Assembly (NCBI GenBank): GCA_009773355.1
Contig: WRPG01000040.1
Coordinates: 1-47,355, forward strand
Direction: 5' to 3'
Source: Limisphaerales bacterium
Lineage (GTDB): Bacteria > Verrucomicrobiota > Verrucomicrobiia > Limisphaerales > SXTU01
DNA: 47,355 bases
Part shown: positions 1 to 47,355 of the stretch, piece after piece
Layout: the number at the start of each line of letters is the position of its first letter
Position numbering within the stretch: the first letter of the stretch is position 1
Notes under the pieces: generated by a model
Databases searched by the model: none
Seen by the model: only the letters and a program-made list of their open reading frames with translations
What the model was told of the DNA's origin: nothing
Made by a program: the position numbers and the translations under genes

Positions 1-5
1 GAGGG

Positions 6-202
6 CCGCGCTTGTAGCTTGGGTTTGGTGCCGGCGCGAGCGATCACTCACGCCGGCAGGGAGCGGGGCGACACCGTGGCCGCGCTACGGCCTCACGAGC
101 CTGAACGGAGATGGGCGCCCCGCTCCCGCAAGCTTGCCCCAGACCGGACCGTATCGAAGGCCACGAGCGCCACTGGCTCCGGAGCCTGACTCACAAGCGC
201 GG
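6..202 (+). ncRNA. candidate IS110 bridge RNA (structured 5' region of the element)
   Basis: Non-coding region just upstream of an IS110-type transposase, where IS110-group elements encode the bridge RNA that pairs with donor and target DNA. The sequence folds well on inspection. A 10-bp closing helix pairs 6-15 with 193-202. An 8-bp hairpin pairs 29-36 with 51-58. A perfect 12-bp stem pairs 59-70 with 116-127 around a 45-nt loop that has its own inner hairpin (GTGGCC with GGCC-T-CAC). A 12-bp palindrome sits at 175-186. The nested helices and large internal loops fit a bridge RNA. No transcript evidence exists here, and the true element end may lie outside the window. Confidence 0.5.
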
Positions 203-249
203 TCGTCCGCAGGCGTTGCCCAACCGTTAACACACACTCAGTCATACCT

Positions 250-867
250 ATGAACCCACCCAAAGTCATCCTCGGCCTCGACGTGTCCAAAGCCAAACTC
301 GACGCCTGTCTGCGCCTCCCACAACCCCGCACCTGCACCGTGCCCAACACCCCCGCCGGCCATGCCCAACTGCTGGCCTGGGCCGCCCCGGCCGGGCCGC
401 TGCACCTCTGCCTCGAAGCCACCAGCACCTACGGCTTCCCCGTCGCCCGCCACGCCCACGCCGCCGGCCACACCGTCAGCCTCCTCCAGCCCCTGGCCGT
501 GCATCGCTACGCCCAAGCCACCCTGGCCCGCAACAAGACCGACCGCCTCGACGCCGCGCTCCTCGCCGACTTCGGCCACACCCAGCAGCCCCGCCCCTGG
601 ACCCCGCCCACCGCCGCCCAAGCCACGCTGCAGGCCCAGAGCCGTCTGCGCACCGAACTCGTCCAAGCCCAGCAGGGCTGGACCAACCGCCTGGCCACCG
701 CCGAGGCGGTGGTGCGCCCCGTCCTGCGCCAGGTCATCCGCAGCCTCCAGACGCAAATCGCCAAACTCGACCGCCAACTCGCCGCCACGCTGCAGGCGGA
801 CCCCGAGTTGGCACGGCAGGCCCAGCTCCTGCGCAGCATCCCCGCCGTCGGCCCGGTGCTCTCCTGA
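250..867 (+). pseudogene. IS110-family transposase, C-terminally truncated
   Basis: The 205-residue product carries the N-terminal RuvC-like DEDD domain of IS110 recombinases. The tetrad is readable as D11 (GLDVSK), E56 (LCLEATST), and D98 and D101 (KTDRLDAA). A helical linker follows, then the start of the transposase_20 domain (IPAVGPVLS) at the very end. The family usually runs 300-450 residues. The missing C-terminal half holds the catalytic serine, so the protein should be inactive. Directly after the stop the sequence changes to the promoter and operator of the next gene, which suggests a deletion junction near 865. Confidence 0.85.
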
Positions 868-893
868 AATTGCCGGTTGACAATCTCATTGAC

Positions 894-913
894 TGTCATA
901 GCGTCCTATGACA
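894..913. promoter_or_regulatory. operator palindrome for the GntR/YtrA regulator
   Basis: A perfect 8-bp inverted repeat, TGTCATAG-CGTC-CTATGACA, lies just upstream of the regulator and 12-17 bp downstream of a TTGACA (877-882). YtrA-type GntR proteins normally autorepress through such a site. The palindrome covers the in-frame ATG at 908, so translation from that ATG is unlikely. Confidence 0.7.
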
Positions 914-931
914 CTAGACACCGACGACACC

Positions 932-1339
932 ATGCTGCTCGAAATTAACTTCAAGTCCGGCCTCCCGGTCTATCTGCAAATCGTCGAGCAGGTGAAGGCG
1001 GCGGCGGCCTCCGGCAAGCTGCGCCCCGGCGACCCGCTGCCGGGCATCCGTTCGCTGGCCGAGGAGCTGCGCGTGAACCGGAACACGGTGGCGAAGGCTT
1101 ACACGGAACTGGAGAGCGAGGGCGTCATCGAGACTGCCGCCGGCCGTGGCTGCTTCGTAAAGGACGGCGCCTCCCCGCTCAAGAAGGACGCGCGGAACAA
1201 GGCGCTGGGCGAGCTGATTGACGCCGCCATCGTGCAGGCGCACCACTATCAGGTGGGCGAAGAGGAGCTGCTCAAGCTCTTCCGCCAGCGCCTCGACGCC
1301 TTCGCCGAACGCAAGCAGGCCAACGAGAAGCCCGAGTGA
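932..1339 (+). CDS. GntR-family transcriptional regulator, YtrA subfamily
   Basis: About 135 residues from the ATG at 932. An upstream in-frame ATG at 908 lies inside the operator and is disfavoured. The N-terminal half is a GntR winged helix: PVYLQIVEQV, then RPGDPLPGIRSLAEEL and RVNRNTVAKAYTELESEG. The remaining tail of about 60 residues is short and helical with no effector domain, as in the YtrA subfamily that controls ABC exporter operons. The ABC ATPase begins 10 bp after the stop, so this is probably the first gene of a self-regulated transporter operon. The inducer is not known. Confidence 0.88.
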   Translation: MLLEINFKSGLPVYLQIVEQVKAAAASGKLRPGDPLPGIRSLAEELRVNRNTVAKAYTELESEGVIETAAGRGCFVKDGASPLKKDARNKALGELIDAAIVQAHHYQVGEEELLKLFRQRLDAFAERKQANEKPE

Positions 1340-1349
1340 AAGGAACCCC

Positions 1350-2237
1350 ATGAACACAGACCCCGCCATCGCCATCACCGGACTCGTCCGCCGCTACGGC
1401 AAGCACGACGCCGTCAACGGCCTCGACCTCACCGTGCGACCGGGCCGCTGCTACGGCCTCTTCGGCCGCAACGGCGCGGGCAAGACCACCACCATCAAGT
1501 GCCTCCTCAACCTCCTGCGCCCCGACGCCGGCTCCGTGCGCGTCTTCGGCCTCGACCCCGAGCGCGACGAGGTGGCCGTGAAGTCCCGCCTCGCCTACGT
1601 GCCCGACCAGGTCGCGTTCCACCCGTGGATGACCGTGCGCGAGACACTCGACTACCTCGCGTCCTTCCGCGCGCATTGGAACCGCAAGGCCGAGGCGGAA
1701 CTGCTCGGCCAGTTCCGCCTCGACGCCACGAAGAAGACCGGCGCGCTCTCCAAGGGCCAGCGCACGCAGCTCGCGCTCGTCGCTGCCATCAGCGCGGAGC
1801 CGGAACTGCTCGTGCTCGACGAGCCGACCAGCGGCCTCGACCCCATCGTGCGCCGCGAGTTCATCCAGACGGTCATCGGCGCGTATCAGGAGGCCGACCC
1901 CGCACGCCGCACCGTATTCGTCTCCACGCACCTCATCACCGAGTTCGAGGGGCTGATTGATGAGTTCACCATCGTGGACGCGGGCCGCGCCATGCTGACG
2001 CTGGAGGCCGACGCCGCCCGCTCGCGCTACCAGCGCATCCGGGCGCGCTTCGGGGGAACCCCGCCGGAACTCAAGCTCCCCGGCGTCCTCCGCACGCGCG
2101 TGACGGGCCGAGAAGTCGAGTTCATCGCCAACGGCGCATCCGCCGCGATTCTGGAGCAACTCCGCGCCCTGAAGCCCGACGAACTCGTGACCGAGGCGCT
2201 CACGCTCGAGGAAATCTTCATGGTCACGCTGCAATAG
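1350..2237 (+). CDS. ABC transporter ATP-binding protein (YtrB-like)
   Basis: 295 residues from ATG 1350, preceded by AAAGGAA at 1339-1345. Walker A is GRNGAGKTT (39-47), the signature is LSKGQ (133-137), Walker B is LLVLDE (153-158) and the H-loop is STH (192-194). The signature has K where most ABC proteins have G, which is common in this subgroup. The C-terminal 90 residues form the extra domain usual in YtrB/CcmA-like export ATPases. It should power the permease encoded next. With the GntR partner this resembles operons that respond to cell-wall-active compounds; the substrate cannot be read from sequence. Confidence 0.9.
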   Translation: MNTDPAIAITGLVRRYGKHDAVNGLDLTVRPGRCYGLFGRNGAGKTTTIKCLLNLLRPDAGSVRVFGLDPERDEVAVKSRLAYVPDQVAFHPWMTVRETLDYLASFRAHWNRKAEAELLGQFRLDATKKTGALSKGQRTQLALVAAISAEPELLVLDEPTSGLDPIVRREFIQTVIGAYQEADPARRTVFVSTHLITEFEGLIDEFTIVDAGRAMLTLEADAARSRYQRIRARFGGTPPELKLPGVLRTRVTGREVEFIANGASAAILEQLRALKPDELVTEALTLEEIFMVTLQ

Positions 2238-2278
2238 TATGACCGCCCTGATTCAACCCGGCGAACGCCCCTGCCCGC

Positions 2279-2376
2279 GTAGGAGACGAGGTGACGAGTC
2301 TCTAACTTTCTCGGGGCTGGTGCTGGTAGTCGGCGCGCTCCCGGATAAATCAGAGACTCCTCACGTCGTCTCCTAC
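2279..2376. repeat. paired palindromic repeat, family A copy 1
   Basis: Arms 2279-2303 and 2352-2376 (25 nt each) are inverted copies with two mismatches, separated by 48 nt. The left arm starts GTAGGAGACGAGGTGACGAG. Within each arm GAGAC pairs with GTCTC. The element sits between the ABC ATPase and permease genes, inside an apparent operon. A second copy is at 9382-9450. Confidence 0.85.
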
Positions 2377-2399
2377 ATGGAATTCAGCCCCTGCCACCC

Positions 2400-3980
2400 A
2401 TGAACGCGAACACCCGCCTGCGACTATGGAAGGAAACCCGCGCGCTGCTGCCGATGTGGGGAGCGGCTGTTGCGTTGATGGCCTTGCCTGTGTTCCTGGG
2501 GTTGAACCACGTGGACGCATTGGCTTTCTCATGGTCAACCTACGTCTTCGGCTGCGCGCTGCTGGGGTCGTATGTCATCGGCCAAGAATTTCAGCATCGA
2601 ACGATGAGCGTGCTCCTTTCACAGCCTGTCCAGAGACGTCGCATTTTTGGGGAGAAGCTGCTCGTTTTGGGAGCAACCTTGATGAGCCTGCTCTTGTGGT
2701 TCGCTGTGCTCGAATACTTTCGGTGGAGGAAAGGCAACTCAAGATTCACGTCGGACGATGATGCCTTTGCGGCTGCTGCCGTTTGGGTTCTGCCGGCGGT
2801 GCTTGCCTTCTGCACCGGGCCTGGATTGACCATGCTGGCACGCGCCACCATTGGCGGCGTCGCGTTGACGTTCCTATGTCCGTTCGGTGTGTTCGTGTTC
2901 TGCTTGTGGGTCCTGCCTGACGGACTTGATTCAGCGCGACGGTGGGTATCCAGCGTCCTTGTCTTCGTCGCCGCATATGGAGTTTACGCCGGCCTGCTGT
3001 TTCTTTGGGGCTGCCGACGCTTCCAACGCTTGGAAGACGTGAACCTGCTCGCGCAGGAGTTCGCCGCGCCCCGGCAATTTGACAATCTGTTCGCCCGGCT
3101 GACTTCTGTCCTCGCGCCGGGGCGGGACAGCCAGTTGGCGAACCTGCTGCGCAAGGAAGTGCGGCTCCAACGGCCGGCGGTGTTCGTGGCGGTCTTTCTG
3201 GTCGCCGTCTGGCTGGCCTTCATCGTCGTGCGGCGGGTGCATCCTGCGTTGGGCGCGGAGGTGCTCATCGTGCCTTCGATTCTGCTCGGCCTCGGCATCC
3301 CCGTCATCGCGGGCATCGTGGCCGTGGCGGAGGAGCGCAGCCTGGGCGTCCACGAATGGCACCTGACGCTGCCGGTGTCCGCGCGGCGGCAATGGTGCGT
3401 GAAGGTGCTGGTCGCGCTCGGGGTGAACGTGGCGTTCGGCATCCTGCTGCCGGGACTGCTTGCCCACGCTTCGAGTTGGCTGGTGGGCGGAGAACGTCTG
3501 CCCGAGGTGAGAGAGGGTGATATGTGGGCTTTTCTCACCAGCAATGCCGTCATTTTTTGCGCCGCGCTCTATGCCTCGACGGCCTCCGCGAACTCCATGC
3601 GCGCCCTCATCGGCACCATCGGGCTGATCGTCGCTGGAGGGATTATTCTGACCCTATCATACAGTGCTGCGAGCTGGTTCGCCAAAGCCATCGACCATTC
3701 GCCGACACCGATGCGCGACGGTTGGTGGCCCGCTCCGGAATATCTCCGATGGCTCCAAGAGATCATCTGGCCGTGGGGGGTGCATGGCGCATTGCTCATG
3801 CTGTTCGTTTTCGGTTTGGAAAACTTCCGTCGCACACTCGATTCCCTTTGGCGGCCAGTCCGCCATGTTGTCACCCTGTTTGCGGTGATTGGTGTCCTGA
3901 TGGCGTATGCGTCCGCTTGGGGGATTCTCGGTGTGAACTACGAAGGAGCCTATTACGAGCTGTTCCGTGGGCGCAAGTAG
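2400..3980 (+). CDS. ABC transporter permease (ABC-2 type)
   Basis: 526 residues with about twelve hydrophobic helices in two blocks, separated by a polar stretch (roughly residues 205-255). The N-terminal block has the ABC-2 pattern of a first helix followed by SYVIGQEFQHRTMSVLLSQP, a typical coupling region of the MutEF/YtrC type. The length fits a permease holding two fused half-transporter-like segments. It is separated from the ATPase by a palindromic repeat but is probably co-transcribed. Base composition is visibly less GC-rich than the flanking genes. The substrate is unknown. Confidence 0.82.
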   Translation: MNANTRLRLWKETRALLPMWGAAVALMALPVFLGLNHVDALAFSWSTYVFGCALLGSYVIGQEFQHRTMSVLLSQPVQRRRIFGEKLLVLGATLMSLLLWFAVLEYFRWRKGNSRFTSDDDAFAAAAVWVLPAVLAFCTGPGLTMLARATIGGVALTFLCPFGVFVFCLWVLPDGLDSARRWVSSVLVFVAAYGVYAGLLFLWGCRRFQRLEDVNLLAQEFAAPRQFDNLFARLTSVLAPGRDSQLANLLRKEVRLQRPAVFVAVFLVAVWLAFIVVRRVHPALGAEVLIVPSILLGLGIPVIAGIVAVAEERSLGVHEWHLTLPVSARRQWCVKVLVALGVNVAFGILLPGLLAHASSWLVGGERLPEVREGDMWAFLTSNAVIFCAALYASTASANSMRALIGTIGLIVAGGIILTLSYSAASWFAKAIDHSPTPMRDGWWPAPEYLRWLQEIIWPWGVHGALLMLFVFGLENFRRTLDSLWRPVRHVVTLFAVIGVLMAYASAWGILGVNYEGAYYELFRGRK

Positions 3981-4015
3981 CCCCGCGCGATTGCACTTTA
4001 GAAAGTGAGAAACCC

Positions 4016-4216
4016 ATGAAACGAAACCTCCAAATCATCGGTGGCGTGGTGGCGGTGCTGGTCGGGCTGGGCTTCATCATGCCTGCCGTGGCGCAGTTGC
4101 GCGCGGAAGGCGCGCTGCCGGGCGTAAGCGTCGCCCTGCTGTTGCTCGGTGTGTTCCTGTCGCTGGGCGGCGGCTGGGGCGTCCTCGCCGGCGTGCGGCA
4201 GGCGAAGACTCATTGA
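4016..4216 (+). CDS. small two-helix membrane protein
   Basis: 66 residues from ATG 4016, 35 bp after the permease stop. Two hydrophobic segments (about residues 7-27 and 38-60) flank a short loop (QLRAEGALPG), and both ends are basic. Probably an accessory subunit of the ABC exporter or a small structural protein. The family is not recognised, and only the context supports a link with transport. Confidence 0.65.
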   Translation: MKRNLQIIGGVVAVLVGLGFIMPAVAQLRAEGALPGVSVALLLLGVFLSLGGGWGVLAGVRQAKTH

Positions 4217-4245
4217 GCCTCGCGCCTCCGGATGCCACCGCGAAG

Positions 4246-4321
4246 GTAGCTCGACATTCCAATGTCGAGTGCGGAACCGTTGGCAACCCAAGAGGCTCTC
4301 GGCATTGGAATGTCGAGCTAC
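4246..4321. repeat. paired palindromic repeat, family B copy 1
   Basis: Arms 4246-4269 and 4298-4321 (24 nt) are inverted copies with one mismatch. Each starts GTAG and then forms its own hairpin, CTCGACATT-CC-AATGTCGAG. It lies between two convergent genes, so it may act as a two-way terminator. The second copy is at 36404-36473. Confidence 0.88.
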
Positions 4322-4361
4322 TTGCCCGCCGGCTCGCGCGGACGCTCGCCCCACCGCGCGC

Positions 4362-4694
4362 TTAGGCCGCGACGGTGAGCGATTCCAACTTCGCGAGGAT
4401 GGTCTTCTTGCCGGCGGCTCCGACGATTTGGGCCACGGGCTTGCCGCCTACGAAGAAGAGCATCGTGGGCAGGCCTTGGATGCCGAACTGCTGCGCGAGG
4501 TCGGGCTGCTCGTCGGTGTTGACCTTGGCGACCTTCAGCTTGCCGGTCTGCTCGGTGGCGATTTCATCGAGCACGGGCGCGAGCATCCGGCAGGGGCCGC
4601 ACCACGGCGCCCAGAAGTCCACGAGCACGGGTGATTGCGATTTGAGCACTTCGGCCTCAAAGTTCGCGGCGGTGATTTCAATGGTCGGTTTCAT
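4362..4694 (-). CDS. trxA: thioredoxin
   Basis: 110 residues, the normal size of thioredoxin 1. The active site WCGPC is at 31-35 after VLVDFWAP, with the cis-proline loop GLPTMLFF near residue 75. It reduces protein disulfides in the cytoplasm with thioredoxin reductase. There is no signal peptide. The start lies only 23 bp beyond the stop of the RND/outer-membrane fusion on the same strand, so it could be read through from the efflux operon, an unusual placement for trxA. Confidence 0.95.
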   Translation of the reverse strand: MKPTIEITAANFEAEVLKSQSPVLVDFWAPWCGPCRMLAPVLDEIATEQTGKLKVAKVNTDEQPDLAQQFGIQGLPTMLFFVGGKPVAQIVGAAGKKTILAKLESLTVAA

Positions 4695-4717
4695 GTTTCA
4701 GTTTCGGGTTTGTGGTT

Positions 4718-7700
4718 TCACTTGCTGACGGAGGAAGGTTGCGCGGTTGCCTGTGAAAGCAACGCCGTGCTGTCCCACCCGCCGCCGAGGGACTTGATGA
4801 GCAGCACGCTGGCGAGGAGCCGCTGGCCGGTGAGCTGCGCGGCGGCGCGCTCGACTTGCAACGTGGCACGGTTGGCATCCACGACTTCGAGGTAGCTGAC
4901 GATGCCGCCCTTGTAGCGCTCGTTCGCCAGTTCAGCAGCGCGGCGGGCGCTCGCGACGGCACGGGCCTGCGCCTCGGCCTGCTTCGCGAGATGATGCAGG
5001 CCGGACAGGCTGGTCTCGACCTCGCCGAACGCGACGAGGATTTGCTGGCGGTAGCGCGCGACGGCCTCGTAGTAGGCAGCTCGGGAGCGCTGGAGGTTCG
5101 CCTGATTCCGTCCGCCGGCGAAGAGCGGGATGGTCAGGCTCGGGCCGAAGCTCCACACGCGGCTGTCGAGGCTGAACAGGTTTTCCAGCTCGCCGCTGAC
5201 GAAGCCGCCGGAGCCGGTGAGCCGCAGCACGGGGAAGAATGCGGACTTCGCCACGCCGATGCGCGCATTGGCGGACGCGAGCTGGCGCTCGGCCTCAGCC
5301 ACGTCGGGGCGACGCTCGAGCAAGTCGGCGGGCAGGCCGGCGGGAATGGCGGGCGGCAGCGGCTGCCAGGCGGTGTGCGCGCTGGCGAGCGAAGGCAGCT
5401 TGAACGCGGACGCCGGTTCTCCGAGCAGCACAGCGAGGGCGTTTTCGAGTCCGGCACGTTGCCGGGCGAGCGCGGAAAGTTCCGCCTCCGCCGTGGCCAG
5501 CTCGGTCTGCGCGCGCGCGATGTCCAGTTCGGTGGCCACGCCGCCCTCGAAGCGGCTGCGCACGAGCTGCAACTGCTCCTTCCGCAAGCCGATGGTGCTG
5601 ACGACGGTCGCCAGCTCGGCGTCGAGCGCGCGGAGGGTGAAGTAGTTCTGCGCAACGTCCGCCTGCACGACGAGCTGGACGTTGTGCAACGCGGCGAGTG
5701 AAGCCTGTGCGTCTGAGCGCGCGGCCTCGAAGCCGCGCTTGAGCCGGCCCCAGAGGTCCACTTCGTAGCTCAAGTCGAGCGGCACGCGAATTGTGTTCGC
5801 CGTGAGCGCACCGAAGTTGGGCTGCTGGTTCGGTGAGTAGCGCTCGCGACGGAAGCCGGTGTTGGATTCGAGCGTCGGAGCAAAGTCGCCTTTGCGCAGG
5901 CGCGCGGTGGCGCGGGCCTGCTCGACGCGCGCGACGGCGGCCTTCAACTGCTGGTTCGCGGCGGTGGCGCGTTGCTCAAGGTCGTTGAGTGTGGCGTCGC
6001 CGAAGACTTCCCACCACGCGCCCTTCGCGGCGTGGTCGAGCGGCTGGCCTTCCTTCCACGCGCCGAGGTCGTTGGTGGATTTGAAGGCGGGCGGGACTTC
6101 GGTCTTGGGCCGCTGATAGTCCGGGCCGATGGTGGTGCAGCCGGTGGCAACAACCGCGAGCAGCGCGATGGCCGCGATGCCCGCCGTGGCTCCGGCTGAA
6201 CCGAGCGCGGGGCCGCTGCTCTGCGGCGTCGGCGCGGGCTTCTTGTTCCAGCCGAGTTTCATCAGCACGACGTAGAAGACGGGCGTGAGGAAGAGGCCGA
6301 ACAGCGTCACGCCAATCATGCCGCTGAACACGGCGACACCCATCGCGCGGCGCATCTCCGCTCCCGCGCCGGTGGAGATGACGAGCGGAAACACACCCGC
6401 GACGAACGCGATGCTGGTCATCAGAATCGGGCGCAGGCGCAGGCGGCAGGCTTCGATGGCGGCGTCCACCGGTGACGCGCCTTCGTCCTGCCGATGCTTG
6501 GCGAACTCGACGATGAGGATGGCGTTCTTGCACGCGAGGCCGATGAGCACGATGAGGCCGATTTGCGTGAAGACATTGTTGTCGCTGCCGACGTAGGCCA
6601 CGCCCGCGATGGCGAAGAGCAGGCAGAGCGGCACGACGAGGATGATGGCGAGCGGCAGGCGGAAGCTCTCGTATTGCGCCGCGAGCACGAGGAACACGAG
6701 CAGGATGCAGAGCGGGAAGATGTAGACCGCCGTGTTGCCCGCGAGGATGCGCTGGTAAGTGAGGTCAGTCCACTCGAAGGCGAAGCCCTTGGGCAAAGCC
6801 TTCCCCGCGAGTTCCGCCATGATTGTCTCAGACTGACCGGAACTGAAGCCGGGCGCGGGACCGCCGTTGATTTCCGCCGCCGGGTAGCCGTTGTAACGCA
6901 TCGCGCGGTCGGGGCCGTAGCTTTCCCGGACCTTCACCAGCGCGCCGAGCGGGACCATCTGGCCCTGCGCGTTGCGGGTCTTGAGGCGCGTGATGTCCTC
7001 GGGCGAGTCGCGGAACTTCGAGTCCGCCTGCGCGATGACCTGGTAGGTGCGGCCAAAGAGGTTGAAGTCGTTCACGTAGAGCGAGCCGAGGTAAATCTGC
7101 ATCGTCTCGAAGAGATTTTGCAGCGGCACGCCCTGCGACTTCGCCTTCACGCGGTCCACGTCCGCGTCGAGCTGCGGGACGTTCACGGTGAACGTGGAGA
7201 ACAGGCCCGCGAGTCCCGGCGTCTGGTAGCCCTGACCGACGAGGCCCATCGTGTTTTGGTAGAGCGCGTCGTAGCCGAGACCGGCGCGGTCCTCGACGTA
7301 GAGCTTGAAGCCGCCGATGGTGCCAAGGCCGTTGACGGGCGGCGGCGGCACGGCGAGCACGAAGGCTTCCGTGATGCTGGAGAATTCCTGGTTTAACGCC
7401 TGCGCGATGGCCGGACCGCTCAACTCCGGCGTCTTGCGCTGGTCGAAGTCTTTCAAGCAGAAGAAGACGATGCCCGCATTTGGCGCGACGCTGAAGCCGC
7501 TGATGCTCAGGCCGGGGAAGGCGACGGCGTCCTGCATGCATGGATGCTTGAGACCAATCTCGGACATCTTGCGGATGACGGCCTCGGTGCGGTCGAGCGA
7601 CGCGCCATCCGGCAGTTGCGCGAACGCGACGAGGTATTGCTTGTCCTGACCAGGCACGAAGCCGGTCGGGACTTTCGTGAAGCTCCAGCCGGTGAGATAG

Positions 7701-9370
7701 ACGAGGCCGCCGTAGAGGATGAGCGCGATGAAACTCTTGCGCACGATGCCGCCGACGCTGGCCGCATACTTGTTGCTCGACCAGTTGAAGAAGCGGTTGA
7801 ACGGCCGGAAGAACCAGCCGAACAGCGCGTCCATGATGCGCGAGGGCAGGTCTTTCTTCGCGTCGTGACCGCGCAGCAGCACGGCGCACAACGCAGGCGA
7901 AAGCGTGAGCGAGTTGAACGCGCTGATGACCGTCGAGATGGCGATGGTGATGGCGAACTGCTTGTAGAACTGGCCGGTCAGCCCGCTGATGAACGCCGTC
8001 GGGATGAACACCGCGCAGAGCACCATCGCGATGGCGATGATGGGACCGGTAACTTCATCCATCGCCTTGCGCGTAGCGTCCACGGGCGAGAGGCCGAGGG
8101 CAATGTTGCGCTCGACGTTTTCGACCACGACAATGGCGTCGTCCACCACGATGCCGATGGCCAGCACGAGGCCGAAGAGCGTCAGCATGTTGATGCTGAA
8201 ACCCAGCGCCAGCATGATGGCGAAGGTTCCCACCAGCGACACCGGCACGGCGGCGAGCGGGATGATGGACGCGCGCCAGGTCTGGAGGAACAGGATGACC
8301 ACCACGACCACCAGCAGGATGGCTTCGGCGAGCGTCACCACGACGGCCTTGATGGAGCTGCGCACGAACGTGGTCGGGTCATAGACTACGGAGTAATCAA
8401 TGCCCTCCGGGAAGTTCTTCTTTAGCTCGTCCATCGCGCCGCGCACGTCCTCGGAGAGCTGGAGCGCGTTCGCGCCGGGCGACTGAAAGATGGGGATGGC
8501 AACGGCGGTCTTGTTGTTGAGCAGGGAACGGAGCGAGTAGCCGGACGCGCCCAGTTCGATGCGGGCCAAGTCTTTGAGCAGCGTTTTTTCGCCGTTCGCG
8601 CCGGTCTTCACGATGACGTTGCCGAACTCGGCAGGGTCAAGGAGGCGGCCCTTGGTGTTGATTTGTAGCTCCAGATTCACCGGCGAACCGACCGGCGGCT
8701 GGCCGACCGCACCGGCGGCGACCTGCACGTTCTGCTCGCGGATGGCGTTGACCACGTCGCTCGCGGTGAGGTTGCGCGCGGCGATTTTATCGGGGTCGAG
8801 CCACACGCGCATGGCGTAATCACCGGAGCCGAAGACCTGCACGTTGCCGGCGCCGGGGATGCGCGCGAGCACGTCCTTCACCTGAAGCACGGCGTAGTTG
8901 CGGATATAGACCTCGTCGTAACGGTCATTCGGCGAGAAGAGGTGGACGACCATCGTTAGGTCGGGCGACTGCTTCGTGGTGGTGACACCAATGCGGCGCG
9001 CTTCCTCGGGCAGCTTCGGCAGCGCCTGCGCGACGCGGTTCTGCACGAGCACCTGCGCCTTGTCCACGTCGGTGCCGAGCTTGAAGGTGACGGTGAGCGT
9101 CATCACGCCATCGGCGGTGGCCTGCGAGAACATGTAGAGCGAGTTCTCGACGCCGTTGATGGCCTGCTCCAGCGGCGCGGCGACGGTCTCGGCAATGGTC
9201 TTCGGGTTCGCGCCGGGATAGGTCGCCATCACGACGACCGTGGGCGGGACGACCTCGGGATATTCGCTGATGGGCAGGCGGAACATCGCGAGCAGCCCGA
9301 CGATGAACGTCACGATGGACAGCACGGCGGCGAAAATCGGGCGGCGGATGAAGAAGTGGGCGAATTTCAT
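4718..9370 (-). CDS. fused RND (HAE1) multidrug efflux pump and NodT-type outer-membrane factor
   Basis: A single open frame of 1550 residues. Residues 1 to about 1045 are a complete AcrB/MexF-type proton-driven permease, starting MKFAHFFIRRPIFAAVLSI. The TM4 proton-relay aspartates are D410-D411 (IGIVVDDAIVVVENVE), and the TM10 lysine is in GLACKNAILIVEFA. Without a stop the frame continues through basic KLGWNKKPAP and a hydrophobic stretch to a lipobox, VVATGC (Cys 1078). A full TolC/NodT outer-membrane factor (residues 1078-1550) follows, with the usual TTIGPDYQRP start and two coiled-coil repeats. RND proteins end in the cytoplasm, so the middle helix could work as an internal lipoprotein signal. 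An in-frame ATG at 6262 (residue 1037) could also start a free outer-membrane factor. Confidence 0.9.
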   Translation of the reverse strand: MKFAHFFIRRPIFAAVLSIVTFIVGLLAMFRLPISEYPEVVPPTVVVMATYPGANPKTIAETVAAPLEQAINGVENSLYMFSQATADGVMTLTVTFKLGTDVDKAQVLVQNRVAQALPKLPEEARRIGVTTTKQSPDLTMVVHLFSPNDRYDEVYIRNYAVLQVKDVLARIPGAGNVQVFGSGDYAMRVWLDPDKIAARNLTASDVVNAIREQNVQVAAGAVGQPPVGSPVNLELQINTKGRLLDPAEFGNVIVKTGANGEKTLLKDLARIELGASGYSLRSLLNNKTAVAIPIFQSPGANALQLSEDVRGAMDELKKNFPEGIDYSVVYDPTTFVRSSIKAVVVTLAEAILLVVVVVILFLQTWRASIIPLAAVPVSLVGTFAIMLALGFSINMLTLFGLVLAIGIVVDDAIVVVENVERNIALGLSPVDATRKAMDEVTGPIIAIAMVLCAVFIPTAFISGLTGQFYKQFAITIAISTVISAFNSLTLSPALCAVLLRGHDAKKDLPSRIMDALFGWFFRPFNRFFNWSSNKYAASVGGIVRKSFIALILYGGLVYLTGWSFTKVPTGFVPGQDKQYLVAFAQLPDGASLDRTEAVIRKMSEIGLKHPCMQDAVAFPGLSISGFSVAPNAGIVFFCLKDFDQRKTPELSGPAIAQALNQEFSSITEAFVLAVPPPPVNGLGTIGGFKLYVEDRAGLGYDALYQNTMGLVGQGYQTPGLAGLFSTFTVNVPQLDADVDRVKAKSQGVPLQNLFETMQIYLGSLYVNDFNLFGRTYQVIAQADSKFRDSPEDITRLKTRNAQGQMVPLGALVKVRESYGPDRAMRYNGYPAAEINGGPAPGFSSGQSETIMAELAGKALPKGFAFEWTDLTYQRILAGNTAVYIFPLCILLVFLVLAAQYESFRLPLAIILVVPLCLLFAIAGVAYVGSDNNVFTQIGLIVLIGLACKNAILIVEFAKHRQDEGASPVDAAIEACRLRLRPILMTSIAFVAGVFPLVISTGAGAEMRRAMGVAVFSGMIGVTLFGLFLTPVFYVVLMKLGWNKKPAPTPQSSGPALGSAGATAGIAAIALLAVVATGCTTIGPDYQRPKTEVPPAFKSTNDLGAWKEGQPLDHAAKGAWWEVFGDATLNDLEQRATAANQQLKAAVARVEQARATARLRKGDFAPTLESNTGFRRERYSPNQQPNFGALTANTIRVPLDLSYEVDLWGRLKRGFEAARSDAQASLAALHNVQLVVQADVAQNYFTLRALDAELATVVSTIGLRKEQLQLVRSRFEGGVATELDIARAQTELATAEAELSALARQRAGLENALAVLLGEPASAFKLPSLASAHTAWQPLPPAIPAGLPADLLERRPDVAEAERQLASANARIGVAKSAFFPVLRLTGSGGFVSGELENLFSLDSRVWSFGPSLTIPLFAGGRNQANLQRSRAAYYEAVARYRQQILVAFGEVETSLSGLHHLAKQAEAQARAVASARRAAELANERYKGGIVSYLEVVDANRATLQVERAAAQLTGQRLLASVLLIKSLGGGWDSTALLSQATAQPSSVSK

Positions 9371-9381
9371 TGGTAAATCTG

Positions 9382-9450
9382 GTAGGAGCCGAGGTGACGA
9401 GGCTCTGATTTCTTGCGGTGAAGTTGGAGCCTCCTTACGTCGGCTGCTAC
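9382..9450. repeat. paired palindromic repeat, family A copy 2
   Basis: Arms 9382-9405 and 9427-9450 are inverted copies with four mismatches. The left arm starts GTAGGAGCCGAGGTGACGAG and has internal GAGCC/GGCTC pairing. It is the same family as 2279-2376. It lies between the adaptor stop and the RND start, inside the efflux operon. Confidence 0.82.
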
Positions 9451-9460
9451 CGGGTGGAAG

Positions 9461-10657
9461 TTAGCGTTGTGCGACTTTCGCTTCGCTCGCGGCAGCAGCA
9501 GCGGTCGCTTCCTTCGGCGACACGGGCATTCCCGGGCGCACCTTCGCGAAGAGAATGTCGAGGACGACCTTCTCGCCCGGCTGCAATCCATCGCGGATGA
9601 CGCGCTTGCCACCGATGGCCGCGCCGAGCTTCACGGGACGGTAGGCGACGGTGTTCGTCGAGGTGAGCGTGAGCACGAACTTCTGCGCCTGGTCGGTGCC
9701 GATGGCGCGCTCGTCCACGAGCAAGGCCGGATACTTCGCGCTGCCCGGCACGCGGATGCGCGCGAAGAGGCCGGGCACGATGCGTCCGTCGGGATTCGGA
9801 AACACCGCACGCAGCAGGATGCTGCCGCTCTGCGGGTCGAGCTTGTTGTCGAACGACTCGATGTGGCCCTGGTGCGGGAAGCCCTGTTCATCGGCGAGCT
9901 GCAACTCGACGGGCACCTGGCCGTTGCCGTTGCTGGTGATTTTCTTCGCGCGGGCCAGGGCGTTGAACTTGAGCAGCGAGTTCTCGTCCACGTCCGCATA
10001 CACATGCACGGGGTCCACGGAGACGATGGTCGTGAGCAGCGTCGCCGCGCCCGCGAGGCCGCTGACGTAGTTGCCGACGTTGACCAGCTCGCGGCTCACG
10101 CGACCGCTGATGGGCGCGCGGACCTGGCAGTATTCAAGGTCGAGCTTCACGGCGTCGCAAGCGGCTTGCGCGGCGAGGAGCGCGGCTTTTGCCTCGTTGT
10201 GGCGGGCGTGGCGTGCTTCGGCTTCCTCGGTGGAGATGGCCTTGTTCGCCAGCAACTGCACGGTGCGGTCAGCCTCACGCTTCATGTTGTCCACGCGCAC
10301 TTGCGCCTGCTGCAACTCGGCCTGGCGGCGGTTCAGCTCGGCCTGGAAAGAGCGCGAGTCTATCGCGAAGAGCAGGTCGCCCTTCTTCACAAGCTGGCCG
10401 GACTGGATGCGCGCCTCCTGAAGGTGGCCGGACACGCGCGGGCGCACCTCGACGTATTCCACCGGCGCGGTGCGGCCCGTGAACTCGTCCCACTCGACCA
10501 GCTCCCGCTGCTCGACGGCGGCAACGGCAATCTGCGTGGGTGGCATCTGCGGCGGCGGACCGGCAGCAGGCTTGGGCTTGCAGCCGGCGGCAGCGAGCGC
10601 AAGCGTGCCGGCGAAGACAGCGGCGAGCGCGGGGTGGGTGATTGCGGCGAGCGACAT
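9461..10657 (-). CDS. RND efflux periplasmic adaptor (membrane fusion lipoprotein)
   Basis: 398 residues. The signal peptide ends in lipobox LAAAGC (Cys near 26), so it is a lipid-anchored adaptor. The lipoyl half-motifs VRPRVSGHLQEARIQSG and YCQVRAPISGRVSRELVNVG flank a coiled-coil hairpin (about residues 100-155). Beta-barrel and membrane-proximal domains follow. It bridges the RND pump and the outer-membrane factor, as AcrA/MexE does. It ends 91 bp before the RND start with family A repeat copy 2 between, and is encoded in the same operon under the TetR regulator. Confidence 0.93.
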   Translation of the reverse strand: MSLAAITHPALAAVFAGTLALAAAGCKPKPAAGPPPQMPPTQIAVAAVEQRELVEWDEFTGRTAPVEYVEVRPRVSGHLQEARIQSGQLVKKGDLLFAIDSRSFQAELNRRQAELQQAQVRVDNMKREADRTVQLLANKAISTEEAEARHARHNEAKAALLAAQAACDAVKLDLEYCQVRAPISGRVSRELVNVGNYVSGLAGAATLLTTIVSVDPVHVYADVDENSLLKFNALARAKKITSNGNGQVPVELQLADEQGFPHQGHIESFDNKLDPQSGSILLRAVFPNPDGRIVPGLFARIRVPGSAKYPALLVDERAIGTDQAQKFVLTLTSTNTVAYRPVKLGAAIGGKRVIRDGLQPGEKVVLDILFAKVRPGMPVSPKEATAAAAASEAKVAQR

Positions 10658-10738
10658 ACGGGTTTGTTTCTGGGTTGAATTGTTTGTTCGTCCGGGCTGG
10701 CGCCCCGGTGTGCAGAGCGTTACAGCGGGCGAAGCGCC

Positions 10739-11050
10739 TCAGGCGGCGAAGGCCAAGGTGGATTCGTTGCGTTGCAAGGCGGCCTGGCGCTGATGCCACA
10801 CGGCGACCGCGCCGACCTTTTCCTGGGCCAGCGTCGGGAACACGAGGTGCGGAAACGACGTCTGCATCGCCAGCGCCTCGGCTTCATTCAACGCAAGCTT
10901 CACGAGATGCCCACGCGCGTCGCGCAGGTGTGCGAACTCGGCTTCGATGCGTTCGCGGAGCTGTTGCAGGCGCTCATCACGGGGTTCCGCCAGGGCGACT
11001 CGCACAGTGGGAGTGAAGCGCCCGGCCCGATAGTTCACTTTCAGTTTCAT
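10739..11050 (-). CDS. conserved-looking hypothetical protein of the efflux operon
   Basis: 103 residues with no signal peptide or membrane helix. The N-terminus is basic (MKLKVNYRAGRFTPTVRVAL). A charged helix rich in Arg and Glu follows (about 26-50), then an aromatic, hydrophobic stretch (SFPHLVFPTLAQEKVGAVAVW). It lies between the tetR gene and the adaptor on the same strand, with an operator copy 20 bp upstream of its start, so it should be the first gene of the repressible unit. The family is not recognised. An overlapping frame on the other strand was judged a shadow. Confidence 0.6.
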   Translation of the reverse strand: MKLKVNYRAGRFTPTVRVALAEPRDERLQQLRERIEAEFAHLRDARGHLVKLALNEAEALAMQTSFPHLVFPTLAQEKVGAVAVWHQRQAALQRNESTLAFAA

Positions 11051-11069
11051 AAGTGGTTTCAGTGAGTAG

Positions 11070-11085
11070 TTGTCTGTTTAGTCAA
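11070..11085. promoter_or_regulatory. TetR operator copy 2, in front of the efflux genes
   Basis: TTGTCTG-TT-TAGTCAA: the right half is identical to that of operator copy 1 and the left half matches the inverted half-site at 5 of 7 positions. It lies 20 bp upstream of the 103-aa gene and just after tetR, where a repressor would block entry into the pump genes. Confidence 0.6.
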
Positions 11086-11102
11086 ATAGATGAGAAAAAA
11101 TT

Positions 11103-11717
11103 TTAAGCGGCCACCGCTTCCACCGACTTCGCGCCGAGCAGGTCCAGGATGCCGCGTTCCATCTCGCGGAGGACTTCCGCGTCGTTGCGGATGCGCGCCT
11201 GCGTCATCAGCCCCTCGCTGAAGGCATAGATGGTGCGCGCCTTGGCCGCCGCATCGGGCGCACGGATGACTCCCTCCGCGTGCGCGTCGCGAATCGTCGT
11301 CTCCAGATACTTCCGGGACTGGTCCATGATGTCCTCAACCTTCTGGCGCAGGCCAGCCTCCTGAGTGGAGACTTCCGTGCCCAGCGTGCAGAGCGGGCAC
11401 CCCAGCACATGGCCGAATTCACGCTGCAAACCAAGCTGTTCCTCATACTCAAACTCGCAGAACCGGTGAATGCGCTCCAGCGGCGGCAACGATGGCGAGA
11501 AGACCCGGTCGAGTTTGGGCCGGAATTCTTCCCACGCCGACTCGATGGCCTCCTCGGCCAGCGCGGCCTTTGAGTCAAAAAAATAGTAGAAGCTGCCTTT
11601 CTTCACGCCGGCCCGCTCGCAAATCTGGTCAATGGTTGTGCTGCCATACGAGCCGGTCCAAATCAGTTCGGTCACGGCTTTCATCAACTTCTCTTTGGCA
11701 TCACTGACGCGGCCCAT
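11103..11717 (-). CDS. TetR/AcrR-family transcriptional repressor
   Basis: 204 residues. The N-terminal helix-turn-helix is typical: STTIDQICERAGVKKGSFYY followed by FFDSKAALAEEAI. The ligand domain (about 55-204) is TetR-like and contains two cysteines in LGCPLCTLGTE, which could sense thiol-reactive or oxidising compounds (inference). Its position upstream of an RND efflux operon on the same strand, with operator copies on both sides, makes it the probable local repressor of itself and the pump. Confidence 0.92.
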   Translation of the reverse strand: MGRVSDAKEKLMKAVTELIWTGSYGSTTIDQICERAGVKKGSFYYFFDSKAALAEEAIESAWEEFRPKLDRVFSPSLPPLERIHRFCEFEYEEQLGLQREFGHVLGCPLCTLGTEVSTQEAGLRQKVEDIMDQSRKYLETTIRDAHAEGVIRAPDAAAKARTIYAFSEGLMTQARIRNDAEVLREMERGILDLLGAKSVEAVAA

Positions 11718-11781
11718 AATGTCTGGCGTAGGTTCGGACTTTGAACGGTTGTCGTTCGACTGCGGGTGACGGTGGCGTTAG

Positions 11782-11797
11782 TGGACTATTTAGTCAA
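11782..11797. promoter_or_regulatory. TetR operator copy 1, upstream of tetR
   Basis: TGGACTA-TT-TAGTCAA contains the perfect inverted halves GACTA and TAGTC with a 2-bp centre, 65 bp upstream of the tetR start. The same 16-bp design recurs at 11070-11085, which argues for a real operator rather than chance. Confidence 0.65.
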
Positions 11798-11849
11798 CAA
11801 TAAACTTGAGCGACTTCTTTGCACCCGAGCGGGGCACATCATCACAGCT

Positions 11850-12545
11850 TCAGTTCAGGTCAAACAACAGCACTTGTGCTGGCCCTCGTCCAGTGAGCGA
11901 AAGCGCGGTCTCCTCCGACACCGCCGCGCCGTCGCCGGCCTTCAGCGTGGTGCCGTTCAAGTCCACTTCGCCCTCGGCCACTTGGAGCCAGGCGTGGCGT
12001 TGCGGCTGGAGCGTGTGCGAAACGGTTTCGCCGCCTGCAAACTTCGCGAGCCACACGTCGGCGTCCTGATGGATGGACAAGCTGCCGTCGCGCCCGCCCT
12101 TGCTCGCGACGAGATGGAACTGGCCGGGCGCGGCGCTGGCAAAGGACTTCTCCGCGTAGCTGGGCTTCACGCCCTTGCGCTCCGGCAGAATCCAGATTTG
12201 CAGCAGATGCACCGGCTCGATGGGCGAGTAGTTGAACTCGCTGTGCCGCACGCCGGTGCCGGCGCTCATCTGCTGCGCGTCGCCGGCGCGCATGATGGCG
12301 GTGTTGCCCATGCTGTCGCGGTGCTGGAGCGCGCCGCGCAGGACGTAGGTGATGATTTCCATGTCGCGATGCGGATGCAGGTCGAAGCCGCCGCCGCCCG
12401 CGATGGTGTCGTCGTTGATGACGCGCAGGCTGCGGAAGCCCATGTGGCGCGGGTCGTGGTAGTCGGCGAACGAAAACGTGTGCCAGGTGTCCAGCCAGCC
12501 GTGCTCGGCGTGGCCGCGTTCGTGGGCTTTGCGAATCGTGGTCAT
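11850..12545 (-). CDS. pirin family protein (YhhW/quercetin 2,3-dioxygenase type)
   Basis: 231 residues from the ATG at 12545. A longer frame exists upstream but overlaps the nitroreductase gene. The N-terminal cupin has the pirin metal ligands in FDLHPHRDMEIITYVLRG and LQHRDSMGN, and RSLRVINDDTIAGGGGFDLH is the family signature. Some relatives cleave quercetin; others act as redox-sensitive cofactors. The gene starts 4 bp after the nitroreductase stop, so the two are one transcript, and both fit a response to redox or aromatic stress. Confidence 0.9.
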   Translation of the reverse strand: MTTIRKAHERGHAEHGWLDTWHTFSFADYHDPRHMGFRSLRVINDDTIAGGGGFDLHPHRDMEIITYVLRGALQHRDSMGNTAIMRAGDAQQMSAGTGVRHSEFNYSPIEPVHLLQIWILPERKGVKPSYAEKSFASAAPGQFHLVASKGGRDGSLSIHQDADVWLAKFAGGETVSHTLQPQRHAWLQVAEGEVDLNGTTLKAGDGAAVSEETALSLTGRGPAQVLLFDLN

Positions 12546-12549
12546 AGGG

Positions 12550-13200
12550 TCACAGGGTTTTGATGAGTTGACTGGTCTCGAAACGAACTTTCGGCAACCC
12601 GGCGTATTTGTCATCCGCAGATCGGTAGCCCAGCGCGCAGGCGACGACCGCAGCATAGCCCTGCTCGGTCAGCCCGAGCAGCTTGTCGAACTCCGCCGGG
12701 ACGAGGCCCTCCATCGGGCACGCGTCCACACCGAGCAACGCGGCGGCGGTCATCAGGTTGCCCAACGCGATGTAAGCCTGCCGCGCGGCCCAGTGCGGCG
12801 CGATGGGCTTGAAACCGTCGCTTAGAAGCATCCCCGCCATCATGCCGCGATAGCCGGCCAGCGACTCCAAACTCACGCCGCGCACGTCAGCGGTGCGTTG
12901 CAGAAAGGTGTCAATGTCCGCCGCCTTCACGTCCGTGCGCGCGGCGAAGACGACGAAGTGCGAGGCGTCCACCACCTGCTTCTGCCCCCAAGCGTGCGGC
13001 AGAAGCTGCGCGCGGGTGGCGGGGTCATTGATGACGACGAGCCGATACGGCTGGAGGCCGAACGACGAAGGCGAGAGGACGACCGCCTGCTCCAAGGCGG
13101 CCCAGGTAGCGTCCGGGATGCGCTTGGCGGGGTCGAAGGTTTTGGTGGCGTAGCGCCAGTTGAGGGCGTCGAGCAGATGGCTGGGGGCGATGGCTTGCAT
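12550..13200 (-). CDS. NAD(P)H-dependent nitroreductase (NfsB-like)
   Basis: 216 residues from the ATG at 13200 (MQAIAPSHLLDALNWRYATK). The RYATKTFDP start and SSFGLQPYRLVVI are FMN-binding landmarks of the nitroreductase fold. PHWAARQAYIALGNLMTAAA and the late ALGYRSADD complete it. It reduces nitroaromatics or quinones with FMN and NAD(P)H. A sigma-54 type promoter candidate lies upstream, and the divergent neighbour is a sigma-54 activator. Confidence 0.92.
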   Translation of the reverse strand: MQAIAPSHLLDALNWRYATKTFDPAKRIPDATWAALEQAVVLSPSSFGLQPYRLVVINDPATRAQLLPHAWGQKQVVDASHFVVFAARTDVKAADIDTFLQRTADVRGVSLESLAGYRGMMAGMLLSDGFKPIAPHWAARQAYIALGNLMTAAALLGVDACPMEGLVPAEFDKLLGLTEQGYAAVVACALGYRSADDKYAGLPKVRFETSQLIKTL

Positions 13201-13267
13201 GTCGTGTCGAGTTTCGTTGTTCGTCTTCCGCCCGCTCTCGGCTCCGCCGCGCGGACGAGAGGAACCA

Positions 13268-13284
13268 TTGCTAGTGCCGTGCCA
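13268..13284 (-). promoter_or_regulatory. candidate sigma-54 (-24/-12) promoter of the nitroreductase-pirin operon
   Basis: Read on the minus strand: TGGCAC-GGCAC-TAGCAA, against a consensus of TGGCAC-N5-TTGCA/T. The spacing between the invariant GG and GC is exactly 10 bp. It lies about 68 bp upstream of the nitroreductase start. A sigma-54 activator is encoded divergently 180 bp away. Confidence 0.65.
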
Positions 13285-13374
13285 GCGGACGCGAACGAAG
13301 CGAAATGAGCGCGGAGAGCCTGCAAACACGGGCATTCCTCGTTGGCTGGCGGTTGTGGTGCGCGTTCGTCAAAG

Positions 13375-13392
13375 ACAACGAAACACCGTTGT
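13375..13392. promoter_or_regulatory. candidate upstream activator site
   Basis: The inverted repeat ACAACG-AAACAC-CGTTGT lies about 90 bp upstream of the sigma-54 promoter candidate, a normal distance for enhancer-type binding. A further CGTTGT is found at 13405-13410. It could bind the adjacent Fis-family activator. Confidence 0.45.
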
Positions 13393-13461
13393 TAAATGAA
13401 CTGCCGTTGTCCTAGCACAATTCTTCGTTGCGCGACAGGCGCTTTCAGCTACTTGTCTTCC

Positions 13462-14922
<1,461 letters not shown>

Positions 14923-14956
14923 ATCCAATCTTGTAGTCCCAGGCGTGCCGATGACG

Positions 14957-15092
14957 GTAGCGCAGGCTTGCAGCCTGCCGTTTCGCGGGTTTTCAACCCG
15001 CAGACGCCGCGCACTTGTCCGGGCGACCCGAATGTGAGGATGTCCTGCCGGCTGCAAGCCGGCGGAAACAGCAGACTGCAAGTCTGCGCTAC
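14957..15092. repeat. paired palindromic repeat, family C (nested)
   Basis: Outer arms 14957-14978 and 15071-15092. The left starts GTAG followed by the hairpin CGCAGGCTTGCAGCCTGC; the right mirrors it, ending CTAC. Inside are a second hairpin pair, GCGGGTTTTCAACCCGC and CCGGCTGCAAGCCGG, making four stacked hairpins. It fills most of the 256-bp gap between the sigma-54 regulator and the ceramidase gene. Confidence 0.85.
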
Positions 15093-15178
15093 TCCGCTGG
15101 CGGCGCGACGCCAAAGCCCGGCTGAATTGCCCGTGGACGCAGCCGCGTTGGACGGCCTAAGCTCCGCACGTCCACCGC

Positions 15179-16612
15179 ATGAACCGATGCCTTTCTTTGT
15201 TCGTCCTGCTTTGCGCTGCCACCTGCCTTGCGCGGATTCCAGCCCACGCGCAGTCAGCCGCCGCCAAGCCGCGAGTGTTCCGCGCGGGCTCGGCGACGAG
15301 CAACATCACGCCTTGGCTCGGTGTGTCCATCAGCGGCGGGTTTCAGGATTTGAAGTCGCGGCACGTCCACGATGAGCTGCACGTGCGTTGCCTCGTGCTG
15401 GACGATGGCGAGACACGGCTGGCGTTTGCCTTTGTGGACGTGGCGCTGCTGGGACGCGAGCTGATTGACGAGGCGAAGGCGCTCATCCGCGAGCACACGG
15501 GAATTCCACCGACTCATGTGCTGGTCGCGGCGACGCACACGCATTCCGCGCCCACGACCATCCCGCTCGCGCAGTGCGAGCCGGACCCGGCGTATCAGAA
15601 GTTCCTCGTGCAGCGCGTCGCCGACGGCGTGCGGCGCGCAGCGAACCAGCTTGCGCCCGCGCGCATCGGTTGGGGCGCGGTGGACGTTCCGCAGCATGTC
15701 TTCAACCGCCGCTGGCGCATGAAGCCCGGCGCGGTGCCGGCGAATCCTTTCGGCAGCACGAACGACCTCGTCCGCACCAATCCCGGCGTGAACAACCCCG
15801 ACCTTGTCGAGCCCGCCGGCCCGACCGACCCGCAGGTGTGGTTCGTCTCTGTGCAATCCACGAATGGCCGGCCCATCGCGCTGCTGGCGGACTACTCGTT
15901 GCACTACGTCGGCGGCGTGACGCCGGGCGACCTCTCGGCGGATTACTACGGAGTCTTCGCGGAGCGGATGGCGGAGCTGTTGCAGGCGGAGCGCAGCAGC
16001 CCGCCGTTCGTCGCGATGCTCGCCAATGGCACGAGCGGCAACATCAACAACATCAACTTCCGCGGTGGCCAGCCGCGCCAGCCGGCTTACGGACAGATGC
16101 GGCTGGTGGCGAACGACGTTGCCAACGCCGTCCACGCCGCGCTCGCGAAGGTGCAGCACCGCGACTGGGTGCCGCTCGCCGCCGCGCACAGCGAACTCAA
16201 GCTCGCCGTGCGCCGGCCCGCTGCGGAGGAATTGCCCCGCGCCCGCGAACTGGTCAGCCGCGCGCCGTCGTTCCCGCGCATGGCCACGCTGCCGGAAGTG
16301 TATGCGCGCGAGTCCGTCATCATGGCGGACTGGCCCGCGCAGGTCAGCGTGCCGTTGCAGGCTTTCCGCATCGGCGACGTGCGCATCGGCGCGATTCCCG
16401 GCGAGCCGTTTGCCGAGGTCGGTCTGGACGTGAAGCGCCTCAGCCCAAACACCTTCGTCATCTCGCTGGCCAACGGCTACTACGGCTACATCCCGACGGC
16501 CGAGCAGCACCGGCTCGGCGGCTACGAGACGTGGCGCTGCCGGTGGAGTTTTCTGGAGACGGAGGCGTCGGTGAAAATCGTGGACGCGCTGCTCGGGCTG
16601 CTGGGGAAGTGA
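15179..16612 (+). CDS. neutral/alkaline non-lysosomal ceramidase-like protein, secreted
   Basis: 477 residues with a signal peptide ending near AHAQS. The zinc motif VAATHTHSAP (His 120 and 122) matches the first histidine cluster of neutral ceramidases. LLADYSLHYVGG supplies the next expected histidine, and LANGTSGNINNIN matches the nucleophile-serine loop. Full neutral ceramidases exceed 600 residues with a C-terminal Ig-like domain; here only the catalytic N-terminal domain is present. In Verrucomicrobiota such proteins may hydrolyse other amides, so ceramide is not a proven substrate. The 75-aa gene and the sulfatase follow on the same strand. Confidence 0.85.
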   Translation: MNRCLSLFVLLCAATCLARIPAHAQSAAAKPRVFRAGSATSNITPWLGVSISGGFQDLKSRHVHDELHVRCLVLDDGETRLAFAFVDVALLGRELIDEAKALIREHTGIPPTHVLVAATHTHSAPTTIPLAQCEPDPAYQKFLVQRVADGVRRAANQLAPARIGWGAVDVPQHVFNRRWRMKPGAVPANPFGSTNDLVRTNPGVNNPDLVEPAGPTDPQVWFVSVQSTNGRPIALLADYSLHYVGGVTPGDLSADYYGVFAERMAELLQAERSSPPFVAMLANGTSGNINNINFRGGQPRQPAYGQMRLVANDVANAVHAALAKVQHRDWVPLAAAHSELKLAVRRPAAEELPRARELVSRAPSFPRMATLPEVYARESVIMADWPAQVSVPLQAFRIGDVRIGAIPGEPFAEVGLDVKRLSPNTFVISLANGYYGYIPTAEQHRLGGYETWRCRWSFLETEASVKIVDALLGLLGK

Positions 16613-16660
16613 GCGGGATTTTGGTTAGCCTGCGCACGGGCCTTGTGCTAGGAATTCGAC

Positions 16661-16888
16661 ATGAACGTCCAAGAATTGCGGCAAATCAACCTCGCAAATC
16701 CGTTCCGCCCTTACACGATTCGCACGTCGGACGGGCAGGCAGTCCACATTCCGCATCCGGACTACCTGTTCATCGCGCCCGGCGGCGACACGCTCGTGGC
16801 CTACGACCAGGACGGGCTGCTGCACATCATTGACACCGACCATGTGTCCAAACTCGAAATGCGCCAAAAGGGCCGGGCGGCGAAGTGA
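16661..16888 (+). CDS. small conserved protein of unknown function
   Basis: 75 residues, no signal or membrane helix. The pattern [21 protein letters not shown], then [13 protein letters not shown] and [14 protein letters not shown], reads as a small beta-rich fold. Similar short proteins are frequent in Planctomycetes and Verrucomicrobia (from memory, not searched). It lies 48 bp after the ceramidase and 38 bp before the sulfatase. No function can be assigned. Confidence 0.7.
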
Positions 16889-16926
16889 ACGGGCCGGTCT
16901 CACGGACATTCCATTCCCACCACACC

Positions 16927-18510
16927 ATGAAAGTTCAACACCAAGCCGGCTTCTTCGTTGCCCTGTTCTGCCTGCTCGGCACGCACGTCTCCGCCGCGCC
17001 GAAGCAGCCGAACATCCTCTTCATCTTCAGCGACGACCACGCGTATCAGGCCATCAGCGCCTACCAGCATTCCATCAAGCTCATCCAGACGCCGAACATT
17101 GACCGGCTCGCGAAGGAGGGGATGATTTTCCACCGGGCGATGGTGCCCAACTCCATTTGCGGCCCGAGCCGCGCGACGGTGATGACGGGGAAATACAATC
17201 ATCTGAACGGCTTCTACAACAACTCGAACAGCAAGTTCGACGGCACGCAACAGACCTTCCCCCGGCTCCTCAAGGCTGCCGGCTACCAGACCGCCATCGT
17301 CGGGAAGTGGCATCTCACCGGCGCGGAGCCGTCGAGCCTGGGCTTCGACTACTGGGAAATTCTCCCCGGCCAGGGCATCTACTACAACCCGCCCATGAAC
17401 CGCATGGGCCAGCCGGTCAAGCACACCGGCTACACCACCGACATCATCACCGATCTCTCGCTCGACTGGCTCAAGAAGCGCGACAAGTCCAAGCCCTTTT
17501 TGATGATGGCGCAGCACAAGGCTCCGCATCGCGAGTGGTCGCCGAACTTGAAATACCTTGGCTGGAACAAGGACCAGAAGTTCGCCGAGCCACCCACGCT
17601 CTTCGACAACTACACCGGCCGCGGGCGCGCCGAATACGAGCAGGACATGACGCTGGAGAAAACCTTCACCAAGCTCGACGCCAAGCTCACCGTGCCCGGC
17701 AGCTTGAACGAGGAGCAGCGCAAGACTTGGAACGCTTACTACGAGCCACGCAACGCCGAGCTGGAAAAGGCCAACCTCACCGGCAAGGAACTCGTCCGCT
17801 GGCGCTACCAGCGTTACATGCACGACTACCTCGCGTGCATCCTGAGCGTGGACGAGAGCGTCGGGCGGCTGCTCAAGTTCCTTGATGACGAGGGCTTGGC
17901 GAAGGACACCATCGTCGTTTACACCAGTGACCAGGGCTTCTACCTCGGCGAGCACGGATGGTTCGACAAGCGGTGGTTCTACGAGGAATCCCTCCGCACG
18001 CCGCTGCTCGCGCGCTGGCCCGGCGTGACCAAGCCCGGCAGCGTCAACCGCAGCGACATCGTCAGCAATCTCGACTTCGCCAGCACCTTCCTCGAAGCCG
18101 CCGGCCAGCCCATCCCCGCTGACATCCAAGGCCGCAGCCTGCTGCCCATCCTGCGCGGCCAGACGCCCGCCGACTGGCGCAAGAGCTTTTACTATCACTA
18201 CTACGAGTTCCCCGGCCCGCACAGCGTGCGGAAGCACTACGCGGTCATCACCGACCGCTACAAGCTGGTCCACTTCTACGAGCCGGACGTGAACTACTGG
18301 GAGCTGTTCGACCGCGAAAAAGACCCGCAGGAGATGAAGAGCTTCTACGAAGACCCCGCCTACGCGAAGACCCGCGCCGAGCTGCACACCGAGCTGACGC
18401 GCCTGCGCAAGGAACTCAAAGTGCCCGATCCCGACCTGCCGGAAACCATCATCCGCCCCGGCGGCGGCAAGGCCAAGCAGGGCGGGGGCAAGAAGAAGCA
18501 GGACGCGTAG
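16927..18510 (+). CDS. secreted sulfatase (formylglycine-dependent, C-type)
   Basis: 527 residues from ATG 16927, with a signal peptide ending near VSAAPK. The metal-binding start is [12 protein letters not shown] and the formylglycine motif is CGPSRA, with Cys 78 the residue converted by formylglycine-generating enzyme. KWHL and the late [18 protein letters not shown] supply further metal and substrate residues. The C-terminus ends in a Gly/Lys-rich tail (from about residue 510). It probably releases sulfate from polysaccharide in the periplasm or outside. No maturase gene is present in the window. Confidence 0.93.
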
Positions 18511-18521
18511 TCTGTGAAGGC

Positions 18522-18538
18522 CGCGCTCCCTGAGCGCG
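18522..18538. terminator. hairpin between convergent genes
   Basis: A perfect 7-bp stem, CGCGCTC-CCT-GAGCGCG, lies 11 bp after the sulfatase stop and 24 bp before the end of the opposing epimerase gene. It has no T-tract, so it is at best a transcription barrier or a single repeat arm. Confidence 0.35.
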
Positions 18539-18562
18539 CGAAGCGCAGCTCGACTCTCCGCC

Positions 18563-19726
18563 TCACCCACGCGCCGGAATCATCCGCGCGAACTCCAGCC
18601 ACTGCCGCGTCACTTCCGCGCCGGCCTTGAAGTCGTAGGCGGGTTTCCAGCCGAGCGTCTGCTTGAGCAGCTCGTTGGAGAATGCGATGGGGAAGGCTTC
18701 CAGACGGATGCGGCTGGGATTGGGCAGCGGCACGCTCGGGCCGATGCTGGCACGCGGGCGCGGGGACATCTTGGATTTGAACGCGAGCACCTTCTCCTCG
18801 CCCATCTGCGCCTTCACCGTTTCCTTCGCCCACACGATGGCGGACTTCACGACCGGGATTTTCCCGAACTGCCGGTGCAGGTCAGGCGAGACGACCAGCT
18901 TGGCAGCGGCGGTGAAGTTGGATTTCACCGTGGGCTTCTGCTTCGCCCAATACGCGCGCAACTCGGTGGCGTTGAAGTTCACTGTCTCCAGCGGGTGGCC
19001 GAGCATTTCGCCGAAGGTCAGGTTCCACTCGCGCCAGGTGATGGGCTGGTCGGAGTTCACGAAGAACGCCTGGCCCACGCCCTTGTCCGTGGTGAGCGCG
19101 GCGTGGATGGCGGAGCAAACGTCGTCCACCATCACGGCGTTGCAGACCCACTTGCCGTCGTCGAGCAGGCCGATGACGCCGCCCTTGGCCTGCTGCACCG
19201 CCGCGATGACGAAGCCGCCATACGGCCCGTAAACGACCGTGGGCCGCAGGATGATCGCGGGCAGGCCGTCGCGCTCGATCGCCTGGCGCACGAGGAGTTC
19301 CTCCTTCGCCTTCGAGACGACGTAAGTGCTCTCGTCGCGGCGGACGATGGGCGCGGTGGCCTCGCGGCTGGACTCGGGGCCGGGGTTCGAGCCGTGGACG
19401 GACATCGAGCTGATGTGGACGAAGCGCTTCACCTTCGCCCGCAACGCGGCGGCGATGACGTTGGCGGTTTCCTTCGGGGCCTTGTCGTCCTCGCCATGCG
19501 CGAGGTGGACGAGCGCGTCGCAGCCGTCGAGCGCCTTCACGATGGTGTCCACCTTCGAGAGGTCGCCGGGAATCATCTCGGAGTCCAGCCGGGCGATGCG
19601 CGTGGCGTGGGTGTAATTGCGCACGAGCGCGCGATACGGCAGCCGCCAGTGCAGCTTGAGCCGCTCGCACAGCCGCGTGCCGATGAAGCCCGTCGCGCCG
19701 GTGAGGAGGATTTTGGTGGGGGTCAT
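18563..19726 (-). CDS. NAD-dependent epimerase/dehydratase family protein (extended SDR)
   Basis: 387 residues. The nucleotide motif GATGFIG is at residues 10-16. The catalytic pair is in STYVVSKAKEELL (YxxxK), with the serine expected around HISSMSVHG. Extended SDRs of this type act on nucleotide sugars or 3-beta-hydroxysteroid-like substrates; the substrate cannot be assigned. The start codon overlaps the stop of the preceding YcxB-like gene by 4 bp (ATGA), so translation is probably coupled. An oxidoreductase gene heads the same operon. Confidence 0.88.
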   Translation of the reverse strand: MTPTKILLTGATGFIGTRLCERLKLHWRLPYRALVRNYTHATRIARLDSEMIPGDLSKVDTIVKALDGCDALVHLAHGEDDKAPKETANVIAAALRAKVKRFVHISSMSVHGSNPGPESSREATAPIVRRDESTYVVSKAKEELLVRQAIERDGLPAIILRPTVVYGPYGGFVIAAVQQAKGGVIGLLDDGKWVCNAVMVDDVCSAIHAALTTDKGVGQAFFVNSDQPITWREWNLTFGEMLGHPLETVNFNATELRAYWAKQKPTVKSNFTAAAKLVVSPDLHRQFGKIPVVKSAIVWAKETVKAQMGEEKVLAFKSKMSPRPRASIGPSVPLPNPSRIRLEAFPIAFSNELLKQTLGWKPAYDFKAGAEVTRQWLEFARMIPARG

Positions 19727-20229
19727 GCGAGGCGCGTGATGTTGGAAACGAAACGGGCGAGCAAATTGTCAAACGCCTGAAGTGTGTCTGGATCTGGGAA
19801 CGCACGCTTGGGAATTGCAGTGAAGGCTTGCTTCCCGGAGTAGAGCAAAAAGAACCCTTCACCCACCACAGCTCCAGTGTAGAAGCTCCATTGCAATCTC
19901 GAATCAATGTCTTGCGTGCGAACGTGAACCTCGTCAGGCGAGAATGTGAACTCATATGCGGCCGCCAACTTTGGGTTCGAGCGAAATACCAGTCGCGGAA
20001 CTACGAAAAGTTTGTAGAGCATCAATGCAACAGTGAGCGTCATTACAGCCATCCAAAGTAGCCCTTCCTTGTCAAATTTTCTGCCGGCCCACAGCCAGAG
20101 ACCACCTTCAATACAGCCGATCACTGCAACAACACCGGGAGTAAAATCTCGCGATTCGTAGTGCAGGCGAATGCCCCGCGCATACTCCTCCGCTGAGTAT
20201 TGAAACTTGATTGTGACAGATTCCGACAT
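19723..20229 (-). CDS. YcxB-like membrane protein
   Basis: 168 residues from ATG 20229. It starts MSESVTIKFQYSAEEYARGI, then has two adjacent hydrophobic helices (about residues 30-75). The YcxB-like pattern follows, an intracellular beta domain of the form YEFTFSPDEVHVRTQDIDSR and AFTAIPKRAF. Such proteins are small membrane proteins of unknown role. It starts 17 bp after the oxidoreductase stop and overlaps the epimerase start by 4 bp. Confidence 0.75.
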   Translation of the reverse strand: MSESVTIKFQYSAEEYARGIRLHYESRDFTPGVVAVIGCIEGGLWLWAGRKFDKEGLLWMAVMTLTVALMLYKLFVVPRLVFRSNPKLAAAYEFTFSPDEVHVRTQDIDSRLQWSFYTGAVVGEGFFLLYSGKQAFTAIPKRAFPDPDTLQAFDNLLARFVSNITRLA

Positions 20230-20246
20230 GGTGGCGTTCGCATCTC

Positions 20247-21335
20247 CTACCGGTTCACTTCCACCCACGGCTGCTTCATCGGCGTGCGCGCGGCGTAGGC
20301 GCGCTCGATGATGGCCAGGGACATCGTGGCGGACTCGGCGGTGACCTTGGGCGTGCCGCGCGTGCGGACAGCGCGGGCGAAGTCCTCGATTTGCAGAAGA
20401 TACGGATTCGGCGCGGAGCCTTGGTAGCGCACGGCCAATTCCATCGGCTCGCCGCCCACGGTGCGCGTCACGATAAGCGCGTCGGGGTCGAGATACTTCA
20501 CTTCCGCCGTGCCGTGAGTGCCGATGACCTTCACGCCGTTCAGCAGGCCGTGGGTCCAACTGAAGCTCATCCGGCACGGCACCGCGCGACCGGCGATTGT
20601 CAGCTTGCCCGTGAGGTTTGCGTTGCACTCCACACCGCCGAAGGAGTCGTCCTCGTAGGCGATGTCGCTCACGTCGCCGAAGAGGTCCACCACGCGGTCA
20701 ATGAGATGCACGCCGGAGTCGAAGAACGCGCCGCCGAGCGTGAGCTTCTTGTTGAAGTAGGCGTCGCTGGTCATCACCCAGCCCATCACCGAGCCGGCCT
20801 CGGCGATGACTTCCTGAACCTCACCGATGAGCGGGTCGTTCACGATGCGGCGGAAGACCTCGGCGTTGCGGTTGAAGCGGGTGACGAAGCCGACGGAGAG
20901 GATGCGCCCGTGTTTCTTCGCCGCGTCGCTCATCTGCCGCGCCTCGGCGGTGCTGAGGGCGATGGGCTTCTCGCACAGCACGTCAATGCCCATGCCCAGC
21001 AGCTCGCAGGTGACGGGCGCGTGGAACTTCGGCGGCACGGCGACGAGCGCAGCGTCCACCTGCCCGGCGAAGTCCTTCACCTCGGCGGTGACGCGGGCGT
21101 CGGGCAGGCCGTATTCCTGTTTGGCGAGCTGGGTGTTCTTCGTGATGCGGTCGCAGAGGTAGGTGACCTCGACGTTGGGCGACTGGATGAAGGCCGGCAG
21201 GTGCATCTCGCGCGTGACCGCGCCGCAGCCGACGATGCCGAGCCGCACTGGTTTGGTTGGGTTGCTCACGTTGCGTGAATCGGATCGCGAATTGCTCTGC
21301 TCGCCGCGCTGAAAACGGAGAGTGAAGTAAGGCAT
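20247..21335 (-). CDS. Gfo/Idh/MocA-family oxidoreductase
   Basis: About 362 residues from ATG 21335; GTG codons at 21341 and 21269 are alternatives, and none has a clear ribosome binding site. The Rossmann motif is GIVGCGAVTREMH, and the EKP motif is in DVLCEKPIALS. The C-terminal domain has the family pattern GGAFFDSGVHLIDRVVDLFG, where the aspartate and histidine are catalytic candidates. There is no signal peptide, so it is cytoplasmic, unlike the Tat-type relative at 29197. It probably oxidises a sugar or inositol-like alcohol with NAD(P). Confidence 0.9.
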   Translation of the reverse strand: MPYFTLRFQRGEQSNSRSDSRNVSNPTKPVRLGIVGCGAVTREMHLPAFIQSPNVEVTYLCDRITKNTQLAKQEYGLPDARVTAEVKDFAGQVDAALVAVPPKFHAPVTCELLGMGIDVLCEKPIALSTAEARQMSDAAKKHGRILSVGFVTRFNRNAEVFRRIVNDPLIGEVQEVIAEAGSVMGWVMTSDAYFNKKLTLGGAFFDSGVHLIDRVVDLFGDVSDIAYEDDSFGGVECNANLTGKLTIAGRAVPCRMSFSWTHGLLNGVKVIGTHGTAEVKYLDPDALIVTRTVGGEPMELAVRYQGSAPNPYLLQIEDFARAVRTRGTPKVTAESATMSLAIIERAYAARTPMKQPWVEVNR

Positions 21336-21398
21336 TTGCACAGGCGCGGCAAGCCGGCATTACTTTGGGCATCCGGCCGTGCGGCAACTCAAGGCAGG

Positions 21399-21555
21399 TC
21401 TCATTAGCACCGGGCTTCAGCCCGGTGTCAGCCGAGGAGGCAAAACAGCCGTTTCAACGGCTTTCACGCCGCACACGGAGCCGGACTGAAACCGTTGAAA
21501 CGGTTTCAGCTTTTCCCGCCCACGCACACCCGGCTGAAGCCGGGTGCTAATGAGA
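21399..21555. repeat. paired palindromic repeat, family D (nested)
   Basis: Arms 21399-21428 and 21526-21555 (30 nt) are inverted with two compensating mismatches. Each contains a hairpin (left CACCGGGCTTCAGCCCGGTG) preceded by ATTAG. Inner hairpins AGCCGTTTCAACGGCT and GAAACCGTTGAAACGGTTTC form a second pair. It lies in the divergent gap between the oxidoreductase and the ABC permease; promoters for both genes must share this 280-bp space. Confidence 0.88.
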
Positions 21556-21617
21556 GAACTCCGTTCGCCGCGCCTTTTCGCTTGAGCTTTGGGCGGTGAA
21601 CTTTGAGCTTCGCCGCG

Positions 21618-22469
21618 ATGTCATCGCCCGCGCAACGGCTGTCGCCTTTCTGGCTGTCGCTCGGCGTGGTCGCGGGGCTGTATCTGTTCTTCCTCGTGGC
21701 GATGCTGGTGGCGACGGCGGGCTACAGTTCGCCGGACAAGCTGTGGGAGGCGCTCGGCAAACGGGAGATTCAACACTCCATCGTCCTCAGCCTCATCACC
21801 TGCACGGTGACGGCGCTGCTGTCGCTGCTGCTGGCGGTGCCGGTGGGCTACCTGCTGGCGCGCGCTCGCTTCCCGGGCAAGCACTGGCTCGAAGCCGCGC
21901 TGGACATCCCCATCGTCCTGCCGCCGATGGTCATGGGGCTGTGCCTGCTCATTCTGTTTCAGACGCCATTTGGGCAATTCGTTGAGAATCTGGCGATCCG
22001 GTTCCCAGGGTATTCGCTTGGTCCCATCACGCTGCCGCGATTTACTCTTGGCCCAATCACGTTCACCTACACCGTCTTCGGCGTGGTGCTGGCGCAGTTC
22101 ACCATCGGCGCGGCGTTCGCGGTGCGGACGATGCGGCACACTTTCGACCACCTGTCGGCGCGGCCCGAGGACGTGGCGATGACACTGGGCTGCACGCGGG
22201 CGCAGGCGGTCTGGCTGGTCACGCTGCCGGCGGCGCGGCGCGGAATGTTCGCCGCCGCGAGCGTGGCGTGGGCGCGGAGCCTCGGCGAGTTTGGCCCGAT
22301 CCTCGTCTTCGCCGGCGCGACGCGGATGAAGACGGAGGTGCTGCCCACGACCGTCTGGCTCGAACTCAGCGTGGGCAACCTCGAAGCCGCCGTGGCCGTG
22401 AGCCTGCTGATGGTGCTGTGCGCCATGTGCGTGCTGGCGGCGGTGAAGTGGGTGGGGGAAGAGGTTTGA
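21618..22469 (+). CDS. modB: molybdate/tungstate-type ABC transporter permease (ModB-like)
   Basis: 283 residues from ATG 21618. Six hydrophobic helices are visible. The EAA loop, EDVAMTLGCTRAQAVWLVTL, contacts the ATPase. The end, EFGPILVFAGATRMKTEVLP, is close to ModB/CysT permeases. ModB is usually about 225 residues; extra length comes from the N-terminus and an insertion with an internal near-repeat (SLGPITLPRFTLGPITF). It feeds into the ATPase gene downstream. No periplasmic binding protein lies in the window, so sulfate or tungstate remain possible. Confidence 0.82.
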   Translation: MSSPAQRLSPFWLSLGVVAGLYLFFLVAMLVATAGYSSPDKLWEALGKREIQHSIVLSLITCTVTALLSLLLAVPVGYLLARARFPGKHWLEAALDIPIVLPPMVMGLCLLILFQTPFGQFVENLAIRFPGYSLGPITLPRFTLGPITFTYTVFGVVLAQFTIGAAFAVRTMRHTFDHLSARPEDVAMTLGCTRAQAVWLVTLPAARRGMFAAASVAWARSLGEFGPILVFAGATRMKTEVLPTTVWLELSVGNLEAAVAVSLLMVLCAMCVLAAVKWVGEEV

Positions 22470-22477
22470 GGAATAAT

Positions 22478-22551
22478 GCGTAAAACGTAATGCGTAAGAA
22501 CTCCCTGACTCCCGCCGCCTCGGCTTACGTATTACGCATTACGTTTTACGC
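22478..22551. repeat. paired inverted repeat, family E
   Basis: Left arm 22478-22498 starts GCGTAAAACGTAATGCGTAA; right arm 22524-22551 is its complement with 7 extra bases. It is much more AT-rich than the surroundings. It occupies nearly the whole gap between the permease and ATPase genes of one transport operon. Confidence 0.85.
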
Positions 22552-22557
22552 CCCCGC

Positions 22558-23199
22558 ATGATCCGCTTCGACAATCTCTCTTGGCACGCAGGCACCTTCC
22601 GCTTGGAAGGCGTCTCCTTCTCGGTGCCCGCCGGCTCTTACGCGGTGCTCATGGGGAAGACGGGCTGCGGCAAAACAACCCTGCTGGAAATCCTTTGCGG
22701 CCTGCGTCAGCCAGCCGGCGGACGCGTCTTCATTGGCGAGCGCGACGTGACGGGGCTGCCGCCGGGCCAACGTGGCATCGGATATGTGCCGCAGGACGGG
22801 GCGATGTTCCCGACCTTGACGGTGCGCGAGCAAATCGGGTTCGCGCTGGCAATTCGCAAGCGGCCGCAGGAGGAGATCACCGCCCGGGTGAAGGAACTCG
22901 GCGAGCACCTCGGCGTTGCGCACCTGCTCGACCGGCTGCCGCAGCATCTCTCCGGTGGTGAGCGTCAGCGCGTGGCACTCGGTCGCGCGCTGGCAGCGAA
23001 ACCGAGTGTGCTGCTGCTGGACGAACCGCTTTCTGCGCTGGACGAGGAGTTGCGGGACGATCTCGCGGCTCTGCTCAAGCGCGTGCAGCGGGAGCTCGGC
23101 GTCACCGCGCTGCACATCACTCACAGCCGGCACGAGGCGGCGCAACTGGCGGACGTGCGGTTCCGCATGGAAGCCGGCCGGGTAGTTGAGACGCGGTGA
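22558..23199 (+). CDS. modC: molybdate-type ABC transporter ATP-binding protein (ModC-like, short)
   Basis: 213 residues. Walker A is GKTGCGKTT, the signature is LSGGERQRVALG, Walker B is VLLLDEPLSALD, and the H-loop is in LHITHSRHEA. ModC normally has about 350 residues with a C-terminal molybdate-binding TOBE domain. That domain is missing, as in many short tungstate or amino-acid type ATPases. It is co-oriented with the ModB-like gene 88 bp upstream, the gap being filled by family E repeat. The substrate is inferred from the permease. Confidence 0.82.
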   Translation: MIRFDNLSWHAGTFRLEGVSFSVPAGSYAVLMGKTGCGKTTLLEILCGLRQPAGGRVFIGERDVTGLPPGQRGIGYVPQDGAMFPTLTVREQIGFALAIRKRPQEEITARVKELGEHLGVAHLLDRLPQHLSGGERQRVALGRALAAKPSVLLLDEPLSALDEELRDDLAALLKRVQRELGVTALHITHSRHEAAQLADVRFRMEAGRVVETR

Positions 23200-23219
23200 G
23201 TGCGAAGGGTGTGGGAACG

Positions 23220-23328
23220 CGCGGAGCGTCTGGACTGCGGCGGCTTCAGCGCCGCTGTCTGAACCGTGCGAGAATTCGGACGCCCGAAAAAAGCGGTGCT
23301 AAAGTCACCGCAGTCCAGACGCTCCGCG
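23220..23328. repeat. paired palindromic repeat, family F
   Basis: Arms 23220-23240 and 23308-23328 are perfect 21-bp inverted copies containing GGAGCGTCTGGACTGCGG. Small hairpins follow each arm inside (GCGGCG-GCTTCA-GCGCCGC and GCGGTG-CTAAAGT-CACCGC). It lies between the convergent ATPase and pseudopilin genes and may also end transcription. Confidence 0.9.
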
Positions 23329-23346
23329 ACTCTGAGACCCGCCCCC

Positions 23347-24087
23347 TCACCACCAGCCGTTGGCGACGTCGGGCGGGGGCGTGTTCGGTGTCGCTGTTCC
23401 GTAAGTCTCGTAGAGAGTCGGAAACTTAAAGAAATCGGAGTGGCCATCCGCAAAGAACAGGGGCACCCGCCGGTCTCCCAGATAGTTGTGCCATTGCGTG
23501 GGCAGCGCGAGCGTGTTGCGGTCCCGGTGCCAGATGTAGTCGCCGAAGATGAGCTTGGTCGTGGGCGAGGCGGCGAAGGCGGCCTCACGGCTGGGCGAGG
23601 TCGCGCCCGCGCCATTCACCGTGCTGCCGGTCACATGCAGCGTCTGGTAGCGGTCCGTGTTCCACTGCACCGAGTAGCTCGAACCGTAGCCCTCGTAGCA
23701 GTTCTTGATCGCGGGCCAGACGGCGTCGCCCGCGTCCGACGGGCAGCGAAACGTCTTGGCATCGCCCACGTAGCGGTTCAGCACGCGTTTCGCCTCTGGA
23801 AACGTCGCCAAGGGATTCGGCGGCGCTGAGGTGCCGGCCTTGCCGACCCAGTCGTTCCAGGAGCTGTGCAGCGGGTATTTGTCGTCGAAATCCCCCACAT
23901 AGACCTTGAACGCCAGACCGATCTGCTTGGTGTTGTTGACGCACTGGATCTGCTTGGCCTTGCCCTTGGCCTTGGACAGCGCGGGCAGTAGCATCCCGGC
24001 GAGGATCGCGATGATGGCGATGACCACGAGCAGTTCGATGAGGGTAAAGGCGCATGCGCGCCACGGGCCGGAGGAGGGGAATCGCAT
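23347..24087 (-). CDS. type II secretion-like pseudopilin (H-X9-DG family), second of a tandem pair
   Basis: 246 residues from ATG 24087. A short basic leader precedes the prepilin helix [18 protein letters not shown] (cleavage before the Phe, with Glu at +5). The C-terminal part has [11 protein letters not shown] and [14 protein letters not shown], the DGH signature of the H-X9-DG group, and ends near DVANGWW. Such proteins are processed by prepilin peptidase and are greatly expanded in Verrucomicrobia and Planctomycetes; their cargo or role is unknown. The gene starts 23 bp after the first pseudopilin. Confidence 0.9.
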
Positions 24088-24110
24088 AAATGGCGACGCC
24101 GACACGCAAC

Positions 24111-24872
24111 TCACCAGAAGCCATTGGCCGGGTCGGGAGCCGGCGAGCCGTTCGCCCAGGTGAACCAGATGGCGGGAAACTTGAAGAACTCGGCGTGGCC
24201 GTCGCCAAACAGCGTCATCGTGCGCTTCTCCGCCGCGTAGTTGTGCCATTGGTTCTTTTTCACAGTCACGCCGCGATCCCGGTGCCAAATCCAGTCCGCC
24301 AAGACGAACTTGGTGGCCGCTTGGGTCATCTCCACCTCGTTCATCGGCTTGTTGTTCGCCATGTTGGAGCCGGTGACGCGCTGGATTTGCATGCGGGTGG
24401 ACCATTGATCGGAGTAGCTATTACCCCAGGCGAAATAGCAGTTCTCAACGGCCGGCGTCGCCTGCGGCGGATCCCAGCGGGCGTCGCCATTGTCGGACGG
24501 GCAGCGGAAGGTCTCGACCTTGCCGACGTAGCGGTTGAAGACGCGGTTGGTGGCGTCGGTCTTGCCCCCCTCCAAGCCATTGACCGTGTTGTTGGGTGCC
24601 CCGGAGTGCTGGCCGGTGGCTCCCCCCAGATTACCCCAACCACTGTGGATGGGGAAAAAGCCGTTGAAGTCGTCCATGTAAACTTTGAACCCAATGCCGA
24701 GCTGCTTGACGTTGTTGGTGCAGGCGGCCTGCTTGCCCTTGAGCTTCGCCTTCGACAGCGCGGGCAGCAGCATACCGGCGAGGATCGCGATGATGGCGAT
24801 GACCACGAGCAGTTCGATGAGGGTGAACGCGCCGGACGTGCGCCAGTCGGAGGGAGGGCGGCTTGAGTGCAT
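24111..24872 (-). CDS. type II secretion-like pseudopilin (H-X9-DG family), first of a tandem pair
   Basis: 253 residues from ATG 24872. The leader ends just before [18 protein letters not shown], which is identical in its neighbour. Shared downstream blocks are [23 protein letters not shown] and [13 protein letters not shown], with the end DPANGFW. Helix and DGH blocks agree closely while the middle parts differ, so this is a tandem duplication that has diverged. The start lies about 100 bp from the divergent ThiF-like gene. Confidence 0.9.
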
Positions 24873-24974
24873 GGCTGGTTAGGGCTTGGTAGGATTGGTA
24901 GCAGCATTGCCGGGTTCGCGCAAGGGGCACATCGCCAGCTTGCGGAGGCATCGCCAGAATCCCAAACTCGCCGC

Positions 24975-25739
24975 ATGAACTTGCCCGAACTCACCGCCGG
25001 GGAGCGCGCCATCTACGAATGGCAGATGTGGCTGCCGGGCTTCGGTGAAGCAGCGCAACGGAAGCTCAAGGGCGCGTCCGTCCTCATCTCGCGCGTGGGT
25101 GGCCTGGGCGGCAATGTGGCGTATCAACTCGCCGCCGCGGGCGTGGGCCGGCTCGTGCTGGCGCATGGCGGCAACCTGCGCCACAGCGACCTCAACCGCC
25201 AGTTGCTCCAGACCCACGACCATCTCGGCCGGCCGCGCATGGAGAGCATCGTGCGCCGGCTGCACGACTTGAACCCGCACCTCGCCATCACCGCCGTCGC
25301 CGAGAACATCTCGGACGCCAACGCCGCCGGCCTCGTCGCGCAGGCGGACGTGGCGGTGGACGCCGCGCCGATGTTCGACGAGCGCCTCGCTCTGAACCGC
25401 GCCGCCGTCGCCGCGCGCAAGCCGATGGTCGAGTGCGCCGTGTATGCCTTCGAGGCGCACGTCACCACGTTCATCCCGGGCCGCACCGGCTGCCTGCAAT
25501 GCCTCGTGCCGGAGATTCCCCCGGACTGGAAGCGCTGTTTCCCCGTGCTCGGCGCGGTGAGCGGCACGGCGGGCTGCCTCGGCGCGGTCGAGGTGGTGAA
25601 GCTGCTCACCGGCCTCGGCGAACCGCTCGCCGGCACACGGCTGGTGATGGACTTGGGGACGATGGAATTCCGCCGGCTGAAGCTCGCGCGGCGCGCGGAC
25701 TGTCCGGTGTGCGCCAACGCCCGTGCCGGCGACTTGTAG
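24975..25739 (+). CDS. ThiF/MoeB/HesA-family E1-like protein with altered ATP site
   Basis: 254 residues from ATG 24975. The Rossmann loop is RVGGLGGNVAYQLAAAG and the arginine finger is in DLNRQLL. Zinc cysteine pairs are CLQC and CPVC. The block KRCFPVLGAVSGTAGCLGAV matches the MoeB/ThiF active-cysteine region. Two acidic ATP/Mg sites usual in the family are absent: the DFD-type ribose site reads AHGG, and the TDN site reads APM (VDAAPMFDER). Nearby molybdate-type transport genes suggest a link to molybdopterin sulfur transfer, but adenylation may be lost. The last codons and the stop fall inside a palindromic repeat. Confidence 0.82.
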   Translation: MNLPELTAGERAIYEWQMWLPGFGEAAQRKLKGASVLISRVGGLGGNVAYQLAAAGVGRLVLAHGGNLRHSDLNRQLLQTHDHLGRPRMESIVRRLHDLNPHLAITAVAENISDANAAGLVAQADVAVDAAPMFDERLALNRAAVAARKPMVECAVYAFEAHVTTFIPGRTGCLQCLVPEIPPDWKRCFPVLGAVSGTAGCLGAVEVVKLLTGLGEPLAGTRLVMDLGTMEFRRLKLARRADCPVCANARAGDL

Positions 25740-25792
25740 TCGCCGCGTTGCGCGTCCGCAGTCCAAGGACGGCGGTTACAAACCGCCGGCAC
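25723..25792. repeat. paired palindromic repeat, family G copy 1, overlapping a gene end
   Basis: Arms 25723-25745 and 25770-25792 (23 nt). The left arm is GTGCCGGCGACTTGTAGTCG plus CCG, a hairpin in itself; the right is its inverted variant. The TAG stop of the ThiF-like gene (25737-25739) is part of the left arm. The reverse complement of the right arm of copy 2 (37042-37064) is identical to this left arm over 23 nt. Confidence 0.9.
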
Positions 25793-25813
25793 CTGACGCA
25801 AGCTGTGAGCGGT

Positions 25814-26629
25814 TCACGGCTTCGCGTTCAGGAACACATCCAGCACCGTGCGCGCGTGCTTCGCGGAACGGTGCAGCGCGCCGTGGCCCTCCTGCGGGTC
25901 TTCGATGGCCGTCACGACGGTCGCGCCCTGCTCCTTGAGCCACGCCGCCGCGCGCCTCATGCCGGGGATGCCGTCGCGGTCGGGGTTCGGGTCGCGCCCG
26001 CCGGCCACGGTGATCCAGCGCGTGCCTTGCAGCGGACGCGGGCCGAACGCGCCGTTCACAATCGCCCGCGTGGGCGGGTAATCGAGGCCCACGCCGCCGG
26101 AGTTCGCCACCGCGAGCGAGAAGTAACGCCGGCCGCGCCCGGCATCCAGCGCGGCCACGGCATAGGAGTTCGCCGAGCCGCGGCTGAAGCCGTGCAGCAT
26201 CGCGGTGCCCGACTGGACGCCGAGCTTTTGCAGCGCGGCGTCAATCTCCCGGTAGAGCTGCTGCGGCGCGTAATAGGCGTCCGTCCGGTCGCCCGCGCCC
26301 AGCCACCACTGCACGCACACCAGGCCCACCTCGCGGCCCTTCACGTGCGGATGCCAGAGCGCGAGGTCGTCCGTGGCGAAGCCCTGCGTGCCGTGCAGCG
26401 ACACGATCCAGCGCTTCGGCTCCGGCACCGCGCGCCACACCACGAGGAAGCTCTGCCCGTCCGAAGTGGGCACAAAGTCCGGCTTGAGCTTCGCGGCATC
26501 GGCGAACCAACGACCGCCCTGGGCCTTGCGGAACAACTCCGCCGCACGACCCGTCAGTGCCGGCTCGGCGGCAGCGGCGGAAAGGTGGAGGCAAGTGAAG
26601 GCGATGAGCAACGGGATGAGTTTCTTCAT
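25814..26629 (-). CDS. secreted alpha/beta-hydrolase-like protein
   Basis: 271 residues with a signal peptide ending near LSAAAAEP. The nucleophile elbow GFSRG lies around residue 146 (MLHGFSRGSANSYAVAAL). An early strand WIVSLHGTQGF supplies the oxyanion region, and EGHGALHRSAKHAR carries the late histidine. The fold is a serine hydrolase of unknown substrate. Its start codon overlaps the stop of the preceding small membrane protein by 4 bp, so it is translated with two short pseudopilin-like proteins. Confidence 0.75.
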   Translation of the reverse strand: MKKLIPLLIAFTCLHLSAAAAEPALTGRAAELFRKAQGGRWFADAAKLKPDFVPTSDGQSFLVVWRAVPEPKRWIVSLHGTQGFATDDLALWHPHVKGREVGLVCVQWWLGAGDRTDAYYAPQQLYREIDAALQKLGVQSGTAMLHGFSRGSANSYAVAALDAGRGRRYFSLAVANSGGVGLDYPPTRAIVNGAFGPRPLQGTRWITVAGGRDPNPDRDGIPGMRRAAAWLKEQGATVVTAIEDPQEGHGALHRSAKHARTVLDVFLNAKP

Positions 26630-26994
26630 AATGTGTGGCCGGGAACGGAGCAGCGCGGTATGTCCATGACATCCTTGCCAGGCGAGTAGCGGCCACCGAG
26701 CGGACAGACTGGTAGCACGGAGCCGCGATGGTATAAGAGGTAGTAGGTATCAGTCAGCGAGTAGGTGTCCGTTGCCGCTTTCGACTTTTCCAGCGCCCAC
26801 TGCTGCACAGCGCCGTCAATCTGCTTGAGGTAGAAGATGCAGCGCCCGCGCGGAGTCTCCGAACGTGTTCTAACAAAAACTTTTGGAACAAGAAGGACAC
26901 CGCCTAGTAGCACCAGCAAGACAGCCAGCCAGAACTGCCAGCCGATGACCGACTTGGCGGGTTCCGTGTTGTCCTGGTTTTCCGTGGTGCTCAT
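26626..26994 (-). CDS. short membrane-anchored protein with C-terminal CSVPGH motif
   Basis: 122 residues from ATG 26994. A polar N-terminus is followed by one helix (WQFWLAVLLVLLGGVLLVP). An exported domain follows: RCIFYLKQIDGAVQQWALEK, LPVCPLGGRYSPGK and IPRCSVPGHTL. This layout resembles the globular part of verrucomicrobial pseudopilins but lacks the FTLIE leader. It overlaps both its neighbours by 4 bp (ATGA). It is paralogous to the gene upstream. Confidence 0.75.
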   Translation of the reverse strand: MSTTENQDNTEPAKSVIGWQFWLAVLLVLLGGVLLVPKVFVRTRSETPRGRCIFYLKQIDGAVQQWALEKSKAATDTYSLTDTYYLLYHRGSVLPVCPLGGRYSPGKDVMDIPRCSVPGHTL

Positions 26995-27365
26995 TTGTGA
27001 ACCACATGGCCGGGGATGGAGCAAGTGGGCAGCTCGCCGACCGTGCGCGGGAGCTGGTAGCTGCCATCTCCCGGGCAGGTCGGGAGCCGGGAGCCTTTGA
27101 AGTAGGACAGCACCTCGGCCTCCACGATCATGTCACCGGCCACTCGCTGATGCTCAACGGCCCAGCGCTGGACTGCGGCTCGCATCTGCTCAAGATCGGC
27201 TGCGCACTCTCTCCGCCTTCCAGGGCTGTTTTTCGTTTCAGCCTCATAACTGTCGGCGAACCAAATGCCCAAGACCAGCAGGGTAAGCCATACTTGCGGC
27301 ATCGCCGCAATCGGCATCACCTCATCAAACCAATTGCCTGTCTTTCGTTTCGACCCGTTCTTCAT
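26991..27365 (-). CDS. short membrane-anchored protein with C-terminal CSIPGH motif
   Basis: 124 residues. The basic N-terminus (MKNGSKRKTG) is followed by a hydrophobic helix (about residues 24-38). Then come RECAADLEQMRAAVQRWAVE, LPTCPGDGSYQLPRT and LPTCSIPGHVVHK. The C-terminal CP-x-G-x-Y ... CS-x-PGH pattern is shared with its downstream paralogue. Four cysteines in the exported part may form disulfides. It is the first gene of a three-gene unit with 4-bp overlaps. It ends one base from a decayed oxidoreductase fragment on the same strand. Confidence 0.75.
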   Translation of the reverse strand: MKNGSKRKTGNWFDEVMPIAAMPQVWLTLLVLGIWFADSYEAETKNSPGRRRECAADLEQMRAAVQRWAVEHQRVAGDMIVEAEVLSYFKGSRLPTCPGDGSYQLPRTVGELPTCSIPGHVVHK

Positions 27366-27613
27366 CTACACCTTGTTCCATGGCCCACGGTTCTCGCGGC
27401 TGCGGAGTTTGCTCGCCTCGTTGTCCCCGATGAATTCCTCCTTCGCGGAGTTCCAATTGAGCGGGCGGCGCAGCCAATAGCCGATGTTTCCGAGCTGGCA
27501 GACGGCAGCCGTGCGTGCGCCGATGGCCACACGTCGGCCACGGGCTTCTGCCGCGACTTGATGCAATCCACCCAGTTCTGCTTGTGGCGGCGCAGGTAGA
27601 GACGGTGGCTCAT
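27366..27613 (-). pseudogene. C-terminal remnant of a Gfo/Idh/MocA oxidoreductase, frameshifted
   Basis: On the minus strand from 27613 one frame reads RRHKQNWVDCIKSRQKPVAD. From about 27528 the matching sequence continues two bases out of phase: AIGARTAAVCQLGNIGYWL, then LNWNSAKEEFIGDNEAS and GPWNKV-stop. The same blocks (FLDCIKTGARPNADV, LGNIATRL, FDSAKEQFIGDAEAN) end the intact oxidoreductase at 29197-30516. The shift fits a dinucleotide duplication (CACAC at 27528-27532 on the plus strand). The first three quarters of the gene are gone. Confidence 0.88.
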
Positions 27614-27688
27614 GGAAGGATTGAAGCAAGGCGGGGCTGGCGCTGCCAGCCTGAATCCGCCGGGGCTTTGCCCGTCCATTCCTCGCAC

Positions 27689-28957
27689 ATGAAAGCTCTG
27701 CCCGCCCTGCTCCTCGCCCTTTGCGCACTGCCCGCCCTCGCCGAGAACTGGCCCGGCTGGCGCGGCCCGCGCGGCGACGGCACCAGCCTGGAGAAGAACG
27801 TCCCGGTGAAATGGAGCGGCACGGAGAACGTGCTGTGGAAGACGCCGCTCGCCGGCGGCCACGCCTCGGCCATCACCTGGGGCGACCGCCTGTTCACCGT
27901 CGGCGCGGTCGCGGAGACCGAAGGCCGCAACCTCATCTGCCTCGACAAGCGGAGCGGCAAAGTTCTCTGGGAGCAGGTGGTCGTGAAGTCGCCGCTCGAA
28001 AAGAAGCACCGCGAGAACAGCCACGCCTCCAGCACGCCCGCCACGGATGGCAAGCTGGTCTATGTCGCGTTCCTCGACGTGCAGGACATGGTCGTGGCGG
28101 CGTATGACTTCAGCGGCAAGCAGCAGTGGCTCGCCCGGCCCGGCGTCTTCAAGAGCGTCCACGGCTTCTGCACCTCGCCCATTCTGCACAACGACAAGGT
28201 CATCGTGAACGGCGACCACGACGGCGAGAGCTACCTCGCCGCGCTCGACAAGGCCACGGGCAAGACGCTCTGGAAAGTCCCGCGCGCGAACAAGACCCGC
28301 AGCTATTGCGCGCCGCTCATCCGCCAGCTCTCGGGCCGCACGCAGATGATCCTCGCGGGCGACAAGTCCACCGCCAGCTACGATCCCGACACCGGCAAGC
28401 TGCACTGGTATTTCAAAGGCCCGACCGAGCAATACGTCGCCTCGCTCGTCTATAACGAGAAGGCCGACCTGCTTTTCCTGACCGCCGGCTTCCCGCAGCA
28501 TCACCTGCTCGGCCTGCGCCACAACGGCAGCGGCGACCTCGGCGACATCTATCACCACGCGGAGATCACGCACCCGCAGGTCGCCTGGCATCACACGAAG
28601 GCCAGCATGGTCTCCTACGTGCCCTCGCCCATCAGCGAAGGCGATTACTTCCTAGTCGTCGGCGACCAGGGCCACGCGAACTGCCTCGTCGCGAAGACCG
28701 GCGAGCCGCTCTGGTCGGAGAAGATTGGCCGCAGCCACGCCTCGCTCGTGTCCGCGAACGGGCTGGTCTATTTCCTCAACGACGACGGCGTGGCCTACGT
28801 GGTGAAGCCCGGCAAGACCTTCGAGCTGGTCGCGAAGAACGAACTGGGCGAGCCGACCTACGCCTCGCCCGTCATCAGCGACGGCCGGCTCTACCTGCGC
28901 GGCGACAAGCACCTCTTCTGCATCGGCACCGGCGCGGCGAAGACGGCGGCGCGGTAA
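27689..28957 (+). CDS. secreted PQQ-like beta-propeller protein (BamB-like)
   Basis: 422 residues from ATG 27689, with a signal peptide ending ALPALA. Repeats with the propeller blade pattern are visible: GPRGDGTS, LICLDKRSGKVLWEQVV, YLAALDKATGKTLWKV, YDPDTGKLHWYF and VAKTGEPLWSEKI. WNWPGWRGPRG-like starts (here NWPGWRGPRGDG) are typical of a planctomycete/verrucomicrobial group annotated as PQQ-binding-like. No dehydrogenase active-site residues are apparent, so it may be a scaffold rather than an enzyme. Confidence 0.9.
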   Translation: MKALPALLLALCALPALAENWPGWRGPRGDGTSLEKNVPVKWSGTENVLWKTPLAGGHASAITWGDRLFTVGAVAETEGRNLICLDKRSGKVLWEQVVVKSPLEKKHRENSHASSTPATDGKLVYVAFLDVQDMVVAAYDFSGKQQWLARPGVFKSVHGFCTSPILHNDKVIVNGDHDGESYLAALDKATGKTLWKVPRANKTRSYCAPLIRQLSGRTQMILAGDKSTASYDPDTGKLHWYFKGPTEQYVASLVYNEKADLLFLTAGFPQHHLLGLRHNGSGDLGDIYHHAEITHPQVAWHHTKASMVSYVPSPISEGDYFLVVGDQGHANCLVAKTGEPLWSEKIGRSHASLVSANGLVYFLNDDGVAYVVKPGKTFELVAKNELGEPTYASPVISDGRLYLRGDKHLFCIGTGAAKTAAR

Positions 28958-28960
28958 GCC

Positions 28961-29123
28961 CCGGAGCGCCGGCTTGCAGCCGGCTTACGGCCAACCGAGT
29001 CCAAGCGGTTGGAGTTGCGCCTGGCGCCACACGGCATCCCGCTTGGTGTCCGCCGCCCCAATCTCGAAGTTGGGTGCCTTGCTGTCCGGAGGCGCAAAGC
29101 CGGCTTGGAAGCCGGCGCTCCGG
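28961..29123. repeat. paired palindromic repeat, family H
   Basis: Arms 28961-28984 and 29099-29123. The left is CCGGAGCGCCGGCTTGCAGC plus CGGC, with GGAG at its foot and an inner GCCGGCTTGCAGCCGGC hairpin; the right is its near-complement. It starts 4 bp after the propeller gene stop and fills most of the gap before the next oxidoreductase. Confidence 0.85.
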
Positions 29124-29196
29124 CCAAATTTCACCTTCCCAGCCGCCGTCGGGTTGCTAGCTTCAGCCTGTCACCGAAACGCAACGCCCTCACACC

Positions 29197-30516
29197 ATGC
29201 CCACGCTCACCCGTCGTTCCTTCCTCCGTCATTCCTCCACGCTCGCGGCGACCGCCGCCTCGCTGCACCTCACCAGCGGCGTGCGCGCGCAAAGCCCGAA
29301 CGGCAAGTTCACCATCGGCCTCATCGGCCCCGGCGGCATGGGCACGGGGCATCTCAAGACGCTCGTGAAGAACGACGCCGTGGACCTCGCCTACGTGTGC
29401 GACGTGGATCAGACCCGCCTCGCCGCCGCCGTGAAGAATGCCGAGGCCGCCGGCCGCAAGGCCCCCAAGGCCGTCGGCGACCTGCGCCGCATTTTGGAGG
29501 ACAAGTCCGTGGACGCCGTCTTCATCGCCACGCCGGACCACTGGCACGCGCCGGCCACGCTCCTCGCCTGCGACGCCGGCAAGCACGTCTATGTCGAGAA
29601 GCCCGGCTCGCACAACATCCGCGAGGGCCGGATGATGATCGAGGCCGCGCGCCGAACAAAGCGAGTCGTGCAAGTCGGCACGCAGACGCGCAGTTCGGCG
29701 CACATGACCGAGGCCACGGCGAAGGTCCGCAGCGGCGCGATCGGTGACGTGCTTGCCTGCCGCGTCTGGAACAGCCAGCGCCGCCGGAACATCGGGAAAG
29801 CCCAGCCGTCCGCGCCGCCCGCGCACCTGGACTTCGACACCTGGATCGGCCCCGCGCCGATGGTGCCTTACAAGACCACGCTGCTGCACGCCGTGTGGCG
29901 GTGGTATTACGCGTTCGGGGCCGGCGACATGGGCAACGACGGCGTCCATGACATTGATGTCGGGCTGTGGGGCCTGGATGTCGGCTTCCGCCACCCGAAC
30001 CGCATTGCGGCGCTGGGCGGAAAGTATTTCTTCGACGACGACCAGCAGTTCCCCGACACGCAGACGTGCATCTTCGAATGGGATCTTCCCGGCGGAAAAA
30101 AGAAGCAGCTCATCTATGAGCAGCGCATCTGGACGCCCTACGTGCAGGAAGGCTACGAGAACGGCGACGCGTGGTATGGCACCAAGGGCTACGTGATCGG
30201 CGGCAAGGAATCCGGCTGGCAGATGTTCGCGGAGAAGAACAAGCCGGTCGAGTCCGGCAAAGGCTCGCCCGACCTACCGGCGCACCACCGCAACTTCCTC
30301 GACTGCATCAAGACCGGCGCGCGCCCGAACGCGGACGTGGAGATCCACCATTACTCCGCCTGCCTCGTCCACCTCGGCAACATCGCCACGCGCCTCGGCC
30401 GCACGCTGACGTTTGACTCGGCGAAGGAGCAGTTCATCGGCGACGCCGAGGCGAACGCCCTAGTGCGCCGCGCATATCGGAAAGAAGGCCACTGGAGCGT
30501 GCCCAAGCAAGTCTGA
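29197..30516 (+). CDS. Gfo/Idh/MocA-family oxidoreductase with Tat signal
   Basis: 439 residues. The N-terminus MPTLTRRSFLRHSSTLA carries a twin-arginine motif and a hydrophobic run ending SGVRAQS, so the folded NAD(P) enzyme is exported. The Rossmann motif is GLIGPGGMGTGHL, and DAVFIATPDHWHAPATL and HVYVEKPGSHN give the EKP region. GAGDMGNDGVHDIDVGLWGL is the catalytic helix. The C-terminus (FIGDAEANALVRRAYRKEGH) matches the decayed fragment at 27366-27613. The substrate is unknown. Exported members of this family in Verrucomicrobia may act on sugars with a tightly bound cofactor. Confidence 0.93.
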   Translation: MPTLTRRSFLRHSSTLAATAASLHLTSGVRAQSPNGKFTIGLIGPGGMGTGHLKTLVKNDAVDLAYVCDVDQTRLAAAVKNAEAAGRKAPKAVGDLRRILEDKSVDAVFIATPDHWHAPATLLACDAGKHVYVEKPGSHNIREGRMMIEAARRTKRVVQVGTQTRSSAHMTEATAKVRSGAIGDVLACRVWNSQRRRNIGKAQPSAPPAHLDFDTWIGPAPMVPYKTTLLHAVWRWYYAFGAGDMGNDGVHDIDVGLWGLDVGFRHPNRIAALGGKYFFDDDQQFPDTQTCIFEWDLPGGKKKQLIYEQRIWTPYVQEGYENGDAWYGTKGYVIGGKESGWQMFAEKNKPVESGKGSPDLPAHHRNFLDCIKTGARPNADVEIHHYSACLVHLGNIATRLGRTLTFDSAKEQFIGDAEANALVRRAYRKEGHWSVPKQV

Positions 30517-30648
30517 AACGGCCGCGCCGCCTGCTTGCCCGCCAGTGCCCTGGCAACCGCCCCGGCGGTAATCCCCGCGCCTGCCGCATCAGCCCTCCCG
30601 ACCCGAAAAAAGTTTCACCGCCCGCCGGTTTCTCACGTCCAAACGCCC

Positions 30649-32115
30649 ATGCTCAAAACCGCCCGCCACGTTTCGTTCTGCCTGCTCGCCGTAGCTCTCG
30701 CCGCCCTCGCCGAGGTGAAGCCGGGCCGTTACACCCTCGCCGAGGTGCGCGACGCGGCCACGCTCGAAACGCGTGTCATCGAGGACTGGCAGCCGTGGGG
30801 CGCGGACGCGAAGGCCCGGCGGAAGCTGGTCGAGATCACCGTCTGCGAGTGGTGGCCGGGCCAAAAGGTGCGGCTGCCGGTGACCTTCCTCGCGCCCGCC
30901 ACCGGCCCGACCCGGAACATCGTCCTCGGCAACACGGGCGTGCAGTTGAAGCCGGCGGCCCCGACCGGCGCGATGCTGCGGCTGTTGCGCGACCACGGCG
31001 TCGGCATCGTGCTCATCGGCATGACCTCGATTGACCTGATGGAGCCGGTCGGCCGGCTCGACGTGGGGATGAAGGAGCATTTCCTCAAGACCAAGGACGC
31101 ACGCCACACGCCGGCCTGGATCTGGGGCATGAGCGACATGCGGGCGCTCACCGCCGCGCTGGCCGAGAAGAATGTTTTCCAGCCGGGCAAGGTGCTGGCC
31201 ACCGGCGGCTCCAAGCGCGGCGTCGGGGCGGCGGCGGCCGGGATCGCGGACGACCGCTTCACCGCCATCCTGCCAGTCGTGGCCCCGATCATTGACAGCC
31301 CGGGCGGGCCGTATGTCGAGGGGATGATGCCGGCGGAGATCACGCGCGCGAACGAGCAGTTCCTCGCCGACCTGCTTGCGGACAAGGTGCCCAACGCGCC
31401 CGCCTCCGCGCGTGCGCCGTTGATCAGCCGCCAGAAGGCCCGCGCGGACGAGCGCATCACCGTGCGCGAGGCGCGCGACGCCGGCTGGAGCGAGGCCGAG
31501 ATGAAAGTCGCCTGCACGGCGGCATGGGAGGTCTGCCGCACGACGAGCTTCCTGCCGGCCTTGCGGAGGCGCGGCCTGGAAATCTTCTACAACCAAGGCT
31601 CGAACGACAACGTCAGCCCCGGCCTGCGCGAGCTGGGCCGGCGTTTCCCGGACTTCCCGATCTACGTCGTGCCCGGCGGCCATCACGGCGCGGCGAAGGA
31701 GACGGGCATGAAGAAACAGGTCGGCTCGCTGCCGGAGGTGGACGAGAACCTGTTCGCCTTCGCCCAGCACCACTTCTTCAACGCCCGGCCGTTGGTCGCG
31801 CCGCCGAAGGTGACGAGCCGTTGGGACGCCGCCACACGCCGCCTGCAAGTGACCGTGCGCTTCCCCGACGGCGCGGAGCCGCAGCAGAACGCGCTCTGGT
31901 GGGCGGTGAACCGCCACCCCGACTACACGCTCGCGATGGAATACGACGCGTGGGAATCCGTGCCGATGCGGCGCATTGACGCGGCCGCGTTCAGCGGCGA
32001 GGCGACTTTGAGCGCGAAGCCCCGCACGCTGGATTTCCTCACCGTCCACCAGCACGCGGCCAACGGCTCCACGCTCACGCTGTCGAGTCCGCTGCTGTAT
32101 CTCGAAGTGCGGTGA
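30649..32115 (+). CDS. secreted alpha/beta-hydrolase resembling PhoPQ-activated (PqaA-like) proteins
   Basis: 488 residues from ATG 30649, with a short signal peptide ending near LAALAEV. The nucleophile region TGGSKRGVGAAA (Ser 188) follows the GASKRG type seen in PqaA proteins. FYNQGSNDNVSPGL provides an acid, and VVPGGHHGAAKE (His 345/346) the histidine. The last 110 residues look like a beta-rich domain (VTSRWDAATRRLQVTVRFPDG). Probably a carbohydrate esterase or peptidase-like hydrolase; the assignment rests on motif patterns only. The gap before it (30517-30648) holds one 14-bp palindrome at 30556-30569 and nothing else recognisable. Confidence 0.75.
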   Translation: MLKTARHVSFCLLAVALAALAEVKPGRYTLAEVRDAATLETRVIEDWQPWGADAKARRKLVEITVCEWWPGQKVRLPVTFLAPATGPTRNIVLGNTGVQLKPAAPTGAMLRLLRDHGVGIVLIGMTSIDLMEPVGRLDVGMKEHFLKTKDARHTPAWIWGMSDMRALTAALAEKNVFQPGKVLATGGSKRGVGAAAAGIADDRFTAILPVVAPIIDSPGGPYVEGMMPAEITRANEQFLADLLADKVPNAPASARAPLISRQKARADERITVREARDAGWSEAEMKVACTAAWEVCRTTSFLPALRRRGLEIFYNQGSNDNVSPGLRELGRRFPDFPIYVVPGGHHGAAKETGMKKQVGSLPEVDENLFAFAQHHFFNARPLVAPPKVTSRWDAATRRLQVTVRFPDGAEPQQNALWWAVNRHPDYTLAMEYDAWESVPMRRIDAAAFSGEATLSAKPRTLDFLTVHQHAANGSTLTLSSPLLYLEVR

Positions 32116-32185
32116 GCCGGCCGGGCGACTGGTGCGCCACCGGATCGAGCGCGGGCCGGCCGGTGAAACTTCGTGGCCGCCTGGC

Positions 32186-34438
32186 TCACTCCTTCAGCTT
32201 CGCCGTCGCCGTCGCGATTTGCCTGGCGAGGCGGTCCAGCGCCGCGGCGGTGTGGGTGATTTGTTCCTGCGTCTCGGTCCACTTGCGCTCCTCCAGGCCT
32301 TCGCGGACGCCGGGGATGGTCTTCACGCCGTAGCCGGTGTAGAAGCCGGGCGCGTAAATCTGGTGCCGGAACCACGGGCGTCGCGGCAGGCCCGCCTCGT
32401 GAATGAGCGCACGCTCGGTCTGGTAGATGAGCTGGTTGAGCTGCTCGGTTTCGCCGGTGCCGAGCAGGCGGTTTGCGGCGTGGAACTGCTCCAAGGCTTT
32501 GTGAAAAGCGGCGGCTCCGTCCTTCAGGTTTTTCCCCGCGTTGAGCAGCGGGGCGAAGTTCAGGTGCGGCACCGGGTCTTTGCGCGCGGGCGGGACGAAC
32601 TTCTCCTTCGGGTCGGCGGCGAGGCGGAAGCGGTCGTCGGCCACGAGCTTGTTGTGCGTGTCGGTCGTCTCGCGCAGCGTGTCGGCTTGCTTCACGAGGT
32701 CGGCGATGTAGCGGTTGAGGGTCTCGGCCTGTGCGTTGAAATCGAACGGGAGAATTTCCGCGTCCGCGAGCCGGAGCGTGATGCGCCCACAGACCTTGGC
32801 GAGCGCCACGCCGTAGCTGAAGTCGGGGTCGCCATAGCGCGCGTAGTGGTCGAAGGTGTCGAAGCAGGTGTGGTATTCGCCGCCGCGCCCCTCGCCGCGA
32901 AAGCCAATGTAGTAGGAGGCGATGCCGAGGTGCTGGAGGAAGACCGAGTAGTCGGAGCCGGAGCCGAGCGCGTCAATGCGCATGGTCTTGCGCGTGAGAA
33001 ACTCTTTCTTCTCGTCGGCGGTGCCGCGCACGAGGCGGACGGAACGCAGCCGCTCGGAAACGCTCACGCCGGTCTGCGGGTCGGGGACAACCTGTGCGAC
33101 TTCGGCGGCGAGCGTCTCCATCGAGTGCGAGCCGCCGATGCTCAGGAGGCCGCGCGAGTTGCTGTCGGTGTTCACGTAGGCGACGGCCTTGCGGCGCAGC
33201 TCGTCGGCGTGGTGCTCGGCCCATTCGGTGGAGCCGAGCAGACCCGGCTCCTCACCATCCCAAACACAGAAAAGAATTGTCCGCTTGGGCCGCCAGCCGG
33301 TCTTCGCCAGCTCCGCGAAGACGCGGGCCTGCTCCAGCAATGGCACCAGTGCGCTGATGGGGTCGCGTGCGCCGATGACCCAGGCGTCGTGGTGGTTGCC
33401 GCGCAGCACCCATTGGTCGGGGAACTGCGAACCCTTCATCCGGGCGATCACGTTGTAGGTCGGCACGAGGTTCCAGTGAAACTCCGCCTTGAGCCGCACC
33501 ACTGTCTGCCCGCCGCCGAGCCGGTAGGTCAACGGCAGCGCGCCGCGCCATTCCGCCGGCGCGACCGGGCCGTCCATCGCCTTGAGCAACGGCTCCGCGT
33601 CAGCGGAGGAGATGGGCAGGACGGGGATTTTCATGAGCGTCTCCGCCTGTGAGCGGGGCAGGCGCTTGGCGTCCTTCGTCGCACCGTAACCGGGCGTGAG
33701 CGGGTCGCCAGGGCGCATGGGCAGGTCCACGACCGAGCCGCGCTGGACAGCGGTGTCGTGCTTGTAAGCGCCGGCGGGATAAGCCGCGCCCTGCGTGAAG
33801 CCGTCTTCCAGCGGGTCGTTGAAGATGATGCAGCCGACGGCTCCCTTCTCGGCGGCGACCTTCGCCTTGATGCCGCGCCACGAGCCGCCGTAGCGCGCGA
33901 TGACAATCTTGCCCTTCACACTGATGCCGTGCTGCTCAAGCACCTCGTAATCCGCCGGCACGCCCTGGTTCACATAGACCAGCGGCCCGGTCACGTCGCC
34001 CTCGCCGGAGTAGGCGTTGTAGGGCGGGAGCGATTCCTTCGCGAGCGCGGCGGCAGCCGAGTCGGTGGCGATGATCTGCTCCGTCAGCGAGGCCTTGAAG
34101 GGAAAGGGGCGCAGCAGCGACAGCTCGCGCGTCTTGGGCGTCGGGAACAGCACGTCGAAGACCTCGATCTCCGTCTCGTAGCCCCATTCGCGGAAGAGCC
34201 GCGCGATGAACTCCGCGTTCTCCTTCGCCTTGGGCGAGCCGAGATGATGCGGGCGCGTGGTCAGCTCGCGCATCCACGTCTTGAGATTCTCGGCCTTCAA
34301 CGCCGCGTCGTGGCGGGCTTCGAGCGCGAGCTGCTTCGTCGCCTGGCCCGCCGGGAAACCCGTCAACGACTCCGCCGCGTAAAGCGGAGACACGGCCACG
34401 AGGAACGACAGCAGCAACCGGCAAAGGGGAGCGCGCAT
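32186..34438 (-). CDS. M28-family metallopeptidase, glutamate carboxypeptidase II-like
   Basis: 750 residues from ATG 34438 with a signal peptide ending PLYAAES. The order follows human GCPII: a PA domain insert (about 150-300), then metal motifs RGNHHDAWVIGARDP (near 346), FCVWDGEEPGLLGSTEWAE (near 395, catalytic Glu pair), AYVNTDSNSRG (near 422), LGSGSDYSVFLQHLGIA (near 495) and EYHTCFDTFDHY (near 520). A transferrin-receptor-like dimerisation domain ends the protein. All expected zinc ligands appear present. It is probably a secreted co-catalytic di-zinc carboxypeptidase that trims peptides. Confidence 0.93.
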   Translation of the reverse strand: MRAPLCRLLLSFLVAVSPLYAAESLTGFPAGQATKQLALEARHDAALKAENLKTWMRELTTRPHHLGSPKAKENAEFIARLFREWGYETEIEVFDVLFPTPKTRELSLLRPFPFKASLTEQIIATDSAAAALAKESLPPYNAYSGEGDVTGPLVYVNQGVPADYEVLEQHGISVKGKIVIARYGGSWRGIKAKVAAEKGAVGCIIFNDPLEDGFTQGAAYPAGAYKHDTAVQRGSVVDLPMRPGDPLTPGYGATKDAKRLPRSQAETLMKIPVLPISSADAEPLLKAMDGPVAPAEWRGALPLTYRLGGGQTVVRLKAEFHWNLVPTYNVIARMKGSQFPDQWVLRGNHHDAWVIGARDPISALVPLLEQARVFAELAKTGWRPKRTILFCVWDGEEPGLLGSTEWAEHHADELRRKAVAYVNTDSNSRGLLSIGGSHSMETLAAEVAQVVPDPQTGVSVSERLRSVRLVRGTADEKKEFLTRKTMRIDALGSGSDYSVFLQHLGIASYYIGFRGEGRGGEYHTCFDTFDHYARYGDPDFSYGVALAKVCGRITLRLADAEILPFDFNAQAETLNRYIADLVKQADTLRETTDTHNKLVADDRFRLAADPKEKFVPPARKDPVPHLNFAPLLNAGKNLKDGAAAFHKALEQFHAANRLLGTGETEQLNQLIYQTERALIHEAGLPRRPWFRHQIYAPGFYTGYGVKTIPGVREGLEERKWTETQEQITHTAAALDRLARQIATATAKLKE

Positions 34439-34501
34439 GGCGCGAAGCAACCGGACTCGCGAACCGCTGTCAACGCGGGAAACGGGGCCGGGCGCAGGCG
34501 G

Positions 34502-35440
34502 CTACCGATTCAGCCAGTGATACGCCGTGCGCGCATTGCCGGCGAAAAACTTCTCCAGTGCGGGCCGGCCCTTGGCGCTGAAGTAGTCGTGGACGATGCC
34601 CTGCACGGTGGCGAGCGGGGCGAAGCGCGCGCTCACGGGCCAGTTGCTGCCGTAGATGAGCCGGTCGGGGCCGAACGCGCTCCACGCGATGTCCAGCCAC
34701 GGACGGTAGAACTCCACGTCGCGTGGGGCGTCGCCGTCGCGCTTGCCGGTGCCCTCGACGAGCGCGGAGACTTTCAGGAAAACCTGCGGGAACTTCGCGG
34801 TGGCTTCGAGGTCGCGCCGCCAGGTCTCAGACACGTTCTTCCCGTCAATGCGCGTGTTCGACAGGTGATTGATGACGATGCGCAGGGCGGGCAGTTCCTT
34901 TGCCAGCCGCGCGACTTCGGGCAGCAGCGTCGGTCCGCCGTTCACGTCGAGTTCCCGGTCGGCGTCGGCGAGGCGTTTGAGGTCCGCGACGAACGCCGCG
35001 TTGCCCAGGCCGGCGCGCAGCGCGCCCTCGTTCACGCGGATGCCGCGATAGAGCGGGTTGGCCGCGAAGCGCTTGAAGTTGCCCGCGAAGGCATCCTCGC
35101 CCGGTTTCAGGTTGCCCACGAAGCCAACGATGAACGTGTCCTTTGCCGCGAGGTCGAGGATCCACTGGTTGTCCTCGACGAGCGGGCTGGCCTCGACAAC
35201 AACCGTGCCCGTGACCGGCTGCGGCACCGGCTGCGCGCGGTAGTCGGCGGGCAGCGTGGTGCGATAGAGCACCTTGTCGCCCTTCCCCGGCCACGGCACG
35301 CCGGTCGGACGCGTGGGGTCGTAGAAGTGCGTGTGCGTGTCAATGATGGTGAGCGGCGCGGCGGCACGCGGGGTGGAGCACGCGGCGGCGGACGCGGCCA
35401 GGGCGGTGGCCGCGAGGAAGTTTCGGCGGTTGGTTTTCAT
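34502..35440 (-). CDS. exported amidohydrolase (amidohydrolase_2 family)
   Basis: 312 residues from ATG 35440. The start MKTNRRNFLAATALAASAAA then Cys combines a twin-arginine motif with a lipobox, so it may be a Tat-exported lipoprotein. The metal motif DTHTHFYDP opens the barrel; RIVINHLSNT and LIYGSNWPVS carry the later histidine and the aspartate-equivalent region. Relatives hydrolyse lactones or decarboxylate aromatic acids. It begins 28 bp after the tyrA stop and ends 63 bp before the peptidase, with all three on one strand. No direct link with tyrosine synthesis can be read. Confidence 0.88.
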   Translation of the reverse strand: MKTNRRNFLAATALAASAAACSTPRAAAPLTIIDTHTHFYDPTRPTGVPWPGKGDKVLYRTTLPADYRAQPVPQPVTGTVVVEASPLVEDNQWILDLAAKDTFIVGFVGNLKPGEDAFAGNFKRFAANPLYRGIRVNEGALRAGLGNAAFVADLKRLADADRELDVNGGPTLLPEVARLAKELPALRIVINHLSNTRIDGKNVSETWRRDLEATAKFPQVFLKVSALVEGTGKRDGDAPRDVEFYRPWLDIAWSAFGPDRLIYGSNWPVSARFAPLATVQGIVHDYFSAKGRPALEKFFAGNARTAYHWLNR

Positions 35441-35468
35441 TCGCGTGTTTCGCGTGTTTCGCGGGCGC

Positions 35469-36347
35469 TCACTCCGGCGAGCCACCATTCCCGACCCATT
35501 GGTCGCGCCGGTGCTTCGCCGTCTCGAAAAACTCGTCCATCGCCTTCGTGTCACCGGCCTCCAGCGCGCGCTGGAATTCCTGCAAGTCCTCGATGAACAC
35601 GCCCAGCGCGCGGGCGAGGTGCTTACGGTTCGCCAGCGCGATGTCCCGCCACATCTCCGGCGAGCCAGCGGCGATGCGCGTGGTGTCGCGGAAACCGGTG
35701 GCGCAGAGCGCAGGCTGCTCCTTCGGATGCGCGGGGCTGAGGACGTAGTTCGCCAACTCCGCAGCGACGACATGCGGCAGGTGGCTCGACCGCGCGACCA
35801 GACTGTCATGCTGGTCCGGCGAGAGGCGCAGCGGGCGTCCGCCCACCGCCGCCCAGAATTCCTCCATCTGCTTCACGAGCTTCGCCGGCGTTTTCGCACC
35901 CGGCGTGACGATGCAGACGGCCTTCTCGAACAAGTCCGCGCGCGCCGCCGCCGGGCCGGTCTTCTCCGCGCCCGCCATCGGGTGGCTGCCGATGAACTGC
36001 GCGCCGGCCTGGCTGAAGATGGGTTCCAGCTCCGCCACCACGCTGCCCTTCACGCTGCCCACATCGGTCACGAGCGCGCCGGGCTTGAGCGCGGGGGCGC
36101 ATTGCTCCGCCAGCGCCCGCATCTGCGCCAGCGGCGTGCAGAGCACGACGAGGTCCGCGTCCCTCACCGCCGCCAGCAAGTCGGTCGTGGCGCGGTCCAC
36201 CACGCCGAGCCGCTCGCACTCGGTGATGCTGGCCTCGCGGCGCACGTAGCCCTCGACGCGGCCGGCGAGCCGGCGCTGCTTCAGCGCCAGCCCGAGCGAC
36301 CCGCCCAGCAGGCCGACGCCGATGAGGGTGACTTTCGGGAAATGCAC
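35469..36347 (-). CDS. tyrA: prephenate (or arogenate) dehydrogenase
   Basis: 292 residues, no fused chorismate mutase or ACT domain. The NAD-binding motif GVGLLGGSLGLAL is at 10-22. The family signature GSHPMAGAEKTGP follows, with the catalytic histidine, and then the region SSHLPHVVAAELANY. The enzyme carries out oxidative decarboxylation of prephenate to 4-hydroxyphenylpyruvate in tyrosine synthesis. It is the first gene of a leftward trio. Without the ACT domain, tyrosine feedback would have to act elsewhere. Confidence 0.93.
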   Translation of the reverse strand: MHFPKVTLIGVGLLGGSLGLALKQRRLAGRVEGYVRREASITECERLGVVDRATTDLLAAVRDADLVVLCTPLAQMRALAEQCAPALKPGALVTDVGSVKGSVVAELEPIFSQAGAQFIGSHPMAGAEKTGPAAARADLFEKAVCIVTPGAKTPAKLVKQMEEFWAAVGGRPLRLSPDQHDSLVARSSHLPHVVAAELANYVLSPAHPKEQPALCATGFRDTTRIAAGSPEMWRDIALANRKHLARALGVFIEDLQEFQRALEAGDTKAMDEFFETAKHRRDQWVGNGGSPE

Positions 36348-36403
36348 GCGCGGATGATGCGGCGGAGCGACGGAAGTTCAAACGGAATTTCACCCGACCA
36401 AGC

Positions 36404-36473
36404 GTAGCTCGACATTCCAATGTCGAGACCGGGGCATCAGCAATCCAGACTCGGCATTGGAATGTCGAGCTAC
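36404..36473. repeat. paired palindromic repeat, family B copy 2
   Basis: Arms 36404-36427 and 36450-36473 repeat the family B sequence of 4246-4321 without change in the arms; only the spacer differs. It lies in the divergent gap between tyrA and the first kinase. Confidence 0.9.
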
Positions 36474-36514
36474 CTGCTCCGGCTGTGGGCGTTCGGGTGG
36501 GCGCCTCGGATACG

Positions 36515-36524
36515 CCCCCCCCCC
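36515..36524 (+). other. homopolymer tract C10 upstream of the first kinase gene
   Basis: Ten consecutive C residues lie 71 bp upstream of the kinase start. Tracts of this length are prone to slipped-strand change and to sequencing error. Confidence 0.9.
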
Positions 36525-36595
36525 GCGTTGGGAATCTTCCTCCCGGCGCAACTTTCCAGTAACCTCCGCCCCAAACTTCCTCATGCAGAGGAGGC

Positions 36596-39262
36596 ATGAA
36601 CCATCCGCCTCAACCCAACACCTGCCCGCAGTGCAGCGCCGTCCTGCCGGCGGACGCGCCGCAAGGCCTCTGTCCTGCGTGCCTGCTGGCTGCGGTCGCG
36701 CTTCCCACCGAAGCCGGCACTGCCGCGCCTGCCAAGGCTCCGGCACCCACGCGTGAGCAAGTCGCCACCGCCTTTCCGCAGCTTGAAATCCTCGAACTCA
36801 TCGGCGCGGGCGGCATGGGCTACGTCTTCAAGGCCCGCCAGCCCAAGCTCGACCGCCTCGTCGCGCTCAAGCTCCTGCCGCAGCACCTCGGCGCGGACGC
36901 CGCCTTCGCCGGGCGCTTCGAGCGCGAGGGCCGCGTCCTCGCCCGCCTCAGCCACCCGAACATCGTCACCGTCCACGACTTCGGCTTCGCCCGTGCCGGC
37001 GATTGGCAATCGCCGTTCCCATCGCCACGCCCGCCCACAGACGGCGACTACAAGTCGCCGGCACTTCCGCTGTCGCCCGACGCCCAACCTGAAACTCCAA
37101 ACTCTCAACCCGGAACAGCGAAGCCAGGTTTCTACTACCTCCTCATGGAGTTCGTGGACGGCGTGAACCTCCGCCAGGCCATGCGCGCCGGCCGCTTCAC
37201 GCCCGTGCAGGCGCTCGAAGTCGTCCCGAAGATTTGCGAGGCCCTCCAGTTCGCCCACGAGCAGGGCATCCTCCACCGCGACATCAAGCCCGAGAACATC
37301 CTCCTCGACGCGAAGGGCCGCGTGAAGCTCGTGGACTTCGGCATCGCCAAGCTCGTTGATGACGGCAGGGCCGAGCTGCCGCCCGGCCTCGACGCGGAGG
37401 CCGCGCAGCAACGCGGCCCTGCCACTCTCACCTCCGCCACCGCCGCGCTGGGCACGCCCAGCTACATGGCCCCCGAGCAGCGCGACCACCCCGCCGAAGT
37501 GGATCATCGTGCCGACATCTACAGCCTCGGCGTCGTCTTCTACGAGATGCTCACCGGCGAGCTGCCCGTCGGCAAATTCGCCCCGCCCTCCGCCAAATCC
37601 GCCAGCGACCCGCGCGTGGATGAAGTCGTTCTCCGCGCGTTGGAGCAGCAGCGCGAACGCCGCCAGCAAAGTGCCGGGGAGGTGAAGACGCAGGTGGAAA
37701 CCATCGCCGCTTCGTCCTCATCCGCCGGCAGCGGACGTGCGAAGGCTCCAATGGCTAGTCAGGTGCGTTACGCAGCGGGATTGGCTATCGCGACAGCCTG
37801 GCCAGTTGGCTTGTTTTTGGCATCCATGGCAGCGCTCAAATCAAGGCCCCAGGAAACGATGCTCATGGTAGGTGTGAACGGAGCCAGCGTGGTCGGGGCG
37901 TTGGGAGTCATCGGGTTCCTTCTCAGGCGGAAAGACCCGGAACCGCCCAAGGCAGCGCGTTGGGGTGCGCTGCTGGCCGTGGTCGGCCTAATTCTTGTGC
38001 CGGCCATTTTCTTCGGCACACGACCTTGGCTCAATGTCGCCGGCCGAAAGGCCTACGAATCAATCAGTGCACAGTTTCTTGAGGCCAGCCGCCAGCAAAC
38101 AGCCGCTGGGTTGGCCCGGGCCAGACTAGAGCGTTGGCAGTCCGCGACCCACGAACTTTCGACCCAAGCCGAAGTGAGCCGGCGTATTGCGGATTTGAGT
38201 GCGACTGAGGTGCGCCACCGAGACACCGCCAACAAGCACCTCCAGACACTGCGCTCGCTCCCCGACCAACCCTCAACGGAAATCAAGTGGCTCATGAGTC
38301 TCGCGGGCGGACTCGCGCTCGCCGGTCTAGTTTGTGGACTTGTAGGCCAGTTCGCAGTCCAGCGCCGTGAGCGGAAAGAGGGCGCTTCAGAAGCGGCCTT
38401 TGCGGTATTGGCGCTGCCAACTGTTGCGGGACTGTTCGCACTCTTGTCATGGGCCATGAATCTCCGCGTGCCTGCGTTCACTGGCGACGAGGTGCGCTAC
38501 TGGTTCGCCGGCTTGTCTTTGGCCGGGGGCGTCATCGCTACTGGGGTCGGTTACTGGGTTTGGCTGCGACTCACGCATAGCTGGGACTGGGGGCGTGCGG
38601 CGCTGGTGCTGGTCCTGACGGGAGGCGGGGTTGCCCTGCTGCTGACGCAACTGCCCAACGGCTTGAAACGGCTGGTTCCCGCACCCCGACTGCTTCTCGA
38701 ACAGGTCCAAATTACCCAAGGCATACTGCGTTGCAACGCGACGCCGCTCGGCCTCCCAGACGGTTGGGCCGTCGCTTTGCGAGGGATGGGGATCGGCGGG
38801 GGAAGGGTCAGCAACCATGTGCTGTTCAATCAGGCGTTTGACCGGTGGATGGCCATCCAACAACCGTTCTCGTTCGGTCGTATCACCGAGTTCGACGAGA
38901 TGAACGCGGTAGAGCGCGGTCCGTTGATTTTGACGGCCTCAAGCACATGGCCACTTGCAGCGAGGCCGGACGCGGAGCCACAGGTGTTGCTGGTCCTGAC
39001 GAATAAGGCGGGTGATGGACTGCGGATTGAAGCCCAACTCGTCCCTGTGCCCCGCAGTCTGCTTAGACCGGCAGAGCAGACCAACCGCACGCGAACAAGC
39101 TTGGATGCCCTGCGCGCTCGCGTGCAATCGGCACAGGACACGTTGGCGCAGTATTCCAGAAGCTACGGCACTAATGACTATCGCGTTCATACGCAGGCAC
39201 GCTTCGTAAGAGACTTGGAAAGCATGCTGGCGCGGAAGGAGGCTGAGTCGTCCGGCAAATGA
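36596..39262 (+). CDS. membrane Ser/Thr protein kinase with N-terminal zinc ribbon and a repeat-derived insert
   Basis: 888 residues, with purine-rich GAGGAGG just before ATG 36596. An N-terminal CPQC ... CPAC zinc ribbon precedes the kinase domain (about 60-365). The P-loop is IGAGGMGYVFKA, VALKLL holds the ATP lysine, HRD is at 227-229, DFG at 247-249, and YMAPEQR closes the activation loop. Residues 133-157 are encoded by palindromic repeat G copy 2 and are absent from the sister kinase. Several membrane helices follow (about 390-700), and an extracytoplasmic tail ends the protein. The ECF sigma gene overlaps by 4 bp, suggesting a kinase-sigma pair. Confidence 0.92.
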   Translation: MNHPPQPNTCPQCSAVLPADAPQGLCPACLLAAVALPTEAGTAAPAKAPAPTREQVATAFPQLEILELIGAGGMGYVFKARQPKLDRLVALKLLPQHLGADAAFAGRFEREGRVLARLSHPNIVTVHDFGFARAGDWQSPFPSPRPPTDGDYKSPALPLSPDAQPETPNSQPGTAKPGFYYLLMEFVDGVNLRQAMRAGRFTPVQALEVVPKICEALQFAHEQGILHRDIKPENILLDAKGRVKLVDFGIAKLVDDGRAELPPGLDAEAAQQRGPATLTSATAALGTPSYMAPEQRDHPAEVDHRADIYSLGVVFYEMLTGELPVGKFAPPSAKSASDPRVDEVVLRALEQQRERRQQSAGEVKTQVETIAASSSSAGSGRAKAPMASQVRYAAGLAIATAWPVGLFLASMAALKSRPQETMLMVGVNGASVVGALGVIGFLLRRKDPEPPKAARWGALLAVVGLILVPAIFFGTRPWLNVAGRKAYESISAQFLEASRQQTAAGLARARLERWQSATHELSTQAEVSRRIADLSATEVRHRDTANKHLQTLRSLPDQPSTEIKWLMSLAGGLALAGLVCGLVGQFAVQRRERKEGASEAAFAVLALPTVAGLFALLSWAMNLRVPAFTGDEVRYWFAGLSLAGGVIATGVGYWVWLRLTHSWDWGRAALVLVLTGGGVALLLTQLPNGLKRLVPAPRLLLEQVQITQGILRCNATPLGLPDGWAVALRGMGIGGGRVSNHVLFNQAFDRWMAIQQPFSFGRITEFDEMNAVERGPLILTASSTWPLAARPDAEPQVLLVLTNKAGDGLRIEAQLVPVPRSLLRPAEQTNRTRTSLDALRARVQSAQDTLAQYSRSYGTNDYRVHTQARFVRDLESMLARKEAESSGK
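36993..37064. repeat. paired palindromic repeat, family G copy 2, inside the kinase coding sequence
   Basis: Arms 36993-37015 and 37042-37064. The right arm is the exact reverse complement of the left arm of copy 1 (25723-25745). It is read through in frame as residues 133-157 of the kinase (RAGDWQSPF ... TDGDYKSPAL). The sister kinase runs straight from TRAG to AQPETGFYF at this point. Confidence 0.92.
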
Positions 39263-40002
39263 CAGCGTCACGCGACGAGGCGATTTCCACTGGCTCCTTC
39301 CACACCACACAGTGGACGCGCGTGCTGGCCTCGCGCGGGGATTCGCCGGAGTCGCAGGCGGCGCTGGGGGATTTGTGCGGGGCTTACTACGGGGCCGTGT
39401 TCGCCTTCATCCGCCGTTCGGGTCGCGAGGGCGACGCGGCGCGCGAGCTGACGCAGGAGTTCTTCGCCCGGCTGCTGGCGCGACAGGGGCTCGACACCGT
39501 GGTGCCGGGACGCGGGCGGTTTCGCTCGTTCCTGCTCGGCGCGGTGAAGCATTTCCTCGCGGACCTGCACGACCGCGCGCGCGCCACCAAGCGCGGCTCC
39601 GGCTCCGTCCCGCTGTCACTCGACGCGGAGACGGACACCTCGCCCGGCCTCGAAGTCCCCGACGCCACCGCGCCAGACCCGGAGCGCGAGTTCGACCGCA
39701 AGTGGGCGCTCACCGTCCTCGACCGCGCGCTGGCCGCGCTCGCCCGCGAGCAGGCGGAGGCCGGACACACCACACACTTCGCTACGCTCAAGCCCTGGCT
39801 CACGGGCGACACCGGCACCGTCTCGCAAGCCGACGCCGCCCGCGCGCTGGCGATGAACGAAGGCGCGGTGAAGGTCGCCGTCCACCGCCTGCGCCGGCGT
39901 TTCCGCGAGCTGGTGAAGGCGGAAATCGCGCAGACCTTGTCAGACCCCGCACAGGTGAAGGATGAGCTGGCCTGCCTGCAAGCCGCGCTGGCAGGAGCGT
40001 GA
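39259..40002 (+). CDS. ECF-type RNA polymerase sigma factor, kinase-linked (first copy)
   Basis: 247 residues, starting in the kinase stop codon (ATGA, 39259-39262). Region 2 is readable as LCGAYYGAVFAFIRRSGREG and ARELTQEFFARLL. Region 4 contains VSQADAARALAMNEGAVKVAVHRLRRRFRELV, a standard -35 recognition helix-turn-helix. It is longer than common ECFs (about 190) and close to the enlarged ECF groups found with Ser/Thr kinases in Planctomycetes and Verrucomicrobia. No anti-sigma gene is near, so phosphorylation by the coupled kinase is the obvious control (inference). Confidence 0.9.
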   Translation: MTASRDEAISTGSFHTTQWTRVLASRGDSPESQAALGDLCGAYYGAVFAFIRRSGREGDAARELTQEFFARLLARQGLDTVVPGRGRFRSFLLGAVKHFLADLHDRARATKRGSGSVPLSLDAETDTSPGLEVPDATAPDPEREFDRKWALTVLDRALAALAREQAEAGHTTHFATLKPWLTGDTGTVSQADAARALAMNEGAVKVAVHRLRRRFRELVKAEIAQTLSDPAQVKDELACLQAALAGA

Positions 40003-40025
40003 GTTGAGGCAGAATTCAAAACTTG

Positions 40026-40170
40026 AACCACGGATGAACACTGACGAACACGGATAAAGCAGCCGCGAAAGGGCGCAGAGTTCTCAAAGACCTCTCCTTC
40101 TGAGTTTCCTTCTGCGCGCTTTGCGTCCTTTCGCGGCCAATGCCCTCTTCATCCGTGTTTATCAGTGGTT
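40026..40170. repeat. paired inverted repeat, family I (nested)
   Basis: The outer left arm 40026-40056 starts AACCACGGATGAACACTGAC and pairs with 40151-40170 (ATCCGTGTTTATCAGTGGTT). The inner pair is GCCGCGAAAGGGCGCAGA (about 40062-40079) with TTTGCGTCCTTTCGCGGC (40120-40137). It fills the gap between the two sigma factor genes. Confidence 0.82.
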
Positions 40171-40215
40171 GACCAGTTCCTCGTTCGGAGTTCTGGTTGA
40201 GCGCGGCTGATTTCC

Positions 40216-40240
40216 TGTAACAACCCGCCCGATTCGCTTA
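40216..40240 (+). promoter_or_regulatory. bipartite motif upstream of the second sigma gene
   Basis: TGTAACAACC-N11-CTTA. The same two blocks with the same 11-bp spacer occur upstream of the second kinase (41186-41210). GTAAC-type -35 boxes are known for some ECF sigma factors, so these may be promoters for one of the two local sigma factors. The motif ends 3 bp before the ATG, so the RNA would be leaderless or use a later start such as GTG 40301. Confidence 0.42.
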
Positions 40241-40243
40241 TCC

Positions 40244-41002
40244 ATGCCGGTGAGCTTGCCGGACACCCAACACACCGAGGCCGTCCCGCCGCCGCTCTTC
40301 GTGACCACCCGCTGGTCCGTCGTGCTCGCGGCGCAGGAGAAGTCGTCGCCTGAGTCGGCGGCGGCGCTGGAGACGTTGTGCCGCGCCTACTGGTATCCGC
40401 TCTATGCCTACGTGCGCGGCTCCGGCCACTCGCCGCACGACGCGCAGGACCTCACGCAGGAGTTCTTCGCGAGGCTGCTGGCGAAGGATTACCTGCAAGC
40501 CGCCGACCGGGAGAAGGGCCGCTTCCGCACCTTCCTCCGCGTCTGCCTCAAGCGCTTCCTCGCGAACGAATGGGACCGCCAGCGCGCCGCCAAGCGCGGT
40601 GGCGGCGAACGCCCGACCTCGCTCGACGTCGCCCTCGCCGAGCAGCGCTACGCCACCGAGCTGACCACCGGCGTCGCGCCCGACCGCCTCTACGAACGCC
40701 AGTGGGCGATGGCCCTGCTCGAACAGGCGATGGCCCGCCTGCGCGCCGAATACACGGCGGCTGGAAAGGCCAGTGAGTTTGACCAGCTCAAGTCCGCGCT
40801 CACCGCCGAGCGCGGCGCGATTCCCTACGCGGAACTGGCCGCCGCGTTGAACACCACCGAAGGCGCGGCCCGCGTCGCCGTCCACCGCCTGCGCAAGCGC
40901 TACCGCGAACTCTTCCGCGCCACCGTGGCGGACACCGTCTCCGAGCCGGACGAGGTGGACGACGAGGTGCGCCACATCGCCACCGTGCTGGGCGGGGACT
41001 GA
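40244..41002 (+). CDS. ECF-type RNA polymerase sigma factor, kinase-linked (second copy)
   Basis: 252 residues, homologous along its length to the sigma factor at 39259. Shared blocks are TTRWSVVLA (TTQWTRVLA in the first), LTQEFFARLLA, KGRFRTFL and TEGAARVAVHRLRKRYRELFR. The first 20 residues are not conserved, and a later start (GTG 40301) is possible. It is followed on the same strand by the second kinase after a 219-bp gap. The order is sigma then kinase here and kinase then sigma in the first pair. Confidence 0.9.
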   Translation: MPVSLPDTQHTEAVPPPLFVTTRWSVVLAAQEKSSPESAAALETLCRAYWYPLYAYVRGSGHSPHDAQDLTQEFFARLLAKDYLQAADREKGRFRTFLRVCLKRFLANEWDRQRAAKRGGGERPTSLDVALAEQRYATELTTGVAPDRLYERQWAMALLEQAMARLRAEYTAAGKASEFDQLKSALTAERGAIPYAELAAALNTTEGAARVAVHRLRKRYRELFRATVADTVSEPDEVDDEVRHIATVLGGD

Positions 41003-41013
41003 ACCGCATGAGC

Positions 41014-41165
41014 AGCCACAAAAAGGCGCAGAAGGCACAAAAAAGGAAACCGGTGCTGGCAAACGAATGAGGTCAGGCGAAGCAGAGGGAGCCATTCGCC
41101 TGCGCCCATTCGCTAGCCAAAGCTTTTCTGCCTTCTCTTTGTGCCTTCTGTGCCCTTTTGTGGCT
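41014..41165. repeat. paired inverted repeat, family J (nested)
   Basis: The outer left arm 41014-41043 starts AGCCACAAAAAGGCGCAGAA; the right arm 41138-41165 ends CTTTTGTGGCT. Inner complementary blocks are CGAATG with CATTCG and CAGGCGAA with TTCGCCTG. It fills the gap between the second sigma gene and the second kinase. Confidence 0.82.
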
Positions 41166-41185
41166 GAAAATATTTTCCCGTGGCG

Positions 41186-41210
41186 TGTAACAACCTCGTG
41201 GCCCGTCTTA
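41186..41210 (+). promoter_or_regulatory. bipartite motif upstream of the second kinase
   Basis: TGTAACAACC-N11-CTTA, identical in both blocks and in spacing to 40216-40240. It ends 11 bp before ATG 41222, which also argues for that start over the upstream in-frame GTG at 41180. Confidence 0.42.
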
Positions 41211-41221
41211 ATCAGCAGGCA

Positions 41222-46465
<5,244 letters not shown>

Positions 46466-46493
46466 CCGCACCCCGCCGTCCAACTTCGCACGC

Positions 46494-46958
46494 ATGAAAC
46501 CGCTCCTTGCCCCGCTGCTTTCCGCCATCCTGCTCGCCCCCGCGTTCGAAGCCCGCGCCCTGATGGGCGAACTCAAGGAACCCGGCGTCGCGCACGCCGC
46601 CGGCCACCCGGAGGCCGCGCAGAAACAGGTGCGGGCGGCGCTCACGCGGGCCGACTGCAAGTTCCTCGGCGGGCGTTTTCTCAACAGCCACACGAGCCTG
46701 CTCTACGCAGGCGACACGAAGGCGCTGAACCAGTTCCTCGACGCGCTCGCCAAGTGCCCCGGCGTCGCGCTCCACGTCAGCTTCGTCGCCACCGACCCGA
46801 TTCCCGGCGAGCCGTGCGACTGGCACGTCGGCCACGACGCGCACCGCAACCAGTTCCACGTCCGCGTGAACCTCAAGTCCGGCCGCATCAAGCTGCCGGA
46901 CCTCTATCTGCCGGAGGTCAAGGGGCCGGCGCTTGTGAGCACTCCGCAGACGCCGTAG
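46494..46958 (+). CDS. secreted hypothetical protein
   Basis: 154 residues from ATG 46494, 28 bp after the kinase stop. The signal peptide ends near EARALMG. The mature part contains CKFLGGRFLNSHTSLLYAG, FLDALAKCPGVALHVSF and EPCDWHVGHDAH. Three cysteines and several histidines are noticeable. The family is not recognised. Its place right after the kinase suggests co-transcription, but a functional link is unproven. Confidence 0.7.
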   Translation: MKPLLAPLLSAILLAPAFEARALMGELKEPGVAHAAGHPEAAQKQVRAALTRADCKFLGGRFLNSHTSLLYAGDTKALNQFLDALAKCPGVALHVSFVATDPIPGEPCDWHVGHDAHRNQFHVRVNLKSGRIKLPDLYLPEVKGPALVSTPQTP

Positions 46959-46968
46959 CCTCGCGGGC

Positions 46969-47355
46969 ATGAGCGATTCCGCATCCGAGCCGTTCGACAT
47001 CGCCAAGGCCCACCGTTGGTTTTCCGCCGACTGCTTCAACCGCGTCTGGTCGCTGCTCGACAAGCCCGACCGCACGCCGGACGATTGCGAGCGGATGATT
47101 TCCCTCGCGCACGCGTCGCTGGCCCACTGGCGCGAGCGCGCGGACTGCACGGCGCAAAACCTGTCCATCGGCTACTGGCAGGCGTCGCGCGTTTATGCCG
47201 TGCTGCGACAGGCGGAGAACGCGCGGCATTACGCCCGGCTGTGCCTCGATGTCAGCGGCGCGGAGCCGCCGTTCTTCCCCGGCTACGCGCACGAGGCGCT
47301 CGCGCGGGCGGAGCAGCTCGCGGGCAATTCCGCCGCCGCGCAGCGGCATCTCGCC
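46969..47355 (+). CDS. hypothetical protein, 5' part (runs off the window)
   Basis: An open frame from ATG 46969 to the window end without a stop gives 129 residues, starting MSDSASEPFDIAKAHRWFSA. It is helical and cysteine-containing (DDCERMISLAHASLAHW, IGYWQASRVYAVLRQAENA), with an alternating pattern reminiscent of tetratricopeptide-like helices. It has no signal peptide and begins 10 bp after the preceding gene, so it is probably in the same transcript. Confidence 0.7.
   Translation, partial: MSDSASEPFDIAKAHRWFSADCFNRVWSLLDKPDRTPDDCERMISLAHASLAHWRERADCTAQNLSIGYWQASRVYAVLRQAENARHYARLCLDVSGAEPPFFPGYAHEALARAEQLAGNSAAAQRHLA

Follow-up and report, generated by a model that had tools for sequence, protein, structure and literature searches.

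A natural fusion of an RND permease and an outer-membrane channel in Verrucomicrobiota, probably processed by signal peptidases at an internal export signal

Assembled efflux pumps of the MexAB-OprM/AcrAB-TolC kind consist of a trimer of the permease, a trimer of the channel and six adaptors. How can a single gene supply both the inner-membrane pump and the outer-membrane channel of such a machine? This question is raised by an open reading frame in the DNA of a Limisphaerales bacterium (the window, meaning the whole stretch of 47,355 nucleotides that was analysed), which runs on the minus strand from 9370 to 4718 through 1550 codons without an internal stop. The preliminary description, made from the letters alone, had read here an unbroken frame from an AcrB-like permease into a NodT/TolC-like protein, and this was borne out, both halves of the 1550-residue product scoring above curated cut-offs. 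The features of the locus are the following:

4718..9370, minus strand: RND permease-OMF (outer-membrane factor) fusion gene, 1550 aa, ATG start, Pfam ACR_tran and OEP; fusion kept in relatives
6263..9370, minus strand: HAE-1 (AcrB/OqxB-type) RND permease part, aa 1-1036 (NF000282, TIGR00915)
6260..6262, minus strand: in-frame ATG (Met1037), alternative start, part of the end of TM12
6191..6259, minus strand: linker (signal n-region), predicted cytoplasmic, aa 1038-1060, KLGWNKKPAPTPQSSGPALGSAG, net charge +3
6149..6190, minus strand: hydrophobic segment (signal h-region), aa 1061-1074, ATAGIAAIALLAVV
6137..6148, minus strand: lipobox A-T-G-C, aa 1075-1078; the aligned sites of relatives are also of a cleavable type
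4721..6139, minus strand: predicted mature OMF (NodT/OprM family), aa 1078-1550 (TIGR01845; OprM 1wp1/4y1k)
9461..10657, minus strand: periplasmic adaptor (MFP), 398 aa, HlyD_D23, HlyD_3 and Biotin_lipoyl_2; upstream gene, same apparent operon
11103..11717, minus strand: TetR-type regulator (TetR_N, TetR_C_13)

With permease and OMF fused and the MFP adaptor separate upstream, two structural genes encode the three pump components. The adaptor has an N-terminal lipobox of its own (LAAAGC), and the position of the TetR-type regulator makes it likely that it controls the operon. A gap of 23 bp separates the fusion from a downstream thioredoxin gene (4362-4694, also minus strand), and co-transcription is possible. 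Elsewhere, the window holds a fragment of an IS110-type transposase close to the contig end (250-867, DEDD_Tnp_IS110 domain only) and a 1761-aa protein (41180-46465) that has a Ser/Thr kinase domain at its N-terminus and whose long C-terminal part gives weak Ig-like and carboxypeptidase-regulatory-like matches. This protein is preceded by a sigma-70-region-2 gene (40244-41002), an ORF that resembles the latter (39259-40002) and a further kinase (36596-39262). No tRNA or Rfam matches were found within the window.

The permease half is of the HAE-1 type. It matches NCBIfam NF000282 over residues 4-1037 with 1460 bits (cut-off 1250) and TIGR00915 with 1173 bits (cut-off 940), Pfam ACR_tran spans residues 4-1036 of the fusion, and the closest solved chains (8yr0, 7wlv, 8zxs) are OqxB/AcrB-type proteins. 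The proton-relay motifs of HAE-1 permeases are present in the translation, VVDDAIVVVENVER in TM4 and ACKNAILIVEF (GLACKNAILIVEF) in TM10, with relay residues whose counterparts we take to be D407, D408 and K940 of AcrB. The HME-type profile TIGR00914 reaches only 318 bits, its cut-off being 701. The channel half (residues 1070-1531) is a complete OMF of the NodT/OprM family, with two OEP repeats in Pfam and a score of 418 bits against TIGR01845 (outer_NodT, cut-off 210) over profile positions 2-460 of 460. Its closest solved structures are of the OprM/OprJ type, OprM (1wp1/4y1k) being matched at E 2e-65, and since the alignment from C1078 starts at residue 3 of mature OprM, C1078 is the counterpart of OprM Cys1. 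In OprM-type channels, lipidated N-termini are located in the inner leaflet of the outer membrane, lipidation being optional among OMFs generally (PMC13082787).

Between the two halves, the join indeed holds the basic stretch, the hydrophobic helix and the lipobox cysteine at residue 1078 that had been noted at the outset. Mean hydropathy reaches 2.43 in the best 15-residue window for the hydrophobic segment, and the lipobox follows the basic n-region and hydrophobic h-region as in lipoproteins (KK...ATAGIAAIALLAVVATGC). A single CDS thus combines ACR_tran and OEP with an internal export signal. The signal is not at the N-terminus of the primary product, where substrates of signal peptidase II (SPase II) carry it; the lipobox cysteine is residue 1078 of 1550, far within the chain and beyond the N-terminal limit of standard lipoprotein rules, which counts against processing by this enzyme.

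We nonetheless consider it likely that the product is a Sec-inserted efflux-pump polyprotein, cut by SPase II here and by signal peptidase I (SPase I) in most relatives. Permease and channel would be translated as a single chain, the permease would insert with both termini in the cytoplasm, and the basic linker and hydrophobic segment that follow helix 12 would act as an internal Sec signal (N-in/C-out), carrying the channel part into the periplasm. Cys1078 would be lipidated and SPase II would then cut before it, at the predicted site between G1077 and C1078, releasing for the outer membrane a channel that is an ordinary OprM-like lipoprotein; SPase I would make the equivalent cut at A-x-A in most relatives. 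The permease would probably keep the signal segment as a 13th helix. Every round of translation would in this way yield one pump and one channel subunit, in agreement with the 3:3 ratio of the assembled pump, and the adaptor, required in double number, would remain a separate gene; given two trimers and six adaptors, fusing permease and channel without the adaptor fits the ratio needed. Both LspA (SPase II) and LepB (SPase I) are encoded in the genome. From these sequence features we infer the topology, cleavage, lipidation and stoichiometry, as well as the pump function of the fusion.

Could the fusion itself be an artefact? An assembly or sequencing error might have joined two ordinary genes by removing the stop codon or frameshift that separated them, the source genome being a fragmented draft of 162 contigs and unfused relatives being known. 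Single-contig genomes (L143, L179, L181), complete Bacteroidota plasmids and independent assemblies at 66-95% identity all carry the same fusion, however, which leaves such an error a negligible probability. The homologue search suggested in the preliminary description turned up 50 non-redundant same-order loci with the fusion, confirmed at the DNA level (38 in clade A, that of the window, and 12 in clade B, at ~50% identity), and a further 11 (group C), with 37-42% identity over the C-terminal permease segment, in a different class of the phylum. Among them, a 94-95% identical relative, present in two collections (L009, L089), has the same fusion, and L143, of the same order, carries it on a single 4.73-Mb contig. 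Two-gene relatives occur near fused members of clade A (L014, L015, L148) and outside it (L045 and homologues from Burkholderia and Pseudomonas). Close relatives do not, therefore, always keep two separate genes, the pattern that had been named as speaking against a fusion; fused relatives are many, though some are unfused. Judged by these related sequences, the fusion is genuine and assembly error is refuted.

A quick permease tree places unfused proteobacterial and verrucomicrobial proteins between clades A and B, and its well-supported branches force at least eight changes between the fused and unfused labels; the separation of the two clades and these forced changes imply that the fusion arose at least twice. 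Within clade A, the same quick tree shows apparent later splits or repeated fusions. Loci L175-L185, from another class of the same phylum, are HAE-1/OMF fusions with lipoboxes and short linkers after helix 12, several of them on single multi-Mb contigs. In L147 (G126:C284), the permease is 83% identical to that of the window over the C-terminal segment, and its ORF continues through a signal-peptide-like helix (...LLLLAVVIMGAHAAG) and stops after 86 residues; no OMF was found downstream of it on the 7.2-kb stretch, and L147 is possibly a fusion that lost its channel. Two candidates were set aside: L090/G004 (permease 92% identical, ORF of 1060 aa), taken for a close unfused relative, is uninformative because its contig stops at the junction, and a Sphingomonas plasmid match spanning the whole query in one piece consists of two annotated genes and is not a fusion.

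What has evolution preserved at the junction? All 73 fused junctions examined, from four groups, contain a signal-peptidase motif, which in the verrucomicrobial groups precedes the first conserved motif of the OMF at a nearly constant distance. In clade A, 35 of the 38 junctions have an SPase I site of the A-x-A type, cut before G, which aligns with the window's lipobox and directly precedes a conserved (V/I)GP(D/N)Y motif. The -1 column of these 35 is Ala in 32 and otherwise Ser or Gly, -3 is A, T, L, V or S, -2 is variable and +1 mostly Gly. The remaining three, those of L102, of L089 (the window's sister) and of the window itself, carry a lipobox, as do all 12 junctions of clade B ([STGN]GC) and all 11 of group C (xGC). 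Of the 38 clade A junctions, 29 have a strict A-x-A or lipobox, where 1000 shuffles give 14.7 on average and 23 at most, sequences inside one clade not being independent of each other; the clade B shuffles reach the observed motif count, as the Cys stays in the shuffle. The linker is positively charged in all 50 same-order fusions.

In unfused relatives, an ordinary N-terminal signal peptide, of one type or the other, occupies this position; the internal segment is thus derived from the channel's original signal peptide. A gene fusion carries the old signal peptide along by default; its presence alone is thus a weak argument, and the case rests on the conserved cut-site columns. Selection appears to have kept the segment cleavable while leaving the type of peptidase free to change: since most clade A relatives have an SPase I site, cleavability is conserved and lipidation optional. 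Of the internal lipoprotein signal originally proposed, the cleavable export signal is supported by the 73 junctions, and the lipobox is not the general rule, given the SPase I sites that prevail in clade A.

RND-OMF fusions are already annotated in databases for Bacteroidota. Plasmids of this phylum encode CusA/CzcA permeases of ~1440-1470 aa, each annotated as a single CDS, for example WP_338794304.1 of Bernardetia, WP_013931245.1 of Runella slithyformis and WP_013768944.1 of Haliscomenobacter hydrossis. Pfam finds ACR_tran and OEP on the Bernardetia protein, and the best 30 matching records have 96-100% query coverage, nearly all within one annotated CDS. On a plasmid of Hymenobacter sp. 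BRD128 (L210, 1501-5903), CzcA and TolC are two overlapping CDSs, one fused CDS in its relatives; this split is either a natural frameshift or fission or a sequencing error. At all 12 Bacteroidota junctions read, the internal signal ends in Ala or Ser followed by Gln, with the cut between them. In Bacteroidetes, SPase I cleavage exposes a Gln (the Q-rule; PMC5837995), so these internal sites obey the Bacteroidota rule for real signal-peptidase substrates. The +1 residue is Gln in the Bacteroidota fusions and mostly Gly at the verrucomicrobial SPase I sites.

The absence of a stop codon means that each ribosome completing the permease must proceed into the channel. For the linker that connects helix 12 to the hydrophobic segment, pN/pS is 0.37 (Fisher p 4e-5), which shows that the linker is translated, though loosely constrained, and the signal-peptide segment shows little codon constraint (0.66, not significant); both values are limited to four near pairs, the all-pairs figure being unreliable because the ungapped comparison misaligns diverged pairs. 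These observations bear on a different source for the channel, namely separate initiation inside the permease gene, for example at the ATG at 6262, which would give it a normal N-terminal signal peptide. The in-frame Met1037 occurs in all 38 clade A fusions, and starts without a Shine-Dalgarno sequence are common here. However, Met1037 is the conserved end of permease helix 12, also present in unfused permeases, no clade B fusion has an ATG there, L144 (clade B) offers not a single in-frame start codon in its linker, the linker shows coding constraint and, with no stop before the channel, upstream ribosomes would still produce the polyprotein. Independent translation from this ATG, offered in the preliminary description as a second possibility, thus emerges weakened, and we regard it as very improbable as the main source of the channel. 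The ribosome binding site reported missing is indeed lacking, in that no Shine-Dalgarno match was found at 6262, but this is uninformative and was dropped as an argument, since the permease's own start and most permease starts lack one too.

The chain might instead stay uncut, with helix 13 as a membrane tether and the channel working while covalently linked to the permease. Cleavage of the fusion is our deduction, and since permease and channel are parts of a single complex in tripartite pumps, a covalent link is conceivable. Yet residue 1078 is the equivalent of the OprM N-terminus, which is at the outer membrane in lipidated homologues (PMC13082787); were it held at the inner membrane, a few dozen residues would have to span the periplasm, an argument from known structures. 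Conserved -1/-3 or G-C columns and the swapping of SPase I and II would, moreover, be purposeless without cutting. An uncut fusion therefore seems unlikely to us, if less so than an internal start.

If the polyprotein is cut as proposed, one gene would supply an inner-membrane pump and an outer-membrane channel in a fixed ratio, and signal peptidase would serve as the maturation protease of a bacterial polyprotein. SPase II would process an internal site preceded by twelve transmembrane helices, a position that standard lipoprotein rules do not allow, lipoprotein and secretome predictions based on the N-terminus would miss fused channels, and counts of outer-membrane factors as separate genes in Verrucomicrobiota and Bacteroidota would be too low. 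On balance, we lean towards regarding signal-peptidase-processed pump-channel polyproteins as a recurrent convergent device of these two phyla, which would join exactly the 1:1 subunits but not the adaptor, of which twice as many are required, with SPase I and II interchangeable, a permease left with a 13th helix and, here, SPase II cutting inside a polytopic membrane protein. In the literature searched, which included few subscription journals, we found no description of a natural RND-OMF fusion or of an internal lipobox, nor of the processing of the Bacteroidota fusions. The latter share with the window a single CDS with the permease followed by the OMF, an internal signal and a separate adjacent adaptor gene; they differ in joining a heavy-metal (HME) permease to a TolC-type OMF, where the window has HAE-1 and NodT, and in having an SPase I site with Gln at +1 and no lipobox. 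HAE-1 pumps of the MexAB-OprM or OqxAB type share the families of the permease and lipoprotein OMF and the MFP-RND-OMF gene order, but have separate genes for what is one chain in the window. In the Bradyrhizobium FbcH cytochrome b/c1 polyprotein, a polytopic membrane protein and an exported protein are separated at an internal signal peptide, as proposed for the fusion; FbcH, however, belongs to a respiratory complex, is cut by SPase I, has no lipobox and its product remains at the inner membrane.

Follow-up and report, generated by a model that had tools for sequence, protein, structure and literature searches.

What do the three genes of this minus-strand array encode, and do their products belong together? 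In the window, the whole 47,355-nt stretch of Limisphaerales DNA analysed here, g1 (26991–27365, 124 aa), g2 (26626–26994, 122 aa) and g3 (25814–26629, 271 aa) follow one another on the minus strand, with bases 26991–26994 common to g1 and g2 and bases 26626–26629 common to g2 and g3 (4 bp each), which confirms the coordinates and overlaps reported in an earlier note on this DNA. The length of g2 is counted from its ATG; an alternative TTG at 27024 gives 132 aa. As that note had also described, g1 and g2 each carry one hydrophobic, N-terminal helix (top 19-residue hydropathy windows of 1.87 and 2.64, respectively) and a common C-terminal motif, and their likeness is beyond chance, at 39% identity over 74 aa (E 1.8e-13). 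The shared motif is present, with a different spacing from the CP-x-G-x-Y first proposed: CP-x-x-G-x-Y (CPGDGSY in g1, CPLGGRY in g2) is one residue longer, and is followed by CS-x-PGH (CSIPGH and CSVPGH).

We find that both proteins are homologous to pseudopilins. A search of their own genome (6.16 Mb in 162 contigs, 95% complete) with g2 returns nine places, g1 and g2 themselves included, and g2 is 54% identical (E 1.2e-27) to a leader-bearing GFTLVE pseudopilin on contig C77, with g1 showing pseudopilin homology at 38% (E 4.3e-17); here and below, C labels contigs of this genome, G genomes and L fetched loci. The C77 pair and a match on C123, the latter with an E of only 0.0022, have the prepilin start GFTLVEIMIVVA. 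The same head is carried by the C77 pair, C46 and C115, and on C90 it terminates a coiled-coil stretch without a leader. In the leader-bearing copies the head reads CIANLKQIDGAVQQWALE...CPGGGTY...C...GHTL. An alignment of 12 members of our own choosing runs through the helix, with the three head cysteines, CP, G, Y, P and GH invariant, and the leaderless L034 retains P-N-F; two relatives from the same genomic place as g1 and g2, those of G004 and G005, lack a leader yet still have VPNFIKARAT/LPNFIKARAT and, judged by sequence, look like intermediates. Homology to the leader-bearing copies of the own genome, together with these intermediate-like relatives, indicates that g1 and g2 derive from pseudopilins and are more than pilin-like in look, so that the earlier suggestion of pseudopilin heads without a prepilin leader is borne out by homology, beyond the motif.

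Other pseudopilin-like sequences of this genome deserve mention. Two further pseudopilin-like genes lie in the window, at 23347–24405 and 24111–24872 (minus strand), and 24111–24872, the one of the two that was run against Pfam and NCBIfam, matches N_methyl and DUF1559. On C46 and C115 (L011 and L012) the likeness of the pseudopilin copies to C77 begins at GTC|GCCATCATCGGC, the DNA upstream being different, and these junctions are either recombination or assembly joins; in L011, the frame upstream of the head reads like an enolase C-terminus.

The major type II pseudopilin GspG/PulG and the type IV pilins share with g1 and g2 a homologous hydrophobic helix and small head, but unlike GspG/PulG, g1 and g2 have neither a leader peptide nor Glu5. 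A class III signal peptide, i.e., a leader ending in Gly or Ala before the hydrophobic tract, is absent from g1, g2 and their upstream frames; the g1 ATG comes directly after a stop with no in-frame prepilin leader upstream, no leader is seen in the upstream frame of g2, and when both are aligned with GFTLVE, neither has an E where the hydrophobic tract begins. Neither protein has a Pfam match or a relevant NCBIfam match, none in NCBIfam being above cut-off, and GspG (TIGR01710) gives no match at E≤1. An AlphaFold2 model of g1 (pLDDT 80, pTM 0.58) consists of a long helix and a small head. Foldseek with this model returns no pilin and nothing at E≤0.001, and VIA alignment against nine chains, all at Z below 8, places the type IV pilin PilJ (Z 6.9) and an Xcp type II secretion pseudopilus chain (Z 5.6) on top, with a third pilin at Z 2.9 and an RNA polymerase chain at Z 2.0; the modelled fold likeness to pilins is suggestive only. 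Pilin assembly needs Glu5 and a cleavage site, and g1 and g2 have neither, which makes it improbable that they are unconventional minor pseudopilins built into a filament as cap or initiator without leader processing, an idea prompted by the homology of helix and head and by the leader-bearing copies in the own genome. We favor, with moderate confidence, a reading in which g1 and g2 are pilin heads that stand alone, do not polymerise and are held by an uncleaved membrane helix, in a repeatedly refilled place to which g3 has recently been added.

That place is recognizable across the genus. Upstream of g1, at 27366–27586 on the minus strand, lies a remnant of the C-terminus of a Gfo/Idh/MocA oxidoreductase gene, with a stop that abuts the g1 ATG; by tblastn it corresponds, in two frames, to residues 361–379 and 379–432 of the full-length gene of G002, and it matches PF19051 below the family cut-off (E 2.8e-4). 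Beyond it a divergent PQQ-like beta-propeller gene (PQQ_2; 27689–28957, plus strand) serves as a syntenic anchor, and the opposite flank is a convergent ThiF-family ORF (24867–25739, plus strand). Full-length Gfo/Idh is found in six of 11 genus genomes (G002, G003, G004, G005, G008 and G010; E≤1e-150), and all six have a leaderless head downstream, the own remnant making a seventh locus. In five of these six the head is directly behind the Gfo/Idh gene, with stop and start overlapping or within ~12 bp. The exception is G005, where DUF6883 and DUF4926 genes are inserted between Gfo/Idh and head (L126, 1341–2053); on either side of them stands a copy of ~47 bp of the Gfo/Idh 3′ end, in direct orientation, the two copies differing at one position and lying 669 bp from each other. 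Around the own array no second copy of the Gfo/Idh tail is found with up to six mismatches allowed, the window holding one copy; an exact tail pattern, which would miss both the altered own copy and the second copy in G005, matches once in each of the six genomes with the gene. G006 and G007 have the PQQ gene without an adjoining Gfo/Idh match or head, and neither PQQ nor Gfo/Idh is matched in G001 and G009 at the thresholds used. In G003 and G004 the head adjoins the convergent ThiF gene, but in the own genome g3 does so, indicating that g3 and one head are extra here.

The occupants of this place are far more diverged than the gene before them. The eight slot heads are 20–67% identical at the protein level, compared with 86–93% for Gfo/Idh, and by the Nei-Gojobori method head dS, which rests on ~110 diverged codons and is considerably noisy, reaches 0.77 or more, or saturation, in 27 of the 28 pairs (g1 with g2 is the one pair within a genome; of the 27 pairs that compare genomes, 26 reach it). 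Gfo/Idh dS is 0.36–0.55 in all 15 pairs, and the tail of the own remnant (54 codons) gives 0.39–0.62 against the six full-length genes. Values for the flanking genes are 0.57–0.74 for ThiF (three pairs) and 0.28–0.57 for PQQ among the own genome, G002, G003, G004 and G008, rising to as much as 0.71 for these five against G007 and to as much as 1.04 in pairs with G006. For the leader-bearing pseudopilins found in the genus, whose orthology is uncertain, dS is 0.55–1.76 and dN/dS 0.03–0.34. Because low identity and a synonymous divergence above that of Gfo/Idh mark the occupants as mostly non-orthologous, the slot seems to have been refilled, and on these sequence comparisons replacement of the heads fits better than relaxed drift. 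Recent gene conversion from paralogues was considered and is not visible: the best six matches of g2, besides g2 itself, among 159 distinct head frames in the fetched loci are 45–66% identical.

Are these heads maintained, or are they debris, duplicated pseudopilins that lost the leader, have no function and are heading for loss? Internal stops interrupt the slot heads of G004 and G008, G008 has in addition a stretch that by eye resembles the start of a second head, and the only orthologous-looking head pair, g1 and the broken G008 copy (dS 0.36), has a dN/dS of 0.68; some slot heads may therefore be decaying, and in the own genome the adjoining Gfo/Idh is itself a remnant. In the other six of the eight the frame is intact and the three cysteines, CP and GH are retained, with F replacing Y in G005; we take this as moderate evidence for selection and not more, since 6–25% of such ORFs, varying with gene and distance, stay open in a neutral simulation without indels. 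Leaderless heads with an anchor and a coiled coil also recur, in 29 of 154 classified heads, as described below. Weighing these points, we regard debris as the main rival explanation and a real, if distinctly lesser, possibility.

The constant neighbor suggests another explanation, that the leaderless heads act with the upstream Gfo/Idh oxidoreductase, for example as its envelope anchor, with g3 irrelevant. Full-length genus Gfo/Idh proteins bear an N-terminal RRSFL stretch that suggests Tat export, and the invariable downstream head, with stop and start so close in five of six loci, fits such a partnership. The own genome, however, has lost the gene here and has kept two intact heads, with Gfo/Idh copies of 50–52% identity elsewhere in this genome and in G007 (50% in the own genome), two of the six heads behind full-length genes are broken, and the heads are too variable for a fixed partner. 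Outside the genus, 24 loci were examined (51 Gfo/Idh matches, 30 with a locus, six of these in the genus), and one has a leaderless head in flanks of up to 1.5 kb: L207, from another family, in which a Gfo/Idh 57% identical is followed by a head whose last cysteine is missing. Among homologues outside the genus, the nearest three show no head in flanks of the same extent, and other short-anchor leaderless heads sit behind enolase, DEAD-box helicase, sulfatase and DUF1501 genes. We consider this partnership unlikely.

g3 begins with a hydrophobic stretch that by eye is signal-like, and resembles the esterases of the alpha/beta hydrolase fold. Its AlphaFold2 model (pLDDT 78, pTM 0.79) gives 188 Foldseek matches in the PDB at E≤0.001, to esterases and DPP4-type peptidases, with a best E of 1.5e-5, and S149 (in GFSRG, a GxSxG nucleophile motif), D213 and H249 are invariant in all five aligned homologues and, on the strength of the alignment, form a plausible putative catalytic set. 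Unlike those esterases, g3 falls in no Pfam or NCBIfam family at cut-off, and phmmer against PDB sequences finds nothing at E≤0.1.

The earlier note had read the tight coupling as a sign that the two heads and the hydrolase form a membrane complex, and this is not borne out. Homologues of g3 are found in two of 97 relatives (E≤1e-5), in three of 320 genomes of the order and in three of 387 of the phylum, the own genome being counted each time and the three sets overlapping. The other four homologues (G007, G131, G548 and G437) have no head gene in ~12 kb around each, and g3 finds no match (E≤1e-5) in any of the six genus genomes that carry a head after Gfo/Idh. Thus, within the scope searched, the pair does not occur with a g3-type hydrolase elsewhere, and for other leaderless heads the neighbors were read at 14 loci. 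The complex has the two 4-bp overlaps of the own genome in its favor; among operon overlaps the 4-bp ATGA type is the most frequent, and its weight as evidence of a complex is small. Because its homologues are rare, lack heads beside them and are absent from genomes with slot heads, g3 is best seen as a recent, lineage-specific, chance-like neighbor rather than a partner, and we think it very unlikely that the three products form a complex.

On the reading that we favor, GspG/PulG-like pseudopilins gave rise to g1 and g2 by loss of leader and Glu5, with the N-terminal helix and cysteine-bearing head kept, as the sequences indicate. With the leader gone, the proteins would be neither cleaved by prepilin peptidase nor polymerised. 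They would insert like any conventional signal anchor and place the head on the outer side of the cytoplasmic membrane, where a CP...CS disulfide would probably close it. Synteny and synonymous divergence suggest that the place behind Gfo/Idh has been refilled repeatedly with different leaderless heads across the genus; in the own lineage, Gfo/Idh would have decayed, two heads would have come to lie in tandem, and an unrelated g3 would have arrived downstream, possibly translated via the ATGA overlap. The most likely role would be that of stand-alone, envelope-anchored heads, e.g., an adaptor or decoy for type II secretion or pilus machinery or for a periplasmic partner.

Leaderless heads are not confined to this place. 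A g1-seeded search has matches in 83 of the 97 relatives and a 12-sequence profile in 179 of the 387 phylum genomes, counts that mix leaderless heads with ordinary pseudopilins. Of the 159 distinct head frames in the fetched loci, a query-seeded, non-random sample in which two own-genome rows (C46 and C115) are possibly assembly joins, five are too short and 154 were classified by script: 82 with a leader, 69 without and three cut, the leaderless ones dividing into 31 with a short anchor, 29 with an anchor and coiled coil and nine others. A tree of the 154 heads requires 22 leader-state changes, compared with a mean of 49.8 and a minimum of 41 in 50 shuffles; built on 73 columns, with 85 of 151 inner branches open, it leaves the number of losses unfixed, and the starred branches force only two.

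The fetched loci also hold unusual arrangements. Stop-to-stop frames of ~520–710 aa that look exported (L196, 1498–3159; L198, 112–1797; L199, 61–1812; L200, 250–1821; also L110, which has no Pfam match, L112 and L132) end C-terminally in a pilin-like helix and the same head, a topology puzzle in that a single helix after an exported domain would leave the head facing the cytoplasm. L045 (1498–2772) encodes a protein of the sigma-70 family (Pfam regions 2 and 4) with a C-terminal hydrophobic stretch, a coiled-coil-like part and a pseudopilin head, and in L095, L103, L108 and L116 a leaderless head lies near the N-terminus, with a longer and mostly hydrophobic part on its C-terminal side. The head of L027 (G059) lies just behind enolase, and L079 and L105, from two different MAGs, share a recurring place behind a helicase gene, with two heads in tandem in L105. 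The head family also occurs in MAG records labelled Akkermansia, Proteobacteria and Klebsiella (L067, L069 and L076), of which the labels of L067 and L069 look wrong.

Automated annotation misses g1 and g2 because no Pfam or NCBIfam model reaches cut-off, and our literature search on pilins in Limisphaerales found nothing. The titles and abstract openings listed for work on pseudopilins in Verrucomicrobia, Lentisphaerae and Planctomycetes, on DUF1559 and on modular pilins contain nothing about leaderless heads. The nearest published cases differ in instructive ways. In the modular pilin PilB of S. sanguinis, going by the part of the report available (PMC8179133), the pilin part bears a leader and comes first, at the N-terminus, and the extra module has been added behind it; the likeness is a pilin part joined to other sequence, but here the leader is missing and the pilin head is C-terminal in most of the fusions seen. 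Verruconatronum alginivorum, also of the Verrucomicrobiota, has expanded PulG-like pseudopilins, with 67 homologues gained by transfer and duplication (PMC13274419); the likeness is many pseudopilin paralogues, and the available part of that report mentions neither leader loss nor a refilled genomic place.

A broader and more speculative reading, to which we give a rather low probability, is that pseudopilin heads, once detached, form a general module of Verrucomicrobiota outside filaments. They would spread as small genes that lodge downstream of unrelated ones, come and go at fixed places and join up with coiled coils, sigma factors and exported proteins, and the product would be an envelope-anchored binding head that signals to, or regulates, secretion or pilus machinery. 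If this were true, the pilin head would be a reusable module beyond filaments, independent of prepilin peptidase and the reverse of the known modular pilins. The refilled place behind Gfo/Idh offers a natural series for testing what such heads do.
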